NCBI RefSeq assembly: GCF_023509015.1
Contig: NZ_CP094975.1
Coordinates: 4,767,501-4,831,500, forward strand
Length of the DNA stretch: 64,000 nucleotides
Direction of reading: 5' to 3'
From: Pseudomonas abieticivorans
Lineage (GTDB): Bacteria; Pseudomonadota; Gammaproteobacteria; Pseudomonadales; Pseudomonadaceae
The notes beneath the pieces are model-generated. The model was not told the DNA's origin and did no database searches. It saw nothing but the letters and a program-made list of their open reading frames with translations. Below, in pieces: positions 1 to 64,000 of the stretch (its first letter is position 1; each line of letters starts with the position of its first letter). The position numbers and the translations under genes were made by a program.

Positions 1-2656
1 TGATGGTGTTGGCACTGGGCACGTCGATGCCGGTCTCGATAATGGTCGAGGCAATCAGCACGTTGAAGCGCTTGTGATAGAAGTCGCTCATCACCTGTTC
101 CAGATCGCGCTCGCGCATCTGCCCGTGGCCGATGCCGATGCGCGCTTCCGGTACCAGTTCGGCGAGGTCGGCGGCGCACTTCTCGATGGTCTTGACGTCG
201 TTGTGCAGGTAGTACACCTGGCCGCCACGCAGCAACTCACGTAGCAACGCCTCCTTGATGGTGCTCTTGTTCTGCTCCATCACGAAGGTGCGTACCGACA
301 GCCGGCGGGCGGGCGGTGTGGCGATGATCGACAGGTCGCGCATGCCCGACACGGCCATGTTCAGCGTGCGCGGGATGGGCGTTGCGGTCAGCGTGAGGAT
401 GTCGACTTCACTGCGCAAGGCCTTGAGCTGTTCCTTCTGGCGCACGCCAAAACGGTGTTCTTCGTCGATGATCACCAGGCCTAGGTTCTTGATCTTGACG
501 TCGTCCTGCAGCAGCTTGTGGGTGCCGATGACGATGTCGATCTTGCCTTCGGCAAGGTCGTCGACCGCCGCGCTGATTTCCTTGGCAGACTTGAAGCGGC
601 TCATCACCTCGACGGTGACGGGCCAGTCGGCGAAACGGTCGCGAAAACTGTTGTAGTGCTGCTGGGCGAGCAGCGTGGTGGGCACCAGGATGGCCACCTG
701 GCGGCCGCCATGCACGGCGATGAACGCGGCGCGCATGGCCACCTCGGTCTTGCCGAAGCCCACGTCGCCACACACCAGGCGGTCCATGGGCTTGGGCGCG
801 AGCATGTCATCGCGCACCGCTTCGATGGCCGACTGTTGGTCGGGGGTTTCTTCGAACGGGAAGCCGGCACTGAAGGTGGCGTAGTCCACGGTCGGGTCGG
901 CAAAGGCGTAGCCTTCGCGGGCGGCGCGGCGGGCGTAGATGTCGAGCAGCTCGGCGGCCACGTCGCGCACCTGTTCGGCGGCCTTGCGCTTGGCTTTCTG
1001 CCAGGTTTCCGAACCCAGCCGGTGCAGCGGCGCCAGGGCGTCATCGCTGCCGGTGTAGCGGGCGATCAGGTGCAGGTTGGCCACCGGCACGTAGAGCTTG
1101 GCGTTCTCGGCGTATTCCAGGGTGAGGAACTCGGCCACCTGGTTGTCGATTTCCAAGGTGGCCAGGCCCAGGTAGCGGCCCACGCCGTGGTCGATGTGCA
1201 CCACCGGCGCACCTTCGCGCAGCTCGGTGAGGTTCTTGATGACCGCATCGTTGTTGCCATCGCTGCGTTTGTCGCGGCGCCGGCGTTGCATCACGCGTTG
1301 GCCAAACAATGGGCTTTCGGCGACCAGCGCCAGGGCCGGATCGTTCAGCAGCAGGCCTTCATCCAGCGGGGCGATGGTGATCGCCAAACGCTCCTTGCCC
1401 GCGGCGAAGTCGGCCCAGCTGTCCACCGTCTTGGGTTTGAGCTTGAGCCGGTCGAGCAGTTCCAGCAGCACTTCGCGCCGGCCCGCCGACTCGGCGGTGA
1501 ACAGCACGCGGCCTGGGAACTGGTCGAGGAAGCCCGACAGCGCGGCCAGCGGCTGGTTGGCCTTGGCTTCGATGGCCAGGTTGGGCAGCGGCTGGGCCGG
1601 GAAACGATCACGGCCTGCGCCGGTTTCGATATCGGCTTGGCTGGCGACCACCCGTGGCCAGCGCTTGAGCTGGGCGAAGCAGTCTTCCACCGGCATGAAC
1701 AGCTCGGCCGGCGGCAGCAGTGGCCGGGAAGGGTCGACGCGGCGCTCTTCGTAGCGGTTGCGCACGTCGCTCCAGAAGTTTTCGGCGGCTTGCTCCACGC
1801 CCGGCAGCGAGAACACCTGGGTGTCTTGGGGCAGGTAATCGAACAGGGTCGAGGTGCTGTCGAAGAACAGCGGCAGGTAGTACTCGATACCGGCCGGGGT
1901 GATCCCGCTGCTCAGGTCCTGGAAGATCGGGCAGCGGCGGAAGTCCACGTCGAAACGCTCGCGAAAGCGCGCCTTGAAGCGCGTCACGGCATCTTTTTGC
2001 AGCGGGAACTCGCGGGCCGGCAGCAGGCGGATCGACTCGACCTTGTCGATAGAGCGCTGGTTTTCCGGATCGAAGGTGCGCAGGGTCTCGATTTCATCGT
2101 CGAACAGGTCGATGCGATAGGGCAGTTTGCTGCCCATCGGGAACAGGTCGATCAGCGCGCCGCGCACGGTGAACTCGCCATGCTCGTACACGGTGTCCAC
2201 GTAACGGTAGCCGCTGGCCTCCAGGCGCCCGCGCATCTGCTCAACGTCCAGCTTCTGGCCGACGTCCAGCACCAGGCTGCTGCCCAGCAGGAACTGGGTG
2301 GGCGCCAGCCTATGTAGGGCCGTGGTGATAGGCACTACCAAAATGCCGTGATCGAGCTCCGGCAGGCGGTACAGGGCGGAAATACGCTGGGAAATAATGT
2401 CCTGGTGCGGCGAAAACAGGTCGTACGGCAGGGTTTCCCAGTCAGGAAAATGCAATACGGGCAGTTGCGGCGCAAAAAAACGCAGCTCCTGTTCCAGCCG
2501 GTCGGCGCTTTGGCTGTCGGCGGTCAGTAGCAAGGTGAAGCGCTTCGCGGCGCTGGCGGCCTCGGCAATGGCCAGGCTCAGCGCAGCGCCCGGCAGGTTG
2601 CCCCAGGTGGATTTGCCTGCACTTGCAGGGAGTAGCGGTAGACGCAGAACTGGCAC
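1..2656 (-). CDS. mfd: Transcription-repair coupling factor Mfd (3' end outside window)
   Basis: Mfd is a DNA translocase that removes stalled RNA polymerase from lesions and recruits UvrA. The reverse-strand frame gives 885 residues from a GTG start (MPVLRLPLLPASAGK...). It has the UvrB-like N-terminal region, then the polymerase-interaction stretch, then helicase motifs: GFGKTEVA (Walker A, near base 750) and IIDEEHRFG (DEEH box, near base 500). The frame runs off the left edge in ...IETGIDVPSANTI, so roughly the last 260 residues of a protein of about 1150 are missing. GGAG lies about 14 nt before the GTG, and the N-terminus fits the family start. It is divergent from gap, an arrangement also known in other Pseudomonas. 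Confidence 0.95.
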   Translation of the reverse strand, partial: MPVLRLPLLPASAGKSTWGNLPGAALSLAIAEAASAAKRFTLLLTADSQSADRLEQELRFFAPQLPVLHFPDWETLPYDLFSPHQDIISQRISALYRLPELDHGILVVPITTALHRLAPTQFLLGSSLVLDVGQKLDVEQMRGRLEASGYRYVDTVYEHGEFTVRGALIDLFPMGSKLPYRIDLFDDEIETLRTFDPENQRSIDKVESIRLLPAREFPLQKDAVTRFKARFRERFDVDFRRCPIFQDLSSGITPAGIEYYLPLFFDSTSTLFDYLPQDTQVFSLPGVEQAAENFWSDVRNRYEERRVDPSRPLLPPAELFMPVEDCFAQLKRWPRVVASQADIETGAGRDRFPAQPLPNLAIEAKANQPLAALSGFLDQFPGRVLFTAESAGRREVLLELLDRLKLKPKTVDSWADFAAGKERLAITIAPLDEGLLLNDPALALVAESPLFGQRVMQRRRRDKRSDGNNDAVIKNLTELREGAPVVHIDHGVGRYLGLATLEIDNQVAEFLTLEYAENAKLYVPVANLHLIARYTGSDDALAPLHRLGSETWQKAKRKAAEQVRDVAAELLDIYARRAAREGYAFADPTVDYATFSAGFPFEETPDQQSAIEAVRDDMLAPKPMDRLVCGDVGFGKTEVAMRAAFIAVHGGRQVAILVPTTLLAQQHYNSFRDRFADWPVTVEVMSRFKSAKEISAAVDDLAEGKIDIVIGTHKLLQDDVKIKNLGLVIIDEEHRFGVRQKEQLKALRSEVDILTLTATPIPRTLNMAVSGMRDLSIIATPPARRLSVRTFVMEQNKSTIKEALLRELLRGGQVYYLHNDVKTIEKCAADLAELVPEARIGIGHGQMRERDLEQVMSDFYHKRFNVLIASTIIETGIDVPSANTI

Positions 2657-2792
2657 GGGAGGTTGAGCTCCAAGCGTTGCGACAAAGATCAACGATTGTA
2701 CCGGGCGCAGGTGGTGGCTGTCAGTTTCGCACGCGCAATTCGAAACCTTGTGCCGTCAATCCGGTCTGTTAACGGGTGTCGACAGGCGCGCA

Positions 2793-2821
2793 TTGCTCCA
2801 AATGGCGCGTGAAGTCATAAT
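2793..2821 (+). promoter_or_regulatory. Candidate sigma-70 promoter of gap
   Basis: TTGCTC (2793-2798), a 17-bp spacer and CATAAT (2816-2821) lie 39 bp before the GTG start of the glyceraldehyde-3-phosphate dehydrogenase gene. This is a match to the sigma-70 layout only; there is no experimental support. The 204-bp mfd-gap gap presumably also holds the mfd promoter, which I could not place. Confidence 0.45.
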
Positions 2822-2860
2822 GTAGCCCCTTTTTTCTGTCCCTACATGTGGAAGGTTCCC

Positions 2861-4309
2861 GTGACTCAGAAGCCCGACCAGTGTCTCGGTGAGTGGATTG
2901 ATCGTGAAGCACTTGCTGAAGCGATGATTCCTCTTATCGGTCAGCTCTACCGCAATAATAACGTGGTGAGCTCGATCTACGGCCGCAGCCTGATTAACCG
3001 TTCCGTCATCCAGATCCTCAAGGCCCACCGCTTTGCTCGTCATCGCCAGGCCGACGAACTCGAATTGTCTGTCCACGAGACATTCCCTTTGCTCAAGGCC
3101 ATGAGCGAACTCAAGCTGGGTGCCGCTTCGGTGGACCTCGGCAAGCTGGCCGTCAAATTCAAGGAGGCCGGCAATGGCCGTACTCCTGAGCAATTCGTAC
3201 GCGAAGAAATGGCCGACGTGGTTGGCCAGCAGAACGTCGCCGCACGCAAAGGCACCGACGTCGTGCTCTACGGTTTTGGTCGCATCGGCCGCCTGTTGGC
3301 GCGCATCCTGATCGAAAAAACCGGTGGCGGCGACGGCCTGCGCCTGCGCGCCATCGTCGTGCGCAAAGGCGCCGACAATGACTTGGTCAAGCGTGCCAGC
3401 CTGCTGCGCCGCGACTCGGTGCACGGCCCGTTCGATGGCACCATCACCATCGACGAAGAAAACAGCACCATCAGCGCCAACGGCAACCTGATCCAGGTGA
3501 TCTACGCCAAAAACCCATCGGAAGTGGACTACACCCAGTACGGCATCAACAATGCCCTGCTGGTGGACAACACCGGTGTGTGGCGTGATGCCGACGGCCT
3601 GGGCCAGCACCTGGCCTGCCCGGGTATCGACCGCGTTGTCCTGACCGCACCGGGCAAGGGCAAGCTGAAGAACATCGTTCACGGCATCAACCATGGCGAA
3701 ATCACCGCCGACGACAAGATCGTTTCTGCGGCCTCCTGCACCACCAACGCCATCGTGCCGGTACTCAAGGCGGTCAACGACAAGTTCGGCATCGTCAACG
3801 GTCACGTCGAAACGGTTCACTCGTACACCAACGACCAGAACCTGATCGACAACTTCCACAAGGGTTCGCGCCGTGGCCGAAGCGCCGCGCTGAATATGGT
3901 GATCACCGAGACCGGCGCCGCCACCGCTGCTGCCAAGGCCTTGCCTGAGCTGGCCGGCAAGCTGACCGGTAACGCGATCCGTGTGCCGACGCCAAACGTG
4001 TCGATGGCCATCCTCAACCTGAACCTTGAGAAGCCGGCCACTCGTGAAGAAATGAACGAGTACCTGCGCCACATGGCGCTGCATTCGGACCTGCACAAGC
4101 AGATCGACTACGTCAGCAGCCAGGAAGTGGTGTCCACCGACTTCGTGGGCTCGCGTCACGCCGGTGTGGTCGACGCCGAAGCCACCATCTGCAATGACAA
4201 CCGCGTTGTGCTGTACGTATGGTACGACAACGAATTCGGTTACAGCTGCCAGGTAGTGCGCGTGATGGAAGACATGGCCGGGGTCAACCCGCCTGCGTTC
4301 CCACGCTAA
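2861..4309 (+). CDS. gap: Glyceraldehyde-3-phosphate dehydrogenase, long form
   Basis: It interconverts glyceraldehyde 3-phosphate and 1,3-bisphosphoglycerate with NAD(P). The product is 482 aa, longer than the usual 330-340. About 130 N-terminal residues precede the nucleotide-binding motif DVVLYGFGRIGRLLARIL. The catalytic cysteine is in SAASCTTNAIVP, and the C-terminal WYDNEFGYSCQVVRVM is conserved. I chose GTG 2861 over ATG 2846 because GGAAGG (2850-2855) sits 5 nt before the GTG. This long class lies beside mfd in other pseudomonads. A strong terminator follows. The role of the N-terminal extension cannot be read from the sequence. Confidence 0.93.
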   Translation: MTQKPDQCLGEWIDREALAEAMIPLIGQLYRNNNVVSSIYGRSLINRSVIQILKAHRFARHRQADELELSVHETFPLLKAMSELKLGAASVDLGKLAVKFKEAGNGRTPEQFVREEMADVVGQQNVAARKGTDVVLYGFGRIGRLLARILIEKTGGGDGLRLRAIVVRKGADNDLVKRASLLRRDSVHGPFDGTITIDEENSTISANGNLIQVIYAKNPSEVDYTQYGINNALLVDNTGVWRDADGLGQHLACPGIDRVVLTAPGKGKLKNIVHGINHGEITADDKIVSAASCTTNAIVPVLKAVNDKFGIVNGHVETVHSYTNDQNLIDNFHKGSRRGRSAALNMVITETGAATAAAKALPELAGKLTGNAIRVPTPNVSMAILNLNLEKPATREEMNEYLRHMALHSDLHKQIDYVSSQEVVSTDFVGSRHAGVVDAEATICNDNRVVLYVWYDNEFGYSCQVVRVMEDMAGVNPPAFPR

Positions 4310-4323
4310 GCGACAGCGCAATG

Positions 4324-4355
4324 AAAAACGCCCCGGCCTAGGCCGGGGCGTTTTT
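4324..4355. terminator. Bidirectional intrinsic terminator after gap
   Basis: A perfect 15-bp inverted repeat (4324-4338 and 4341-4355) with a 2-nt loop. It has a GC-rich core flanked by A5 and T5, so it can act in both directions between the convergent gap and MHS transporter genes. Confidence 0.85.
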
Positions 4356-4376
4356 GTTTGGGGATTGAGGCGCCTG

Positions 4377-4422
4377 TTTCGCGGCTAAATCCGCCCCGTC
4401 AGGCGCGGATTGAGCCGCGAAA
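4377..4422. repeat. REP-type nested palindrome
   Basis: Outer arms tttcgcggct (4377-4386) and agccgcgaaa (4413-4422) enclose inner arms aatccgc (4388-4394) and gcggatt (4405-4411). The sequence resembles the Pseudomonas REP family and the pair at 16461-16549. It lies between the terminator and the transporter stop codon. Confidence 0.7.
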
Positions 4423-4428
4423 GGGCCC

Positions 4429-5718
4429 TCAAGCCCGCGCCGCCTCTGCGGTGCGCAACTCATGCTTGTTGCCACGAAACAATACCAGGGTGGCAACCAG
4501 GCCCAGAACGGCTGCGCCGCTTAGCCAGATGCCCGGTGCGGCCTTGTTGTCCAGCACATGGATCAAGTAGGTGCACGCAACCGGCGTAAAGCCGCCGAAG
4601 GTTGCGGTGGCCAGGCTGTAGGCCAGGGAGAAGCCGGTCGTGCGCACTTCAACCGGCATGATTTCGGTCAGGGCCACCACCATCGCGCCGTTGTAGGAGC
4701 CATACAGGAACGACAGCCACAGTTCGACGATCAGCAAGCGCTCGAAACTCGGCGCTTGCACCATCCAATTCAGTGCCGGGTACGCGGTGAGGATCGCCAG
4801 AATGGTCGCGCCCAACAGCAGGGGCTTGCGGCCGATCTTGTCCGACACCGTGCCCATTACGGGCAGCCAGATGAAGTTGGAAATACCGATCAGCACGGTC
4901 ACCAGCAACGCGTCGAAATCCGACAGGTGCAGTTCGGTCTTGCCGAAGGTCGGGGTGTAGGCGGTGATCAGGTAGAACGACACGGTGGTCATGACCACCA
5001 GCGCCATGCCAGCCAGCACCAGGCCGAAATTGGCGCCGATCGAGCGGATGATTTCCTGCAGGGTAGGGCGATGTTTGCGCGCCTGGAACTCGGGCGTCTC
5101 TTCCAGCGAGCGACGGATCATGAAGATCGCCGGGACGATGGCGCAACCAACCAGGAATGGCACGCGCCAGCCCCAGTTGCTCATGTCTTCGGGGGTCAGG
5201 AAGTGGTTCAGGCCCACGCCCAGCAAGCCTGCGAACACCACGGCGGCCTGTTGGCTCGCCGACTGCCAGCTGACGAAGAAGCCTTTGCGGCCCGGGGTCG
5301 AGATTTCGGCCAGGTACACCGAAACGCCGCCCAGTTCCACGCCGGCCGAGAAGCCTTGCAGCAGTCGCCCCAGCAGCACCAGCAGCGGCGCCAGCACGCC
5401 CAGGGTCGCGTAGCCCGGTACGCAGGCAATCAGCACGGTGCCCATGGCCATCATCGCCAGGGTCACGATCAGCCCTTGGCGGCGGCCGTGACGGTCGATG
5501 TAGGCACCCAGAAAAATCGCACCCAAGGGGCGCATCAGGAAGCCGGCACCAAAGGTGGCCAGCGACAGCATCAGGGAGGCGAAAGCGCTGTCGGTGGGGA
5601 AAAATGCCTTGGCAATGGCCGTGGCGTAAAAGCCGTAGACCATGAAGTCGAACATTTCGAGGAAGTTGCCACTGACAACGCGAAAGATCGCCTTGCCTTT
5701 GCCTGAATTAGAGGCCAT
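4429..5718 (-). CDS. MFS transporter, metabolite:H+ symporter (citrate/tricarballylate-like)
   Basis: A 429-aa protein with about twelve hydrophobic segments. It opens with [21 protein letters not shown], typical of the MHS branch of MFS, and has the loop motif [12 protein letters not shown] between helices 2 and 3 with a second copy, VSDKIGRKP, in the C-terminal half. I chose ATG 5718 ([12 protein letters not shown]) over the 34-residue extension, which is unlike the family N-terminus; the ribosome site is weak in either case. Closest recalled relatives carry citrate or tricarballylate with protons, so a di- or tricarboxylate substrate is likely but inferred. It is monocistronic and convergent with gap. 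Confidence 0.85.
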
Positions 5719-5903
5719 GGGGGTGCACTCACTTTTTACTGTTATGGGTAGATCCTTGGCCAGAAGCGTGTTGCGTTCCTGATAAGGCGCCCGTTCTGTG
5801 CAGGACGGATTTTGTAACAATATGTGTAAGTGTAGACCGGGGCAACAGAAAAGAGGTGTTGACTGGATCGTTTCAGCCTTGTCACTTATCGCAGCAGCTC
5901 CCT

Positions 5904-6461
5904 TTACGGTTGCAGCAGGGCGGTGCGCAGGCTGTCCGACAGGCCGTTTGGGGCCAGCCAGATGCCCAGGTACGCACGGGCCAGGTCCGGGTTGTCGCTG
6001 TGGAAGAACGCCTGGCCATTGCGCTCCAGGGTCAATTGGCCGGGGCGCCGGTAGACCAGGGCATAGCGGTCGCCTTGGCGGATGTTCTGGAAACCTTCGT
6101 GCAGGCGGTCAAGCTCGGCCTGCAGCTTGGCCAGGCGGGCGGGGTCGAGTTGGCGCTTGATGGTGACGGTGGCCGCCTTGATCACATCGTTGCGGTCGAT
6201 GTCGCGAAAGTAGTAAAGCTCCAGGCGCAGGTCGCGCTTGTCGTTGAAGGCCTGGGCCGGGCTGATGGCCGCTTCCGTGAACACCGCGGCTGCGTACACG
6301 TCCACCCACAGGTAGTTGAGCAATGCTTCGCTTTTGCGCTGCAGGGCAGGGCTGTTGTCGCTCCACTGCGCGGCGAAGTTGGCCTCCTTGAGTTTATCGG
6401 CGGGGCTTGCCTGTACCAGCGTGCAGCACAACAGCAAAAGCAGGGCAGGCAACTGACGCAT
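5904..6461 (-). CDS. Secreted chalcone isomerase-like domain protein
   Basis: A 185-aa protein with a clear signal peptide ([20 protein letters not shown], cleavage after QA). The body ([16 protein letters not shown]...[18 protein letters not shown]) resembles the bacterial chalcone_isomerase-like family of periplasmic proteins of unknown role. The upstream in-frame extension of 44 residues has no signal character, so ATG 6461 is the likely start. It is divergent from sthA across 212 bp. Enzymatic activity should not be assumed for this family. Confidence 0.75.
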
Positions 6462-6673
6462 AATGGACGACTCGGCAGGGTAGTGACCTGAGTTTAAGAG
6501 CAAATCCTGGTTGACGCGGGCATGCAGACAAAAATAGCCTTCGACGCGACCAAGGGTTAATGTTCGCGGCACCAAAGCTTCTATAGACTGCACCCCGAGT
6601 TTTTGATGCCGTCAGCGGCATATTGCGCCAGAGGTGCCAGAGTGGTGTCTCGGCCTGTTCTGAAGGAGTACGC

Positions 6674-8068
6674 ATGGCTGTCTACAACTACGACGTAGTG
6701 GTGTTGGGTTCCGGCCCCGCAGGAGAAGGGGCGGCAATGAACGCCGCCAAAGCAGGGCGCAAGGTGGCCATGGTCGACAGCCGTCGCCAGGTTGGCGGTA
6801 ACTGCACCCACCTTGGCACCATCCCGTCCAAGGCCCTGCGTCACTCGGTGCGCCAGATCATGCAGTTCAACACCAACCCGATGTTCCGGGCCATTGGTGA
6901 GCCGCGCTGGTTCTCGTTCCCGGACGTGCTTAAAAGCGCCGAGAAAGTCATCTCCAAGCAGGTCGCTTCCCGTACCGGCTTCTACGCGCGTAACCGCGTC
7001 GATCTGTTCTTTGGCACCGGCAGCTTCGCCGACGAGCAAACCATCGAAGTGGTCTGCGCCAACGGCGTGGTCGAAAAGCTGGTGGCCAAGCACATCATCA
7101 TTGCCACCGGCTCGCGCCCGTATCGCCCGGCGGACATTGATTTCCACCACCCGCGTATCTACGATAGCGACACCATCCTCAGCCTGGGCCACACCCCGCG
7201 CAAACTGATCGTCTACGGCGCCGGCGTGATCGGCTGTGAATACGCCTCGATCTTCAGCGGCCTGGGGGTTCTGGTAGAGCTGGTGGACAACCGCGACCAG
7301 TTGCTGAGCTTCCTGGACTCGGAAATTTCCCAGGCGTTGAGCTACCACTTCAGCAACAACAACATCACCGTGCGCCATAACGAAGACTACGAGCGAGTCG
7401 AGGGCCTGGACAACGGCGTGATCCTGCACCTTAAGTCCGGCAAGAAGATCAAGGCCGATGCCTTGCTCTGGTGCAACGGCCGTACCGGCAACACCGACCG
7501 GCTGGGCCTGGAAAACATCGGGGTCAAGGTCAACAGCCGTGGCCAGATCGAAGTGGACGAGAACTACAGCACCTGTGTGCCGAACGTCTACGGTGCCGGC
7601 GACGTGATCGGTTGGCCGAGCCTGGCCAGCGCCGCCCACGACCAGGGCCGCTCGGCCGCTGGCAGCATCGTCGACAATGGCAGCTGGCGCTACGTGAATG
7701 ACGTGCCGACCGGGATCTACACCATTCCCGAAATCAGCTCCATCGGCAAGAACGAGCACGAACTGACCAAGGCCAAGGTGCCTTACGAAGTGGGCAAGGC
7801 GTTCTTCAAGAGCATGGCGCGCGCGCAGATCGCCGGCGAGCCCCAAGGCATGCTGAAGATCCTGTTCCACCGCGAAACCCTTGAGGTGCTGGGCGTGCAT
7901 TGCTTCGGCTACCAGGCTTCGGAGATCGTGCACATCGGCCAGGCCATCATGAACCAGCCCGGCGAGCTCAATACCCTGAAGTACTTCGTCAACACCACCT
8001 TCAACTACCCGACCATGGCTGAAGCCTACCGGGTAGCGGCCTACGACGGCCTCAACCGGCTTTTTTGA
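6674..8068 (+). CDS. sthA: Soluble pyridine nucleotide transhydrogenase
   Basis: A FAD flavoprotein that moves hydride between NADPH and NAD+ in the cytoplasm and balances the two pools. It is 464 aa, the usual length. The FAD site is [21 protein letters not shown] near the N-terminus. The disulfide-like segment [13 protein letters not shown] keeps only the first cysteine, as expected for SthA rather than lipoamide dehydrogenase or glutathione reductase. The NAD(P) site [18 protein letters not shown] and the C-terminal dimerisation domain follow. AAGGAG at 6663-6668 fixes ATG 6674. Confidence 0.97.
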
Positions 8069-8110
8069 GCGGCTCCGGCCGGTGGCCTGAGCCGGCCGGG
8101 GAGACCGATT

Positions 8111-8833
8111 TCAGAGATTCCCGAGGGTGGCGGTGGCCAAACCGGGAAAGTCTGTAATCAGGCTGTCGACGCCGAAGTCGGCGAGCCTGCGCATTAGCGC
8201 GGGCTCGTTGACTGTCCACACGGACACATGCAAACCCTGGCGCTGGGCCTTGATCAGGCGCTCAGGGGTGCACAGCGTCCAGTTCAATGCAAGCAGGTTG
8301 CAGCCGTAGTTCTGGGCGACCTTCAGCGGGTCAAGCCAGGCGTACTCCGCCACCAGGCCGCGGGCGATGTCCGGGGTCAATTCGGCCGCTGCACGCAACA
8401 CTTCCCGTGAGCTTGAGGTGATGCTCACCTTGTCCAGCAGCCCGTATTCCTGAGCCAATTCGCGAATCGCCAGCACTGTGGTGGCGGCGCGCATGCGCGA
8501 GGCACTCTTGACCTCCAGTTGCCAATGCTCGAAGTCACAGGCCTTGAACAGGTCTTCCAGCGTGGGGATGGGGCAGGGCTTGACCCAGCCCGGGCCGCCT
8601 TTGCGCGCGTCATAGGTCACGAGTTGCGCAGCGGTGTGCTCCACGACCTTGCCGCGCCGATCGGTGGTGCGTTTGAGCGTGGGGTCGTGGATCACCATCA
8701 ATTGGTTGTCCTGCGACAGGTGCAGGTCCAGTTCGCAACGGCGCACGCCGTGCTTGAGGCATTCCTGGAAACTGGTCAGGGTGTTTTCCGGTGCTTCGCC
8801 CTTGGCGCCGCGGTGGCCGTAGATTAGGGTCAC
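8111..8833 (-). CDS. Glycerophosphodiester phosphodiesterase
   Basis: It hydrolyses glycerophosphodiesters to glycerol 3-phosphate and an alcohol. The product is 240 aa without a signal peptide, so it is probably cytoplasmic. The catalytic segments are TLIYGHRGAKGEAPENTL and ELDLHLSQDNQLMVIHDPTL, plus a later lysine segment WQLEVKS. I chose GTG 8833, which places AAGGAA 6 nt upstream; the longer reading (MKLEARNF...) is encoded by an intergenic inverted repeat. Its convergent neighbour is sthA, as in P. aeruginosa from memory. Confidence 0.9.
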   Translation of the reverse strand: MTLIYGHRGAKGEAPENTLTSFQECLKHGVRRCELDLHLSQDNQLMVIHDPTLKRTTDRRGKVVEHTAAQLVTYDARKGGPGWVKPCPIPTLEDLFKACDFEHWQLEVKSASRMRAATTVLAIRELAQEYGLLDKVSITSSSREVLRAAAELTPDIARGLVAEYAWLDPLKVAQNYGCNLLALNWTLCTPERLIKAQRQGLHVSVWTVNEPALMRRLADFGVDSLITDFPGLATATLGNL

Positions 8834-8863
8834 GTCTGTTCCTTCAAAAAGTGGAAAATTGCG

Positions 8864-8909
8864 AGCTTCAAGCTTCAAGCGAGCGGCTCATGGCTTGAAG
8901 CTTGGAGCT
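8864..8909. repeat. Intergenic inverted repeat
   Basis: Arms agcttcaagcttcaagc (8864-8880) and gcttgaagcttggagct (8893-8909) pair with one mismatch around a 12-nt loop. It lies between the PilZ gene and the phosphodiesterase gene on the same strand. Such aagcttgaagc runs are common between genes in fluorescent pseudomonads. There is no T-run on either side. Confidence 0.7.
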
Positions 8910-8914
8910 TGGAG

Positions 8915-9490
8915 TCAGGCATCCTGTTCCCGGGCCAGGCGGCGTTCCTGAGCCTGTTTTTGCAGAATGTAGCGTGCCAGCAACTGACGTTGGGCATCGC
9001 TGATGGCCTCGAATTCGGTGCCGATCTCAAACTGCCCGTCGGGTTTTTCGTCGCAGTGGGTCACCTTGGCCCGCAGCAGCAAGCCGAGCGCCTGTGGCAT
9101 CAGGGCCATTTTGACCGACAGCAGTGTGCCCGGGGTGTACGCGGTGGGGGAGGTGTACTCAAGGCCGCCTTCGGAAATCACCACCGGTTGCGGCGTGCCG
9201 ATCTGGCCGAGGATGGTTTGCGCCACCACTTGGCTCAGCAGGTCGATGCGCTTGTTCTGCGCCTTCAGAAAGTTGCCCAGGGTGCGGTCGCCGTCAGCCA
9301 GGCTGCGCAGCAAATGCTGGGATTCGAACTCGCTCAGATGCAATTCGCTGAGCAGATTGAACAGTGGCGACGCATCCTGCAACAAATCCGTGCCAGACAC
9401 ATCCGCACTTGCAAGAGGGCTAATTTCCAGTGCGATCCGGTCCTCGATACGGTAGTATTCGCGGCGATCTTCTTCATCTAATGTCGACAT
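8915..9490 (-). CDS. PilZ-domain protein
   Basis: A 191-aa cytoplasmic protein. It begins MSTLDEEDRREYYRIEDRIAL, containing an RxxxR-like element (REYYRIEDR), and later has VVISEGGLEYTSPTAY in the place of the DxSxxG element, so the c-di-GMP site is atypical. A helical segment (residues about 40-95) separates the two parts. The C-terminus is charged (KQAQERRLAREQDA). It is upstream of the phosphodiesterase on the same strand and divergent from lolC, a position I recall as conserved in Pseudomonas. Nucleotide binding is uncertain because the motif is degenerate. Confidence 0.75.
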   Translation of the reverse strand: MSTLDEEDRREYYRIEDRIALEISPLASADVSGTDLLQDASPLFNLLSELHLSEFESQHLLRSLADGDRTLGNFLKAQNKRIDLLSQVVAQTILGQIGTPQPVVISEGGLEYTSPTAYTPGTLLSVKMALMPQALGLLLRAKVTHCDEKPDGQFEIGTEFEAISDAQRQLLARYILQKQAQERRLAREQDA

Positions 9491-9584
9491 GGCGAACCCA
9501 TGGTAGCGGCGGTGGTCTGAGTGTAAAGCTGCTCGTCAAGCCCCGCCACAAGGACGTTCCTCTTTCACTCGAACAAGCCCCGAC

Positions 9585-10835
9585 ATGTTCAGACCCCTCT
9601 TCGTATTTATCGGCGCGCGTTATACCCGCGCCAAGCGTCGCAATCATTTTGTGTCATTCATTTCCCTGACCTCGATGATCGGCCTCGCCCTTGGCGTTGT
9701 CGTGATGATCGTGGTGCTCTCGGTCATGAACGGCTTCGATCATGAGATGCGCACGCGCGTGCTCGGCATGGTGCCCCACGCGACCATCGAATCCACCCAG
9801 CCGATCAACGACTGGCAAGCCTTGGCTACCAAAGTAAAGCAGAATCCACAGGTGGTGGCGGTTGCGCCGTACACCCAGATGCAGGGTTTGCTGACCAACG
9901 ATGGCAAAGTCCAGAAGGTGTTGCTCAACGGTGTCGATCCGGCGCTGGAAGGCAACGTCTCGATCATCGACAACTTTGTCCAGAAGGGCAGCCTGGCTGA
10001 CCTGAAATCGGGCGAGTTCGGCATCATGATCGGCGACAAGGCGGCCACCAAGCTGGGCGTTGGCGTGGGCGACAAGCTCACCTTCGTTGCCCCCGAGGTG
10101 ACCGTCACTCCGGCCGGGATGTTCCCGCGCATGAAGCGCTTCACCGTGACCGGCATCTTCCATGTCGGCGCCGGCGAGATCGACGGCTACCTGGGTATCA
10201 CCAATATCCAGGACCTGGCGCGCCTGCATCGCTGGCAGCCGGAGCAGGTGCAGGGCATTCGCCTGAAGTTCGAAGACCTGTTCCAGGCCCCCCGCATTGC
10301 CTGGCAACTGGCCCAGCAGTTGGGCGAAAATGACTACTACGCCCGCGACTGGACGCGTACCCACGGCAACCTGTACCAGGCCATCGGCATGGAAAAATCC
10401 ATGATCGGCCTGCTGCTGTTGCTGATCGTGGCCGTGGCGGCGTTCAACATCATTTCCACCCTGGTGATGGTGGTCAACGACAAGCGCGGCGACATCGCCA
10501 TCCTCCGTACCCTGGGCTCGACGCCTGGGCAGATCATGGCCATCTTCATGGTGCAGGGCACGGTGATCGGCGTGGTCGGCACCTTCATTGGCGCCGTGGT
10601 CGGGATCCTGGCCGCCCTCAACGTCAGCGCCGCGATCGCGTTGCTGGAGAAGTTGATCGGGCACAAGTTCCTCAATTCGGACGTCTATTTCATCGACTAC
10701 CTGCCTTCGCAACTGATGGCCAATGACGTGATCATGGTCTGCGGCGCAGCACTGGTCCTGAGTTTCCTTGCGACCCTGTACCCCGCTTGGCGTGCCGCGC
10801 GCACCCAGCCGGCAGAGGCGCTACGTTATGAGTGA
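9585..10835 (+). CDS. lolC: Lipoprotein-releasing ABC transporter permease LolC
   Basis: An inner-membrane subunit of the LolCDE complex, which extracts outer-membrane lipoproteins and hands them to LolA. It is 416 aa with one N-terminal membrane helix (residues about 20-45), a large periplasmic domain and three C-terminal helices, the FtsX/MacB-type layout. The start [22 protein letters not shown] is typical. It is closely similar to the second permease at 11596, including [17 protein letters not shown] and the C-terminal [20 protein letters not shown]. Its stop overlaps the lolD start by 8 nt, so the genes are translationally coupled. Confidence 0.95.
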
Positions 10836-11526
10836 GTCGGGTATGAGCGAAAAAGCAGTCTTGAGTTGCCGCAACCTGGGCAAAGCCTACGAGGAAGGCC
10901 CGGAATCGGTGGTGGTGCTGGACAACCTGCAGTTGGAGCTGTTCGCCGGCGAACGCGTGGCCATCGTCGGCCAGTCGGGCTCGGGCAAAAGCACCCTGTT
11001 GAACATGCTCGGTGGCCTCGACACCCCAAGCAGCGGCAGCGTGTGGCTGGCCGGTGAAGAGCTGTCGGCGCTGAACGAGAAGGCCCGCGGGCTGTTGCGC
11101 AACCGCGCGCTGGGCTTCGTGTACCAGTTCCACCACCTGTTGCCGGAATTCACGGCGCTGGAAAACGTGTGCATGCCGCTGCTGATCGGCAAGACGGCCA
11201 TCCCCGAGGCGCGCCAGCGTGCGACGGCCCTGCTGGAACGCGTGGGCCTGGGCCATCGCCTGGCGCACAAGCCATCGGAGCTGTCCGGTGGTGAGCGCCA
11301 GCGCGTGGCCATCGCCCGCGCCCTGGTCAATACCCCCGGCTTGGTCATGCTCGACGAGCCTACCGGCAACCTCGACCAGCACACTGCCCAGGGCATCCAG
11401 GACCTGATGCTAGAGCTGAGTACCTCGCTGCGCACGGCGTTTTTGGTAGTGACCCACGACTTGAACCTGGCCCGGCAGATGGACCGCGTACTGCGCCTGG
11501 AAGAGGGCCGCCTGGTCCCGATCTGA
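10828..11526 (+). CDS. lolD: Lipoprotein-releasing ABC transporter ATPase LolD
   Basis: The ATPase that drives LolCE. It is 232 aa with Walker [18 protein letters not shown], the signature [16 protein letters not shown] and Walker [13 protein letters not shown] followed by the switch histidine in [12 protein letters not shown] 10828 lies inside the lolC stop region, 9 nt after AGAGG. An alternative ATG at 10843 (MSEKAVLSC) would drop five residues and cannot be excluded. Confidence 0.95.
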
Positions 11527-11537
11527 TCCGTCCGGTA

Positions 11538-11564
11538 CGGCGCCCCTGGTCAAGCGGGGCGCCG
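11538..11564 (+). promoter_or_regulatory. Hairpin between lolD and lolE
   Basis: A perfect 9-bp GC-rich stem (cggcgcccc, 9-nt loop, ggggcgccg) in the 69-bp gap between lolD and the second permease. No T-run follows directly, so this is more likely an RNA-stability or attenuation element than a full terminator. Function is inferred from structure alone. Confidence 0.5.
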
Positions 11565-11595
11565 GTTCAACAGTCTTTTGCACGGTGCTTCGCGA

Positions 11596-12840
11596 ATGTT
11601 CAGACCCATATCCATTTTTATCGGCGCGCGCTACACCCGTGCCAAGCGCCGCAACCATTTCATCTCGTTCATCTCCATGACCTCGATGATCGGCCTCGCC
11701 CTGGGCGTGCTGGCGATGATCGTGGTGCTGTCGGTGATGAACGGTTTCCAGAAAGAAATGAGCAACCGCGTGCTCGGCATGGTGCCCCACGCCTTCATCC
11801 AGGGCGTGAAGCCGGTGGATGACTGGAAGCCCCTGGCCGCCGCCGCCATGAAAAACCCCGAGGTGCTGGCCGCCGTGCCCTTCACTGAAATGGACGGCAT
11901 GCTTTCCTACAAGGGCTTGATGCAGCCAATCCAGATCAGCGGCGTGGACCCGGCCCAGGAAGGCAAGGTGTCGATCGTGGCCGACCACATCGTCCAGGGC
12001 AAGCTGGCAGACCTCAAGCCCGGCGAGTTCGGCGTGGTGCTGGGTGAGATCACGGCGCGGCGTTTTCGCTTGAACGTGGGCGACAAGATCACCCTGATCG
12101 TCCCGGAGCTGAGCAGTGCCCCAGGCGGCATCACCCCGCGCATGCAGCGCCTGAACGTGGTCGGCGTGTTCAAGGTCGGGGCGGAACTGGATGGCACCAT
12201 GGGCCTGATCCACATGGCCGATGCCGCCGAAATGCAGCGCTGGCAGCCTAACCAGGTGCAGGGCGTGCGGCTCAAGCTCAAAGACCTGTACACCGCGCCG
12301 GCAGTATCCAAGGCCATCGCCGATGGCCTGGGCGATCAGTACAAGGCCGATGACTGGACCCACACCCAAGGCAGCTTGTTCAGCGCCATGAAAATGGAAA
12401 AAACCATGATCGGCCTGTTGCTGCTGATGATCGTGGCCGTGGCCGCGTTCAACATCATCGCCACCCTGATCATGGTGGTGAACGACAAGGGGGCCGACAT
12501 TGCCATCCTGCGCACCATCGGTGCCACGCCGCGGCAGATCATGGGCATCTTCATGGTCCAGGGCACGGTGATCGGTGTGGTCGGTACCTTGATCGGCGGG
12601 GTGCTGGGGATTCTCGGCGCGCTGAACGTCAGCGCCATCGTCGGCTGGGTGGAGCGGGTGACCGGGCAGCATATCTTCACGTCGGATGTGTACTTCATCA
12701 GCAATTTGCCGTCGGATCTGCAGGCGGGGGACGTGGTGATGATTTGCAGCGCGGGGTTGATCCTAAGCTTCCTGGCGACGATTTACCCGGCGTGGCGAGC
12801 GGCGCAGATCGAGCCGGCTTACGCCCTGCGTTACGAATGA
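11596..12840 (+). CDS. lolE: Lipoprotein-releasing ABC transporter permease LolE
   Basis: The second permease of the lipoprotein exporter, 414 aa, with the same topology as LolC: one N-terminal helix, a periplasmic domain and three C-terminal helices. Start [22 protein letters not shown] matches the LolC N-terminus almost exactly, which supports ATG 11596 over an upstream TTG. The order C-D-E matches the E. coli arrangement. The two permeases remain very similar to each other, so the C versus E labels rest on gene order. Confidence 0.93.
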   Translation: MFRPISIFIGARYTRAKRRNHFISFISMTSMIGLALGVLAMIVVLSVMNGFQKEMSNRVLGMVPHAFIQGVKPVDDWKPLAAAAMKNPEVLAAVPFTEMDGMLSYKGLMQPIQISGVDPAQEGKVSIVADHIVQGKLADLKPGEFGVVLGEITARRFRLNVGDKITLIVPELSSAPGGITPRMQRLNVVGVFKVGAELDGTMGLIHMADAAEMQRWQPNQVQGVRLKLKDLYTAPAVSKAIADGLGDQYKADDWTHTQGSLFSAMKMEKTMIGLLLLMIVAVAAFNIIATLIMVVNDKGADIAILRTIGATPRQIMGIFMVQGTVIGVVGTLIGGVLGILGALNVSAIVGWVERVTGQHIFTSDVYFISNLPSDLQAGDVVMICSAGLILSFLATIYPAWRAAQIEPAYALRYE

Positions 12841-12848
12841 CCCTTGCA

Positions 12849-12880
12849 CCTGTAAGCGCGGCGCACGCCGCGTTTACAGG
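12849..12880. terminator. Bidirectional stem-loop between lolE and copS
   Basis: A 14-bp stem (12849-12862 with 12867-12880, one G-T pair) and a 4-nt loop lie in the convergent gap. The right arm overlaps the copS stop codon. There is no long T-run, so termination strength is uncertain. Confidence 0.6.
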
Positions 12881-14244
12881 CTGGTCGACTCGCGTGGAAG
12901 CTCCACGATAAACCGCGTCCAGCCTCCCGAGGATTCACAGCGAATCTGCCCTCCATGGGCCTGCACGATTGACCGTGTAAGCGCCAACCCCAACCCCGCG
13001 TGCTCACTGCTGCCCTCGCGGCGCGCCGGGTCTGCGCGGTAGAAGCGATCAAACAGCCGGGGCAGGGTCTGGGGTGCGATACCCTCGCCACTGTTTTGCA
13101 CCTCGATGCGCACCCCTGCCGCGTCCTCCTCGATCTGGACACACACCTCGCCGCCGCTGGGGGTAAATCGCAGCGCGTTGTCCAGCAGGTTTGACAGCGC
13201 GCGACGCAGCATCGTGCGGTCGCCGGCCACGCGGCCCTGGCCGTCGCGGCTGAGCAGCACGTTGGCGTCTTCGGCCACCGGCGTGAAGTAGTCCAGCAAG
13301 GCGTCGACTTCATCATCCAGTTGCAAGGGTTCGCGATCGGGCAGCAACAAGCCATGATCGGCTTTGGCCAGGTACAGCATGTCGTTGACCAACTGCGCCA
13401 TCCATTGCAGCTCTTCAAGGTTGCTGTGCAGCGCCTCGCGGTAGTCTTCCAGTGGGCGCGGGCGGGTCAAGGTGACTTGGGTGTGGGTCAGCAGGTTGGA
13501 CAGGGGCGTGCGCAGTTCGTGGGCGATGTCGGCAGAGAACGCCGACAAGCGCTGGAAGGCGTCGTCCAGGCGTTCCAGCATGGCGTTGAACGAGGTGGCC
13601 AGGTCGGCCAGTTCCGCCGGCATGTTTTCGGCGGGCAGGCGGGTGGTCAGCGAGCGCGCAGAGACGCCACCGGCCACTTCGCTCATCAGCCTTAGCGGCC
13701 GCAAGGCGCTGCGGGCCGCCCAGGCACCGAGCAGGGCGGTGGCCAAGGCGCTGAGGCCGACCGTCAGCCAGATCAACTGTTGCATGCGTTGCAAAAAGTG
13801 CTGGTGGTGGGTGATGTCCAGCAGCAGGGTCAGTTGCAGCCCTTGGGGTTGGGCTGGGTCCAATGGCACGCTGTAAGTGCGAAAGGCCTGTTGCTCGGTA
13901 TTGAGTGTTTGCAACTGCGCCGACGCTGGGCTGGCGGGCAGGGTGGGGGCGCTGTCGAACCAGACCTGTTGGTCGGCGGTTTGCACGCGCAGGCGCAAAT
14001 CGTTCTGGTGGGCCAGTTCTGCTTCAAGGGCCGGCAGGCGGTTGAGCAGGTCGTCCTGTTCGCCGAGCCCAGCCAGGGCCGAGCGCAGGCCCGGTACGCG
14101 GCTGTCGAGCAGTTGCTGGTCCAGTTCGATGAAGTGCGCCTGGCTTGCGTGGTTGAACAATACCCCCGCCAGCAGCGAAACCACTGCTGTGCAGGCGGCG
14201 AACAGCAGCGCCAGGCGCGTGCTCAGCGACAATCGGCCAGTCAA
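12874..14244 (-). CDS. copS: Copper-type sensor histidine kinase CopS
   Basis: An inner-membrane sensor kinase paired with CopR. It is 456 aa: membrane helix at residues about 8-30, a periplasmic sensor loop, a second helix ([19 protein letters not shown]), HAMP, then the H-box [17 protein letters not shown] and the ATPase motifs NLLDNALRF and [12 protein letters not shown] chose TTG 14244 because it overlaps the copR stop (TTGA) and gives the expected short N-terminus; the much longer upstream reading runs antiparallel to nothing but lies inside copR in another frame. Assignment to copper rather than another metal rests on the adjacent cupredoxin and CopR box. Confidence 0.88.
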
Positions 14245-14921
14245 TGGGCACGCTCTTCTAGCACATAGCCCATTCCGCGCACGGTATGGATCAGTTTGTG
14301 CTGATGGCCGTCGTCGATTTTCAGCCGCAGGCGGCGGATGGCGACTTCGATTACGTTGGTGTCGCTGTCGAAGTTCATGTCCCACACCTGCGAGGCGATC
14401 AGCGACTTGGGCAGCACCTCGCCCTGGCGGCGCAGCAGCATTTCCAGCAAAGCGAACTCCTTGGCGGTCAGGTCGATGCGCTGCTGGTTGCGTTCCACCC
14501 GGCGGCGGATCAGGTCCAGGCGCAGGTCGCCAAGGCCCAGGCTGGTTTCCTGCTGTGCGCTGGCGCCGCGGCGCAACAGGCTGCGCACCCGTGCCAGCAG
14601 TTCGGAAAACGCGAAGGGCTTGACCAGGTAGTCGTCGGCGCCCAGCTCCAGGCCCTGCACGCGGTCTTCGATGGCATCGCGGGCGGTCAGGAACAGCACC
14701 GGCAGGTCCAGGCCGGCGGCGCGCACGGCTTGCAGGATCTGCCAGCCGTCGCGGCCAGGCAGCATCACGTCCAAAATCAACAAATCGAAATCGCCACTCA
14801 AGGCCAGGTGCTGGCCGGTGGTGCCGTCGGCCACCCATTGGCTATTGAACCCGGCTTCACTCAGGCCTTGGCGCAGGTATTGGCCTGTCTTGGCCTGGTC
14901 TTCGACGATCAGCAGTTTCAT
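14241..14921 (-). CDS. copR: Copper response regulator CopR (OmpR family)
   Basis: A 226-aa DNA-binding response regulator. The receiver domain has the phosphoacceptor Asp51 in [14 protein letters not shown] and the conserved lysine in [16 protein letters not shown]. The C-terminal winged helix ends [34 protein letters not shown] 14921 (MKLLIVEDQ) is the family start. The gene overlaps copS. A CopR-box match lies 71 bp upstream, shared with the divergent cupredoxin gene, so autoregulation is likely. P. aeruginosa has the same neighbourhood from memory. Confidence 0.92.
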
Positions 14922-14991
14922 GTGGGGCTCGTAGACAGCGTTCACTCAAGGGGGGGGCTTTATACCGTGGGCAAGCCTTGCGCAGGCCAAG

Positions 14992-15007
14992 CTGACAAAG
15001 TTGTAAT
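14992..15007 (+). promoter_or_regulatory. CopR binding box
   Basis: CTGACA, five bases, GTAAT. This is an exact match to the CopR consensus I recall for P. aeruginosa (CTGACA-N5-GTAAT). It lies between the divergent copR and cupredoxin genes, 12 bp before a candidate -35 (TTGGTT, 15019-15024, 16-bp spacer, TACAGT 15041-15046) of the cupredoxin gene. On the other strand a TATAAA (14959-14964) could serve copR. Confidence 0.75.
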
Positions 15008-15083
15008 CTGCGCGACAGTTGGTTGCCAGCGGTGCCGCGCTACAGTGTGGCACAGCCTTGAACGTGCCCACAGGAAGAGCAAC

Positions 15084-15551
15084 ATGTCGTTATACAAGTA
15101 CGCAGCCCTGGCCGCGGCGCTGCTGGCCAGCGTGCCGGCGTTGGCCGATCAGTTCAGCTTTGGCCACCCGGCGCCGGCGGCGGCTGCCACGCGCACGGTG
15201 CAAGTGACCCTGGGCGATATGTATTTCGAGCCTAAGGCCTTGGAGGTCAAGGCTGGCGAAACCGTGCGCTTCGTGCTGACCAATAAGGGCCAGTTGGCCC
15301 ACGAATTCACCTTGGGTGATGCCGCCCTGCAAGCGGCGCATCAAAAAGAGATGCTGGCCATGGACCATTCCAGCATGAGCCACGATGCCATGGCGGGCAT
15401 GCACGATGACCCCAACAGCGTGAGTATCGGGCCTGGCAAGACCGCCGAGCTGACCTGGGCGTTCACCCAGGCCACCGCGCTGCAGTTTGCCTGCAACGTG
15501 CCGGGGCATTACCAGGCGGGCATGGTCGGCACGCTGAAGGTGGACAAGTAG
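15084..15551 (+). CDS. Periplasmic Met/His-rich cupredoxin
   Basis: A 155-aa copper protein with a signal peptide (MSLYKYAALAAALLASVPALA). The cupredoxin fold shows VQVTLGDMYFEPKALEVKAGETVRF, a ligand histidine in QLAHEFTLG, and the C-terminal FACNVPGHYQAGMVG supplying Cys, His and Met. A methionine/histidine-rich insertion (MLAMDHSSMSHDAMAGMHDD) at residues about 91-110 suggests extra Cu(I) binding, as in CopI-type resistance proteins. AGGAAGAG precedes ATG 15084. Likely CopR-induced and used to buffer or pass on periplasmic copper; this role is inferred. Confidence 0.85.
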   Translation: MSLYKYAALAAALLASVPALADQFSFGHPAPAAAATRTVQVTLGDMYFEPKALEVKAGETVRFVLTNKGQLAHEFTLGDAALQAAHQKEMLAMDHSSMSHDAMAGMHDDPNSVSIGPGKTAELTWAFTQATALQFACNVPGHYQAGMVGTLKVDK

Positions 15552-15576
15552 TCGCGCCATTGCCAAAACCGTGGTC

Positions 15577-15600
15577 AAACCCGATAAACTAGGCGGGTTT
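15577..15600 (+). terminator. Weak hairpin after cupredoxin gene
   Basis: Arms aaacccg (15577-15583) and cgggttt (15594-15600) with a 10-nt loop lie 26 bp past the cupredoxin stop and 20 bp before queF. The T-run is short. It could be a terminator or part of the queF leader. Confidence 0.35.
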
Positions 15601-15619
15601 ATTCAGCCAGGTTTCCGCC

Positions 15620-16450
15620 ATGCACCCCGCAGCCGAACATTCGCCACTGGGCAAGTCCAGCGAATACATCTCCACCTACACGCCGTCCTTGCTGTTCCCG
15701 ATTCCACGGGCGGCGAAATGGGCCGAACTGGGCCTGAGCGCAGACACCTTGCCGTACCAGGGTGTCGACTTCTGGAACTGCTTCGAGCTGTCCTGGCTGT
15801 TGCCCTCGGGCAAGCCGGTGGTGGCCATCGGTGAATTCAGCATTCCGGCCCACTCGCCGAACATCATCGAGTCCAAGTCGTTCAAGTTGTATTTGAATTC
15901 GTTGAACCAGACGCCGTTTGCCAGCGTGGACGAGTTGGTCGCCTGCCTGGTCAAGGATTTGTCCGCCGCTGCCGGCAAACCGGTGGGGGTGCGCGTGCGC
16001 AGCCTGGCCCAAGTGCAGGCCGAGGGCGTGGCGGCGTTGCCGGGGCTGTGCATAGACGACCTGGACGTGAGCATCAGCGAATACGAGCACCCGCAACCGC
16101 AGCTGTTGCGCTGCGATGCTTCGCAGGTGGTGGAGGCAAGCTTGCACAGTCACCTGCTCAAATCCAACTGCCCGGTCACCGGCCAACCGGATTGGGGCAG
16201 CCTAGCGGTGGAGTACAAGGGCGCGGCGCTGGACCCTGCCAGCCTGTTGGCGTACCTGGTGAGTTTTCGCCAGCACGCAGACTTTCACGAGCAGTGCGTG
16301 GAGCGGATATTCCTAGACCTGCAGCGCTTGCTCAAGCCAGAGAAATTGACCGTTTATGCGCGGTATGTGCGCCGCGGCGGGTTGGACATCAACCCGTACC
16401 GCAGCACCGAGGCGTTGAACCTGGCCAACCTGCGCCTGGTTCGCCAGTAA
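15620..16450 (+). CDS. queF: NADPH-dependent 7-cyano-7-deazaguanine reductase
   Basis: It reduces preQ0 to preQ1 in queuosine biosynthesis (cytoplasm). The product is 276 aa, the long two-domain QueF form of gammaproteobacteria. The catalytic cysteine lies in [15 protein letters not shown], the substrate region [19 protein letters not shown] is intact, and the aspartate segment is [15 protein letters not shown]. The end [15 protein letters not shown] is characteristic. Confidence 0.96.
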
Positions 16451-16460
16451 CGCCGAGCGC

Positions 16461-16549
16461 TTGCAGGGGCGGATCGATCCGCGAAAGATTCGCCGTGGTT
16501 TGTCAGGCAGACTGCGGCGCAGGTTTCGCGGGTAAATCCGCTCCTACAG
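16461..16549. repeat. Pair of inverted REP elements
   Basis: A copy reading ttgcaggggcggatcgatcc followed by gcgaaag (16461-16487), and an inverted copy around tttcgcgggtaaatccgctc (16524-16543). Together they form a BIME-like pair between queF and the DUF4404 gene. Both match the REP family common in fluorescent Pseudomonas and resemble the palindrome at 4377. Confidence 0.75.
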
Positions 16550-16559
16550 ATGGATCGAA

Positions 16560-16823
16560 TCAGATCCCCATGCCGCCCAGGGTTTGCACGATATTGCGCA
16601 AGGTCCCGGCCAGGCCTGGGTGCTCCACTTCAAAACGTTCCACGGCAAGGTTCACGCCGTCGGCCAAACTTGCATCGTTGGTGGCACTCTCCAGCTGGAT
16701 CTGAGCCTCGATCTGGTTCATCAGGTCGTGCAGGTTCGCACGCTCATCGTCATTCAACGGCGGGTTCTGCTCCAATTGCTCGCGCAATGTGTTCAGTTGC
16801 TCTTGCAGTTCGCGGGCAGGCAT
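16560..16823 (-). CDS. DUF4404 family protein
   Basis: An 87-aa soluble, largely helical protein of unknown function (MPARELQEQLNTLREQLEQNPPL...). The N-terminal part is a likely coiled coil and the C-terminal end GTLRNIVQTLGGMGI is typical of DUF4404. AGGGAGAT lies before the start codon. It sits between queF and the HAD-like gene, a position I recall in P. aeruginosa. Confidence 0.85.
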   Translation of the reverse strand: MPARELQEQLNTLREQLEQNPPLNDDERANLHDLMNQIEAQIQLESATNDASLADGVNLAVERFEVEHPGLAGTLRNIVQTLGGMGI

Positions 16824-16946
16824 AGCGATCTCCCTTCAATGATAGGCACAGCCATTGACCGCGGCAGTCAGCCAAAGGTCCGTGACTGACCTTTAGATTA
16901 ATCCACTCCCGCGCACTGTGCATGATCTTGATCAAGGCAGTCGGTA

Positions 16947-17546
16947 TCAGGGTTTTTCACCCTTGTGCCGGCGCAGGCTGATGTCCGCCAGGCAGCCGGC
17001 CAGTTCTTCCAGGTGGTCGATCACCGAGTGCACGCCCAGGGCGAACAGTTGCAGGGTTGCCTTGCCGCGTTTGAGGTCGCGTTGGGCGGGTGGCAGGGCC
17101 AGCCACTCGTTGGCCGACAACCCGCACAGCGGGCCACAGGAGGCCAGCCCCACTGTCCATAGCCCGGCGTTAAGGCCAGCCTGCAATAGGCGCGGGTCAC
17201 CGCTGACCAGCACGCAGCCGTCCAGGCGCGCCACGTTGAGTTGCATCAGTGCTTGCCAGCAAGCATCCGGGGCAGGCCAGGGCGCACACCGGGTGGTGTC
17301 GGCCGGGTGCAGCCAGGCGGGCAACGCGGCGGTCAGCGGTTGGCTGAGGGTGGTGGGCAGCTCATCCAGCCAGGCACAGGGCACCCGCTGCTGGCGCAAC
17401 AGCTCGAGCACCTCCTTGGCGCCCGGTGTCAGCCCGCAGGCCTGGGTGCCCCCGTCACGGGCACGGGCGCCAAAATCCACCAGGCAGCCGCTGAGGCCGA
17501 ACAGCAGTGCGGTTGGGGTCGGGGTAGTGGTGCTGGAATCTGGCAT
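16947..17546 (-). CDS. HAD-superfamily hydrolase (phosphonatase-related)
   Basis: A 199-aa cytoplasmic protein related to phosphonoacetaldehyde hydrolase-like HAD proteins. The N-terminal segment is ALLFGLSGCLVDFGAR where active HADs have DxDGT/DxAGT, so the nucleophile motif is altered (GLSGCLVDFG) and phosphatase activity is doubtful. The later CVLVSGDPRLLQAGLNAGLWTVGLA fits HAD motifs III/IV. ATG 17546 is preferred, with AGGGA about 8 nt upstream, over the extension starting at 17585. A regulatory or degenerate role is possible. Confidence 0.7.
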   Translation of the reverse strand: MPDSSTTTPTPTALLFGLSGCLVDFGARARDGGTQACGLTPGAKEVLELLRQQRVPCAWLDELPTTLSQPLTAALPAWLHPADTTRCAPWPAPDACWQALMQLNVARLDGCVLVSGDPRLLQAGLNAGLWTVGLASCGPLCGLSANEWLALPPAQRDLKRGKATLQLFALGVHSVIDHLEELAGCLADISLRRHKGEKP

Positions 17547-17750
17547 GTCGGCGTCCCTGAAATGACGACCTGAGCCTACGAACATTCGATGACACTTGCA
17601 TGAATCTGCGATGACGGATGCTCGATGTTTACGCTGGCGTAGAACACCGGGTCTCGTCTAAGCTGCCTAATTGCGCGCGGAGGCTTTATACTGGGCCACT
17701 TTTGTCGCTGGGCTCGTTGCCCGCCACACGGATTTTCAAGGAGCTAACCT

Positions 17751-18437
17751 ATGCGCGTGTTCGATCGTCTGGCCAAGGCCTGTCTGATTGCCGGCGTGAT
17801 GTTGTCCCCGCTGGTCGCCCAGGCGGCGGACGAAGACCCGTGGGAAGGGGTCAATCGCGTCATTTTTCGTTTCAACGACACCGTCGATACGTATGCCTTC
17901 AAGCCATTGGCCCAAGGCTACCAGTACATCACCCCGCAGTTCGTCGAAGACGGCATCCATAATTTCTTCCGCAACATCGGTGACGTCGGCAACTTTGCCA
18001 ACGACGTGCTGCAGGCCAAGCCGCGTGCTGCCGGCATCGACGTGACCCGGGTCATCTTCAACACCACCTTCGGCGTGCTCGGCTTTATCGATGTAGGCAC
18101 CCGCATGGGCCTGCAGCGCAACGACGAAGACTTCGGCCAGACCCTTGGCAAGTGGGGCGTGGGCAGTGGCCCTTACGTGATGCTGCCGCTGCTGGGCCCA
18201 AGCACCGTGCGTGACGCGATCGCCAAGTACCCCGACAGCTACACCCAGCCGTACCCCTACATGGACGACATGTCGCTGCGTAACTCGGTGTTCGGCCTGA
18301 ACATGGTCGACACCCGTGCCAGCCTGCTGTCGGCCGAGAAGCTGATCAACGGTGACAAGTACATCTTCATCCGCAATGCCTACCTGCAGAACCGTGAGTT
18401 CAAGGTGAAGGACGGCAAGGTGGTCGACGATTTCTGA
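17751..18437 (+). CDS. mlaA: Phospholipid-asymmetry protein MlaA (VacJ)
   Basis: The outer-membrane component that removes phospholipids from the outer leaflet and passes them to MlaC. It is 228 aa with a conserved body: DPWEGVNRVIFRFNDTVDTYAFKPLAQGY, NVFRNIGD-like FFRNIGDVGNFANDVLQ, and GSGPYVMLPLLGPSTVRDAIAKYPD. The N-terminus MRVFDRLAKACLIAGVMLSPLVAQAADEDPW looks like a signal peptidase I signal; the lipobox of E. coli MlaA is absent. AAGGAGCTAACCT precedes the ATG. A terminator follows at once. Confidence 0.92.
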   Translation: MRVFDRLAKACLIAGVMLSPLVAQAADEDPWEGVNRVIFRFNDTVDTYAFKPLAQGYQYITPQFVEDGIHNFFRNIGDVGNFANDVLQAKPRAAGIDVTRVIFNTTFGVLGFIDVGTRMGLQRNDEDFGQTLGKWGVGSGPYVMLPLLGPSTVRDAIAKYPDSYTQPYPYMDDMSLRNSVFGLNMVDTRASLLSAEKLINGDKYIFIRNAYLQNREFKVKDGKVVDDF

Positions 18438-18450
18438 TACACCGGCATGA

Positions 18451-18479
18451 AAAAGGCGACCTGCGGGTCGCCTTTTTTT
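18451..18479 (+). terminator. Intrinsic terminator after mlaA
   Basis: Stem ggcgacc (18455-18461) with ggtcgcc (18466-18472), 4-nt loop, A-rich left flank and T7 on the right. It can serve mlaA and, in reverse, the convergent PilZ gene. Confidence 0.85.
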
Positions 18480-18484
18480 GTGTA

Positions 18485-18790
18485 TCAATTCATGTGCAAA
18501 ATGCTCAGCCCCAAGCTCTGCACACCGCCGCCCAAGTCCTTGACCCGCACCACCTCGGCGTCGGCATTCAGATCCTTGAGGGCCGGGTGGTCGGAGGGCA
18601 TGTGCACACTGATCCGTTCACCTGCCTTGAAGGCGCTGCGGGCCTCTACTTCAATCTGCATGCCGGAGCTCGACAGGTCACGGCAGATGGCGTCGAAGGT
18701 ATGTTCGCCCAGGCGTAGCTTGACGTTGGCATTCACGGTCATACGGATGAAATTGCGTTTTTCGCTGTAGTCCCGATCTGTTTGACTCAT
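18485..18790 (-). CDS. PilZ-domain c-di-GMP-binding protein
   Basis: A 101-aa single-domain PilZ protein. The binding signature is intact: EKRNFIRM (RxxxR) at residues about 11-18 and CRDLSSSGMQIEVE (DxSxxG) near residue 40. I chose ATG 18790 because AAGGA lies 8 nt upstream; the other ATG at 18799 would abut the ribosome site. It is convergent with mlaA. The 262-bp gap on its other side, up to rssB, shows no obvious gene; it must hold promoters for both. Confidence 0.9.
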   Translation of the reverse strand: MSQTDRDYSEKRNFIRMTVNANVKLRLGEHTFDAICRDLSSSGMQIEVEARSAFKAGERISVHMPSDHPALKDLNADAEVVRVKDLGGGVQSLGLSILHMN

Positions 18791-19061
18791 GGGATCCATC
18801 CTTCTATTCCGTTGCTGTTCAAGGGGTTTTTATAACTCTGAGTGATTTGCGGTGTAAAGACCTCAAGCGACCATCGGCGACTGCTTGAAACGCCCGGCGG
18901 ATGGGAGTACCGTCTGCGCCTTAAAGGGCACCTCTGTATCCGGCCATGCAGGTTTTATGACCGCTGGCGTTTCAAGAGTGGCTAGAAGTGAATCCAGTAA
19001 GTACGCTCAAGGCAACAGTTGAGTCGCTTATGCCAACCAATTTCTGGCGCCGTTTGCCCAC

Positions 19062-20246
19062 ATGCAGAAAACCAGTGCCACGCTGCTGATAATCGATGAT
19101 GACGACGTAGTGCGTGCAAGCCTTGCAGCCTACCTTGAAGACAGCGGCTTCAGCGTCCTCCAAGCCAGTAACGGCTTGCAGGGCCTTCAGGTATTCGAGC
19201 AGAAAAAGCCCGATCTCGTGATCTGTGACTTGCGCATGCCGCAGGTCGGCGGGCTCGAGCTCATTCGCCAGGTCACCGAGCGCGCACCGGACTTGCCGGT
19301 CATCGTGCTGTCGGGTGCCGGGGTGATGAACGATGCGGTCGAGGCCTTGCGCCTGGGCGCCTCGGACTACCTGATCAAGCCGTTGGAAGACTTGGCCGTG
19401 CTGGAGCACTCGGTGCACCGTGCGCTGGATCGCGCGCGCCTGCTGCTGGAAAACCAGCGTTACCGCGACAAGCTCGAAACCGCCAATCGTGAGCTGGAGG
19501 CCAGCCTGCATTTGTTGCAGGAGGACCAGAACGCCGGTCGCCAGGTGCAGATGAACATGCTGCCGGAAAGCCCCTGGGTGGTGGACGGTTTCAAGTTTGA
19601 ACACCAGATCATCCCGTCGCTGTACCTGTCGGGGGATTTCGTCGACTGTTTTCGCGTCGACGAGCGTCGCGTCGCGTTCTACCTGGCCGATGTCTCGGGC
19701 CATGGCGCATCGTCGGCGTTCGTCACGGTGCTGCTCAAGTTCATGACCACGCGGTTGATGTTCGAGTCGCGGCGCAGCGGCACGTTGCCCGAATTCAAGC
19801 CTTCAGAAGTACTGGGCCATATCAATCGTGGCCTGATCAACTGTAAGCTAGGCAAACACGTCACCATGGTCGGTGGCGTGATCGATGAAGACACAGGATT
19901 GCTGACCTACAGCATCGGCGGGCATTTGCCCTTGCCGGTGTTCTATACCCCGGGCCAGGTGCGTTACCTGGAAGGGCGTGGTTTGCCAGTGGGGCTGTTC
20001 AACGAAGCCACCTACACCGACCACGTGCTGGAATTGCCAGAGAGCTTCAGCTTGACGCTGTTATCTGATGGCATTCTGGACCTTTTGCCCGGCGAAACAC
20101 TCAAAGATAAAGAGGCGGCCTTGCCTGAGATAGTCAAGGAAGTCGGCGGCAGCCTGGATGGCCTGCGGCAGAAGTTTGGACTGGCCACGCTAGGGGAGAT
20201 GCCGGATGATATCGCCTTGTTGGTGCTGAGCAGGAACATTGAATGA
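19062..20246 (+). CDS. rssB: Response regulator with PP2C/SpoIIE phosphatase domain
   Basis: A 394-aa two-domain regulator. The receiver at residues 1-125 has phosphoacceptor Asp56 (LVICDLRMPQVGG) and lysine in SDYLIKPL. A coiled segment is followed by a PPM/SpoIIE-type phosphatase domain with SLYLSGDFVDCFR, FYLADVSGHGASSAF and the terminal EMPDDIALLVL metal-binding residues. In Pseudomonas the RssB-RssC pair tunes RpoS level by phosphatase and anti-sigma-antagonist switching. ATG 19062 has no strong ribosome site. Its stop overlaps the next gene by 4 nt. Confidence 0.9.
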   Translation: MQKTSATLLIIDDDDVVRASLAAYLEDSGFSVLQASNGLQGLQVFEQKKPDLVICDLRMPQVGGLELIRQVTERAPDLPVIVLSGAGVMNDAVEALRLGASDYLIKPLEDLAVLEHSVHRALDRARLLLENQRYRDKLETANRELEASLHLLQEDQNAGRQVQMNMLPESPWVVDGFKFEHQIIPSLYLSGDFVDCFRVDERRVAFYLADVSGHGASSAFVTVLLKFMTTRLMFESRRSGTLPEFKPSEVLGHINRGLINCKLGKHVTMVGGVIDEDTGLLTYSIGGHLPLPVFYTPGQVRYLEGRGLPVGLFNEATYTDHVLELPESFSLTLLSDGILDLLPGETLKDKEAALPEIVKEVGGSLDGLRQKFGLATLGEMPDDIALLVLSRNIE

Positions 20247-20725
20247 GTACCGGTAGAATCCAGTTTGCCGAACAAAGTGGCACATTCGTGCTGAAATTTG
20301 TCGGTGAAGTGCGCCTGACCCTGTGTTCGGCGTTGGATGCGACTATTGAAAAAATCTTCACTGCGCTTAATTTTTCGGCGATCGTTATCGATCTGACGGA
20401 AACGCGCAGTATCGATAGCACGACGCTTGGCTTGCTGGCCAAGTTGTCCATCTTGTCGCGGCAAAAAGTCGGCCTGTTGCCGACCGTCGTCACGACCCAT
20501 GAAGACATCACCCGGCTGCTGCAGTCGATGGGTTTCGACCAGGTGTTCAACATCGTCGGGCGGCCGATCCCGTGCCCGGAATGCTTGACCGACCTGCCGT
20601 CCCAGGACCAGTCCGAGGAAGTGGTGAGAGCCAAGGTGCTGGAAGCGCACAAGATCCTCATGGGCTTGAACGATTCCAACCGCGAAGCCTTCCACGACCT
20701 GGTCAACGCCCTGGAGCGTAGCTGA
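20243..20725 (+). CDS. rssC: Anti-sigma-factor antagonist, STAS domain
   Basis: A 160-aa STAS-domain protein. The phosphorylatable serine lies in the SpoIIAA-like segment VIDLTETRSIDSTTLGLLAKL, at residue about 56. A C-terminal extension (CPECLTDLPSQDQSEEVVRAKVLEAHKILMGL) is typical of the Pseudomonas RssC group. Translationally coupled to rssB (ATGA overlap), whose phosphatase domain is its expected partner. Confidence 0.9.
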   Translation: MSTGRIQFAEQSGTFVLKFVGEVRLTLCSALDATIEKIFTALNFSAIVIDLTETRSIDSTTLGLLAKLSILSRQKVGLLPTVVTTHEDITRLLQSMGFDQVFNIVGRPIPCPECLTDLPSQDQSEEVVRAKVLEAHKILMGLNDSNREAFHDLVNALERS

Positions 20726-20748
20726 CCTACGCCGTTGGCCCGGGCATG

Positions 20749-20776
20749 AAAAAGGCGACCCCAGGGTCGCCTTTTT
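20749..20776. terminator. Bidirectional terminator between rssC and tal
   Basis: Stem ggcgaccc (20754-20761) with gggtcgcc (20764-20771), loop CA, A5 before and T5 after. It is nearly the same sequence as the terminator after mlaA. Confidence 0.85.
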
Positions 20777-20792
20777 GCATTTCAGCCTGCTA

Positions 20793-21719
20793 TCAAGCCT
20801 TGGCCGACAGCAGCGCCTCCAGTTTCTCCTGGTCGCGCGCGAACTGGCGAATACCTTCGGCCAGCTTCTCGGTCGCCATGGCGTCCTCGTTGGACTCCCA
20901 GCGGAACTGCGCCTCGGTCAGCGGGTGGCGTGGCTCGCCGCCTTTGCCTTCGCTCAACTTGCGGGCCAACGTGCCCTGGTCTTCCGACAGCTTGTGCAAC
21001 AGCTCAGGGCTGATGGTCAGGCGGTCGCAGCCCGCCAGTTCTTCGATCTGGCTGATGTTGCGGAAGCTGGCGCCCATGACTACGGTCTTGTAACCATTGG
21101 CTTTGTAGTAGTTGTAGATACGAGTGACCGACTGCACGCCCGGGTCTTCGCCGCCGGTGTAGTCGGTACCGGTGGATTTCTTGTACCAGTCGTAGATACG
21201 GCCCACGAACGGCGAGATCAGGAACACCCCGGCATCGGCGCAGGCTGCGGCCTGGGCGAAGGAGAACAGCAGGGTCAGGTTGGTCTGGATGCCTTCCTTT
21301 TCCAATTTCTCGGCAGCGCGGATGCCTTCCCAGGTTGATGCCAACTTGATCAGCACACGGTCGCGGCCCACGCCAGCCTTGTCGTACAAGTCAATCAACT
21401 GGTGAGCCTTGCCCAGCAGCGCTTCCTGGTCGAACGACAGGCGCGCATCCACTTCGGTGGAGATCCGGCCTGGGATCACTTTCAAAATGCCGCTGCCTAC
21501 CGATACGGCAAAGCGGTCGCAGGCCAGGCCCACGTCACCCTTGGCGTCTTTCACGGCCTGGTTCAGCAGATCGGCATAGCCTGGCATCGAAGCAGCTTTG
21601 AGCAGCAGGGAAGGGTTGGTGGTGGCATCTACCGGCTTGAGCTTGGTGATGGCGTCAAGGTCACCCGTGTCGGCAACGACGGTGGTGAATTGCTTGAGTT
21701 GTTCCAGCTTGGAAGTCAT
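20793..21719 (-). CDS. tal: Transaldolase
   Basis: It transfers a dihydroxyacetone unit in the non-oxidative pentose phosphate pathway. It is 308 aa, standard for the TalB class. The start [22 protein letters not shown] and [11 protein letters not shown] are conserved; the Schiff-base lysine lies in [18 protein letters not shown]. It is convergent with rssC, with a shared terminator. The 166-bp gap to dusA on its upstream side shows no gene. Confidence 0.96.
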
Positions 21720-21885
21720 GAGCGTGCTCTGTCCTGTGCGATTAGGATGACATTACCCGAGCGCCGCCTGTCGCTCAAGAGCGGCGTAGGCCGAGGCGCG
21801 CGGGCACATAAAGACTAGCCATTGGAGCACCTGCAACGGTTCAGGTTCCTGTGGAAACGGATTTATCCACGAACGGGCACGAGCA

Positions 21886-22920
21886 TCAGCGTCCTTCCAG
21901 CAAAACCCCGGCTTGATCCAGCAACGCCAATGGATCGGCCGCCTTGTGGATATCCACCGACAACAGCTGGCGAAACTTGCGCGCCCCTGGAAATCCGCTG
22001 CCCAGCCCCAGGATGTGCCGGGTAATGTGGTGCATCGCCCCACCCGCCGCGATATGCGCCGCGATATAAGGCCGCAACGCAACCAATGCCTCGGCCCGAG
22101 AAATGACCGGTGCCGTACTGCCAAACAGATCCTGGTCCACCGTGGCCAGCAGGTAGGGGTTATGGTACGCCTCGCGGCCCAGCATCACCCCATCAAACGT
22201 CTGCAAATGCGCCCGGCACTCCTCCATCGTCTTGATGCCGCCGTTGAGTACGATCTCAAGGTCGGCAAAATCAGCCTTCAACTGCGCCGCCACGTCGTAG
22301 CGCAACGGCGGGATGTCACGGTTTTCCTTGGGCGACAGGCCTTCCAGGATGGCAATGCGCGCATGCACGGTAAAACTGCCGCAACCGGCGTCGCGCACCT
22401 GGCCGACGAAATCGCACAGTTGCTCATAGCTGTCGCGCCCGTTGATGCCGATACGGTGCTTGACCGTCACCGGGATCGACACCGCATCACGCATCGCCTT
22501 CACGCAGTCGGCCACCAGGGCTGGGTGCCCCATCAGGCAGGCACCGATCATGTTGTTCTGCACCCGGTCGCTGGGACAGCCGACGTTCAGGTTCACTTCG
22601 TCGTAACCGGCTTGCTCGGCCATGCGCGCGCAAGCGGCCAAGTCGGTCGGGGTGCTGCCGCCCAATTGCAGGGCCAACGGGTGCTCGGTGTCGTCGTGGC
22701 GCAGGAAGCGCTCGTGATCACCGTTGAGCAGGGCGCCGGTAGTGACCATTTCGGTGTAGAGCAGGGTGTGGGCGGACAGCAGGCGCAGGAAGTAGCGGCA
22801 GTGGCGGTCGGTCCAGTCCATCATGGGCGCAACGCTGAAGCGCCTGGAGGGCTCAGGCCTTGTTTTTGCTGGGTTTGAGGCTGATTTCATTTGCATTTTG
22901 GTCTGCGTATTTTGTAGCAT
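21886..22920 (-). CDS. dusA: tRNA-dihydrouridine synthase A
   Basis: An FMN enzyme that reduces uridines 20/20a in the tRNA D-loop. It is 344 aa from ATG 22920. RFSVAPMMDWTDRHCRYFLR opens the TIM barrel; the catalytic cysteine is in NLNVGCPSDRVQNNMIGACLMG, with VKHRIGIN and EIVLNGGIKTMEEC further on. In-frame ATGs at 22896 and 22890 give shorter family-like starts and none has a clear ribosome site. The 5' end of dusA is a known target of phage and island integrases, and an integrase remnant lies just upstream. Confidence 0.93.
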   Translation of the reverse strand: MLQNTQTKMQMKSASNPAKTRPEPSRRFSVAPMMDWTDRHCRYFLRLLSAHTLLYTEMVTTGALLNGDHERFLRHDDTEHPLALQLGGSTPTDLAACARMAEQAGYDEVNLNVGCPSDRVQNNMIGACLMGHPALVADCVKAMRDAVSIPVTVKHRIGINGRDSYEQLCDFVGQVRDAGCGSFTVHARIAILEGLSPKENRDIPPLRYDVAAQLKADFADLEIVLNGGIKTMEECRAHLQTFDGVMLGREAYHNPYLLATVDQDLFGSTAPVISRAEALVALRPYIAAHIAAGGAMHHITRHILGLGSGFPGARKFRQLLSVDIHKAADPLALLDQAGVLLEGR

Positions 22921-22995
22921 TTTCGGGCGATTTCAGGCATTTTTTCCATGACGTTGGTACAACGTACCAACTGAACGAAGGCGTGTACCAATTCC

Positions 22996-23390
22996 ATGGC
23001 CACTATCAGAGCTCGTAAAAGAGCTGACGGTACAGTCAGCTACACCGCCCAGATCCGGATCAATCGCGATGGGGCGCAAGTCTATCAAGAGACGCAGACC
23101 TTCGCGCGCAAACAGGCCGCTCAAGCTGGATTCGACGACGTGAGGCTGAGCAATACGAGCCTGATGCAATTCGAGAAGGCAAACCGAGTAGGTGTGCCCT
23201 TGTCTGAAATCATCGACCGGTACCTAGTGGAGGTTGAGAAGCCCGCCCGCTAGGCAAGACCAAGCGTGCAACATTGAAGGCCATTTCATTGACCACCTTG
23301 GGGCAGGTGGTCGATTCGCAGATCAATAGTCAGCAATTGGTCGAGTACGCGCTTTGGCGGACGAGTAAGGCTGGCGGAGATGTCCAGCCT
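22996..23390 (+). pseudogene. Broken tyrosine-recombinase integrase (dusA-associated type)
   Basis: Reads MATIRARKRADGTVSYTAQIR... for 85 residues (22996-23253), the N-terminal arm-binding region of a phage or island integrase. The frame is lost near 23243 within aagcccgcccgctagg. The next frame continues the same protein (RPLGKTKRATLKAI...LNSQQLVEYA-like) to about 23385, where it joins the 3' end of a LysR gene. The catalytic domain (R, HxxR, Y) is absent. It is divergent from dusA, 76 bp away, the usual arrangement for integrases using dusA as attachment site. Non-functional. Confidence 0.8.
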
Positions 23391-23408
23391 CCCAGGCGGC
23401 GATCCAAC

Positions 23409-24317
23409 TCATCGCAGCGCTTTGCAGGTATCGATCAACAGCGAGCGCACCCAGCGCTGGCCCGGGTCGTGATGGGTGCGTTCATGCCAGGCTACGCTCT
23501 TGTTGAAACCCTGAATGGCCAAAGGTGGTTCGCGCAGCACAAGGTCGTCACTGTTCACGGCAAGTCGGCGGGGCACCACGGCGATGAGGTCGCTGATCCT
23601 CAGGATCTCTGGCAGTACCAGAAAGCTGGTGACCGAGATCGTCACCCGGCGTGACCGGCCCAGTTCAGCCAGCGCCTCATCGGTCACTCCGCTGAAGGCC
23701 CCGCCGGATGAAGACACTAGCACATGATCCAATTCGCAGAAACGATCAAGCGACAGTGTCCGCTTCTGGGCGGCAGGGTGGCCGGAACGCATCAGGCATA
23801 TATAGCTTTCGTCGAACAGAGGCGCGGCGTGCAGCCCCGGTGGCGTGCTGTCAGGGGTAACCAGGGCAAGGTCAACATCGCCACGGTCCATCTGCCCAGA
23901 CAACGCCTGGTTATCCACGGGCTGCACCGCGACACGAATGTTCGGCGCTTGCTGGCGCAGGGCGCTAAGAAAGGGCACCACGACCGCCCGCAAGGCGTAG
24001 TCAGTCGACGCGATGTTCACGGTCATGCTCGCCGAGGCTGGCTCGAAGGCCTGCGGCTGGAGAATAGCCTCGATATCACTGAGCAGTTGCTTGACCGGGC
24101 CCGCCAGTTGCTGGGCGCGCAGCGTGGGCACGATGCCCCGTTGGGCACGTACAAACAACGGGTCGCCAAAGCTTTCCCGCAGTCGCGTGAGCATGCCGCT
24201 GACGGCCGGCTGGGTCAGTGCCAGCCGCTCGGCCGCACGGGTCACGCTGCGTTCATCGAGCAAAGCGTCTAGGGCTTTCAGCAGATTGAAATCAAGGTGT
24301 CTGATATCAGAATTCAT
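23409..24317 (-). CDS. LysR-family transcriptional regulator
   Basis: A 302-aa regulator. The winged HTH is at residues 8-67 (LDFNLLKALDALLDERSVTRAAERLALTQPAVS) and is NodD/NahR-like in its opening; an effector-binding domain follows (VNIASTDYALRAVVVPFLSALRQ). ATG 24317 (MNSDIRHLDF) is the family start; the 18-residue extension is unlikely. It is divergent from the SRPBCC gene, 86 bp away, which it probably controls. Its 3' end abuts the integrase remnant. Effector unknown. Confidence 0.88.
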   Translation of the reverse strand: MNSDIRHLDFNLLKALDALLDERSVTRAAERLALTQPAVSGMLTRLRESFGDPLFVRAQRGIVPTLRAQQLAGPVKQLLSDIEAILQPQAFEPASASMTVNIASTDYALRAVVVPFLSALRQQAPNIRVAVQPVDNQALSGQMDRGDVDLALVTPDSTPPGLHAAPLFDESYICLMRSGHPAAQKRTLSLDRFCELDHVLVSSSGGAFSGVTDEALAELGRSRRVTISVTSFLVLPEILRISDLIAVVPRRLAVNSDDLVLREPPLAIQGFNKSVAWHERTHHDPGQRWVRSLLIDTCKALR

Positions 24318-24403
24318 GATGCTCTGAATAAAATATGACGATTGGCGTGATTCCAGCGTAGCAGCCATCATTAGCCCGGTCCATCACATACGGAGTACAT
24401 CAC

Positions 24404-24910
24404 ATGCACGAAATCATCTGGCCCGAAGGCTTTCTTCCAGGCTTCACCGAGAACTTCGTTTCCAACGAAGTCATCGTCGCCGGCCTGCAAACCGCTGACA
24501 TCTGGCCCTTGCTCAGCCAGGCACCGCGGTGGCCGACTTACTACGCCAATTCGGCGAACATCCGTTTCCACGACACCGGCCGCGAACTGGCGAATGGCGT
24601 GCGCTTCTACTTCGAGACCTTCGGCTTCCCGGTCGAGGCGCAATGCAATGAGTACGTCCCTCCGGTTGGCGACCAGCCCGGGCGTATCGCCTGGCACGGT
24701 TGGGCGGGCGAGGGCGACACCCGTTTGGATGTCCATCACGCCTGGCTGATCGAGAACCTCTCCGGTGGCCGTGTGCGCATCCTGACGCAAGAAACTCAAA
24801 AGGGTAAACCCGCCGAAGAGTTGGCCAAGGCCAAGCCGAACCCGATGATCAATGGCCATCAGGATTGGCTCGACGGCCTGGTCGGCGCCGCTGGCAAAAC
24901 CAAGGTGTAA
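24404..24910 (+). CDS. SRPBCC (polyketide cyclase-like) protein
   Basis: A 168-aa cytoplasmic protein with a START/SRPBCC-type pattern: IWPLLSQAPRWPTYYANSANIRF near the N-terminus, RFYFETFGFPVEAQCNEYVPP, then GRIAWHGWAG and a long C-terminal helix region (INGHQDWLDGLVGAA). These folds bind hydrophobic ligands or act as cyclases; no specific substrate can be assigned. Its divergent LysR neighbour is its likely regulator. Confidence 0.75.
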   Translation: MHEIIWPEGFLPGFTENFVSNEVIVAGLQTADIWPLLSQAPRWPTYYANSANIRFHDTGRELANGVRFYFETFGFPVEAQCNEYVPPVGDQPGRIAWHGWAGEGDTRLDVHHAWLIENLSGGRVRILTQETQKGKPAEELAKAKPNPMINGHQDWLDGLVGAAGKTKV

Positions 24911-24959
24911 CCATAAAGGGGTCGCGGTGTTACATCAGGAACGCGGCAAAAGCCCGTAG

Positions 24960-25460
24960 TTATTGATAAGCACCGGCTGCGTACGTCAGCTCGTAGCTGT
25001 GGCTATAGATCTCAAGAATGATGCCGAACGGGTCTTCCATGTACACCATGCGAAAAGGCTTCTCGCCCGGAAAGTACTCGCGCACCGGCATACGCTGCTT
25101 GCCGCCCGCGGCGACGATCTTCGCGGCCAGGCCTTCGACGTCGGGGTCCTGAACGCAGAAGTGGAACACGCCGGTTTTCCAATATTCGAAGTTGTTTTCG
25201 GGTTTGACCGAGTTGGGGAATTCGAAGATCTCCACGCCAATGCGATCGCCCGTCGACAGGTGGGCGATTCGGCAGGAGGCCCTGCCGGCGCCGAACACGT
25301 CGGTGCACATGACGCCCACGGCGGTGTCGTCTTCAACGATGGTGGTGGGCGGCATGATCACGTACCAACCCATGACCTCTGTGTAGAACTTGACGGCGGC
25401 ATCGAGATCAGTGACCGACAGGCCAATGTGGGAAAAGCTGCGGGGGTATACCTGGGACAT
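24960..25460 (-). CDS. VOC-family (glyoxalase/dioxygenase-like) protein
   Basis: A 166-aa protein with the paired beta-alpha-beta-beta-beta VOC fold. It begins FSHIGLSVTDLDAAVKFYTEVMGW; metal-ligand candidates are the His of SHIGLSV, the His of GVFHFCVQDPD and the Glu of FGIILEIYSHSYE. ATG 25460 (MSQVYPRSF) has GAGG about 9 nt upstream. Probably a lyase, isomerase or ring-cleaving enzyme acting on a small organic molecule. It is divergent from the LysR gene at 25558, which likely regulates it. Confidence 0.82.
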   Translation of the reverse strand: MSQVYPRSFSHIGLSVTDLDAAVKFYTEVMGWYVIMPPTTIVEDDTAVGVMCTDVFGAGRASCRIAHLSTGDRIGVEIFEFPNSVKPENNFEYWKTGVFHFCVQDPDVEGLAAKIVAAGGKQRMPVREYFPGEKPFRMVYMEDPFGIILEIYSHSYELTYAAGAYQ

Positions 25461-25557
25461 GATGGTCGACCTCATCAGAATGAACAGGTCTACAATCTAC
25501 GGCGCCGTCGCTATAATGAAAATAATCTGCCGCTGATGGTTTCGATAAGAGATATTT

Positions 25558-26424
25558 ATGCTAAACCTGCAATGGCTGCGTACCTTCAGCACCTTGGCCG
25601 AGCTGGGCAACTTCACCCGTACTGCCGAGCGGCTAGACCTCACGCAGGCGGCGGTAAGTCAGCATGTACAGCGGCTGGAGGCTGAACTGGGGCCACTGCT
25701 GATCCGCCGGCCGCGGCAGCTGGAACTGACCCCGGCCGGCGAAGCGCTGCTGTACTACTGCGCCGAGGTTGGCGCTGCCAGCCAGCGTTTGCAGCAACGC
25801 TTGTCATCAGCCGATGCCGAACAAGGTGATATCAGCCTGATCAGCCCCGGCAGTATCGGCCTGGCACTGTACCCTCACTTGCTGGAGCTGCAGCGCACCT
25901 ATCCAGGGCTGCATGTGCGCCACCGCTTCGCACCAGACAGCGAGGTCCTGGATGCCGTCCTCCAGAACCGTTTCGAACTTGGGCTGCTGACCCTCAAGCC
26001 TGACGACAAGCGTCTGTCGGTGCAGCAGTTCGCCGAAGAACCGTTGGAGCTTGTGGTGCCCGCTGGCGTCCACGTCGACAGTTGGGCTGATCTTGAACGC
26101 TTGGGTTTCGTCGACCATCCCGACGGCCAGGCCATGGCGGCACGGCTATTAAGTCGGCGCTTTCCAGGGGCGCCGGGGGTGCGTAGCTTGCCCAGTGCTG
26201 GATTCACCAATCAGATTTCGCTGATATTGGAGCCGGTGTCTCGAGGGTTGGGCTTCTCGGTGATTCCCAGGTACGCCCGCCTTTCATTTGCGCGGCCAGA
26301 GTTGATCCAGGTGATCCAGGGCGGCCAGGAAGTCATCGATACCCTGTGGCTGATCCATCGCGCGGAATGGCCATTATCGGCCCGCGCGGCACGCATGCTG
26401 GAGTGGCTGAACGGTTATTTTTGA
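25558..26424 (+). CDS. LysR-family transcriptional regulator
   Basis: A 288-aa regulator with HTH at residues 2-60 (LNLQWLRTFSTLAELGNFTRTAERLDLTQAAVSQHVQRLE) and a full effector domain. It is divergent from the VOC gene (97-bp gap). Its last 42 codons and about 50 bp downstream are repeated, with a few changes, at 29641-29817, where the rest of the gene is missing. Target and effector unknown. Confidence 0.9.
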   Translation: MLNLQWLRTFSTLAELGNFTRTAERLDLTQAAVSQHVQRLEAELGPLLIRRPRQLELTPAGEALLYYCAEVGAASQRLQQRLSSADAEQGDISLISPGSIGLALYPHLLELQRTYPGLHVRHRFAPDSEVLDAVLQNRFELGLLTLKPDDKRLSVQQFAEEPLELVVPAGVHVDSWADLERLGFVDHPDGQAMAARLLSRRFPGAPGVRSLPSAGFTNQISLILEPVSRGLGFSVIPRYARLSFARPELIQVIQGGQEVIDTLWLIHRAEWPLSARAARMLEWLNGYF

Positions 26425-26476
26425 TCGACCTGCCTTGTCGTTGTGCGGGTGCGGGAGCTGATCCTGCAAGTTGCGG
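26300..26476. repeat. Direct repeat, copy 1 (intact LysR 3' end)
   Basis: About 177 bp covering the end of the LysR gene at 25558 and the downstream DNA to ttgcgg. It matches 29641-29817 at a constant offset of 3341 bp with about a dozen differences. Similarity stops abruptly on both sides, so the unit is a defined duplication. Confidence 0.85.
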
Positions 26477-26550
26477 CTGACGCTGGAGGATGACCGGTTC
26501 ACCTATGGCAATACGTTGCACCTGGGCGGGATGTGGGGACTGCTAACTTC

Positions 26551-27174
26551 TCACTGCAAAGTCATCAGACGCTCGACAGCTAGCAGCACGGCAATCACGA
26601 CCATTGCAGCTCCCGAAACCCGGCTCACGAGAATGGCCGCCGCTGGCCTGGAAGCGAGCACCGCACGGGCACCGAAACCGACCAGTAAATACACGACGCC
26701 ACAGCTGAAGGCATGCAGCATTCCCAGCACGATGATCTGCGCTGGCACGGGTAGTGCTGCTTGGGGCTGGGTAAATTGCGGGAGTAGGGCGAGGAACAGC
26801 AGGACCACCTTCGGGTTGAGTCCGCTGACGCACAGCCCCTTGATCGCCCAACTCGACCAGGTGCCCTCATCGGGGGATTCCCCTTGCACCGGCGCAGAAG
26901 GCTTGAGCAGCATGTTGACGCCCAACCATAGCAAATATCCTGCCCCGGCCAACGTAAGCGCGGTGAGCGCGTAAGGAATTCTCACCAATACGCCGCCCAC
27001 GCCCGCAGCGACAATCAACGTTGCCAGAAGATGACCCGAAAGCATACCCGCTACGGCAGGCACTACCCTTCGCCCTTTGATTCCCGCAGAAATAGCGTAA
27101 GCCCAGTCGACGCCCGGCGTGATGACGAATAAAAAAGATACGGCCCAAAACGCCGCCAGAATGTTGAAACTCAC
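26551..27174 (-). CDS. LysE-family amino-acid exporter
   Basis: A 207-aa inner-membrane protein with six predicted helices. The LysE/RhtB signature FLFVITPGVDWAYAISAGIKGRR is at the N-terminus and the mid-protein motif GLCVSGLNPKVVLLFLALLPQF is intact. It probably exports an amino acid or related metabolite. It is divergent from an Lrp/AsnC regulator, the usual arrangement for inducible exporters. Confidence 0.88.
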   Translation of the reverse strand: MSFNILAAFWAVSFLFVITPGVDWAYAISAGIKGRRVVPAVAGMLSGHLLATLIVAAGVGGVLVRIPYALTALTLAGAGYLLWLGVNMLLKPSAPVQGESPDEGTWSSWAIKGLCVSGLNPKVVLLFLALLPQFTQPQAALPVPAQIIVLGMLHAFSCGVVYLLVGFGARAVLASRPAAAILVSRVSGAAMVVIAVLLAVERLMTLQ

Positions 27175-27306
27175 AAATTTTTCTCCACCCGTTCACCGAG
27201 CCTATGGAGGACGGCTCGGTGTTGAGTGGCAAGAATATTAAAAACTACCGGGCATTTTCTTTTTAAAGCGACACTATACTGGTCTAAAAATAGAAGGTTA
27301 TTTGAA

Positions 27307-27759
27307 ATGGATCGCATAGACCGCAAGATTCTTGCTGAGCTGCAGAAGGACGGTCGTCAATCGCTTACGGAGCTTGCAGAACGCGTGGGGCTAAGCCTGT
27401 CACCCTGCCATCGACGAGTGCGGGCGCTGGAGGATAGCGGCGCCATTCTTGGCTATCGGGCACAGCTGTGTGCATCGCGGCTGGATCTCAATTTTTCGTC
27501 CTTGGTGTTTGTGACTTTGCGCGAGGGGCATCAGGAGGCCGTCGCGGATTTTGAAGCCGCTTTGCCGGCCATCCCCTACATCGTTCAAGCGCAGCGGCTG
27601 TTTGGTGATCCCGACTACCTGTTAATGGTGGTTACGCAGGATTTACCCGCGTTTCAAAAGCTCTACGACGCGCAGTTGTCGAAGCTGCCCAACGTCCAGC
27701 GGTTGACCTCTACTCTGGTGATGAAACAGGTGATTGCTGATCGGCACCTTCCGATATAA
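27307..27759 (+). CDS. Lrp/AsnC-family transcriptional regulator
   Basis: A 150-aa regulator. The N-terminal HTH is MDRIDRKILAELQKDGRQSLTELAERVGLSLSPCHRRVRALE, followed by a RAM ligand-binding domain (SLVFVTLREGHQEAV...YLLMVVTQDLPAF). The intergenic DNA towards the LysE gene is AT-rich (tattaaaaactacc, taaaaatagaagg), as expected for Lrp-type sites. It likely controls the exporter in response to an amino acid. I chose ATG 27307 over an upstream in-frame start. Confidence 0.88.
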   Translation: MDRIDRKILAELQKDGRQSLTELAERVGLSLSPCHRRVRALEDSGAILGYRAQLCASRLDLNFSSLVFVTLREGHQEAVADFEAALPAIPYIVQAQRLFGDPDYLLMVVTQDLPAFQKLYDAQLSKLPNVQRLTSTLVMKQVIADRHLPI

Positions 27760-27918
27760 CGCATGGCTATTCCAGTGCCCACCGCAACCAGTACTGCCCT
27801 TACAAATATCCAAGGCCCGATGTTCTTTCACCGAACGCAGTGGAAATCCCTCTAGCTAATGCCCGCGTGGGCGGCGACCCTTTCATTCTGATTGCCACGA
27901 GCCCGAGACATACCTGCT

Positions 27919-28478
27919 ATGCACTTGGCGCCATTAGTCCGAGCGCCTCTCTCTTGCATACTGGCTGCAGGCTGTCGCCCAGCGCGACAGCAATCCAGAC
28001 TCCAAAAACAACAGCGCTATAGCGCGATGGGCTACATGGACGTCGCTCCCAGCGGCCCCGCCAATGGCCGCACCGCGGTGCTGCTGCACGGCAAGAACTT
28101 TTGCGGCGCCACCTGGGACGACAGCATCAAGGCCCTGAGCACTGCCGGCTACCGGGTCGTGGCGCCAGATCAGATCGGCTTTCGGTGCCGAAGGCATCCG
28201 CAAGTATGATCAGAGCACCTATTACGTCGGGCGCTGGAAGCCTGAATACGATCGTTGGGTAGACATGCTCGCCGGCCTCAACAAGGGCCCGGGCCATGAG
28301 CGGGTGGCGTGGAACTCGGCGCTGATCTACGACATGATTTTCACCCAGCCAGTGTTCTACGAACTGCCCAACCTCAAGGTCCAGACGGTGCTGATGATAG
28401 GGGATGCTGACACCACGGCCATCGGCAGCGACATCGCCCCGCCCGAGGTCAAGGCGAAGATCGGCCACTGCGATGTGC
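27919..28478 (+). pseudogene. Internally deleted secreted alpha/beta hydrolase
   Basis: The N-terminus shows a lipoprotein-like signal ([19 protein letters not shown]) and [24 protein letters not shown] up to APDQIGF. At about 28182 the frame changes and the protein resumes as [20 protein letters not shown]...YELPNLKVQTVLMIGDADTTAIG. From the known family about 100 residues are missing between the halves, including the GHSMGG nucleophile elbow. The 3' end is lost near 28478, where it meets the cut end of an opposite-strand gene. It cannot make an active enzyme. Confidence 0.75.
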
Positions 28479-29077
28479 TGGGCAAGAATACCCGGGGATG
28501 TCGGCAGCCGCACGATGCTGGCGTGGTGAAGCTCGCGGCTCAGGAACAGGTCGTAGGCGCTGCCCTTGCTGACCGCCAAGGTCGTGCCTGGCTGGTCGAC
28601 TTGGTTGTTGGTGGTGATCGGCGAGTCGTTGCGCACTGCATACACCCCCTCGATCAGCACATAGGGCCGCGTGAACTCAATGATCTGCCCGCGCCTGGGG
28701 TCGATGGCGAAGAAGCCAACGACGGCCTTGTCTTGCTCGACGTTTTCCACCGAGGCGCCTGCTGAGGTCACGGCTATCAACTGCAGCGGCATGCCCAAGC
28801 GTTTGGCCAGTTCGCCCGCCAGGTCGACCGATACGCCGACCGGCTGGTGCGTGTGTGGGTCAAGGGTGGCGAGAATCGGGTTGCCGAGGTTGATCGAGAC
28901 GCGCAGCGTGCCGGAAGGCGCGAAGGCCGCGACCAGTTCGGCACTGGCCGTGCGCGCGTCTTGGGTGCCGGCGCCTGGTGGCGATGCCGCTTGCGCCAGC
29001 GCCGCGCCGCCGCTCAACAGCCAGGCCAGCGCCGAGATCGCCAGGCGCCGTGGGGTAGCTGCCAGGATCGTCTTCAT
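28478..29077 (-). pseudogene. Truncated ABC substrate-binding protein (family 3)
   Basis: Encodes MKTILAATPRRLAISALAW (signal peptide, cleavage after ALAQA) and a family-3 binding fold: GTLRVSINLGNPILATLDP, GVSVDLAGELAKRLGMPLQLI, RPYVLIEGVYAVRNDSPI, KGSAYDLFLSRELHHASIVR. Homology ends near residue 199 (about base 28478); beyond this the open frame continues only as antisense of the hydrolase remnant to 28127, giving a chimeric 316-codon frame. It is homologous to the gene at 36535. The second lobe is missing, so ligand binding is unlikely. Confidence 0.75.
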
Positions 29078-29145
29078 TCAAGCGCCCTCAGGCAGCAAGC
29101 TACGCAGCCGCTCGTCGAAGGAGCTACCCAGCAGCGGCTGCAGGG

Positions 29146-29440
29146 TCGATCCGCGACTTGCCGCTAAACAGCGATGACCTCTCCTAGGGCGGGCTGTACG
29201 GCGTGCTGCCTCGGAAGATCATCGGCATCGAAGCCATCGATCGGGTAGAGGTGTTCAAAGGCCCGAGCGCTTTCGTGAATGGCGTGACGCCCGCGGGCAG
29301 CGGATTGGGCGGGACGGTCAATCTTCAGCCTAAATATGCCAGCGACACGCCAATCCGCCGCTACACCCAAGACATCAGCAGTGATGGCCGTATCGGTGAG
29401 CACCTCGATATAGGCCAGCGCTTCGGTGAAGACTGTGCAT
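29146..29440 (+). pseudogene. TonB-dependent siderophore receptor plug fragment
   Basis: Reads SIRDLPLNSDDLS, an amber stop at 29185-29187, then GGLYGVLPRKIIGIEAIDRVEVFKGPSAF, GVTPAGSGLGGTVNLQPKYA and SDGRIGEHLDIGQRFGED. This is the plug domain of a siderophore-type receptor, with the conserved ErVEVlKGPsa and GGtvN motifs. No signal peptide, no signalling domain and no barrel remain. Both ends are cut. Confidence 0.7.
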
Positions 29441-29640
29441 TGAATAGCCCGTTTTATCGGTATTTTCGGGTGACATTAGCATCAGGAATCCCAGCCAGCC
29501 GGCCCTCAAGGCCTTGGTCGAAAACGAAAAAGCAGCCCTCGCTGGGGGGGCAGACCGACGGGCAATGGCTGAGCTTCGCCCGCTAACGGGCGAACGATCT
29601 ACGATCCCATCGGTACCTGCCGCATGGGCACGTATGAGCT

Positions 29641-29817
29641 GGTTGATCCAGGTATTCCAGGGTGACCAGGAAGTCATCGATACCCTGTGGCTGATCCATC
29701 GCCTGGAGTGGCCATTATCGGCCCGCGCGGCACGCATGCTGGAGTGGCTGAACGGTTATTTTTGATCGACCTGCCTTGTCGTTGTGCGGGTGCGCAAGCT
29801 GATCCTGCAAGTTGCGG
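29641..29817. pseudogene. Duplicated LysR 3' end (direct repeat, copy 2)
   Basis: Encodes LIQVFQGDQEVIDTLWLIHR...LEWLNGYF and stop at 29765, plus downstream DNA, matching the end of the LysR gene at 25558 (offset 3341 bp). The DNA-binding part is absent; upstream an unrelated open stretch (ALVENEKAALAGGADRRAM...) is joined in frame. The following 174 bp to the next LysR gene show no convincing gene. Confidence 0.75.
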
Positions 29818-29991
29818 GTGAAGTGGCGCATCGTGGCGCAGTGGTCAAACCCTGCGTACTGGAGATATTGTGCCTGCCGGCACCCTGTGCGAGCCTTTCG
29901 AAAGCGAACGCACAGCGCTGCGGCGCTCTACTAGCGACTCACAAGCCACGCGCTATCGTATTCCCTTGCCCCCCGACACCACAGGAGCTCC

Positions 29992-30882
29992 ATGCGCTAC
30001 GACCTGACCAGCCTGGACATCTTCATTGCCGTTGCCGAGGAGCGCAATCTCACGCGCGTAGCGCGCATCAAACACTTGGCGCTGTCCGCCATCAGCAAGC
30101 GCATTGCGGAGCTTGAGGCCCAAGCTGGCTCGGCATTGCTGGTACGCAATGCCCGCGGCGTGGACCTCACCCCGGCCGGCCAATCCATGCTGTTCTATGC
30201 GCGCCAACTCCAGCAGACCCTCACCGCCCTGGACGATGAACTGGGCGATTACGCATCTGGCGTCAAAGGCCACGTGCGTATCCATGCGATCACCTCGGCA
30301 CTGTCGCAGTTTCTTCCCACAGACATCGCCCGCTTCGTGCAACTGTACCCGCAGATCAAATTCGATATCGAAGAACGCGTCGGCTCGGCGGTGATCCGAG
30401 CGGTTGCCGATGGCCGCGCAGATTTGGGTATCATCGCCGACCAGACCGCCGCCCAAGGTTTGGAAACCGTTCCTTACCGCCACGACGAACTGACGCTGGT
30501 GGTACCGCAGGGCCACCCCCTGAGCGGAGAGAAGGCCGTACGGTTTCGCGACGTGCTCGAGCACGAATTCATTGGGCCGCATCTCGAGAGCTCGGTGCAC
30601 ACACTGCTGACCGGCGAGGCCGACAAGCTTGGCAAGTCACTGAAGCTGCGTATCCGCATCAGCAGCTTCGACTGCATGTGCCGAATGGTTTCGACCGGAT
30701 TGGGGCTGGCGGTATTGCCACGCTCAGTGGTGCAACCGTACCTGCGCAGCCACCGGCTCAAGGCGCTGACCCTGCAAGAAACCTGGGCTCAGCGGACCTT
30801 GCTGCTGGCCTTTCGGAAATACGAACTGGCGTCGCCGACGCTCAAGACCTTGATCGACAATCTCAAGGAGAAAGTCGACTGA
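29992..30882 (+). CDS. LysR-family regulator next to aconitase operon
   Basis: A 296-aa LysR protein. Its HTH is at residues 3-62 (YDLTSLDIFIAVAEERNLTRVARIKHLALSAISKRI), followed by an effector domain (HVRIHAITSALSQFLPTDIARFVQLYP). GGAGCTCC precedes the ATG. It lies 137 bp before the aconitase gene on the same strand and probably activates the aconitase-lactonase-transporter genes; LysR proteins more often sit divergently, so this arrangement is slightly unusual. Effector unknown, possibly a tricarboxylate. Confidence 0.87.
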   Translation: MRYDLTSLDIFIAVAEERNLTRVARIKHLALSAISKRIAELEAQAGSALLVRNARGVDLTPAGQSMLFYARQLQQTLTALDDELGDYASGVKGHVRIHAITSALSQFLPTDIARFVQLYPQIKFDIEERVGSAVIRAVADGRADLGIIADQTAAQGLETVPYRHDELTLVVPQGHPLSGEKAVRFRDVLEHEFIGPHLESSVHTLLTGEADKLGKSLKLRIRISSFDCMCRMVSTGLGLAVLPRSVVQPYLRSHRLKALTLQETWAQRTLLLAFRKYELASPTLKTLIDNLKEKVD

Positions 30883-31019
30883 CCCAGCAAGGCGAGCCTT
30901 CGCGCTTTGCGAAGGCTACCTTGGTAAACCGGCAATTTTCATCTGCGCTTCGCCATTCTAGTATCCAACCACCAGCGGTAAGCGGGCCCGTTGCGGCCCC
31001 TGCCGCGAATACTATAAGA

Positions 31020-33710
31020 ATGAGCGATGCCAGCATGACCGAGATAGCGACCGACCTGCTCGACACCTTGACCCTCCAGGGCGAAGCGTTCGCCTACGTG
31101 AACTTGCACAAGATGCTCGACCACGAGCAATTGGTAAAACTGCCTTATTCGATTCGGATCCTCCTCGAGAACGTCGCGCGCTGCTCACCCGAAGCGCTGC
31201 CTTCGGTGCTCGCCCGTGCGATCGGTCAGGGACCTGATTGCGAGGTGCCGTTCCAGCCTAACCGCTTGATGTTCCACGACACCACCTGCCTGCCGGCCTT
31301 GGCCGATTTCGCCGGCATGCGCGACGTGGTGGCGGAGCTGGGCGGTGATCCCCAGGCCATGAACCCCTTGATTCCGGCCGTGCTGACCATCGACCATTCG
31401 GTGATCGTCGAGCGCTATGCCGAGGCGGATGCCGTCGAGCAGAACCTTGATATCGATTTTCGCCGGAACAGCGAACGTTACCGTTTCATCAAGTGGGCGC
31501 AGAAGAGTCTCGACAACTTCGGGGTGATCCCGCCGGGCACTGGCATCATCCATCAGATGAACATGGAAGCCTTGGCCCAGGTGGTGTGGGAAACCCCCAT
31601 GGAAGACGGCCGGCGCATGCTGCACCCGGACGACATGGTCGCCACCGATAGCCATACGCCCATGATCAACGCAATCGGCGTGCTGGGCTGGGGCGTGGGT
31701 GGCCTGGAAGGGCAGGCGGCGATGGTGGGTGAGCCGGTGCCGATCAGCTTCCCGAAGGTGGTGGGTATTCGCGTGACCAACATCATGCGCCCCGGGGTGA
31801 CAGCGACGGACCTGTCTTTGCACGTGGCGCAAATTCTGCGCAAGCGCTCAGTCGTGGGCAAGTTTGTCGAGTTCACCGGTCCGGGCTTGTCGACGTTGAG
31901 CTGGGCCGCGCGTGGCACCGTATCGAACATGGCCCCGGAGTACGGTGCCACGGTAGTGTTTTTTCCCTTCGATGACGACACACTGGCCTATTTGAAACTG
32001 TCCGGCCGATCAGAAGCCCTGTGCGAGAAAGTTGTCAGCTACATGACCGCGCAACCCTTGTGGCGCAGCGATGACCTTGCCGAACCGCAGTTCGACGAGT
32101 TGATCGAACTGGACCTGGCCAGCATAGAGCCCAGCGTTGCCGGTCCGCATCAGCCACACCAGCGTCAGAAGCTGTCGGACGCGGCGGCATCCTTCCATCA
32201 GGAAGTCATGGGCGGCGGCAAGCTGATAGCCGGGCCATCGGAGCAGATATTTTTCGAGCCTTCCTTCGGCGAACCGATCACCCATGGTGCAGTAGTGATG
32301 TCGGCCATCACCAGCTGTACCAACACAGCGAATCCGGCACAGATGATCCAGGCCGGTCTGCTGGCGCGCAAGGCACGCCAATTGGGGCTCAAGCGCAAGC
32401 CGTGGGTCAAGACTTCGCTGTCGCCTGGTTCCCGGGTAGTGGCGGACTATCTGGCTGAGGCCGGACTATTGGAAGACTTTTCCGCGCTCGGCTTTGACCT
32501 GGCCGGCTTCGGCTGCATGACCTGCATCGGCAACTCCGGACAGCTCGAAGAGCATGTCGAGGTATTCGCCGATCAGGGGCTCAAGGGTGTCGTAGTGTTG
32601 TCCGGCAACCGTAACTTCGAAGGCCGGGTCAATCCCAAAGTACCCGCTGGCTACTTGGCGTCCCCGGCCCTGTGCGTGGCATATGCGATTGCCGGTACGA
32701 TCGATATCGACCTTGAATCCCAAGCCTTGGGCAAGGATCAGGCCGGCACCCCGGTGTACTTGCGCGACCTGATGCCCAGCGACGCCGATATCGCCGCCCA
32801 GGCACTGCGCTCGGTCAAGCCGGAGTTCTTCCAGCAGCGCCTGGCCAAGGTCTGGGAGGGCACCCATCACTGGCAGTCGCTGTCGGCCGAAGGCAGCGTG
32901 CAGTTTCCGTGGAGCCCGAATTCCACCTACCTGCGCCGGCCGCAGTACCTTGCCGATATCAGCGCGGAGCCGAAGACCACGCTGGCCATCAACGCTGCGC
33001 GCATCCTCATGGTGCTGGGCGACAACGTTACCACCGACCATATCTCCCCGGCTTATTCCATTCCCGCCAACAGCCTCGCGGGCCAATGGCTGCTGGAACG
33101 CGGCGAAGACCCGCAGGACCTCAACCAGTACTCCACCCGGCGCAGCAACCATGAAGTGATGCTGCGCGGCGCCTTCACCAACAAGGCTGTGAAAAACCTG
33201 TTGTTGGCCGAGCAGCCGGGGTTAGGTGCCTGGGCCTGGAATGCGGACCACAGTGCCTGCCTGCCCTTGTATGAAGCGGCGAAGAGCTATGCCGTGCAGC
33301 ATACGCCGATGGTGGTCTTCGCTGGCATCAACTACGGCGCTGGTTCCAGCCGTGACTGGGCGGCCAAGGCGCAAGCGCTGCTGGGCGTGAAAGCCGTGGT
33401 GGCGCAGAGCATTGAGCGTATTCACCGCAGCAACCTGATCGGCATGGGTGTCATTGCGTTGCAGTTCAAGCACGGCATGAAAACCGCCGACCTGGCGCTG
33501 CAGGGGGATGAGGAATTTGACTTCCTGGGCCTCGACGACCTGGTGGTGGGCGACAACGCGATAACCTTGATCATTAAGCGGGCAGGGGGCGGTCAACAAA
33601 ACGTGGACCTGAACGTGCGTATCGATTCGCTGCAGGAGATTCGCTACCTCATCAATGGCGGCGTGCTGCCCTATGTGATTCGCAAGGTGGTCAAGCGCAG
33701 CGCCCGGTAA
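31020..33710 (+). CDS. acnA: Aconitate hydratase A
   Basis: A [4Fe-4S] enzyme that isomerises citrate and isocitrate through cis-aconitate. It is 896 aa, the full AcnA/IRP length. Cluster cysteines are in TSCTNTANPAQM and GFGCMTCIGNSG; the active-site segments DNFGVIPPGTGIIHQMNME, ATDSHTPMINAIGVLGWGVGGLE and YGAGSSRDWAAK are intact. The start MSDASMTEIA at ATG 31020 is the best fit; ATG 31035 is an alternative and ribosome sites are weak. It lies in an accessory island with a lactonase and a carrier rather than with core TCA genes, so it may be a second, pathway-specific aconitase. Confidence 0.93.
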   Translation: MSDASMTEIATDLLDTLTLQGEAFAYVNLHKMLDHEQLVKLPYSIRILLENVARCSPEALPSVLARAIGQGPDCEVPFQPNRLMFHDTTCLPALADFAGMRDVVAELGGDPQAMNPLIPAVLTIDHSVIVERYAEADAVEQNLDIDFRRNSERYRFIKWAQKSLDNFGVIPPGTGIIHQMNMEALAQVVWETPMEDGRRMLHPDDMVATDSHTPMINAIGVLGWGVGGLEGQAAMVGEPVPISFPKVVGIRVTNIMRPGVTATDLSLHVAQILRKRSVVGKFVEFTGPGLSTLSWAARGTVSNMAPEYGATVVFFPFDDDTLAYLKLSGRSEALCEKVVSYMTAQPLWRSDDLAEPQFDELIELDLASIEPSVAGPHQPHQRQKLSDAAASFHQEVMGGGKLIAGPSEQIFFEPSFGEPITHGAVVMSAITSCTNTANPAQMIQAGLLARKARQLGLKRKPWVKTSLSPGSRVVADYLAEAGLLEDFSALGFDLAGFGCMTCIGNSGQLEEHVEVFADQGLKGVVVLSGNRNFEGRVNPKVPAGYLASPALCVAYAIAGTIDIDLESQALGKDQAGTPVYLRDLMPSDADIAAQALRSVKPEFFQQRLAKVWEGTHHWQSLSAEGSVQFPWSPNSTYLRRPQYLADISAEPKTTLAINAARILMVLGDNVTTDHISPAYSIPANSLAGQWLLERGEDPQDLNQYSTRRSNHEVMLRGAFTNKAVKNLLLAEQPGLGAWAWNADHSACLPLYEAAKSYAVQHTPMVVFAGINYGAGSSRDWAAKAQALLGVKAVVAQSIERIHRSNLIGMGVIALQFKHGMKTADLALQGDEEFDFLGLDDLVVGDNAITLIIKRAGGGQQNVDLNVRIDSLQEIRYLINGGVLPYVIRKVVKRSAR

Positions 33711-33783
33711 TACCCGGCCAGCTCCGCAGAGGGCAGGCCGTCGCTATCCATACATGCGTTCAACAATAACAAGGAAACGCAAA

Positions 33784-35043
33784 ATGAACCGCGATGACAA
33801 GCGCGCAGGCCTCCCTGCGCCTGAGATTGATCACTCGATAGATTCGCCAACCGATGCGAGCCGCCGTCTCTTGCTCCAACAGATGGGCACCGCTGCGGGC
33901 GTCGCGCTGCTGGGTTCGCTGCTGCCCACGAACCTGGCTTACGCAGTCGCCCCTTCCAATAAAAAGTCATCTACCAGCGGGAGAACCCCTATGTACGCTT
34001 ATATCGGCTCACGCACTACCCGCGAGCGAAATGCGCGCGGCGAAGGCATCACGGTCTATAAAGTCGATCAGGAAAAGGGCACGCTGGAACTGGTGCAGGT
34101 GGTCAAGGACTTGGTCAATCCGTCTTTCCTGGCCCTCAATAAAGCCGGCGACCGCCTGTACACCGTGCATGGCGACAAAAGCGACGTCAGTGCCTTCAGT
34201 GTCGACAAGGCCACTGGCAAGTTGACTTTCATCAACCAGCAAAGTACCGAAGGCAAGAACCCTGTCCACCTGGCACTCGATCCTAGCGAGCGCTTCCTGG
34301 TGGTGTCCAACCACATCGGCGGCTCGCTGGCCGTACTCAATGTGGCGCAGGACGGGTCGCTGGGCTCCATCAACCAGTTGCTCAAACTCGAAGGGCCGCT
34401 GGGCCCGCACCGGGTCGAGCAACCGTTCTCCAAGCCCCACTTCAATCCGTTCGACCATTCCGGCAACTTCGTGCTGGTGCCGGACAAGGGACTCGACCGG
34501 GTATTCAGTTTCCGCTTTGATAACGGCAAATTGTTCCCCGCCGAGCAGCCGTTCGTGACCACGCGTGAAGGCGCGGGCCCGCGGCATATTGCGTTGCATC
34601 CCAACGCCGCGTTCGCTTACGTGGTCAACGAGCTGGACTCTACCGTGACGGCCTACCGGTTCGACACGCAGACGGGAGCACTCAAGCCCCAACAGGTATT
34701 GCCGTCGCTGCCCGCCACCTACACCGGCAACAGCCGCGCCTCGGAAATCGAGATCGACCGCAGCGGCCGCTTCCTCTACGCCTCCAACCGCGGCTACGAC
34801 AGTGTGGCAGTCTTCGCCATCGATGAGGGCACCGGCCTGCTAAGTCCGGTTGAATTTGTCGCCACCGAGGGCAAGACCCCGCGGTTCTTCACCTTGACCC
34901 CCAACGAGCGCTACCTTTTCGCACTCAACGAGGACAGCGATACCATCATTTCCATGAAGGTCGACCCGAAAAAGGGCGGCTTGAGCAAGACCGGGTTCTC
35001 GGTTTCTACCGGCAGCCCGGTGTGCATGATCTTTTCCGTCTGA
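33784..35043 (+). CDS. Exported lactonase-family beta-propeller protein
   Basis: A 419-aa protein of the 6-phosphogluconolactonase/3-carboxymuconate-cyclase (Pgl, seven-bladed propeller) family. The N-terminus carries a twin-arginine-like signal (SRRLLLQQMGTAAGVALLGSLLPTNLAYA), so it is probably periplasmic. The blades show FLALNKAGDRLYTVHG, HLALDPSERFLVVSNH, KPHFNPFDHSGNFVLVPD, GPRHIALHPNAAFAYVVNEL and TPRFFTLTPNERYLFALNE. AAGGAA precedes ATG 33784. A periplasmic place argues against the sugar-phosphate substrate; a lactone of an organic acid is more likely, by inference from the neighbours. Confidence 0.85.
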   Translation: MNRDDKRAGLPAPEIDHSIDSPTDASRRLLLQQMGTAAGVALLGSLLPTNLAYAVAPSNKKSSTSGRTPMYAYIGSRTTRERNARGEGITVYKVDQEKGTLELVQVVKDLVNPSFLALNKAGDRLYTVHGDKSDVSAFSVDKATGKLTFINQQSTEGKNPVHLALDPSERFLVVSNHIGGSLAVLNVAQDGSLGSINQLLKLEGPLGPHRVEQPFSKPHFNPFDHSGNFVLVPDKGLDRVFSFRFDNGKLFPAEQPFVTTREGAGPRHIALHPNAAFAYVVNELDSTVTAYRFDTQTGALKPQQVLPSLPATYTGNSRASEIEIDRSGRFLYASNRGYDSVAVFAIDEGTGLLSPVEFVATEGKTPRFFTLTPNERYLFALNEDSDTIISMKVDPKKGGLSKTGFSVSTGSPVCMIFSV

Positions 35044-35104
35044 GCAGCAAAGGATTTACAAAAACTACAGAAGCAGGCACAAGCCTGTTTCCCGTGAGGT
35101 TTGC

Positions 35105-36430
35105 ATGAATAACAATAATGCTGTTGACGAAGCCGCCATCGTGCGCAAGATCACCTTGCGTATCATTCCCTTCGTTTTCCTGCTGTACATCGTCTCCTAC
35201 CTGGACCGCGCGAACATCGGTTATGCCGCGTTGCAGATGAACAAGGAGCTGGCGCTGACCAGTGAGGCCTTCGGGTTTATCTCCGGTATTTTCTTCATCG
35301 GCTATTTCCTGTTCGAAGTGCCTAGCAACGTGCTGCTCAACAAGTTCGGCGCACGGGTGTGGATTGCCCGCATCCTGGTGACCTGGGGCATCATCGCGGC
35401 CTGCACCGCGTTCGCCCAGACCCCCAACCAGCTCTACGTGCTGCGCTTCTTTCTTGGCGTCGCCGAGGCCGGTTTCTTCCCCGGCATCATCGTCTACCTG
35501 ACCTACTGGTTCCGCGCCAAGGAACTCGCCACCACCGTCGCGCTGTTCACCGCAGCCATCCCGGTCAGCTACATCATCGGTGCGCCGCTGAGCACCTGGA
35601 TCATGGACAACATCAGCTGGATGAACTGGAGCGGCTGGCGCTGGATGCTGTTCCTCGAAGGCATCCCGGCCGTGTTCCTGGGCATTGCCTGCTTCTTCTT
35701 CCTGACCGATAAACCCGAGCAGGCCAAATGGCTCAAGCCTGAGGAGAAGGATTGGCTGCTGGCCGAGCTGGAGCGTGATCGCAAAAGTCGCAAGAACGTC
35801 AAGAGCCTGGGCGTGCTCAAGACCATGACCAACCCGAAAGTGCTGTATCTGTCGTTCATCTACTTTGTCTACCAGTGCGGCAGCCTGGGCGTCGGCTATT
35901 GGATGCCGCAGATCATCAAGAGCTTCTCCGAATCGCTGACCCATACGCAGATCGGCCTGATCGCTATGTTGCCTTACATCATCGCGACCATCGCCATGAT
36001 CGTCTGGTCACGCCATTCGGATAAACGCAACGAGCGCAAACTGCACTCCGCCATCCCTTTGCTGTTCTCGGCGGCCGGGCTGATCGGTGCCGGCCTGGTG
36101 TCCAATCCTGTCGTCGCCATGGCGATGATCTGCCTCGCGTTGTCTGGCCTGTATAGCTTCAAGTCACCCTTCTGGGCGCTGCCGACGCTCTTTCTTGACC
36201 GTGCGACTGCGGCGGTGTCGATAGCCGTGATCAACTCCATTGGCAACCTCGGTGGCTTCGTCGGCCCATCTATGATCGGTATGGTCAAGGGCAATAGCCA
36301 GAGTGCCGCCAATGGCTTGCTGTTCCTCAGCGGGTTGTTGGTGATAGGTTTCCTGATGACGATACTGATGCGTGTGACCAACAAGGATGACCCCGACCAC
36401 GCCGTGGGCGCCGCCAAGCAGGCCCACTAA
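35105..36430 (+). CDS. MFS transporter, anion:cation symporter type
   Basis: A 441-aa inner-membrane carrier with 12 predicted helices. The ACS-family opening IVRKITLRIIPFVFLLYIVSYLDRANIGYAAL and GFFPGIIVYLTYWF are typical of tartrate, phthalate and glucarate carriers. It has 61 bp between it and the lactonase gene and is followed by a terminator, so LysR-acnA-lactonase-carrier form one block. The substrate is probably an organic anion taken up with protons; which one cannot be read from sequence. Confidence 0.88.
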   Translation: MNNNNAVDEAAIVRKITLRIIPFVFLLYIVSYLDRANIGYAALQMNKELALTSEAFGFISGIFFIGYFLFEVPSNVLLNKFGARVWIARILVTWGIIAACTAFAQTPNQLYVLRFFLGVAEAGFFPGIIVYLTYWFRAKELATTVALFTAAIPVSYIIGAPLSTWIMDNISWMNWSGWRWMLFLEGIPAVFLGIACFFFLTDKPEQAKWLKPEEKDWLLAELERDRKSRKNVKSLGVLKTMTNPKVLYLSFIYFVYQCGSLGVGYWMPQIIKSFSESLTHTQIGLIAMLPYIIATIAMIVWSRHSDKRNERKLHSAIPLLFSAAGLIGAGLVSNPVVAMAMICLALSGLYSFKSPFWALPTLFLDRATAAVSIAVINSIGNLGGFVGPSMIGMVKGNSQSAANGLLFLSGLLVIGFLMTILMRVTNKDDPDHAVGAAKQAH

Positions 36431-36443
36431 AGTCCATCCGCTC

Positions 36444-36478
36444 GCCGGCGCCTCTGTTACCCAGGGGCGCCGGCTTTT
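36444..36478 (+). terminator. Terminator after the ACS carrier gene
   Basis: A 9-bp stem gccggcgcc (36444-36452) with ggcgccggc (36466-36474), 13-nt loop, followed by TTTT. It closes the acnA-lactonase-carrier block. Confidence 0.75.
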
Positions 36479-36534
36479 GGGCCGCGCCAGCCGGTGGCGG
36501 CGTTTATTTTCTGAATGGTCCTCTGGAGTGCCTG

Positions 36535-37263
36535 ATGCTTTCTATTTCACCTGCAGTATTGGCAGAGCTGGCCCCCGGCGGCGTGCTGCGCGCGGCGATC
36601 AACTTCGGCAACCCGGTGCTGGCACAGCAAAACAGTGAGGGCGCGCCGCAAGGCGTCTCTGTGGCCTTGGCCAAAGCCCTGGCGGCGGAGTTGGGCGTGG
36701 CCCTGGAAATGATCACCTTCGATGCTGCCGGCAAAGTGTTTGCGGCGCTGGAGGAGGGCGGTTGGAATCTGGCATTCCTGGCGATCGAGCCGGTGCGTGA
36801 AGAGCAGATCGCGTTCAGCAAGCCCTATGTGATCATCGAGGGCACCTACCTGGTCAAGCAGGATTCTCCCTTCAACGATGTCGCTGACCTCGATCAGCCC
36901 GGGTTGCGCCTCGCAGTGGGCAAAGGTGCGGCCTATGACCTGTTTCTTTCGCGCAGCTTGAAACATGCCACGCTTGAGCGCGCGGCGACATCATCTGCCG
37001 CAGTGGACCTGTATATCGAGCAGCAATTCGACGCAGCCGCCGGGGTGCGCCAGCCCCTGGAGCAGATAGCCCTGAAAGACCCAGGCTACCGCGTCCTGCC
37101 GGGAGCGTTTACCGAAATTCGCCAAGCCATGGCCGTGCCTCGGGGGAAGACTTCGGCCAGTGCATACGTTGCTGATTTCGTCGAACGCCAGCTGGCGTCC
37201 GCGTTCGTTCGCGGCGCGTTGCTGGCGAGCGGGCAAACTGACGTGAGTGCTTCGCTCAGTTAA
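36535..37263 (+). CDS. Leaderless family-3 substrate-binding-like protein
   Basis: A 242-aa protein with the periplasmic binding fold of amino-acid ABC systems (GGVLRAAINFGNPVLAQ, GVSVALAKALAAELGVALEM, EQIAFSKPYVIIEGTYLVKQ, YDLFLSRSLKHATLER). It starts MLSISPAVLAELAPGG, directly at the fold, with GGAG upstream; no signal peptide is encoded and no permease or ATPase is nearby. It may act in the cytoplasm as a binding or dehydratase-like protein, as some leaderless members do. It is homologous to the truncated gene at 28478-29077. Confidence 0.75.
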   Translation: MLSISPAVLAELAPGGVLRAAINFGNPVLAQQNSEGAPQGVSVALAKALAAELGVALEMITFDAAGKVFAALEEGGWNLAFLAIEPVREEQIAFSKPYVIIEGTYLVKQDSPFNDVADLDQPGLRLAVGKGAAYDLFLSRSLKHATLERAATSSAAVDLYIEQQFDAAAGVRQPLEQIALKDPGYRVLPGAFTEIRQAMAVPRGKTSASAYVADFVERQLASAFVRGALLASGQTDVSASLS

Positions 37264-37660
37264 CTCTGCCGAGCTTCGGCGCATCGCGGATCAGAGGCAA
37301 GAAAGCCAACGCAACACAGGCGAATACCCCGATAGCAGCAATGGGCAGGCCCAGCCAATTGCCTTCCAAAGCGCCGCTGACCACCGCCAGGGATATGAGG
37401 TAAGTCAACGCCGCATACTTTGAGGCAAGGGCTGCCTGTTGTGCGGGGGACACGCTGTGCACGCACGCCAACAGGCCTAGCCGATGTGAGACCCCAAGTC
37501 CCAATCCGGCGAACACGAAGCCTGCGAGTGCAAGCATGTCGTTCGCACACCAGGGTCCTGCGAGCGTCAAACCTCACCGGCAACCGGCAGGTTGTCGCCA
37601 GTGGTATCTGAAGCTGCCCTAAGCGAGAAGCAAGCCATAAGCATAGGTGAAGGGTGTTTT
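37256..37660 (-). pseudogene. Remnant of an MFS transporter C-terminus
   Basis: The open part (37256-37570) encodes about 100 residues with three hydrophobic helices (MLALAGFVFAGLGLGVSHRLGLLA, YLISLAVVSGALEG, LPIAAIGVFACVALAFLPLIRD), like the last helices of an MFS exporter. Upstream DNA to about 37660 still reads as membrane-protein-like pieces but with frame changes. Its stop overlaps the end of the binding-protein gene by 8 bp. The further 195 bp to katG contain no gene I can support; katG promoter elements must lie there. Confidence 0.55.
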
Positions 37661-37828
37661 GTGGAGGTACCAAGAGCGCTTGGCATTAGGGTGGGGATCC
37701 ACCCATGCCCTCACTGCGCCCCGGCAACGTAAAAGACTCTGCCTATCACCCTCTTAAGCTCAGTGTATTAGCCCTCCTTTTAATAGGGGTCTAACCTGTA
37801 CCCAGCGCTCACGAAGCGCCGCCGATGA

Positions 37829-40117
<2,289 letters not shown>

Positions 40118-40134
40118 TTCGCATAATTGACGCT

Positions 40135-40177
40135 AGCCCCCAGCCTCGACCTGCCCAAACAGATCGGGGCTTTTTTT
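40135..40177 (+). terminator. Terminator after katG
   Basis: agcccc (40135-40140) pairs with ggggct (40166-40171) around an inner imperfect stem, cgacctg with cagatcg, and T7 follows. Position 18 bp past the katG stop fits an intrinsic terminator. Confidence 0.7.
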
Positions 40178-40305
40178 GGTTGATGGCAAACAGCCATAAT
40201 TTCCGTGACTCTTTTCCCCTTGGCGCCATCAATGAACAGTCTTTAGAAACCCCATGCCGTGCCGATAACGCTGTATAGCGAAGCCTCTCTCCTGACAGGA
40301 CACCC

Positions 40306-41910
40306 ATGTTGGCGTACAACCAAAAGAAATTTCTGATCGTCGATGATTTCTCTGACTTCCGCAGTTCGGTCAGGACCATGCTGCGCGATCTGGGCGTCAA
40401 GGATGTGGACACCGCCGACACCGGTGAACAGGCCTTGAAAATGTGCGCGCAAAAGCAGTACGACTTCGTGCTGCACGACTTCAACCTGGGGGACGGCAAG
40501 AAGAACGGTCAGCATGTGCTCGAAGACCTGATGACCGACAAGCTACTGAGCCACGAGAGTGTGTTCATCATGGTCACGGCCGAAAACAGCCAGGCCATGG
40601 TAATGAGTGCGTTGGAGTGGGAGCCCGATGGTTACTTGACCAAGCCGTTCAACCGTGCCGGCCTTGCCCAGCGGCTGGAAAAACTTGTGCAGCGCAAAAC
40701 CCTGCTCAAGCCCATTCTGCAAGCCCTGGACCGGGGCAAGCCAATGGAAGTGCTGGCGGCCTGTACCCAATTGACCCAGCAAGACGAGCGTTACGCCCCG
40801 TTGAGCTTGCGCTATAAGGCCGACGCGCTGCGCGACTTGAACCAGCACGACGCGCTGGAAGCGCTGCTCAAGGGTATTGTTGCCGATCGGCCGACACCCT
40901 GGGCCTATCGTGCGTTGGGCAGCCTGTTGTTCAAGCGCAAGAAAATCGCTGAAGCCCAGGGTATCTACGAGCAGGCCCTGAAGACATTCCCCACGTTGCC
41001 CGCGCTTTATGACGGCTTGGCCGATGTGTTGGTGGCCCAGGGCGAGCCAAAACGGGCACAAAGCGTGTTGGAAGATGCCGTGCGCTTGTCGCCGCTGGCG
41101 GTGCGCAGGCAGAGCCTTTTGGGCAAGTTGGCGCTGGACAACGAGGATTTCGACAGCGCCTCGCGGGCTTACCGGCATGCCGTGTCCCAGGGGCAACACT
41201 CGCGCTTCAAAGACCCGGAAACCAACCTCGGTTTCGCCCAGGCGTTGATCAGCAAGAACGATGGCCAGGGCCTGGATGCACGCAGCCGGGTGGAGCTCAA
41301 CCAGACCCTCAGCGAAGTGGCCAAGGATCATGGCAAGGATGAGGGCCTGCAGGTGCGTACGCGTTTGATGAAGGCCACCAGCCTGCAGCAGTCGGACCCG
41401 GAAGCGGCGGCGAAGTTGACCGAAGAGGCCATGAGCCGTCTACAGGGCATGGACGAGTTCCTGAGCGCGGACGCGGCGTTGAAAGTGGCGACCCAGTTGA
41501 AAAACCTGGGGCAGGAACAAGCCAGCGTCGGCGTGCTGAAAAGCTGTGCGGAAATTTACGGGGATGACCCGGTGGTGATGAAAAACATCGCCAGCAAGAC
41601 CGATGACCCCGAGATCCTGGGGGCCAACAAGGTGGCGATGGACCTGAACCTGCAAGGGGTGCGCAGCTACAAGGGCGGCGACATGACCCAGGCCCAGGAG
41701 CTGTTCCGCCGGGCCTTCGCGCTGCAACCGAAAAACATCAGTATCGCACTGAACCTGGCGCAGGCGTTGTTGCAGGTCAAGGGTGCACCGCCAAGCGCCG
41801 CCGCGCTTGAAGAGTGCCGCGGTTGCCTGCGAATGGTCGGCAAGATGCCCAATACCGATGCGCGCCATGAGCGCTACCAGAAACTGCAGATCAGGGCCTA
41901 TGGCGCATGA
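40306..41910 (+). CDS. Response regulator with TPR output region
   Basis: A 534-aa cytoplasmic protein. Receiver domain at residues about 7-130: phosphoacceptor Asp58 (FVLHDFNLGDGKKNG) and lysine in DGYLTKPFNRAGL. The remainder is helical repeats of TPR type (AEAQGIYEQALKTFPTLPALYDGLADVLVAQGEPKRAQSVLEDAVRLSPLA; AQELFRRAFALQPKNISIALNLAQALLQ). No DNA-binding or enzymatic domain is seen, so output is probably by protein-protein contact. Its stop overlaps the histidine kinase start (ATGA), making the pair a two-component system. Confidence 0.85.
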   Translation: MLAYNQKKFLIVDDFSDFRSSVRTMLRDLGVKDVDTADTGEQALKMCAQKQYDFVLHDFNLGDGKKNGQHVLEDLMTDKLLSHESVFIMVTAENSQAMVMSALEWEPDGYLTKPFNRAGLAQRLEKLVQRKTLLKPILQALDRGKPMEVLAACTQLTQQDERYAPLSLRYKADALRDLNQHDALEALLKGIVADRPTPWAYRALGSLLFKRKKIAEAQGIYEQALKTFPTLPALYDGLADVLVAQGEPKRAQSVLEDAVRLSPLAVRRQSLLGKLALDNEDFDSASRAYRHAVSQGQHSRFKDPETNLGFAQALISKNDGQGLDARSRVELNQTLSEVAKDHGKDEGLQVRTRLMKATSLQQSDPEAAAKLTEEAMSRLQGMDEFLSADAALKVATQLKNLGQEQASVGVLKSCAEIYGDDPVVMKNIASKTDDPEILGANKVAMDLNLQGVRSYKGGDMTQAQELFRRAFALQPKNISIALNLAQALLQVKGAPPSAAALEECRGCLRMVGKMPNTDARHERYQKLQIRAYGA

Positions 41911-42599
41911 GTGAACAGCAAGCAGGTCTGGATTTCTCCATGGTCATTGCCTCCACCGTGCATGACATGAAGAACGCCCTGGCCACCGTGATGCAGGCTC
42001 ACGGCCAGTGGCTGGAGCGGTTGCCCGAGGCGCAACGCCATTCGCCGGAGCGCGGGGTCATCGATTATGAGTTCGCGCACCTCAACGGGATGATGGTGCA
42101 ACTGCTGGGGCTCTACAAGCTGGGCGTCAACCAGTTGCCCTTGCGCCCGGACTACCACGAGATGGACGACTTTATCGAAGCGCAACTGGCGTGGCACCAA
42201 GAGGTGTTGGGCAGCCGCGGCATCGTCGCCACCCATGACGTCGACGCTTTTTGCCCGCTGGGTTTTTTCGACCGCGAGCTGATCGGCTCGGTGGTCGCCA
42301 ACGTGTTGATCAACGCCATTCGTTACGCGCGCCAAGCGATCCATATCACCGTGGGTGAGGAGGGCGGTCAACTGGTACTCAGTATCAACGACGACGGCCC
42401 CGGGTACCCGGCGGAACTGATCGAGCGACAGTCCGATTACGTGCAGGGCATCAACCCGGTCAGCGGTAGCACCGGGCTGGGCCTTTACTTCGCCGCGCAA
42501 ATTGCCGAGCGCCACCAGCGCAACGGCGTGCGGGGGCGGGTGGAACTCACCAACGGTGGCGGACTGGGTGGTGGGAATTTCAGGCTTTATCTGCCTTGA
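41907..42599 (+). CDS. Small soluble sensor histidine kinase
   Basis: A 230-aa kinase with no membrane segment and no recognisable input domain. The phosphorylated histidine is in IASTVHDMKNALATVMQ; the N-box VVANVLINAIRYA, G1 INDDGPGYPAEL and G2 STGLGLYFAAQIAERH form a complete ATPase. It is translationally coupled to the receiver-TPR gene, its likely partner. The signal must come through another protein or the TPR partner. Confidence 0.85.
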   Translation: MSEQQAGLDFSMVIASTVHDMKNALATVMQAHGQWLERLPEAQRHSPERGVIDYEFAHLNGMMVQLLGLYKLGVNQLPLRPDYHEMDDFIEAQLAWHQEVLGSRGIVATHDVDAFCPLGFFDRELIGSVVANVLINAIRYARQAIHITVGEEGGQLVLSINDDGPGYPAELIERQSDYVQGINPVSGSTGLGLYFAAQIAERHQRNGVRGRVELTNGGGLGGGNFRLYLP

Positions 42600-42753
42600 T
42601 TATTGATCGAATGGACGCTGCGTTCGTGTAGTTAACACCCTAGGCACCTGCACGCTGGTTTTGTGCACCCTGTAGGGAACCCGCAGTGCGTCATCGGCGA
42701 TGACGAGTTCCCTGGCGTCGGGAGTCATCCCACACTGTAGGCCATCGGTCGCC

Positions 42754-42963
42754 TTAATAACGCCAATGCCCCGGCAGCCACACCCATTGCCCACGCTCCC
42801 AGCGGTAGTGCCCCTGCACCCAGCGGTAACCCGGCGCTGGCGCGACCGGCACCACCTCCACCAAAGGGGGCGGCCGGCGCGGGTGCACCGGTTCCACGAC
42901 ACACCCTGCCAGCGCGCTGGCGATCAGGGTGGCGACAAGCGTTGCCTTGATAATGCTGGGCAT
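42754..42963 (-). CDS. Small YXWGXW-type lipoprotein
   Basis: A 69-aa precursor with a lipoprotein signal (MPSIIKATLVATLIASALAGC, lipobox LAGC), a proline-rich linker (HPRRPPPLVEVVPVAPAPGY), and tryptophan repeats (YRWVQGHYRW, QWVWLPGHWRY) of the YXWGXW family. Function unknown; probably anchored in the outer membrane. A promoter-like motif (43022-43049) shared with two other small envelope genes lies 59-86 bp upstream, just past the metal-sensor gene. Confidence 0.8.
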   Translation of the reverse strand: MPSIIKATLVATLIASALAGCVVEPVHPRRPPPLVEVVPVAPAPGYRWVQGHYRWERGQWVWLPGHWRY

Positions 42964-43021
42964 TGCGTGATTCCTTGCATAACTCTTAGCCAGCGCCTGT
43001 TTGGCGGGCTTGCAAGGGTTA

Positions 43022-43049
43022 AACGCAGTAGCCGGAAAAATCCGTCGCG
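43022..43049 (-). promoter_or_regulatory. ECF-like promoter motif, copy 1
   Basis: Read on the minus strand: CGCGACGGA, then TTTTTCCGGC, 5 nt, CGTT. It is the same as copies at 44984-45012 and 45029-45057, with a -35-like CGACGGA and a CGTT box 15-16 bp later, the spacing of ECF sigma promoters. It points at the small lipoprotein gene ending at 42754. Confidence 0.55.
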
Positions 43050-43055
43050 GTAATA

Positions 43056-43538
43056 TTACGGCTGTTTGGCACCGTTGCCTTGCCCGCGGAAGTACATGGA
43101 CTCGGCCAGTTTTTGCCGTTCATCCTGGGGCAGGGTGCTGGCAAATTCGGCCAGGGTGTTGTCCACGTGCATGCGCAGGCCGCTGTCGGCTTCGCGGGCG
43201 CGGCCCAGGTCGGCTTCCAAGGCATTACGGTCCAGCGTACTGGCCTGCAATTGGCGCATCACCCCCAGGCGCGCCTCGCGGCCCGCCAGAATCAGCGGCT
43301 GGCTTTCATTGCGGGTCTGGCGGATCAGTTTGCGCAGCTCATGGCGCCGGGCCTCGGGCAGTTGCGCGAGCACCTGGCGCAGGCCGCGCTGGTTCACCGC
43401 CGGCCCTGCTGCGGCAGGCATGGGCTTGGGTTGGCCCCACCATTGGTACAGGCCGCCACCGACGCTGCCGATCAGGAACACGTTGAGCAGCAGCGAGACC
43501 ACCAAGAAGGTTTTCAGGTGTTTTGACGGGGCGCTCAT
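43056..43538 (-). CDS. Periplasmic heavy-metal sensor-like protein
   Basis: A 160-aa protein with one N-terminal membrane helix (FLVVSLLLNVFLIGSVGGGLY) and a periplasmic helical domain of the Metal_resist/CnrX-like group (RGLRQVLAQLPEARRHELRKLIRQTR...RQLQASTLDRNALEADLGRAREAD). It overlaps the anti-sigma gene by 4 nt and is probably a membrane-anchored sensor for the ECF system. Metal binding is known for some relatives and not shown here; the mature part has few His and Cys residues, so a folding-stress role is equally possible. Confidence 0.8.
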   Translation of the reverse strand: MSAPSKHLKTFLVVSLLLNVFLIGSVGGGLYQWWGQPKPMPAAAGPAVNQRGLRQVLAQLPEARRHELRKLIRQTRNESQPLILAGREARLGVMRQLQASTLDRNALEADLGRAREADSGLRMHVDNTLAEFASTLPQDERQKLAESMYFRGQGNGAKQP

Positions 43539-43960
43539 TGCTCGCTTTCCTCGGCGTTCAAGTTGAAGACGATGTCGGCATCACCCTGGTCCAGGATGCT
43601 GGGCAGGGCGTCGGCCGCATGCGGCAGGGGTAAGCTCAAGGAGGCCACCAGCATGCCGGCGGCGATGCCGGCCAACCCTGCGCCGACGAAGCCTGCGCGT
43701 GATAGCCAATGGGTCCAAAAGGAAGGGCTCGGGCTCAGCTCTGCCGACGCCGCGATCTGCCGGGCCAGGCCAGGGGCTGGGCTGGCCACGCGGTGGCTGT
43801 CCAGCCAGCCGTCCAGCCAGCGAGCTTGGCGCAGGGCGTCGAGTGCCTGTTTATCGCCCTGGTCAAGCAAAGCCTGCGCGGGGCTGCGCTCCACGCGCGG
43901 CCAGTGGTGCAGGTCGGCGCCATAGGCTTCGGCGAGCTGGGCAAATCGATCAGGTGTCAT
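43535..43960 (-). CDS. Anti-sigma factor-like membrane protein
   Basis: A 141-aa protein: a cytoplasmic N-terminal part (MTPDRFAQLAEAYGADLHHWPRVERS), one membrane helix (AGFVGAGLAGIAAGMLVASLSL) and a short periplasmic tail (DQGDADIVFNLNAEESEQ). This is the topology of anti-sigma factors of ECF sigmas, and the gene overlaps the sigma gene by 4 nt. No ZAS zinc motif is visible. Assignment rests mostly on topology and context. Confidence 0.78.
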   Translation of the reverse strand: MTPDRFAQLAEAYGADLHHWPRVERSPAQALLDQGDKQALDALRQARWLDGWLDSHRVASPAPGLARQIAASAELSPSPSFWTHWLSRAGFVGAGLAGIAAGMLVASLSLPLPHAADALPSILDQGDADIVFNLNAEESEQ

Positions 43961-44538
43961 GGTCTTCCCCTTCCTAGGTCGGCTTCGCCGCGAGCACCGG
44001 CGAGGTAGCTGCGCAAGTTGCGCCGGGCCCGTGCGAGCAGGCTTTCCAGCGCATCGACGCTGATGTCCATCAAGGCGGCGGCCTCGATGTTCGACAGTTC
44101 CTGGTAGTACTGCAACACAATGGCTTCACGCTGTCGGTCGGGCAGCGAAGCCAGCGCCTGGGCCATCAACTCACTCTGGGCGGCGGCCTCCAGTTGCTCT
44201 TCCGGGCGCGGCGCCGGGTCGACCGGCTCGGCCGGCTGTTCGTCCTGCGCCAGCAAACGCTCGCGGCGGCGACGCAAATGGTCGTAGCACAGGTTGAGCG
44301 CCACGCGGTGCAGCCAGGTGTCGAACCGCGCCTGGCCGGTGCGCCAGTTCGCTGCCTGTTTCCAAATACGTAAAAAGCTTTCCTGGGCCACGTCACGGGC
44401 CTCGTCGGCATCGCCCAACAGGCGGCTGGCCAGGGCCAGCAGGCGCGGCAACTTGCGCGACACCATTTCATTGACTGCCGCCGGTTCGTTGTTGCCGATG
44501 CGGGCCAGCAGGTCTGCGTCCGGGTCAGGTTCGTTCAA
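43957..44538 (-). CDS. ECF sigma factor (RpoE-like)
   Basis: A 193-aa sigma-70 family factor of the ECF group. Region 2 includes LLGDADEARDVAQESFLRIWKQAANW and FDTWLHRVALNLCYDHLRRRR; region 4 is ALASLPDRQREAIVLQYYQELSNIEAAALMDISVDALESLLARARRNLR. It heads the operon sigma-anti-sigma-metal sensor. A shared motif upstream of three nearby small genes (CGACGGA-N15/16-CGTT) is the candidate target promoter; it is not found in the 75 bp before this gene, so autoregulation is not evident. Confidence 0.92.
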   Translation of the reverse strand: MNEPDPDADLLARIGNNEPAAVNEMVSRKLPRLLALASRLLGDADEARDVAQESFLRIWKQAANWRTGQARFDTWLHRVALNLCYDHLRRRRERLLAQDEQPAEPVDPAPRPEEQLEAAAQSELMAQALASLPDRQREAIVLQYYQELSNIEAAALMDISVDALESLLARARRNLRSYLAGARGEADLGRGRP

Positions 44539-44613
44539 TAGGTGGCTTCCACAAGCGATGGCAAGGTGCCAGGTATAAGCCTGCGCGGGTATACGGCCCG
44601 CGCAGGCCGGCCA

Positions 44614-44934
44614 TCAGCGCACCCAATGCCCTTCAACCCAGCGCCAGTTAGGGCCGCGGGCCTGCCAGTGGCCAGGCGCCCAACGCGCGCCGTGCATCAC
44701 CGGTTGCCAGTGGCCGGGCACCCAGCCGTAGCCCCGGCCTTCCCAGCGCCAGTGGCCACGGTCCCAGGCATAGCCGGGGCGCTCGGCCGGGATCATTTCA
44801 GCACGCATGGGCGGTGGGGCCTGCTGGATGATGACTTCGGTCTGGGCAAAGGACGGCATGCTCGCCAGCGAAGCGAGCGCGAATGGGATGAGCAGGGCGA
44901 GGCGTAATTTGGCCACTTTGGCGAACAGTCTCAT
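44614..44934 (-). CDS. YXWGXW repeat secreted protein
   Basis: A 106-aa precursor with signal peptide (LALLIPFALASLASMPSFAQ). The mature part is built from tryptophan-rich repeats: GYAWDRGHWRWEGRGYGWVP, GHWQPVMHGARWAPGHWQ and NWRWVEGHWVR. Such YXWGXW proteins are exported and of unknown role. AAGGAG 6 nt before ATG 44934 fixes the start; the longer frame to 45180 is not coding. It sits just upstream of the ECF sigma gene on the same strand and has its own promoter-like motif at 44984-45012. Confidence 0.82.
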   Translation of the reverse strand: MRLFAKVAKLRLALLIPFALASLASMPSFAQTEVIIQQAPPPMRAEMIPAERPGYAWDRGHWRWEGRGYGWVPGHWQPVMHGARWAPGHWQARGPNWRWVEGHWVR

Positions 44935-44983
44935 GACAACTCCTTCAGGCGTGCGTTCGACGGTGAACGCTGCTGATGGGTTC

Positions 44984-45012
44984 AACGATAGGTGCCGGAT
45001 AAATCCGTCGCG
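44984..45012 (-). promoter_or_regulatory. ECF-like promoter motif, copy 2
   Basis: Minus strand: CGCGACGGA, TTTATCCGGC, 6 nt, CGTT. It lies 50-78 bp before the YXWGXW gene start and is almost back to back with copy 3, so the two promoters face away from each other across 16 bp. Confidence 0.6.
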
Positions 45013-45028
45013 AGAAAATGATTTTTTT

Positions 45029-45057
45029 CGCGACGGAATTTCCTGGCGGTGCCCGTT
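45029..45057 (+). promoter_or_regulatory. ECF-like promoter motif, copy 3
   Basis: Plus strand: CGCGACGGA, ATTTCCTGGC, 6 nt, CGTT. It lies 59-87 bp before the 43-aa lipoprotein gene at 45116. Nine leading bases are identical in all three copies. Confidence 0.6.
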
Positions 45058-45115
45058 CAATGAATAACCGCCCAGCACTGGCGGTCTCGTTAAGAGTAAC
45101 CATGAGGAAGACCCC

Positions 45116-45247
45116 ATGTTCCGTCGACTTGCATTGCTGATCCCCGTTGTCGCCATGCTGACCCTCAACGGCTGCATCATCCTGCCAGGGCATCGTGACC
45201 ATTGCTGCTGGCGGTATGACGCTTACGGGCACTCCTATAATCGCTAA
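45116..45247 (+). CDS. Small lipoprotein, 43 aa
   Basis: Translation MFRRLALLIPVVAMLTLNGC...: a short signal with lipobox LNGC at residue 20, then a 23-residue mature peptide rich in His, Cys and Tyr (ILPGHRDHCCWRYDAYGHSY). GAGGAAG lies 5-7 nt before ATG 45116. A shared ECF-like promoter motif upstream and a terminator downstream (45359-45385) frame the gene, which supports it being real despite its size. The Cys-Cys and three His could bind metal; this is speculation. Confidence 0.7.
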   Translation: MFRRLALLIPVVAMLTLNGCIILPGHRDHCCWRYDAYGHSYNR

Positions 45248-45358
45248 GGTGTGGCGGGTTTTGAAAAATATACGCTTGCGAATCCTTTACATTCATTTCA
45301 CGCGCTTTTCACGCTTGGGCGCGCACTGTGAAGTCACTCCTTTGTGATGATTCCCGTT

Positions 45359-45385
45359 AGCCCGCCACGTTGCGGGCTTCTTTTT
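45359..45385 (+). terminator. Terminator after the small lipoprotein
   Basis: Stem agcccgc (45359-45365) with gcgggct (45372-45378), 6-nt loop, then ttcttttt. It lies 111 bp past the 43-aa lipoprotein stop, between it and a convergent acetyltransferase gene. Confidence 0.75.
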
Positions 45386-45395
45386 GCCTGCTGTT

Positions 45396-45965
45396 TCAGC
45401 GCAGGCGCGCCAACAGCCCGGCCTTCACCTGTGGCCATTCGTCATCGATCACGCTGAAACGCACTGAGTTGCGCTTGCGCCCGTCGGGCATGATCCGTTC
45501 GTGGCGCACGATGCCTTCCTGTTGGGCTCCCAGGCGCAAGATAGCGGCGCGCGACCTGGCGTTGATCTCGTCGGTGGTGAACTGCACCCGTACGCAATTG
45601 AGGTGCTCGAAGGCATGGCACAGCATCAGGTACTTTGCCTCGGTGTTGACGAAGCTGCGTTGCCAGCGCGTGGCAATCCAGGTACTGCCGATTTCCAATT
45701 TGCGGTTTTGCCGGTCGACCTTCCAGAACCGCGTGGAGCCGATGACTTCGCCCGTGTCCTTCAATACCGTGACGTAGGGCATCACGCTGCCGGCTTCGCG
45801 ACCACTCAGCGCCGTGCGCAGGTAGCCGTTCACCGTCTCGGGGCCAGGAACCACGGTGAAGGGAAGGTTCCATAGCTGGCCATCACTGGCGGCAGCCACC
45901 AGTGCCTGGGCGTCGGCGTATTCAAGGGGGCGCAGCAGCAGGCGTGGGCCTTCGAGGGTGTCCAT
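45396..45965 (-). CDS. GNAT-family N-acetyltransferase
   Basis: A 189-aa cytoplasmic enzyme of the RimJ/RimL-like group. It starts MDTLEGPRLLLRPLEYADAQAL; the acetyl-CoA region is KLEIGSTWIATRWQRSFVNTEAKYLML and HAFEHLNCVRVQFTTDEINARSRAAILRLGAQQEG. ATG 45965 matches the family start. The substrate may be a protein N-terminus or small molecule and cannot be told from sequence. It is convergent with the small lipoprotein gene. Confidence 0.87.
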   Translation of the reverse strand: MDTLEGPRLLLRPLEYADAQALVAAASDGQLWNLPFTVVPGPETVNGYLRTALSGREAGSVMPYVTVLKDTGEVIGSTRFWKVDRQNRKLEIGSTWIATRWQRSFVNTEAKYLMLCHAFEHLNCVRVQFTTDEINARSRAAILRLGAQQEGIVRHERIMPDGRKRNSVRFSVIDDEWPQVKAGLLARLR

Positions 45966-46126
45966 GGCGTAGGGTGAGGCTCTTGGCAGGGAAGGTAGGG
46001 GTGTGGCGATGATACAAGAGCGCCCTTTGCCTGGCAGCATCAACCATGGCCTGCCACCCTCAGGCAACGCCAGGCAGGTAAATGGCTTGGAGGGGCGCTG
46101 TGAAGCCGCTACGATGAAGGTGCGCC

Positions 46127-49069
46127 ATGAGCCTTTCCCTCCCCATCGGCGCTACAGGATATACCGTGAGCTCGAACCCTCCTCCTGAACCCGGCAGCGC
46201 TGGCGCCCGCGACTGCGCGTTGGTCGGCATTGGCGCCTCTGCCGGTGGCCTTGAGGCCCTGGAGTGCTTCTTGCGCAACATGCCCGCGGACTCGGGGCTG
46301 GCCTTTGCCGTGGTCCAGCACCTGGACCCCGATCACGCCAGCCTGTTGAGCGACATTCTTGCCCGGGCCACGACCATGACAGTCGTCGAGGCTGTTGACC
46401 GCATGCCCGTGCAGCCCAATTGCGTGTACGTGATCGCACCGAACGTCGACATGACGCTGGACCAGGGCTCCCTGCGCCTGCATCCGTTGCCACAATCGCG
46501 GGCGCAGCGCCTGCCGATCAACCGCTTCCTGACGTCACTGGCCCAACAGCAGGGCCAGCGTGCGGTGGGCATCATACTGTCGGGCACTGGGGCGGACGGC
46601 ACCCTGGGCTGCCGGTCGATTCTCGACCACGGGGGGCAGACCCTGGTGCAAACGCCCGAGGACGCCGCCTACGATGGCATGCCCACCAGCGTTATCCAGG
46701 CAGGCAATGCCAGCCAAGTGCTGGCGGTGCAGGACATGCCCAAGGCATTGGCGTTGCCGCGCAAGCAGGCTGGCGGCGCACTGCCGGTGGCCGCCTTCAG
46801 CGAGATACTGCAGCACCTGCGCAATGCCACGGGGCATGATTTTACCCAGTACAAAAAAAGCACCATTGCCAGGCGCATCGAACGGCGCATGCTGCTGCAA
46901 CAGGCCAATGACGAGGCGCACTACGCCGAGCACTTGCGTTTGCACCCCGAGGAAGTGCAGTTGCTGTTCAGTGAATTACTGATCAACGTGACCCAGTTCA
47001 TGCGCGACCCCGAGGCGTTCGCGGTGATGAAGGCACAGGTGCTGCCGGGACTGTTGGCCGATAAACCCCCGGGGTATGTATTCAGGGTGTGGGTAGCAGG
47101 CTGCGCGAGTGGCGAGGAAGCCTACTCGGTGGCCATCTTGCTGCATGAATGGCTGGAACAAGCCGACCACAGTGTTGTGGTGCAGTTCTTCGCCACCGAT
47201 CTGGACGATGACGCCATCAGCACTGCCCGTGCTGGCCTTTACCCGGACAGCATTGCCCAAGACCTGTCCCCCGAGCGCCTGGCGCGTTATTTCAACCGCG
47301 AAGAGACGGGCTACCGGGTGCGCAAGGAAATCCGCGAGATGATCGTGTTTGCCGTGCAGAACGTGATCAAGGACCCGCCGTTCACCCGCCTTGACCTGCT
47401 GTGCTGCCGCAACCTGATGATTTACCTGGGGTCGCAATTGCAGCATCGGCTGGTGCCGACCTTCCACTACGCGCTCAAGCCCGAAGGCGTGTTGTTCCTG
47501 TCGCCTTCCGAAAGCGTTGGCAGTCATGGCGCGCTGTTTACCGCGTTGCATCGCAAGTGGAAGTTCTACCAGGCCATCAAAACGCCTGCCTCCAAATCCT
47601 TGACCTTGAACAGCAGCCTGTCGTGGGTGCCGGAACGGGTCAGCAGAACCCCGGACCACCCCATCAAAATGACCAAGGAATTGAACGTTGCCGAGCTGAC
47701 TCGGCGCCTGTTGATGCAGGATTTTGTACCGGCCTCGGTCGTCACCGACCTGCAGGGCCATATCGTCTATATACACGGTGACACCGGCAATTACCTGCGC
47801 CCTGCGCCGGGCCAAGCCACCTTGAACGTGGTCGAAATGGCCCGTGAAGGCCTGCAACTGGACCTTCGCGGAGCCTTGCACCAAGCGGCGGCCACTGGCG
47901 AGGCGACGTTGGGCCGCGAGGTCACGATCACCGGTAATGACCAGGTCCGCCGCGTGAGCCTTAGCGTCCGGCGCCTGGCCGACGGTGCCCAGAACGAGCG
48001 CCTGCTGCTGATCAGCTTCCAGGAGTTGGCGCAAGAGGCGCCAACCGCCATTGCGCGCAAAACTGCCCGGCCGTCGGTAGCGCTGACCGCCGAACGGATC
48101 AAGGCCCTGGAGCGCGACCTGGCCTACACCCGCGAAAACCTTCAGGCCAGCATCGATGAGTTGCAGGACGCCAACGAGGAACTCAGCTCGACCAACGAAG
48201 AGGTGCAGTCCACCAACGAAGAGCTGCAATCGTCGAACGAGGAGCTGGAGACTTCCCGGGAAGAGTTGCAATCGGTCAACGAAGAGCTGGTCACCGTCAA
48301 TGCCGAACTGCAGGCCAAGATCGAACAATTGGGCGACATGCAGAACGATATGAAGAATCTGCTCGACAGCATCAATATCGGAACTATCTTTCTTGATGCG
48401 CAACTGGCCATCCGCCGCTTCACCCGCGACGCGGTCAAAATCTATCGGTTGATCGCCAAGGATGTCGGGCGGCCCCTGGCCGATATCACCTCCTGCCTTG
48501 AGGGCGATGAACTGCTGGTGCCGGCGCAGTCGGTGCTAGATACGTTGATCCCCCACGAGGTGGAGGTGTGCACGGTTTCCGGCGACTGGTACCTGGCGCG
48601 GATACAGCCCTACCGAACATTGGATAACGTTATTGATGGCGTGGTGCTGACGTTCCACGACATCAATGCCCGGGTGGCCAATGATCAGGCGATCCAGGCG
48701 GCGCACGACTTGGCGCAGGCGATCGTCGACACGGTCATCGAGCCATTGCTGGTGCTGGACGACAAGCTGGTGGTGGTGTCCGCCAGCCGGTCCTATTTCA
48801 ATGATTTTCGCACGGTCGCCAGCCAGACCTTGGGCCGTACGCTGTATGAGCTGGGCAGCCGCCAATGGGACATTCCGGCGTTACGGGTAAAACTGGGGAC
48901 GATTTTGCAGGGCAACACCAGTTTCGATGGGTTTGTGGTCGAACAGGATCTACCCGGCGTGGGGCTGCGAACCCTTACCCTCAATGCCCGGCGTGTCACA
49001 GGGAAGGGTGCTCGTCCGCACCTGATATTACTGGCCATGCAAAATCAGCCGAGCAGCACGAGGCCTTGA
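46127..49069 (+). CDS. CheB-CheR-PAS fusion signalling protein
   Basis: A 980-aa protein. Methylesterase domain at residues about 30-215 with the CheB triad region (GIGASAGGLEAL, VQHLDPDH, LSGTGADGTLG); CheR methyltransferase at about 225-500 (RIERRMLLQQ, VWVAGCASGEEAYSVAILL, FTRLDLLCCRNLMIYL); a PAS-like segment; a long coiled coil (LQASIDELQDANEELSSTNE...); and two more PAS domains. No receiver domain. Such fusions are not classical chemotaxis adaptors and may sense and modify unknown partners. Its stop overlaps the next gene's ATG by one base. Confidence 0.88.
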   Translation: MSLSLPIGATGYTVSSNPPPEPGSAGARDCALVGIGASAGGLEALECFLRNMPADSGLAFAVVQHLDPDHASLLSDILARATTMTVVEAVDRMPVQPNCVYVIAPNVDMTLDQGSLRLHPLPQSRAQRLPINRFLTSLAQQQGQRAVGIILSGTGADGTLGCRSILDHGGQTLVQTPEDAAYDGMPTSVIQAGNASQVLAVQDMPKALALPRKQAGGALPVAAFSEILQHLRNATGHDFTQYKKSTIARRIERRMLLQQANDEAHYAEHLRLHPEEVQLLFSELLINVTQFMRDPEAFAVMKAQVLPGLLADKPPGYVFRVWVAGCASGEEAYSVAILLHEWLEQADHSVVVQFFATDLDDDAISTARAGLYPDSIAQDLSPERLARYFNREETGYRVRKEIREMIVFAVQNVIKDPPFTRLDLLCCRNLMIYLGSQLQHRLVPTFHYALKPEGVLFLSPSESVGSHGALFTALHRKWKFYQAIKTPASKSLTLNSSLSWVPERVSRTPDHPIKMTKELNVAELTRRLLMQDFVPASVVTDLQGHIVYIHGDTGNYLRPAPGQATLNVVEMAREGLQLDLRGALHQAAATGEATLGREVTITGNDQVRRVSLSVRRLADGAQNERLLLISFQELAQEAPTAIARKTARPSVALTAERIKALERDLAYTRENLQASIDELQDANEELSSTNEEVQSTNEELQSSNEELETSREELQSVNEELVTVNAELQAKIEQLGDMQNDMKNLLDSINIGTIFLDAQLAIRRFTRDAVKIYRLIAKDVGRPLADITSCLEGDELLVPAQSVLDTLIPHEVEVCTVSGDWYLARIQPYRTLDNVIDGVVLTFHDINARVANDQAIQAAHDLAQAIVDTVIEPLLVLDDKLVVVSASRSYFNDFRTVASQTLGRTLYELGSRQWDIPALRVKLGTILQGNTSFDGFVVEQDLPGVGLRTLTLNARRVTGKGARPHLILLAMQNQPSSTRP

Positions 49070-50943
49070 TGACGATACCGCCCCCGAGCGATGCGCAATC
49101 CTTGCGAACAGAGGCCGAGCGGATCATCGACGAAAGCCTGACGCTCAGGCAGACGGGGTTGTTGCACGAATTGCATGTTCACCAGATCGAACTGGACATG
49201 CAAAACGAGACACTGCGTCAGACGCAGATCGACCTGGAAGTTTCCCGCGACCTTTACCTGGACTTGTACGAGCACGCGCCAGTGGGTTACCTGACATTGT
49301 CGACCAGTGGCATGATCCAGGCGGTCAACCTGACTGGCGCGGCCTTGCTCGGCATGGACCGCGAGCGCCTGCTGGGGCGACGCTTCAGCACGCGGGTACA
49401 GGCCAGCGAAGGTGATCGCTGGCAAGACGTGTTTCGTCGGGCCTGCAATGACCTTGCCCACCATCAGGCCGATCTGACGCTGTTGCGTGGCGATGGCACG
49501 CCGTTGGCCGTGCGCCTGGATTGCCGACGGCATGATTCGGCCGCCAGCCAAGCCGTCCGCGTGACGCTGTCGGACATCACCGAGCTGCGTGAGCATCAGC
49601 GGCAACTGGAATACATTGCCCATTACGATGCGTTGACCCATCTGCCCAACCGGGTGCTGCTTGCCGAACGCATGCAGCAGGCCATGAGCGTGGCGTTGCA
49701 GCGCAACAATCTGTTGGCTATTGCCTACCTGGACCTGGACGGCTTCAAGGCCGTCAACGACGTGCATGGCCACGAAACCGGTGATCGGGTGCTGGCAGCC
49801 GTGGCTGCGCGCATGAAGCACACCTTGCGCTGCGATTGCACCTTGTCGCGCCTGGGCGGCGATGAATTCGTGGTGATGATGGTCGATCTGGAGCAGCTCA
49901 GTGACACTCAACCGATGCTCGAGCGCCTGTTGGTCGCCGCCGGTGAGCCGGTTCAGGTCGGCGGTGTGAGCGTCGACATCTCGGCCAGCATCGGCGTCAG
50001 TTACTTTCCCCAACCGGCCGAGATCAGCGCTGACCAATTGCTGCGCCAGGCCGATCAGGCGATGTACCAGGCAAAGCTTGAGGGCAAGAACCGTTTCCAC
50101 GTTTTCGATGCCCTGCGTGATTTGCACCTGCGTGGCCGCAACGCCCGGCTGGACAGGCTTGACCGGGCGCTGCGCGACGACGAGTTCGTGCTGTATTACC
50201 AGCCTAAGGTCAACCTGCGCAGCGGTGCAGTGGTGGGCTGCGAAGCACTGATTCGTTGGCAGCACCCGGAAAAAGGCCTGATCGCCCCCGAGGGCTTTTT
50301 GCCGTTGACCGAGGGCAATCGACTGTCGGAGGTCATTGGCGATTGGGTGATCGACAGCGCCCTGGGGCAAATGGCGGCCTGGCTGCGCGAAGGGGTGCGC
50401 ATGCCAGTGAGTGTGAACGTCGGTGCGCGTCAGTTGCAGCAGTTGGACTTTGTCAGCCGCTTGAGTGGGCACCTGTCTCGTCATCCGAGTGTGATGCCGG
50501 GCATGTTGATGATAGAGATTCTCGAAACCAGCGCGCTGGAGGACATGGACGGCGTGTCGCGCACCATCAATGCGTGTGCCGCGCTGGGGGTACGCTTTGC
50601 GCTGGATGATTTCGGCACCGGCTACTCGTCGCTCACCTACCTCAAGCGTTTGCCCGTGGCGCAGTTGAAAATCGACCAGACCTTTGTGCAAGACATGCTC
50701 GCCGATACTGAGGACCAATCCATTTTGCAGGCAATTTTGGGCTTGGCGGCTGCGTTTGGCCGCGAGGTGATTGCCGAGGGCGTCAACAGTGCCGACCACG
50801 GCAAGCGCCTGCTGCAACTGGGGTGTGAGGTGGTACAGGGGTTCGGCATTGCCGAGCCGATGCCGGCAGCGCTGTTGCCACGCTGGGTCGTGGCCTGGCA
50901 GGCGGCCCCCGCGTGGCAGCCCACCTGCCCGACGTTGCGTTAG
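49069..50943 (+). CDS. PAS-GGDEF-EAL dual c-di-GMP protein
   Basis: A 624-aa cytoplasmic protein: an N-terminal helical stretch (LRTEAERIIDESLTLRQTG), PAS at residues about 65-180, GGDEF with intact SRLGGDEFVVMM, and EAL with CEALIRWQHP, MIEILETSALED, LDDFGTGYSSLTYLKRLP and LKIDQTFVQDM. Both catalytic sites look intact, so it could make or degrade c-di-GMP. The start is TGATG-coupled to the CheB-CheR-PAS gene, suggesting joint function. No membrane segment. Confidence 0.92.
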   Translation: MTIPPPSDAQSLRTEAERIIDESLTLRQTGLLHELHVHQIELDMQNETLRQTQIDLEVSRDLYLDLYEHAPVGYLTLSTSGMIQAVNLTGAALLGMDRERLLGRRFSTRVQASEGDRWQDVFRRACNDLAHHQADLTLLRGDGTPLAVRLDCRRHDSAASQAVRVTLSDITELREHQRQLEYIAHYDALTHLPNRVLLAERMQQAMSVALQRNNLLAIAYLDLDGFKAVNDVHGHETGDRVLAAVAARMKHTLRCDCTLSRLGGDEFVVMMVDLEQLSDTQPMLERLLVAAGEPVQVGGVSVDISASIGVSYFPQPAEISADQLLRQADQAMYQAKLEGKNRFHVFDALRDLHLRGRNARLDRLDRALRDDEFVLYYQPKVNLRSGAVVGCEALIRWQHPEKGLIAPEGFLPLTEGNRLSEVIGDWVIDSALGQMAAWLREGVRMPVSVNVGARQLQQLDFVSRLSGHLSRHPSVMPGMLMIEILETSALEDMDGVSRTINACAALGVRFALDDFGTGYSSLTYLKRLPVAQLKIDQTFVQDMLADTEDQSILQAILGLAAAFGREVIAEGVNSADHGKRLLQLGCEVVQGFGIAEPMPAALLPRWVVAWQAAPAWQPTCPTLR

Positions 50944-51917
50944 CTGGCGACGATGACCCGTGGGGCGCGAGACGACAGGGCGATGCGGCCAATGAAAAAG
51001 CTCAGCGCTGCGCCCACCAACAGCATGACCAGGGTGGCCCACGCGGCGTGTGACAGTTGCGCGGCGGCCACTTGCGCGGCTTCACGGGCTTTCTGTTCGG
51101 CCTGCTGCTTGAGCTCGTTCACCTTCTGCACGGCCTGCGCATAGGCTTGCGCGTAGTTTTCCACGATCTGGCTCGCCTCGGCCTGGCTCTTGCCGGTACG
51201 TGCGGCCACGATGTTGACCAGTGCTTGCTTGTCGGCAGCGTTAAGCGCGGGCTCGCCGGCCATCCTCACGCGTTCGAACCACTGCTTGAGCGCGTCGCCC
51301 GCTTGCAGGGGGTTGCTGGCGACGTCGGTTGCCGTCTGTTTGCCGTCGCCGCTGGCCTGATCGGCTTTCTGGTCAAGTTGCGCAGGGTCAAGCTCCGTTT
51401 TGCCGGTTTGCTTGAGCAGGGTGTCGAGTTGCCCTTGCAGGTTATCCCAGTCCAGGCTGATGCCTTGCTCGTTCAATTTTTGCTTGAGCTGCGTGCCAAT
51501 GCCCGGTGCCGCGGCGGCCACCCCATCGCCTGCCATGGACAGGCCCTTGCCGACCACGTTACCGGCCACGCCGGCGACGCCTGAAGCCAGCGATGCCAGC
51601 AGGTAGGTGGTCAGCAGGGTGGTCAGCGTCCAGCTCAGCACGCCGTGCAAGCCACCGCGCTCAGGCGCCGTGCGGCCTGCCACGAACGCGCCGGCGGCGA
51701 GGGCGATGGCGCTGGAAACAAAGATCCAGATACCGGCGCCGGTGCCAAAGCCACTCAACGGGTTGCCCTGTTGCATCGGGTTCACTGCGCTGGCGCCAAT
51801 GGCGGTGCCCAGCACACTGAGGGTCAGGTAGGTCACCAGGGCAATGGCACTGCCGGCCAGCACTGAACCCCAGGACAGGCGATAGCCCAATGTGGTTTTT
51901 TCATAGACTGTGGTCAT
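50940..51917 (-). CDS. Hypothetical membrane protein with soluble helical loop
   Basis: A 325-aa inner-membrane protein of unknown function. N-terminal helices: LSWGSVLAGSAIALVTYLTLSVLGTAIG, IWIFVSSAIALAAGAFVAGR and GVLSWTLTTLLTTYLLASLASGVAG. A central hydrophilic region (residues about 130-280) is helical and Ala/Gln/Lys-rich; a C-terminal helix (AAWATLVMLLVGAALSFFIGRIAL) follows. It ends 4 bases within the convergent GGDEF-EAL gene. An upstream CGCGACGG (51983-51990, minus) resembles the ECF-like motif but lacks its CGTT box. Confidence 0.75.
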   Translation of the reverse strand: MTTVYEKTTLGYRLSWGSVLAGSAIALVTYLTLSVLGTAIGASAVNPMQQGNPLSGFGTGAGIWIFVSSAIALAAGAFVAGRTAPERGGLHGVLSWTLTTLLTTYLLASLASGVAGVAGNVVGKGLSMAGDGVAAAAPGIGTQLKQKLNEQGISLDWDNLQGQLDTLLKQTGKTELDPAQLDQKADQASGDGKQTATDVASNPLQAGDALKQWFERVRMAGEPALNAADKQALVNIVAARTGKSQAEASQIVENYAQAYAQAVQKVNELKQQAEQKAREAAQVAAAQLSHAAWATLVMLLVGAALSFFIGRIALSSRAPRVIVAS

Positions 51918-52121
51918 GATCGATTCCCTTAACGTGCGCAGTGGCGCACTGACACCGACAGTCTGCCCAGTGCCCGGGCTAACCGTCGCGGCACAATTGC
52001 ACTAGGCCAGCCGGTGCATTCGCACCCTGCGGTGTGCACGCGCACTGCACTATCCTGCTTCAAAAGCGTCCTATGCCAGAGGCTGCCTAACGCCAGCAGC
52101 GCCGTAATTTCAGGAGTCATA

Positions 52122-53606
52122 ATGAGCCAGGCCGTCCTTGCCACCGAAACCAATCGCCGCCAGTTGCAAGAGATCATCGCCGGGTTGTCCGACGGCGTGA
52201 TCCTGCTGGAAATCGACCAAACCATTCTCTGGGCCAACGAAGCGGCGTTGGCCATGCATGGCGTGGCCGATATCGCAGGCCTGGGTGCCAACGCCGAGGA
52301 GTACCGCCAGCGCTTTGCCCTGCGTTACCGCAACAATCACCCCTTGACGGCCGACCAGTACCCCATCAGCCGCGTGGCCGGCGGCGACACGTTCAGCGAT
52401 GTGGTGGTCGAGGTCACCGACGGTGATGAGCGCGCCTGGGTGCACCGGGTGCGCAGCATGGTGCTCACCGACCGCAACGGTGACGCCGAGTCGTTGGTGC
52501 TGATCCTGGCGGACGCCACCGAGTGGGCCAGCGCCGAGCAGCGCTTTGAAAAAACCTTCAACGCCAACCCCGCGCCGGCGGTGATTTGCCGCCTTAACGA
52601 CTTGCGCTACATCAAGGTCAACCAGGGCTTTCTGGAAATGACCGGGTATTCGCGTGAGCAGGTCATCGGCCGCTCGGTGTACGAAGTGGACGTGCTGGAG
52701 GACGCCGAGCGCAAGGATTTAGCCATAGAACGCCTGAACCAGGGCTCGACCATTCCGCAGATGCAGGCCGAGCTGAAGCTGCCCGATGGCGGCAGCAAGC
52801 TGGTGATCGTCGCCGGCCAGCCGTTGGACATCAACGGCGAGGACTGCATGCTGTTTTCCTTCATGGACCTTGAGCCCCGTCGCAAGGCCGAGGTTGCCTT
52901 GCGCCAGAGCGAGGAGCGCTTTGCCAAGGCCTTCCGCCTGACGCCAGTGCCCACCTTAGTGTGCAGCGCCGATCGCCAGCATGTCGTGGAGGTCAACGAG
53001 GCGTTTCTCGACACCACCGGCTTTACTTCAGAGGAAGTGATCGGGCGGTCGGTGGCCGAGATCGGGTTTATCGAAGGCACGTCTACCTGCCAGCAATTGT
53101 TCGGCACCTTGGAAGCTGCCGGCAACCTTCACGGGATGGACGTGCAGGTGCGCAAGAAGGGCGCCGAACTGATCGACTGCGTGCTCTCGGCCGACACCTG
53201 CACCATCCAGGGGGTGGCTTGTTATTTGTTGGTGCTGATGAACATCACCGAGCGCAAACGCTCGGAGTTGGAACTGGTATCGGCCATCGAGGAGGTGATG
53301 CGCGATGCTTCCTGGTTCAGCCAGACCCTGATCGAGAAACTCGCCAACGTCAAAAGCGCCAATGCCTCCAATCACCCGGCCACCGCCTTTACCGACCTCA
53401 CGGTGCGCGAGCGCGAAGTGCTGGGCTTGATCTGCGAAGGCTTGGCCGACAAGGAAATCGCCGGCCGCCTGGGCCTCGCGCCCAATACCATTCGCAACCA
53501 CGTGGCCACGGTGTATTCCAAGCTTGCGGTGCACAGCCGCAGTGAAGCGATTGTGTGGGCGCGTGAGCGCGGGTTGTTCGCCGGAGAGCGGCGCGTGGGG
53601 CGTTAG
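52122..53606 (+). CDS. Three-PAS LuxR-type transcriptional regulator
   Basis: A 494-aa regulator. Three PAS domains at residues about 10-140, 150-265 and 275-395 (FEKTFNANPAPAVICRLNDLRYIKVNQGFLEMTGYSREQVIGRS; FAKAFRLTPVPTLVCSADRQHVVEVNEAFLDTTGFTSEEVIGRS) and a C-terminal LuxR HTH (LTVREREVLGLICEGLADKEIAGRLGLAPNTIRNHVATVYSKL). CAGGAG 6 nt before ATG 52122 fixes the start. It probably senses redox or a ligand by PAS and binds DNA directly. Targets unknown; the neighbouring CsbD and DUF1652 genes are candidates by position. Confidence 0.88.
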   Translation: MSQAVLATETNRRQLQEIIAGLSDGVILLEIDQTILWANEAALAMHGVADIAGLGANAEEYRQRFALRYRNNHPLTADQYPISRVAGGDTFSDVVVEVTDGDERAWVHRVRSMVLTDRNGDAESLVLILADATEWASAEQRFEKTFNANPAPAVICRLNDLRYIKVNQGFLEMTGYSREQVIGRSVYEVDVLEDAERKDLAIERLNQGSTIPQMQAELKLPDGGSKLVIVAGQPLDINGEDCMLFSFMDLEPRRKAEVALRQSEERFAKAFRLTPVPTLVCSADRQHVVEVNEAFLDTTGFTSEEVIGRSVAEIGFIEGTSTCQQLFGTLEAAGNLHGMDVQVRKKGAELIDCVLSADTCTIQGVACYLLVLMNITERKRSELELVSAIEEVMRDASWFSQTLIEKLANVKSANASNHPATAFTDLTVREREVLGLICEGLADKEIAGRLGLAPNTIRNHVATVYSKLAVHSRSEAIVWARERGLFAGERRVGR

Positions 53607-53750
53607 CGACCTGCCTGGCCGCATTCGAGTCCACTGAAACGAGCGCACGGCAGTGCAAATGCACTAGTACACTTCGTGCAAATGCAGCTTACCGCGCGCG
53701 GTTCGGTTTCCTATTCTGGGCTCACATCTTGAGCGAAGAAGGAAACCAGC

Positions 53751-54002
53751 ATGAGAACCGAAGAAATCAAAGGTGCCGTTCAGAAAGTTGCCGGCAAGGC
53801 CCAAGGCGCGTTGGGCGACTTGACCGGCGATTCGCAACTGCAGATGGAAGGCCAGGCCCGTGAGGCAGCCGGGCAGTTGCAGCAGTCCTATGGCGAGGTA
53901 CTGGACACCGTCGGCGACTTCGTCAAACGTCGCCCCCTGGCCAGTGTTGCCATCGGCGCCGGTGTGTTGCTGGTGCTGCGCCGCCTGTTGCGCCATTCCT
54001 GA
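53751..54002 (+). CDS. CsbD-family stress protein with membrane tail
   Basis: An 83-aa protein. The CsbD-like repeat region (MRTEEIKGAVQKVAGKAQGALGDLTGDSQLQMEGQ) is followed by an amphipathic segment and a C-terminal hydrophobic helix with glycine zipper (PLASVAIGAGVLLVLRRLLRHS). CsbD proteins are general-stress proteins of unknown mechanism. It lies 144 bp after the PAS-LuxR gene. Confidence 0.85.
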   Translation: MRTEEIKGAVQKVAGKAQGALGDLTGDSQLQMEGQAREAAGQLQQSYGEVLDTVGDFVKRRPLASVAIGAGVLLVLRRLLRHS

Positions 54003-54006
54003 TGGC

Positions 54007-54297
54007 ATGTCGCTGAAGGAGAGCCTGCCCGTGCTTTCTCTTTTCCAAGTGCGCCAATTGATCGAGCTAGGATTTGCCCCGCTGGCCTGCGACAGCAGCG
54101 TGCAACCGGGCCATTTGCTGACCGTGAAAGTCTACGAACCCGACTCGGGGCGCGTCGACCTGATCGTCACCGGCATCGCCTTGCACCGTCTTGCCAACAG
54201 GGAGGCGGTGCAGGCGTTGATCGACGAACTGCGCGATGAACTCTCCGGCAATACCTTTGCCGGCCAGCAACGCCAGGCCGATACCGGCCTTACCTGA
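54007..54297 (+). CDS. DUF1652 protein
   Basis: A 96-aa protein of unknown function with the DUF1652 pattern (LFQVRQLIELGFAPLACDSSV, LLTVKVYEPDSGRVDLIVTGI, ALIDELRDELSG). ATG 54007 is 4 nt past the CsbD stop, implying one transcript. It overlaps the convergent hypothetical gene by 8 bp. DUF1652 is frequent in Pseudomonas. Confidence 0.75.
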   Translation: MSLKESLPVLSLFQVRQLIELGFAPLACDSSVQPGHLLTVKVYEPDSGRVDLIVTGIALHRLANREAVQALIDELRDELSGNTFAGQQRQADTGLT

Positions 54298-54538
54298 TCG
54301 GTTTGCCCGGCCCGCCCGATGCCTGGTCCCACGGCATCGGCTGGCCGGCGCGCACCCGTGCGCTCAGCGCACGCAGGTACACCAGTGGCTCGCCGTCGGA
54401 GTGGGCATGGCTTTGCTCGTCCACCCAGGTCATCACCTGCTGGCGATCGAGGGAGGGGCGAATGTGCAGCATTTCCTTGATCAGGCGTTCACAGTGCTGG
54501 GAATAGGCGATGACGCTGGAAAACAGGTGACTGGCCAT
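54290..54538 (-). CDS. Hypothetical small protein
   Basis: An 82-aa protein of unknown function (MASHLFSSVIAYSQHCERLIKEMLHIRPSLDRQQVMTWVDEQ...). No signal or membrane segment. ATG 54538 gives the most compact product; an upstream extension of 11 residues is possible. It overlaps the end of the DUF1652 gene by 8 bp. The frame is well formed with normal codon use, but I recognise no family. Confidence 0.55.
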   Translation of the reverse strand: MASHLFSSVIAYSQHCERLIKEMLHIRPSLDRQQVMTWVDEQSHAHSDGEPLVYLRALSARVRAGQPMPWDQASGGPGKPIR

Positions 54539-54677
54539 GAAAAAATACCTGCATTGACGGGTCGAAAGCACTCACGCCTGAGCGAAAAGGGCATGGGCCA
54601 ACACTGCCTGTGTGGATACCTTCCTGCAAGCCCCCCGCGTGTTAGGCTGCAGGTAAATGTTCAGTTGGAGTACCCCC

Positions 54678-55397
54678 ATGCGCAAGTGGCTTGCCCTGTT
54701 TGTCTGCCTGTTTGCCGGCACCGCCCAGGCCCAATTCAGCCTGCAACATGATCTGCCGCTTAGTTACATGGAGCAGGCGCATCCGGACAGCCAGCAGCAA
54801 CCGCTGGTGATTTTCCTGCATGGGTATGGCAGCAACGAACTGGACCTGTTCAGCCTCAAGGACTACTTCCCGGCCAACTACACCTACCTCTCGGTGCGCG
54901 CGCCGATGACCGTGCCCGGGGGCGGTTACCAGTGGTTCGGCAAGGGCGCCAACCCGGGTGAGTACGACGCCAAGCCTGCAGACGTCGCCAAGAGCGAAAA
55001 GCTGATCATGGACTTCGTCACCGCCGCCGCGCAGAAATACCGCACCACGCCGGGCAAGGTGGTCCTGGTGGGCTTCAGCCAGGGCGCCATCATGGGCTAT
55101 GACGTGGCCTTGCATCACCCTGACGCGGTGGGTGGGGTGGCCATCCTCAGCGGCAAGATGCTGCCCGCATTGCGCGCCGAAGTGAAACCGGGCAAGCCAC
55201 TGACCGTGCCCGCCCTGTTCATCGGCCACGGCACGGCGGACAATCGCCTGCCCTATGCCTCGGCGACCCAGGCGCAAAAGCTGCTGCAGAGCGTGTCGGT
55301 GACGCCGCAGTTCCACGCCTATCAAGGCCTGGGGCATTCGATCAACGAGGCGGAGATCAATGACCTGAAGGCGTGGTTGGAAAGCCTGAACGGTTGA
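54678..55397 (+). CDS. Secreted carboxylesterase/phospholipase-like hydrolase
   Basis: A 239-aa protein with signal peptide (MRKWLALFVCLFAGTAQAQ). It has the alpha/beta hydrolase fold of the phospholipase/carboxylesterase family: FLHGYGSNELDLFSL (oxyanion), nucleophile Ser in VLVGFSQGAIMGYDVAL, Asp in FIGHGTADNRLPY and His in YQGLGHSINEAE. GGAG 7 nt before ATG 54678. Probably periplasmic esterase; substrate unknown. Confidence 0.88.
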   Translation: MRKWLALFVCLFAGTAQAQFSLQHDLPLSYMEQAHPDSQQQPLVIFLHGYGSNELDLFSLKDYFPANYTYLSVRAPMTVPGGGYQWFGKGANPGEYDAKPADVAKSEKLIMDFVTAAAQKYRTTPGKVVLVGFSQGAIMGYDVALHHPDAVGGVAILSGKMLPALRAEVKPGKPLTVPALFIGHGTADNRLPYASATQAQKLLQSVSVTPQFHAYQGLGHSINEAEINDLKAWLESLNG

Positions 55398-55404
55398 GCT
55401 GCGT

Positions 55405-55893
55405 TTACTTCTTGTAGGTCTTGAGCAACCGCTGCGCCATCTTCAGGTGGCGGTTCACCGTGGGCAGGTTTTCCAGGGCGTAGGCCTTGAGCTCCGGCAC
55501 GTCACTGGAATTGGCTTCGTCCTTGAACAGCTCGGCCACCGCGGTTTGCACTTGCACCTGGTTGGCGGCATAGGAGGCTTCCCAGCTCTTGCCGGCAATC
55601 GGCTTCATCGGCTTGACCTTGCCCGCCAACGCCGCTTCGGCCGGCACCTGGATATTGAGTTTTTGCCCCAGCTGCGCCAACTGCTCATTGATGATGGTGT
55701 GGTCCTTGATCATCACGTTGGCGTAGGTCTTCACATCGTCATAACCGGTTTTGGCCAGCGCCTGCTTACTGGCCTCCACTTGCCCGACGCCGGCGGCGCT
55801 GGCGCGGTCGATGAAGTCGTTGGCGCTGGCGGCGCAGGCAGTGGTGGCCAACAGCAAAGCCAGGCTCAGGCGGGCGAGGGTGGGTTTGATCAT
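55405..55893 (-). CDS. DUF4142 periplasmic protein
   Basis: A 162-aa protein with signal peptide (MIKPTLARLSLALLLATTACAASA) and a ferritin-like helical DUF4142 domain (NDFIDRASAAGVGQVEASKQALAKTGYDDVKTYANVMIKDHTIINEQLAQL). ATG 55893 is the start; the 11-residue extension is weak. Function unknown. It is convergent with the hydrolase. The 261-bp gap to the TPP gene holds that operon's promoter. Confidence 0.85.
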   Translation of the reverse strand: MIKPTLARLSLALLLATTACAASANDFIDRASAAGVGQVEASKQALAKTGYDDVKTYANVMIKDHTIINEQLAQLGQKLNIQVPAEAALAGKVKPMKPIAGKSWEASYAANQVQVQTAVAELFKDEANSSDVPELKAYALENLPTVNRHLKMAQRLLKTYKK

Positions 55894-56017
55894 GGCGCGG
55901 GGTTCTCGGCAATAAGGGGGGCGCACGCGCCCAAATGTGCGCTATGAGAATACCTTTAAACGGGCGGCACAAATGAAGCTTTGTTCAGCTGCAGCGCGGC
56001 AGCCCTGGTGCAGGCCA

Positions 56018-56085
56018 TGCGTCAAAGTGCGTCGCTTTTGGCGGCCTTGCGAAATTGAGCACCGCTAACCCGCAGCGAATACTCG
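56018..56085 (+). promoter_or_regulatory. Promoter and tandem activator sites of the TPP/ABC operon
   Basis: Tandem TGCGTC-AAAG-TGCGTC (56018-56033), then TGCGAAATTGAGCA (56048-56061) containing a third TGCG and the -35 TTGAGC (56055-56060), a 17-bp spacer, and -10 AATACT (56078-56083). TGCG steps at 0, 10 and 30 bp lie on one helical face. The same blocks at the same spacing occur at 63885-63952. Layout fits an activator (AraC- or LuxR-type) working just upstream of and overlapping -35. Confidence 0.75.
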
Positions 56086-56154
56086 GGACCAACGGCAAGC
56101 GCGCCAAGCCCCCCATGGGCGTGACGCGCAGCCTTCGTCTGATTGGAGTTCACT

Positions 56155-57894
56155 GTGAAGCTCACCGGCGGCCAGATCGTAGCAAGAGCCCTCAAGGCAC
56201 ATGGCGTGCAGTACGTCGCTGGCATCCCGGGTTACGGGTCTTGGGCGATGGTCGACGCCTTGCTGGCCCCTGGTAGCGAGATACCCTTTATCCAGGTGAT
56301 GCAGGAGCAAAGCTCGGTGCACATGGCCGACGGTTACTACCGTGCGTGCGGGCGGCCGATGGCGGCGCTGCTGCCCACGGCGGTAGGTGTGTCCAAGGCC
56401 CTGGGCGGCTTGGCCACGGCGTTTGCAGACTCAACGGCGGTACTGGTGGTCAGCGGTGGGCAATTGTCGCACCTGCCGCAACCCCAGTGCGCCGACACCG
56501 CTCACCGAGGCCAGTACACCGCCCGGCCTTGTGGTGTCAGCAAGGCCCAACTGCAGGCCAATGCCATCGATCAATTGCCCAGCACCTTGCACCGTGCCTT
56601 CAGCACGATGCTCAGTGGGCGCCCGGGCCCTGTGAGTGTCGAGGTGCCGATTAACGTGCAGGTCGGTACTGCCCAGGTGCGTTTCGACCCGCCCAATACC
56701 CGTATGCCTTCAGGTCGCGCCCGCGCCGAAAAAGGCCAGATAGAGCGTGCCCTGCAGTGTTTGCGCCGAGCACGACGGCCCTTGATCCTGGCGGGTGGTG
56801 GCGTGATCGCTAGTGAAGCCTCGCAGGAACTCACAGCCTTGGCCTGCGCCCTTGGCGCGCCGGTGGTCACAACCTGCAACGGCAAGGGGGCTATCGCCGA
56901 GGACCACCCCTTGAGCGCCGGCCCGATCGGCCGGCTCGGCAGCCCTTGTGCCAATCAGTTGCTGGGCACGGCCGACGTGGTACTGGCGGTGGGCAGCCGG
57001 CTGGCCACCACCCTGCAGCAAGGCGGGGATGGCGGGGCCGTATCGGCATTGGCTCATGCCCAACTGATCCAGGTGGATGTGGACGCTGACGAGATCGGTC
57101 GCAACCACCGCGTCGAAGTGGGTATCAGCGCCGATGCACGCTCAGTGTTGGCGGACTTGGCCGCCGGGCTGACCCCTGCGTGTTCCCGCCAGATTGCACG
57201 TGACCGTAAGGCTTACCTGAAAGAAGTCAGTGGGCTGATCGAGCAATGGGAGGCTCGCCTGTCGCTGGATCGCAGCGACGACGCCTTGCCCTTTATCGTG
57301 CAGCGGCCATTGGCCGAGTTGCGCCAAGTGTTGGAGCGCGACGCCATCGTGGTGGTCGGTTCAGGCAGTGTCCAAGCCGCCGTGCGGCAAATGTTCCCGG
57401 TGTACCTGCCGCGCACCCACCTGTGCTCCGGTAGCTTCGGCTCACTGGGTTGGGCGGTACCGGCGGCCATCGGCGCGAAGCTGGCGATGCCGGCCCGCCA
57501 GGTGGTGTGCATCGTGGGTGATGGTGACTTCCTGCAGTCGATGCAGGAAATGGCCGTGTGCGTCATGCACACCATTCCCGTGGTGTTCCTGGTGTTCAAC
57601 AACAGCGGCTACGTGGCGCTGCGCGATGCGCAGTCGCAGGTGTTTGGCCGCCACCTGGGCTGCGAATTCAACTTGCCGGATGGCAAACCCTATTCCCCGG
57701 AATTTGCCGAGATCGCCCGGCATTTCGGCCTGCAGGCCTGGCGCGTGGAGCATGCCTCGCAGCTGGCTGCCACCCTGCACAAGGCCGTCAACAGCAAAGG
57801 CCCGGCGCTGGTGGAGTTCATCACCACGCGCGGCAATACGGGCGCGGTCGAGCAGGGCAACCTGCACTTTCCGGCGCCCGTCTACGACCAGTAA
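56155..57894 (+). CDS. Thiamine-diphosphate-dependent enzyme (acetolactate synthase-like)
   Basis: A 579-aa three-domain TPP enzyme. The catalytic Glu is in FIQVMQEQSSVHMADGYYRA; the central domain has RRPLILAGGGVIASEASQEL; the TPP-Mg site is IVGDGDFLQSMQEMAVCVMHTIPVVFLVFNN. It resembles acetolactate synthase large subunits and benzoylformate decarboxylases, so a 2-oxo acid decarboxylation or carboligation is likely, but the exact substrate is not readable. GTG 56155 is chosen because TTGGAG lies 6 nt upstream. It leads an operon with a sugar-type ABC importer and a GMC oxidoreductase. Confidence 0.85.
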   Translation: MKLTGGQIVARALKAHGVQYVAGIPGYGSWAMVDALLAPGSEIPFIQVMQEQSSVHMADGYYRACGRPMAALLPTAVGVSKALGGLATAFADSTAVLVVSGGQLSHLPQPQCADTAHRGQYTARPCGVSKAQLQANAIDQLPSTLHRAFSTMLSGRPGPVSVEVPINVQVGTAQVRFDPPNTRMPSGRARAEKGQIERALQCLRRARRPLILAGGGVIASEASQELTALACALGAPVVTTCNGKGAIAEDHPLSAGPIGRLGSPCANQLLGTADVVLAVGSRLATTLQQGGDGGAVSALAHAQLIQVDVDADEIGRNHRVEVGISADARSVLADLAAGLTPACSRQIARDRKAYLKEVSGLIEQWEARLSLDRSDDALPFIVQRPLAELRQVLERDAIVVVGSGSVQAAVRQMFPVYLPRTHLCSGSFGSLGWAVPAAIGAKLAMPARQVVCIVGDGDFLQSMQEMAVCVMHTIPVVFLVFNNSGYVALRDAQSQVFGRHLGCEFNLPDGKPYSPEFAEIARHFGLQAWRVEHASQLAATLHKAVNSKGPALVEFITTRGNTGAVEQGNLHFPAPVYDQ

Positions 57895-57960
57895 ACGGCT
57901 GGCAAGCCCTTAAAAAAACAAGCCGTTGCAACCCTGTGGTTTTGCATGAGGAGCATTATC

Positions 57961-58890
57961 GTGAGCGCAATAATCGTGACACCCCCCGACCCTGCGGGGC
58001 GCCGAGCCCCCAAGTGGTATCGCCTGAGCCCCGCGGCGCTGACGATCACGCCCACCTTTATCCTGGTGGCCATCAGCGTCTATGGCTTTATCGGTTGGTC
58101 GACGGTGATCTCTTTCACCGACTCCAAGTATTTCCCCAAGTATGACTTCGTTGGGTTGGCGCAGTACTACCGGCTGTGGGAGTCGGACCGCTGGAACACC
58201 TCGGTGATCAACCTGCTGTTGTTCTCGGTGGGCTTTGCGCTGATATCGCTGTTGCTGGGCTTGATCATCGCGATTTTTCTGGACCAGAAAGTGCGCGCCG
58301 AAGGCGTGCTGCGGATGATCTACCTGTACCCCATGGCCATATCGCTGATCGTCACCGGTATCGCCTGGAAGTGGATCTTGAACCCAGGCACCGGCATCGA
58401 GCACCTGCTCAAGGGCTGGGGTTTTGAAGGCGCCAGCTTCAATTGGTTGGTCGACCCGAAAATGGCCGTGTACACCCTGGTGATCGCGGCCGTGTGGCAA
58501 ACGGCGGGCTTTGTCATGGCCATCTTCCTGGCCGGCCTGCGTGGGGTCGACGGCGAAATCGTCAAGGCCGCGCAGTTGGAAGGCGCCGGCGCGTTTCGCA
58601 TCTACACCCAAATCATCATCCCCATGCTGCGCAACTCCATGTTCTCGGCGATCGTGATTCTGGTCTACCAGGCCGTGCGCTCGTTTGACCTGGTGGTGGC
58701 CCTGACCAATGGCGGCCCCGGTTACTCCAGCGACCTACCCACCACCTTTATGTACAACTCCACCTTCCTGCGCGGGCAAATGGCCCAAGGCTCGGCCAGT
58801 GCCGTGATGATCCTGTTGGTGGTGGTGGCCATTGTCGTGCCTTACCTGTATGGGGAGTTCAAACGTGAACACACTGACAACCATCACTGA
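57961..58890 (+). CDS. Sugar ABC transporter permease 1 (Gts-like)
   Basis: A 309-aa inner-membrane permease with six helices of the MalF type and the EAA loop (GEIVKAAQLEGAGAFRIYTQIIIPML). I chose GTG 57961 (MSAIIVTPPDP) with GAGGAG 7 nt upstream over ATG 57946. It overlaps the second permease gene by 26 nt. With the binding protein and ATPase it forms a carbohydrate uptake system resembling the Pseudomonas glucose transporter GtsABCD; the substrate is unknown. Confidence 0.9.
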   Translation: MSAIIVTPPDPAGRRAPKWYRLSPAALTITPTFILVAISVYGFIGWSTVISFTDSKYFPKYDFVGLAQYYRLWESDRWNTSVINLLLFSVGFALISLLLGLIIAIFLDQKVRAEGVLRMIYLYPMAISLIVTGIAWKWILNPGTGIEHLLKGWGFEGASFNWLVDPKMAVYTLVIAAVWQTAGFVMAIFLAGLRGVDGEIVKAAQLEGAGAFRIYTQIIIPMLRNSMFSAIVILVYQAVRSFDLVVALTNGGPGYSSDLPTTFMYNSTFLRGQMAQGSASAVMILLVVVAIVVPYLYGEFKREHTDNHH

Positions 58891-59782
58891 CAGCGCCACC
58901 CGCGCCGACACTCGGCTGATACGCCGCCATGCCTTCAAATGGCTGCGCCGCCTGGCGTTGTATGCCGCGCTGATCGGTTTTGCCGCGTTCTTTCTCATGC
59001 CACTGTTGGTGATGCTGTTCGCCTCGTTCAAGGACATGGACGCCATCCGGCAGACCTCGATCCTGGCGTTCCCCACCAGCCCCACCTGGCAACCTTGGGT
59101 GGATGCCTGGTCCAGTGCCTGCGTGGGGACCAGTTGCGTGGGCCTGCGCGGTTTCTACTGGAACACGTTCGTGATGGTGGTGCCGGCGGTGGTGATTTCG
59201 GCACTGGTGGGCGCGGTGAACGGCTACGCCCTGTCCAAGTTCCGCTTTCGCGGCGCCAACCTGGTGTACGGGCTGATCCTGTTCGGCACCTTCGCTCCCT
59301 ACCAGGTGATGCTGGTGCCCATCGCCAAGATGCTCGCACTGCTGGGCCTGTCCAACGGCATCGGTGGGCTGATCCTGTTGCACACGCTGTATGGCCTGCC
59401 GATGACGACGATGTTTTTCCGCAATTACTTCATGACGGTGCCGCAGGACTTGATCAAGGCCGCGCAAGTGGATGGCGCCGGTTTCTGGACGACCTTTGCG
59501 CTGATCATCTTGCCCATGTCCACGCCGATGATCGTGGTCACGGTGATCTGGCAGTTCACCGGCATCTGGAATGACTTCCTGTTCGGTGTCTCGTTCACCA
59601 GCGGGGCCAGCACGCCAATCATGGTGGCGTTAAACAACCTGGTCAGCTCCAGCGCGGGCGAGCGGCCTTACAACATCCACATGGCAGGTGCGCTGCTGTC
59701 GGCGCTGCCGACATTGGTGGTCTATGTCCTGGCGGGCAAATATTTCGTGCGTGGCCTGATGGCCGGCGCGGTCAAGGGGTAA
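58865..59782 (+). CDS. Sugar ABC transporter permease 2 (Gts-like)
   Basis: A 305-aa MalG-type permease with six helices and EAA loop (QDLIKAAQVDGAGFWTTFALIILPMSTPM). I chose GTG 58865 (MNTLTTITDSATRADTR), with GGGGAG upstream, inside the end of the first permease gene. It ends RGLMAGAVKG, typical of this class. It works with permease 1. Confidence 0.9.
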   Translation: MNTLTTITDSATRADTRLIRRHAFKWLRRLALYAALIGFAAFFLMPLLVMLFASFKDMDAIRQTSILAFPTSPTWQPWVDAWSSACVGTSCVGLRGFYWNTFVMVVPAVVISALVGAVNGYALSKFRFRGANLVYGLILFGTFAPYQVMLVPIAKMLALLGLSNGIGGLILLHTLYGLPMTTMFFRNYFMTVPQDLIKAAQVDGAGFWTTFALIILPMSTPMIVVTVIWQFTGIWNDFLFGVSFTSGASTPIMVALNNLVSSSAGERPYNIHMAGALLSALPTLVVYVLAGKYFVRGLMAGAVKG

Positions 59783-59788
59783 GCACAC

Positions 59789-60868
<1,080 letters not shown>

Positions 60869-60924
60869 AAAAAACTTTGCCCGAACTGCCTCTCTCTATC
60901 AACCCAGCACAAAAGAGAAACGTG

Positions 60925-62217
60925 ATGAACAGAACAAACCTTCGCGGCACCTTGCAGTTGATGTGGAACCGGGGCGCGGCAGGGGCCGTGGCCTTGACCG
61001 TGCTGTTGGGCGCAGGCACCGCAGCGGCCGCCGAAAAGGTGGTGGAAGTGGTGCACCCCTGGTCGTCAGCAGGCGAAGCCCATGCCCTGGATGCGCTGAA
61101 GGATGCAGTAAAAAAGGCCGGCATCGGCTGGAAGGATTCGGCTATCGCCGGCAACGATGGCAACAATCAGCAGCAGGCGCTGCAAGCACGGTTGGCCGCC
61201 GGCACGGCACCGGACGTGACCCAGACGGTGCCCAACCTGATGCACGCCTATGTGGACCAGGGTGTACTGACCAACCTCGACGCGTACGCCAAGGAACAAG
61301 GCTGGGATGCCAAGCTGTCGCCGGAAATGCGCACGTTCGCGATGTACCAGGGTTCCTACTATGCGATCCCGCTGGATGAGCACCGGGAGAACATGATGTG
61401 GGCCAACAAGGCCCTGCTGGCCAAATACGGCGGCCAGCTGCCGCAAAACTGGGAGCAGTTCAACGCCATCGCCGAGCGCATGCAAAAGGACGGCATCATC
61501 CCCGTGGCGCTGGGCGGAGAGGATTGGCAAGAGGCGCAATTGTTCACCTCGGTGATCGTCGGCATCGGCGGTAAGGACTTCTACACCCAGGCCATTTTGC
61601 AGCACGACCCGGCGGCGATCCAAAGCGAAACCATGGTCAAGGTGTTCGACCAGTTTCGCAAAGTGATCAACTTCACCGACAAGAACCGCATCGGCCGTGA
61701 CTGGAACGCCGCCACGCAAATGGTCATCGACGGCAAGGCCGGCTTTCAGTTCATCGGTGACTTTGCCAAGGGCGAATTCCTGCGTGCCAACAAGCGCCCC
61801 GGTGAAGATTTCCTCTGCGCCGCATCACCGGGCAACGGCCGGGCGTTCGTGTTCATCACCGATCAACTGGCGTTCTTCAAGCAAGACAGCGCCGAGCACC
61901 AGCAGATCCAGAAAACCTTCGCCAGCCTGATGGTCGACCCGGCCGTGCAGATTGAATTCAACGCCCGCAAAGGCTCTATCCCGACCATCGTCGATGTGCC
62001 GGCGGACAAGTTCGACAGCTGCGCGCAAATCAACCTGGCTGACCGCAAGGCCAACCAGGCCGACGGCGGGATGCTGCCTTCATTCGTCGAAAACATCGGC
62101 CAGGATCGTGATGTGCGCGGGGTGTTCCTGGACGTAATTACCCACTTCGCCAATACCCCGGCCATGACCTCGCGCCAGGCAGCAGACCGCCTGGTGGCTG
62201 ATCTCAAAAATATCTAA
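60925..62217 (+). CDS. Sugar ABC transporter binding protein (GtsA-like)
   Basis: A 430-aa family-1 binding protein with signal peptide (GAVALTVLLGAGTAAAA). The mature part EKVVEVVHPWSSAGEAHALDALKDAVKK, the NGNNQQQALQARLAAGTAPDVTQT segment and RIGRDWNAATQMVIDGKAGFQFIGDFAKGEF resemble the glucose/mannose protein of Pseudomonas. Residues VVHPWSSAG replace VVHWWTSGG, so ligand choice may differ. It likely delivers a sugar or polyol to the permeases. Confidence 0.9.
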   Translation: MNRTNLRGTLQLMWNRGAAGAVALTVLLGAGTAAAAEKVVEVVHPWSSAGEAHALDALKDAVKKAGIGWKDSAIAGNDGNNQQQALQARLAAGTAPDVTQTVPNLMHAYVDQGVLTNLDAYAKEQGWDAKLSPEMRTFAMYQGSYYAIPLDEHRENMMWANKALLAKYGGQLPQNWEQFNAIAERMQKDGIIPVALGGEDWQEAQLFTSVIVGIGGKDFYTQAILQHDPAAIQSETMVKVFDQFRKVINFTDKNRIGRDWNAATQMVIDGKAGFQFIGDFAKGEFLRANKRPGEDFLCAASPGNGRAFVFITDQLAFFKQDSAEHQQIQKTFASLMVDPAVQIEFNARKGSIPTIVDVPADKFDSCAQINLADRKANQADGGMLPSFVENIGQDRDVRGVFLDVITHFANTPAMTSRQAADRLVADLKNI

Positions 62218-62226
62218 GGCGGGTGC

Positions 62227-62248
62227 GGCCGGGCGCTTGCGCCCGGCC
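62227..62248 (+). promoter_or_regulatory. Strong hairpin between binding-protein and GMC genes
   Basis: A perfect 10-bp stem (ggccgggcgc with gcgcccggcc) and 2-nt loop lie 9 bp after the binding-protein stop, with no T-run. It could protect the upstream message and lower expression of the oxidoreductase, as in maltose-type operons. Function inferred. Confidence 0.55.
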
Positions 62249-62266
62249 CTTGGAAGGAGCGGCGCC

Positions 62267-63925
62267 ATGCTTGAAAAAAACTATGTAATTGTCGGGGGCG
62301 GCACCACCGGCTGCATTCTGGCGGCCAAGCTGTCAGAGGATCCGGCGGCCACGGTGCTGTTGCTGGAGGAGGGCCCGCGCGACAGCAATCCCTACATCCG
62401 CTTCCCCGGCACCTACTACAAGACCTGCCAGGGGCCGCTGCTCAAGCGCTACCCTTGGGAGTCTGCCAGCGAACTGGGTCGGGGGCCTGGTGACAGCATG
62501 ATCCAGGCCTGCGTGCTGGGCGGTGGCAGCTCGATCAACGGTATGGTCTACGCCCGCGGTAACCCGGCGGACTATGATGAGTGGGCGCAATCGGGCGCGG
62601 CGGGTTGGGCGTATGCAGACGTTCTGCCGTACTACCTGCGTTCGGAAGACAATTCGGATTTCTGCAACAGCGCCCATGGCGTCGGTGGGCCGTTGGGCGT
62701 GTCGTTCAACAGCCACGTGCACCCGTTGACGCGCAAATGGCTGCAGGCCTGCCAACAGGCGGGTTTTGCCTACAACCCGGACTTCAACTCGGGCACGCCG
62801 GATGGCTGCGGCTATTACCAGGTCGCCAGCCAGAACGGTGTGCGCGCAAGCTCTGCCAGTGCCTACCTGCGCCCGGCGCTGCAGCGTCCTAACCTGCAGG
62901 TGATCACCGGGGCCAAGGCCTCGCGCCTCATCATCGAGAAGGGGCGCGCCACGGGCGTCGAGTATGTGCATCGGGGGCTACCGTGCAAGGTGGCCGCCGC
63001 AAGCGAGGTCATCCTGTGCGCCGGCGCGATCAACTCGCCCAAGTTGCTGATGCTTTCGGGCATCGGCGCGGCGGCTGACTTGCAAGCCTTGGGGCTGGCC
63101 GTGAAGGCCGACCTGCCGGGCGTGGGGCGCAATCTGCAGGATCACCTGGAGATGTCCCAGGTGTATCAACTCAAGGGCGTCGACAGCTACGACAAATTCA
63201 AGAAGCCGCATTGGAAAGCCTGGGCCGCGTTGCAGTATCTGGTGGCGCGCAGTGGTCCCATCGCCACCAACCTGATCGAAGGTGGGTTGTTCGCCCGGGG
63301 TTCGCGAACCGAGCAGCAGCCCGACCTGCAGTACTTTTTCATCGTGGGCGCGGGCATCGAGGAGGGCACCGACAGTGTGCCGGGCGGCACCGGTTGCACG
63401 CTCAACTTTGAGCACGTGCGCCCGCGTTCCCGTGGCCAGGTGTCGCTGCGCAGTGCCGACCCCCACGAGCTGCCACGCATCGCACCCAACTACATGGCCG
63501 AGCAATACGATGTCGATCGCCTGTGCGAGGGCTATCGCATTGGCCAGGACATCATGGCCCAGCCGGCATTCAGCGGCTACGTGGCACGCCAGCATTACCC
63601 CGATGTGACCTTCACCAGCCAGGCGCAGCTTGCCGCTTACCTGAAACGCAATGCGCGTGCCGCACTGCACCCGGTGGGTACCTGCCGCATGGGTGTCGAT
63701 GCGTTGAGCGTCGTCGACCCACAGCTGCGCGTGCACGGTATCGACAACCTGCGGGTAGCCGACGCCTCGATCATGCCGAACATCGTCTCCGGCAACACCA
63801 ATGCGGCGTGCACCCTGATCGGCGAGCGTGCGGCCGACCTGATTCGCGGCCTGCCCCCTTTGGCTCCGGGTGCTGCGCGCGACCTGCGTCAAAGTGCGTC
63901 ACATCGTCTGGGGCTGCGAAATTGA
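62267..63925 (+). CDS. GMC-family FAD oxidoreductase (alcohol/choline dehydrogenase-like)
   Basis: A 552-aa cytoplasmic flavoprotein. FAD site YVIVGGGTTGCILAAKLSEDP at the N-terminus, the GMC signature GGGSSINGMVYARGNPADYDEWA, a second signature SEVILCAGAINSPKLLMLSGIG, and the active-site HPVGTCRMG plus NTNAACTLIGERAADLI at the C-terminus. AAGGAG precedes ATG 62267. It probably oxidises an alcohol or polyol produced by, or imported through, this operon. The last 14 residues (DLRQSASHRLGLRN) are encoded by the next gene's activator sites, so this tail is likely not functional. Confidence 0.9.
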   Translation: MLEKNYVIVGGGTTGCILAAKLSEDPAATVLLLEEGPRDSNPYIRFPGTYYKTCQGPLLKRYPWESASELGRGPGDSMIQACVLGGGSSINGMVYARGNPADYDEWAQSGAAGWAYADVLPYYLRSEDNSDFCNSAHGVGGPLGVSFNSHVHPLTRKWLQACQQAGFAYNPDFNSGTPDGCGYYQVASQNGVRASSASAYLRPALQRPNLQVITGAKASRLIIEKGRATGVEYVHRGLPCKVAAASEVILCAGAINSPKLLMLSGIGAAADLQALGLAVKADLPGVGRNLQDHLEMSQVYQLKGVDSYDKFKKPHWKAWAALQYLVARSGPIATNLIEGGLFARGSRTEQQPDLQYFFIVGAGIEEGTDSVPGGTGCTLNFEHVRPRSRGQVSLRSADPHELPRIAPNYMAEQYDVDRLCEGYRIGQDIMAQPAFSGYVARQHYPDVTFTSQAQLAAYLKRNARAALHPVGTCRMGVDALSVVDPQLRVHGIDNLRVADASIMPNIVSGNTNAACTLIGERAADLIRGLPPLAPGAARDLRQSASHRLGLRN

Positions 63926-63952
63926 GCAGGGCCTGGCCGGTGTCGATACTCG
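63885..63952 (+). promoter_or_regulatory. Second copy of the TPP/ABC operon promoter
   Basis: TGCGTC-AAAG-TGCGTC (63885-63900), TGCGAAATTGAGCA (63915-63928, with -35 TTGAGC at 63922-63927), 17-bp spacer and -10 GATACT (63945-63950). All blocks keep the offsets seen at 56018-56085. The activator sites and half of the -35 lie inside the end of the GMC coding region. It drives the gene starting at 63987. Confidence 0.75.
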
Positions 63953-63986
63953 CTCCATCATTCTCCAAGAACCAAGGAACACAGCC

Positions 63987-64000
63987 ATGGCGTACTACCT
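63987..64000 (+). CDS. Start of a gene cut by the window end
   Basis: ATG at 63987 reads MAYY and a partial fifth codon, with AAGGAA (63974-63979) 7 nt upstream and the duplicated promoter 34 bp upstream. Too short to identify; by its promoter it should be co-regulated with the TPP/ABC/GMC operon. Confidence 0.6.

Follow-up and report, generated by a model that had tools for sequence, protein, structure and literature searches.

Four promoters with a direct-repeat operator in a Pseudomonas abieticivorans catabolic cluster and their candidate Cro/C1-barrel regulator

A catabolic cluster with repeated promoter elements

The window, a stretch of 64,000 nucleotides of Pseudomonas abieticivorans, carries towards its right edge a catabolic gene cluster with two promoter-like elements, P1 and P2 (Table 1). 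A two-domain thiamine-pyrophosphate (TPP) enzyme recurs among the annotated loci. The closest solved relative of the HisD-like enzyme is HpsN, sulfopropanediol 3-dehydrogenase (8v35, E 3e-113), an enzyme that oxidises dihydroxypropanesulfonate; this likeness is one of homology only, and the cluster here has sugar-type enzymes around. Direct reading of the window placed TGCGTCAAAGTGCGTC at 56018 and 63885, TGCGAAATTGAGCA at 56048 and 63915 and ATACTCG at 56079 and 63946, with block offsets of 0, 30 and 61 in both elements and inter-block spacers that are not alike. The first-pass annotation had described two promoter-like elements of identical offsets and differing spacers, which was confirmed to the base, and its view that P1 and P2 have one promoter architecture in common is supported.

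Table 1. Features of the cluster and its surroundings; positions are those of the window unless prefixed with C1 or L007
Feature	Position	Strand	Remark
PAS-LuxR regulator gene	52119-53606		2.4 kb before P1
P1 boxes 1 and 2, TGCGTCA-N3-TGCGTCG	56018..56034	+	zero mismatches to genome-wide pattern
P1 proximal box TGCGAAATTG	56048..56057	+	runs into -35; from sequence
P1 -35 hexamer TTGAGC	56055..56060	+	position conserved among 182 sites
P1 -10 hexamer AATACT	56078..56083	+	17-bp spacer; from sequence
TPP enzyme (acetolactate-synthase-like)	56155..57894	+	first gene after P1
ABC transporter permease (sugar type)	57946..58890	+	
ABC transporter permease (sugar type)	58871..59782	+	also analysed as longer frame from 58832
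ABC transporter ATPase (UgpC/MalK-like)	59789..60868	+	
ABC transporter solute-binding protein (SBP_bac_1)	60925..62217	+	
GMC oxidoreductase (choline-dehydrogenase-like)	62264..63925	+	P2 in its 3' end
P2 boxes 1 and 2, TGCGTCA-N3-TGCGTCA	63885..63901	+	from sequence
P2 proximal box TGCGAAATTG	63915..63924	+	from sequence
P2 -35 hexamer TTGAGC	63922..63927	+	contains GMC stop codon; from sequence
P2 -10 hexamer GATACT	63945..63950	+	17-bp spacer; from sequence
HisD-like dehydrogenase (HpsN-like)	63987..64000 (L007:488-1795)	+	start only before window edge
Cro/C1 (XRE) HTH regulator, 288 aa	C1:4833286-4834149	-	1.8-2.6 kb beyond right window edge
IclR regulator gene	L007:3468-4241		inside cluster
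LuxR-type gene	L007:19015-19764		after cluster
Four promoters	C1:4823518, 4831385, 4839832, 4843278	one strand	genome pattern scan

The composite pattern TGCGTC-N4-TGCGTC-N14-TGCGAANTTG had two perfect matches in the window, the next best carrying 6 mismatches. The loose tandem TGCGTC-N4-TGCGTC (≤2 mismatches) was found there 10 times against 12.4 expected and is not enriched; as it stays at chance level, only the composite counts. Genome-wide, over 6.7 Mb, the long pattern (≤3 mismatches) gave 4 matches and its reversed control 0, and a shorter 16-letter pattern (≤2 mismatches) gave 10 matches, 4 of them perfect, against 8 for the reversed control. The perfect sites number exactly four and lie on one strand of one 20-kb catabolic cluster, which points to a four-promoter regulon in place of the two-promoter regulon originally proposed. 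The random scatter of matches that the first-pass annotation had set as its refutation did not occur in this genome-wide scan, and its inclusion of the gene cut off at the right edge in the promoter set was borne out.

The candidate regulator and its co-occurrence with the site

The protein encoded past the right window edge carries an N-terminal Cro/C1 helix-turn-helix (HTH) domain (PF13443, 22.9 bits against a cut-off of 22 in the Pfam scan), and its C-terminal domain, which has no Pfam match, is predicted by a structure model to be an eight-stranded beta-barrel of consecutive strands without PAS helices. The Pfam scan at E 0.001 found neither a cupin nor a PAS-like ligand domain, nor did the Pfam scan find an AraC HTH domain or a GerE (LuxR) domain. 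Eight-stranded up-and-down barrels of the avidin/lipocalin-like kind were considered as a comparison class for this domain. Foldseek gave no significant match as structure neighbour; the barrel entries among the structure comparisons are common-fold matches, and the lack of other folds there is uninformative.

Before the protein was used for any search, clustering the genes of 26 stretches, of which 25 contained motif matches, recovered this regulator in 21. Among 348 genomes of the genus, those with a close regulator (E ≤1e-60) had sites in 21 of 21 cases, compared with 2 of the 327 others, and the reversed pattern matched two genomes once each. When the whole family and the pattern common to it were compared across these 348 genomes, both were present in 150, the protein only in 9, the site only in 1 and neither in 188; the strict site used here comprises 21 fixed bases with ≤1 mismatch, and its reversal gave 0 in the 348 genomes. 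Three (G210, G252 and G337) of the 9 site-negative genomes among the 159 family-positive ones hold subfamily III, with deviating boxes. In a sample of the phylum the site occurred in 13 of 397 genomes and its reversal in 0. These 13 all belong to the 40 genomes that encode the protein, 27 of which were without the strict site. Since many of the species are related, such counts lack independence, and the Fisher p-values of the genome co-occurrence overstate the case. Regulator loci of alpha-, beta- and gammaproteobacteria, the classes being assigned to the named loci by record title, carried the site (≤3 mismatches) in 69 of 80 cases, the reversed-sequence control giving 0 of 80; the 11 loci without it (L111, L114, L120, L134, L143, L144, L145, L147, L148, L151 and L155) include several on short contigs.

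This 288-aa protein is most likely the reader of the four promoters. The earlier suggestions that the likely regulator is encoded outside the window and that one dedicated regulator serves the promoter set are both in agreement with these results. The AraC or LuxR regulator expected past base 64000 was correct as to place, a candidate regulator being found past the edge, but not as to type, the conserved one being Cro/C1.

Operator architecture and mode of regulation

The operator consists of direct repeats with 10-bp spacing, the last box of which runs into the -35, followed by a -10 at a fixed 17-bp spacer. The -10 pattern NANNNT stood exactly 17 bp away in 83% of 145 sites, compared with a mean of 7% over the 24 offsets scanned, and the sites, as predicted promoters, thus have the sigma-70 spacing of about 17 bp between -35 and -10. 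When any 6-mer was allowed at distance 10 in the main loci, TGCGTC was found in 22 of 23 and the best unrelated word in 5; over distances 8-13 other words reached 12. All four 10-bp positions are filled in three loci from another class, and the third box is not recognisable in most sites. A same-direction gene starting ≤350 bp from the -10 was present at 169 of 182 distinct sites, a set from which only identical 105-base stretches and, before counting, sites too near a locus end had been removed, and in which many Pseudomonas loci stem from the same genomes fetched twice. Genes in the loci were called by a simple codon-score script, with evident failures where GC content is high, as in L120 and L121. 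A palindromic operator, usual though not universal for Cro/C1 (XRE) proteins, was not found here; read as a palindrome, the conserved letters show no dyad by eye.

We interpret P1 and P2, with a probability of roughly 0.78, as operator-promoters of one pathway-specific four-promoter regulon under the Cro/C1-barrel protein, which would act by class II activation with a barrel-bound effector; binding, head-to-tail arrangement, activation and inducer are what we infer. The protomers would bind head to tail on one helix face, on 10-bp-spaced boxes in the order TGCGTCA, TGCGTCA, a degenerate third position and TGCGAAATTG, the last of which would overlap the -35 of a probably weak sigma-70 promoter with its fixed 17-bp spacer. 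As the last box lies on the -35 and the spacer is fixed, a protomer bound there would be placed to touch sigma region 4, and it is the position of the box only that suggests class II activation. A small molecule of the pathway, probably held in the barrel, would set the activity of the regulator.

That the same Cro/C1 protein is a repressor which occludes the -35 until an inducer releases it appears unlikely. The overlap of the proximal box with the -35 would suit repression also, but two more boxes stand upstream of the -35 at a fixed distance, as in an activator, each of the hexamers, compared by eye, agrees with the consensus at no more than 4 of its 6 bases, and the regulator was the next same-direction gene within ≤600 bp at 0 of 182 sites. 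Repression would also be in keeping with the subfamily II site, which adjoins the regulator's own start, and with the survey PMC12565409, in which XRE regulators are said to bind palindromes and control their own genes in many cases.

A nearby activator of the AraC or LuxR type as the reader of the repeats is very improbable. Direct repeats are given as typical of AraC proteins in PMC9723621 and LuxR-type genes lie before P1 and after the cluster, but neither LuxR-type protein has relatives in 22 stretches around sites in other genomes, 20 of which hold the Cro/C1 regulator; no AraC- or LuxR-type regulator is among the annotated recurring gene clusters, and the presence of the Cro/C1 family tracks that of the site genome by genome. 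Control by the IclR regulator deserves equally little credence: its gene sits in the cluster, but has no relative in these 22 stretches or in any other stretch of the 26-stretch gene clustering. Least credible is a leftover of recent duplication of promoter DNA: P1 and the fourth site are 76% alike over 66 bp, but the spacers and flanking sequences within the genome are not alike, P1 compared as plain DNA matches neither P2 nor the third site, and elements of identical letters and spacing are present in other genera and classes.

Relation to known systems and paralog subfamilies

In AraC-type activators direct repeats run into the -35 of the target promoters. The operator of the Cro/C1-barrel regulator resembles theirs in this respect, but the protein has a single Cro/C1 HTH per chain and lacks the AraC HTH domain. 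With the XRE-cupin regulator PsdR (PMC12565409) and the XRE-PAS regulators MmyB/MltR (PMC3406030), as described in both sources, it has in common an N-terminal Cro/C1 HTH, a C-terminal predicted ligand-binding domain and local metabolic gene control. It differs from these accounts in its C-terminus, a predicted eight-stranded barrel and not a cupin or PAS domain, in its operator, a long direct-repeat array and not a palindrome, and in that the gene of the main regulator itself had no site upstream of it; the main text of PMC12565409 mentions neither "direct repeat" nor TGCG. Direct-repeat operators are described as unusual for HTH regulators outside AraC in PMC9723621, which reports asymmetric binding of direct repeats by the small HTH protein ArdK, a KorA-family plasmid repressor. 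The same is reported in PMC5859096 for the small HTH protein BldC on 9-bp repeats. Both belong to families unrelated to the Cro/C1-barrel regulator, and BldC has no sensor barrel.

We found no published description of the operator or of the regulator family, nor of a head-to-tail asymmetric oligomer as the binding mode of any Cro/C1 protein, in a literature search that covers few subscription papers and preprints; in the sources the family is annotated only as XRE-type, helix-turn-helix or hypothetical. It appears to be an overlooked Cro/C1-barrel family linked to a specific operator signature, and as this signature is precise and very rare, its regulons may be read straight from genomes.

The distant paralogs of subfamily II (29% identity) keep to the N3/N13 spacing at every one of the 17 loci that were inspected. 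Their boxes are GCATCA-like with the helix NRAQF or NRGQF, compared with GCGTCA and NRQQF in the main type, which shows that box and recognition helix change in parallel between subfamilies. The any-6-mer test gave no standout in the paralog loci, where TGATGC reached 8 of 21 at distance 10 and CTGGCG 10 of 21 at distance 9. A set of 20 paralog loci had been chosen manually, largely among the first entries of the family match list. In subfamily II the site sits between the regulator and a divergent operon, where it may just as well serve to repress the regulator. We see an even chance that this unnamed family, spread over the alpha, beta and gamma classes of proteobacteria, binds as an asymmetric oligomer to a head-to-tail operator of four positions, with 10-bp boxes of which the last merges with the -35, and that one recognition-helix residue, Q versus A or G, chooses GCGTCA versus GCATCA. 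If true, such a simple specificity code would make orphan catabolic regulons readable from sequence. The HTH of subfamily II scored above the cut-off with both PF01381 and PF13443, and that of subfamily III reached 22.2 with PF13443. The annotated regulons of the three subfamilies comprise a HisD/TPP/GMC sugar-type catabolic cluster, a symporter/asparaginase operon and a peptide-type ABC transporter.

Matching elements in the window and the genome

Direct reading of the two matching promoter elements, P1 and P2, bore out their common layout, with identical offsets between the three blocks and, in both, 17 bp between the -35 TTGAGC and the -10 (A/G)ATACT. The composite pattern gave two perfect matches in the window, the next best having 6 mismatches, and the loose tandem by itself showed no excess over chance there. 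The supposed two-promoter set of the first-pass annotation proved too small: in the genome (6.7 Mb, single contig), of which the window covers C1:4767501-4831500, the long pattern of tandem TGCGTC-N4-TGCGTC boxes and a proximal box running into the -35 was found four times. Site 3 was located upstream of an MFS transporter/TIM-barrel/Gfo-Idh set, site 4 upstream of a second GMC/TPP set. A shorter pattern yielded 6 additional matches with 2 mismatches across the genome, which were taken as background because its reversed control yielded 8. The gene truncated by the right window edge encodes a HisD-like dehydrogenase whose nearest solved relative is sulfopropanediol 3-dehydrogenase.

Several other features were observed here and in related loci (table below). 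The cluster of the 233-aa protein, which had zero Pfam or NCBIfam matches, was found in 32/105 loci, and that of the two-domain TPP enzyme in 33/105, with genomes partly repeated. The latter, with its central domain absent, has the arrangement of sulfopyruvate or phosphonopyruvate decarboxylases, and the genes directly after the catabolic cluster resemble rhlA/rhlB/rhlR.

Coordinates of sites and genes (C1, genome contig; L007, own-genome stretch across the right window edge; other L numbers, further loci)
Feature	Coordinates	Strand	Remark
P1	C1:4823518	+	blocks begin at window 56018/56048/56079
P2	C1:4831385	+	blocks begin at window 63885/63915/63946; within 3' end of GMC gene
P2 -35	window 63922-63927		contains GMC stop codon TGA
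Site 3	C1:4839832	+
Site 4	C1:4843278	+
PAS-LuxR regulator gene	window 52119-53606		2.4 kb before P1
Direct duplication	L007:1792-2300		offset 295 bp, ends approximate; between HisD-like and regulator genes; contains partial copy of regulator 3' end
Regulator (Cro/C1 HTH)	L007:2284-3150	-
HipA-like + HTH (HipB-like) pair	L007:4258-5852	-	within catabolic cluster
233-aa protein	L007:15841-16542
Alpha/beta hydrolase, glycosyltransferase, LuxR-type genes	L007:16820-19764		directly after cluster; domain matches
Two-domain TPP enzyme	L049:8805-9869	-	central domain absent
Transposase pair (rve, HTH_Tnp domains)	L069:11649-13051		adjoins HisD-like gene of G250
Subfamily II site	L160:5969		1131 bp from regulator
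Additional TGCGTC	L050, L053-L057, L059-L067, L069		11 bp upstream of box 1

A Cro/C1 protein as probable reader of the sites

The long pattern (<=3 mismatches) occurred in 23 of the 348 genomes of the genus, and its reversal in 2, with one match each. Gene clustering over 26 stretches, 25 of which contain motif matches, recovered a HisD-like enzyme in 22 and a protein with a Cro/C1 (XRE) HTH and a predicted beta-barrel, encoded just beyond the right window edge, in 21. When tested directly, relatives of this protein were present in 20/22 stretches from other genomes. The expectation of a LuxR-type reader failed in the same stretches, as both the PAS-LuxR protein and the LuxR encoded after the cluster scored 0/22. 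The genome's own IclR was rejected too, being present in no other of the 26 clustered stretches and in 0/22 of those from other genomes.

A close regulator (E <=1e-60) was encoded by 21/348 genomes, all 21 of which have sites, and a site occurred in 2 of the 327 genomes devoid of it (G222 and G250). G250 retains the site ahead of the HisD-like gene and carries the transposase pair between its HisD-like and TIM-barrel genes, the regulator's place in some relatives. The tblastn search of this stretch for a regulator remnant found nothing. G250 has a target promoter and no family member at E 1e-20. With the family-wide pattern GCRTCA-N4-GCRTCA-N14-GCGAAATTG (<=1 mismatch) and a family cut-off of E <=1e-20, 150 of the 348 genus genomes had both site and protein, 9 the protein only, 1 (G250) the site only and 188 neither; the reversed pattern had 0 matches. 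Among 397 genomes sampled phylum-wide, the site was found in 13, all among the 40 with the protein, so that 27/40 protein-bearing genomes lacked the strict site, and the reversed pattern again gave 0. At <=3 mismatches in ~3.8 kb, 20/30 family loci of this sample had a match (reversed, 0/30). In three loci from outside the genome's own class (L203, L205 and L206), presumably alphaproteobacterial, all four 10-bp positions are filled, which would account for the main motif having a gap at +20.

Target genes and paralogous subfamilies

From 257 confirmed candidates we took 80 loci around the regulator gene in named genomes, including Pseudomonas, Paraburkholderia, Caballeronia, Acinetobacter, Polaromonas, Sinorhizobium, Shinella and Mesorhizobium. 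The site was present at <=3 mismatches in 69/80, and the reversed control in 0/80 at <=4. A gene started in the same direction <=350 bp from the -10 at 169 of 182 distinct sites, and at none of the 182 was the regulator the next gene within 600 bp. The first genes encoded HisD-like (33), TPP (27), short TPP (20), SBP (19), Gfo/Idh (17) and TIM-barrel (16) proteins, the rest being fewer. The share of sites with the -10 pattern NANNNT at exactly 17 bp was 94% for the main Pseudomonas group (n=70), 86% for the second Pseudomonas group (n=14), 100% for beta sites (n=16) and 57% for alpha sites (n=42). An unbiased 6-mer repeat test recovered TGCGTC at distance 10 in 22/23 main loci.

The genome carries a second family member with 29% identity (L076), assigned to subfamily II. 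On the opposite strand upstream of such paralogs (n=21 genes read) stands NGCATCA-N3-NGCATCA-N13-NGCGAAATTG, which has the geometry of the main element with G replaced by A. This element was found at <=3 mismatches in 17/17 subfamily II loci, where the reversed control had no match at <=4; in 16 loci the regulator match began 43-58 bp from the site, which points away from it, and in the 17th, L160, the distance was 1131 bp. In the 6-mer test of paralog loci, TGATGC (8/21) did not rise above words at other distances (up to 10/21). The divergent genes cluster with the genome's own Na:alanine symporter in 15/21 loci and with its asparaginase in 13/21. Subfamily III, seen in four loci, has a weaker element (4 mismatches) upstream of a peptide-type ABC operon (domains from L167). 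The recognition helix NRQQF accompanies GCGTCA in subfamilies I (the main regulator) and III, and NRAQF or NRGQF accompanies GCATCA-like boxes in subfamily II.

Predicted regulator structure and proposed mode of action

The AlphaFold model of the regulator (28 sequences; mean pLDDT 83.8, pTM 0.60) places the HTH at the N-terminus, followed by eight consecutive strands. Their likeness to up-and-down barrels, the avidin type among them, is one of structure only. The predicted barrel region has zero Pfam matches, and a ligand pocket is conjectural. On the best reading, regulator protomers would sit head-to-tail on the 10-bp boxes, the last of which overlaps the -35, and the inducer-bound protein would recruit polymerase to a weak promoter. 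The main rival explanation is that the regulator acts as a repressor.

The papers listed by literature searches included none on this regulator family or operator. XRE proteins are described as often binding palindromes (PMC12565409) and direct-repeat binding as confined to few regulators, for the most part AraC (PMC9723621), and a study on the MerR-like BldC offers a precedent for the head-to-tail binding proposed here (PMC5859096). An additional TGCGTC was observed ahead of the HisD-like gene in 16/23 loci, as if it could take one more protomer.
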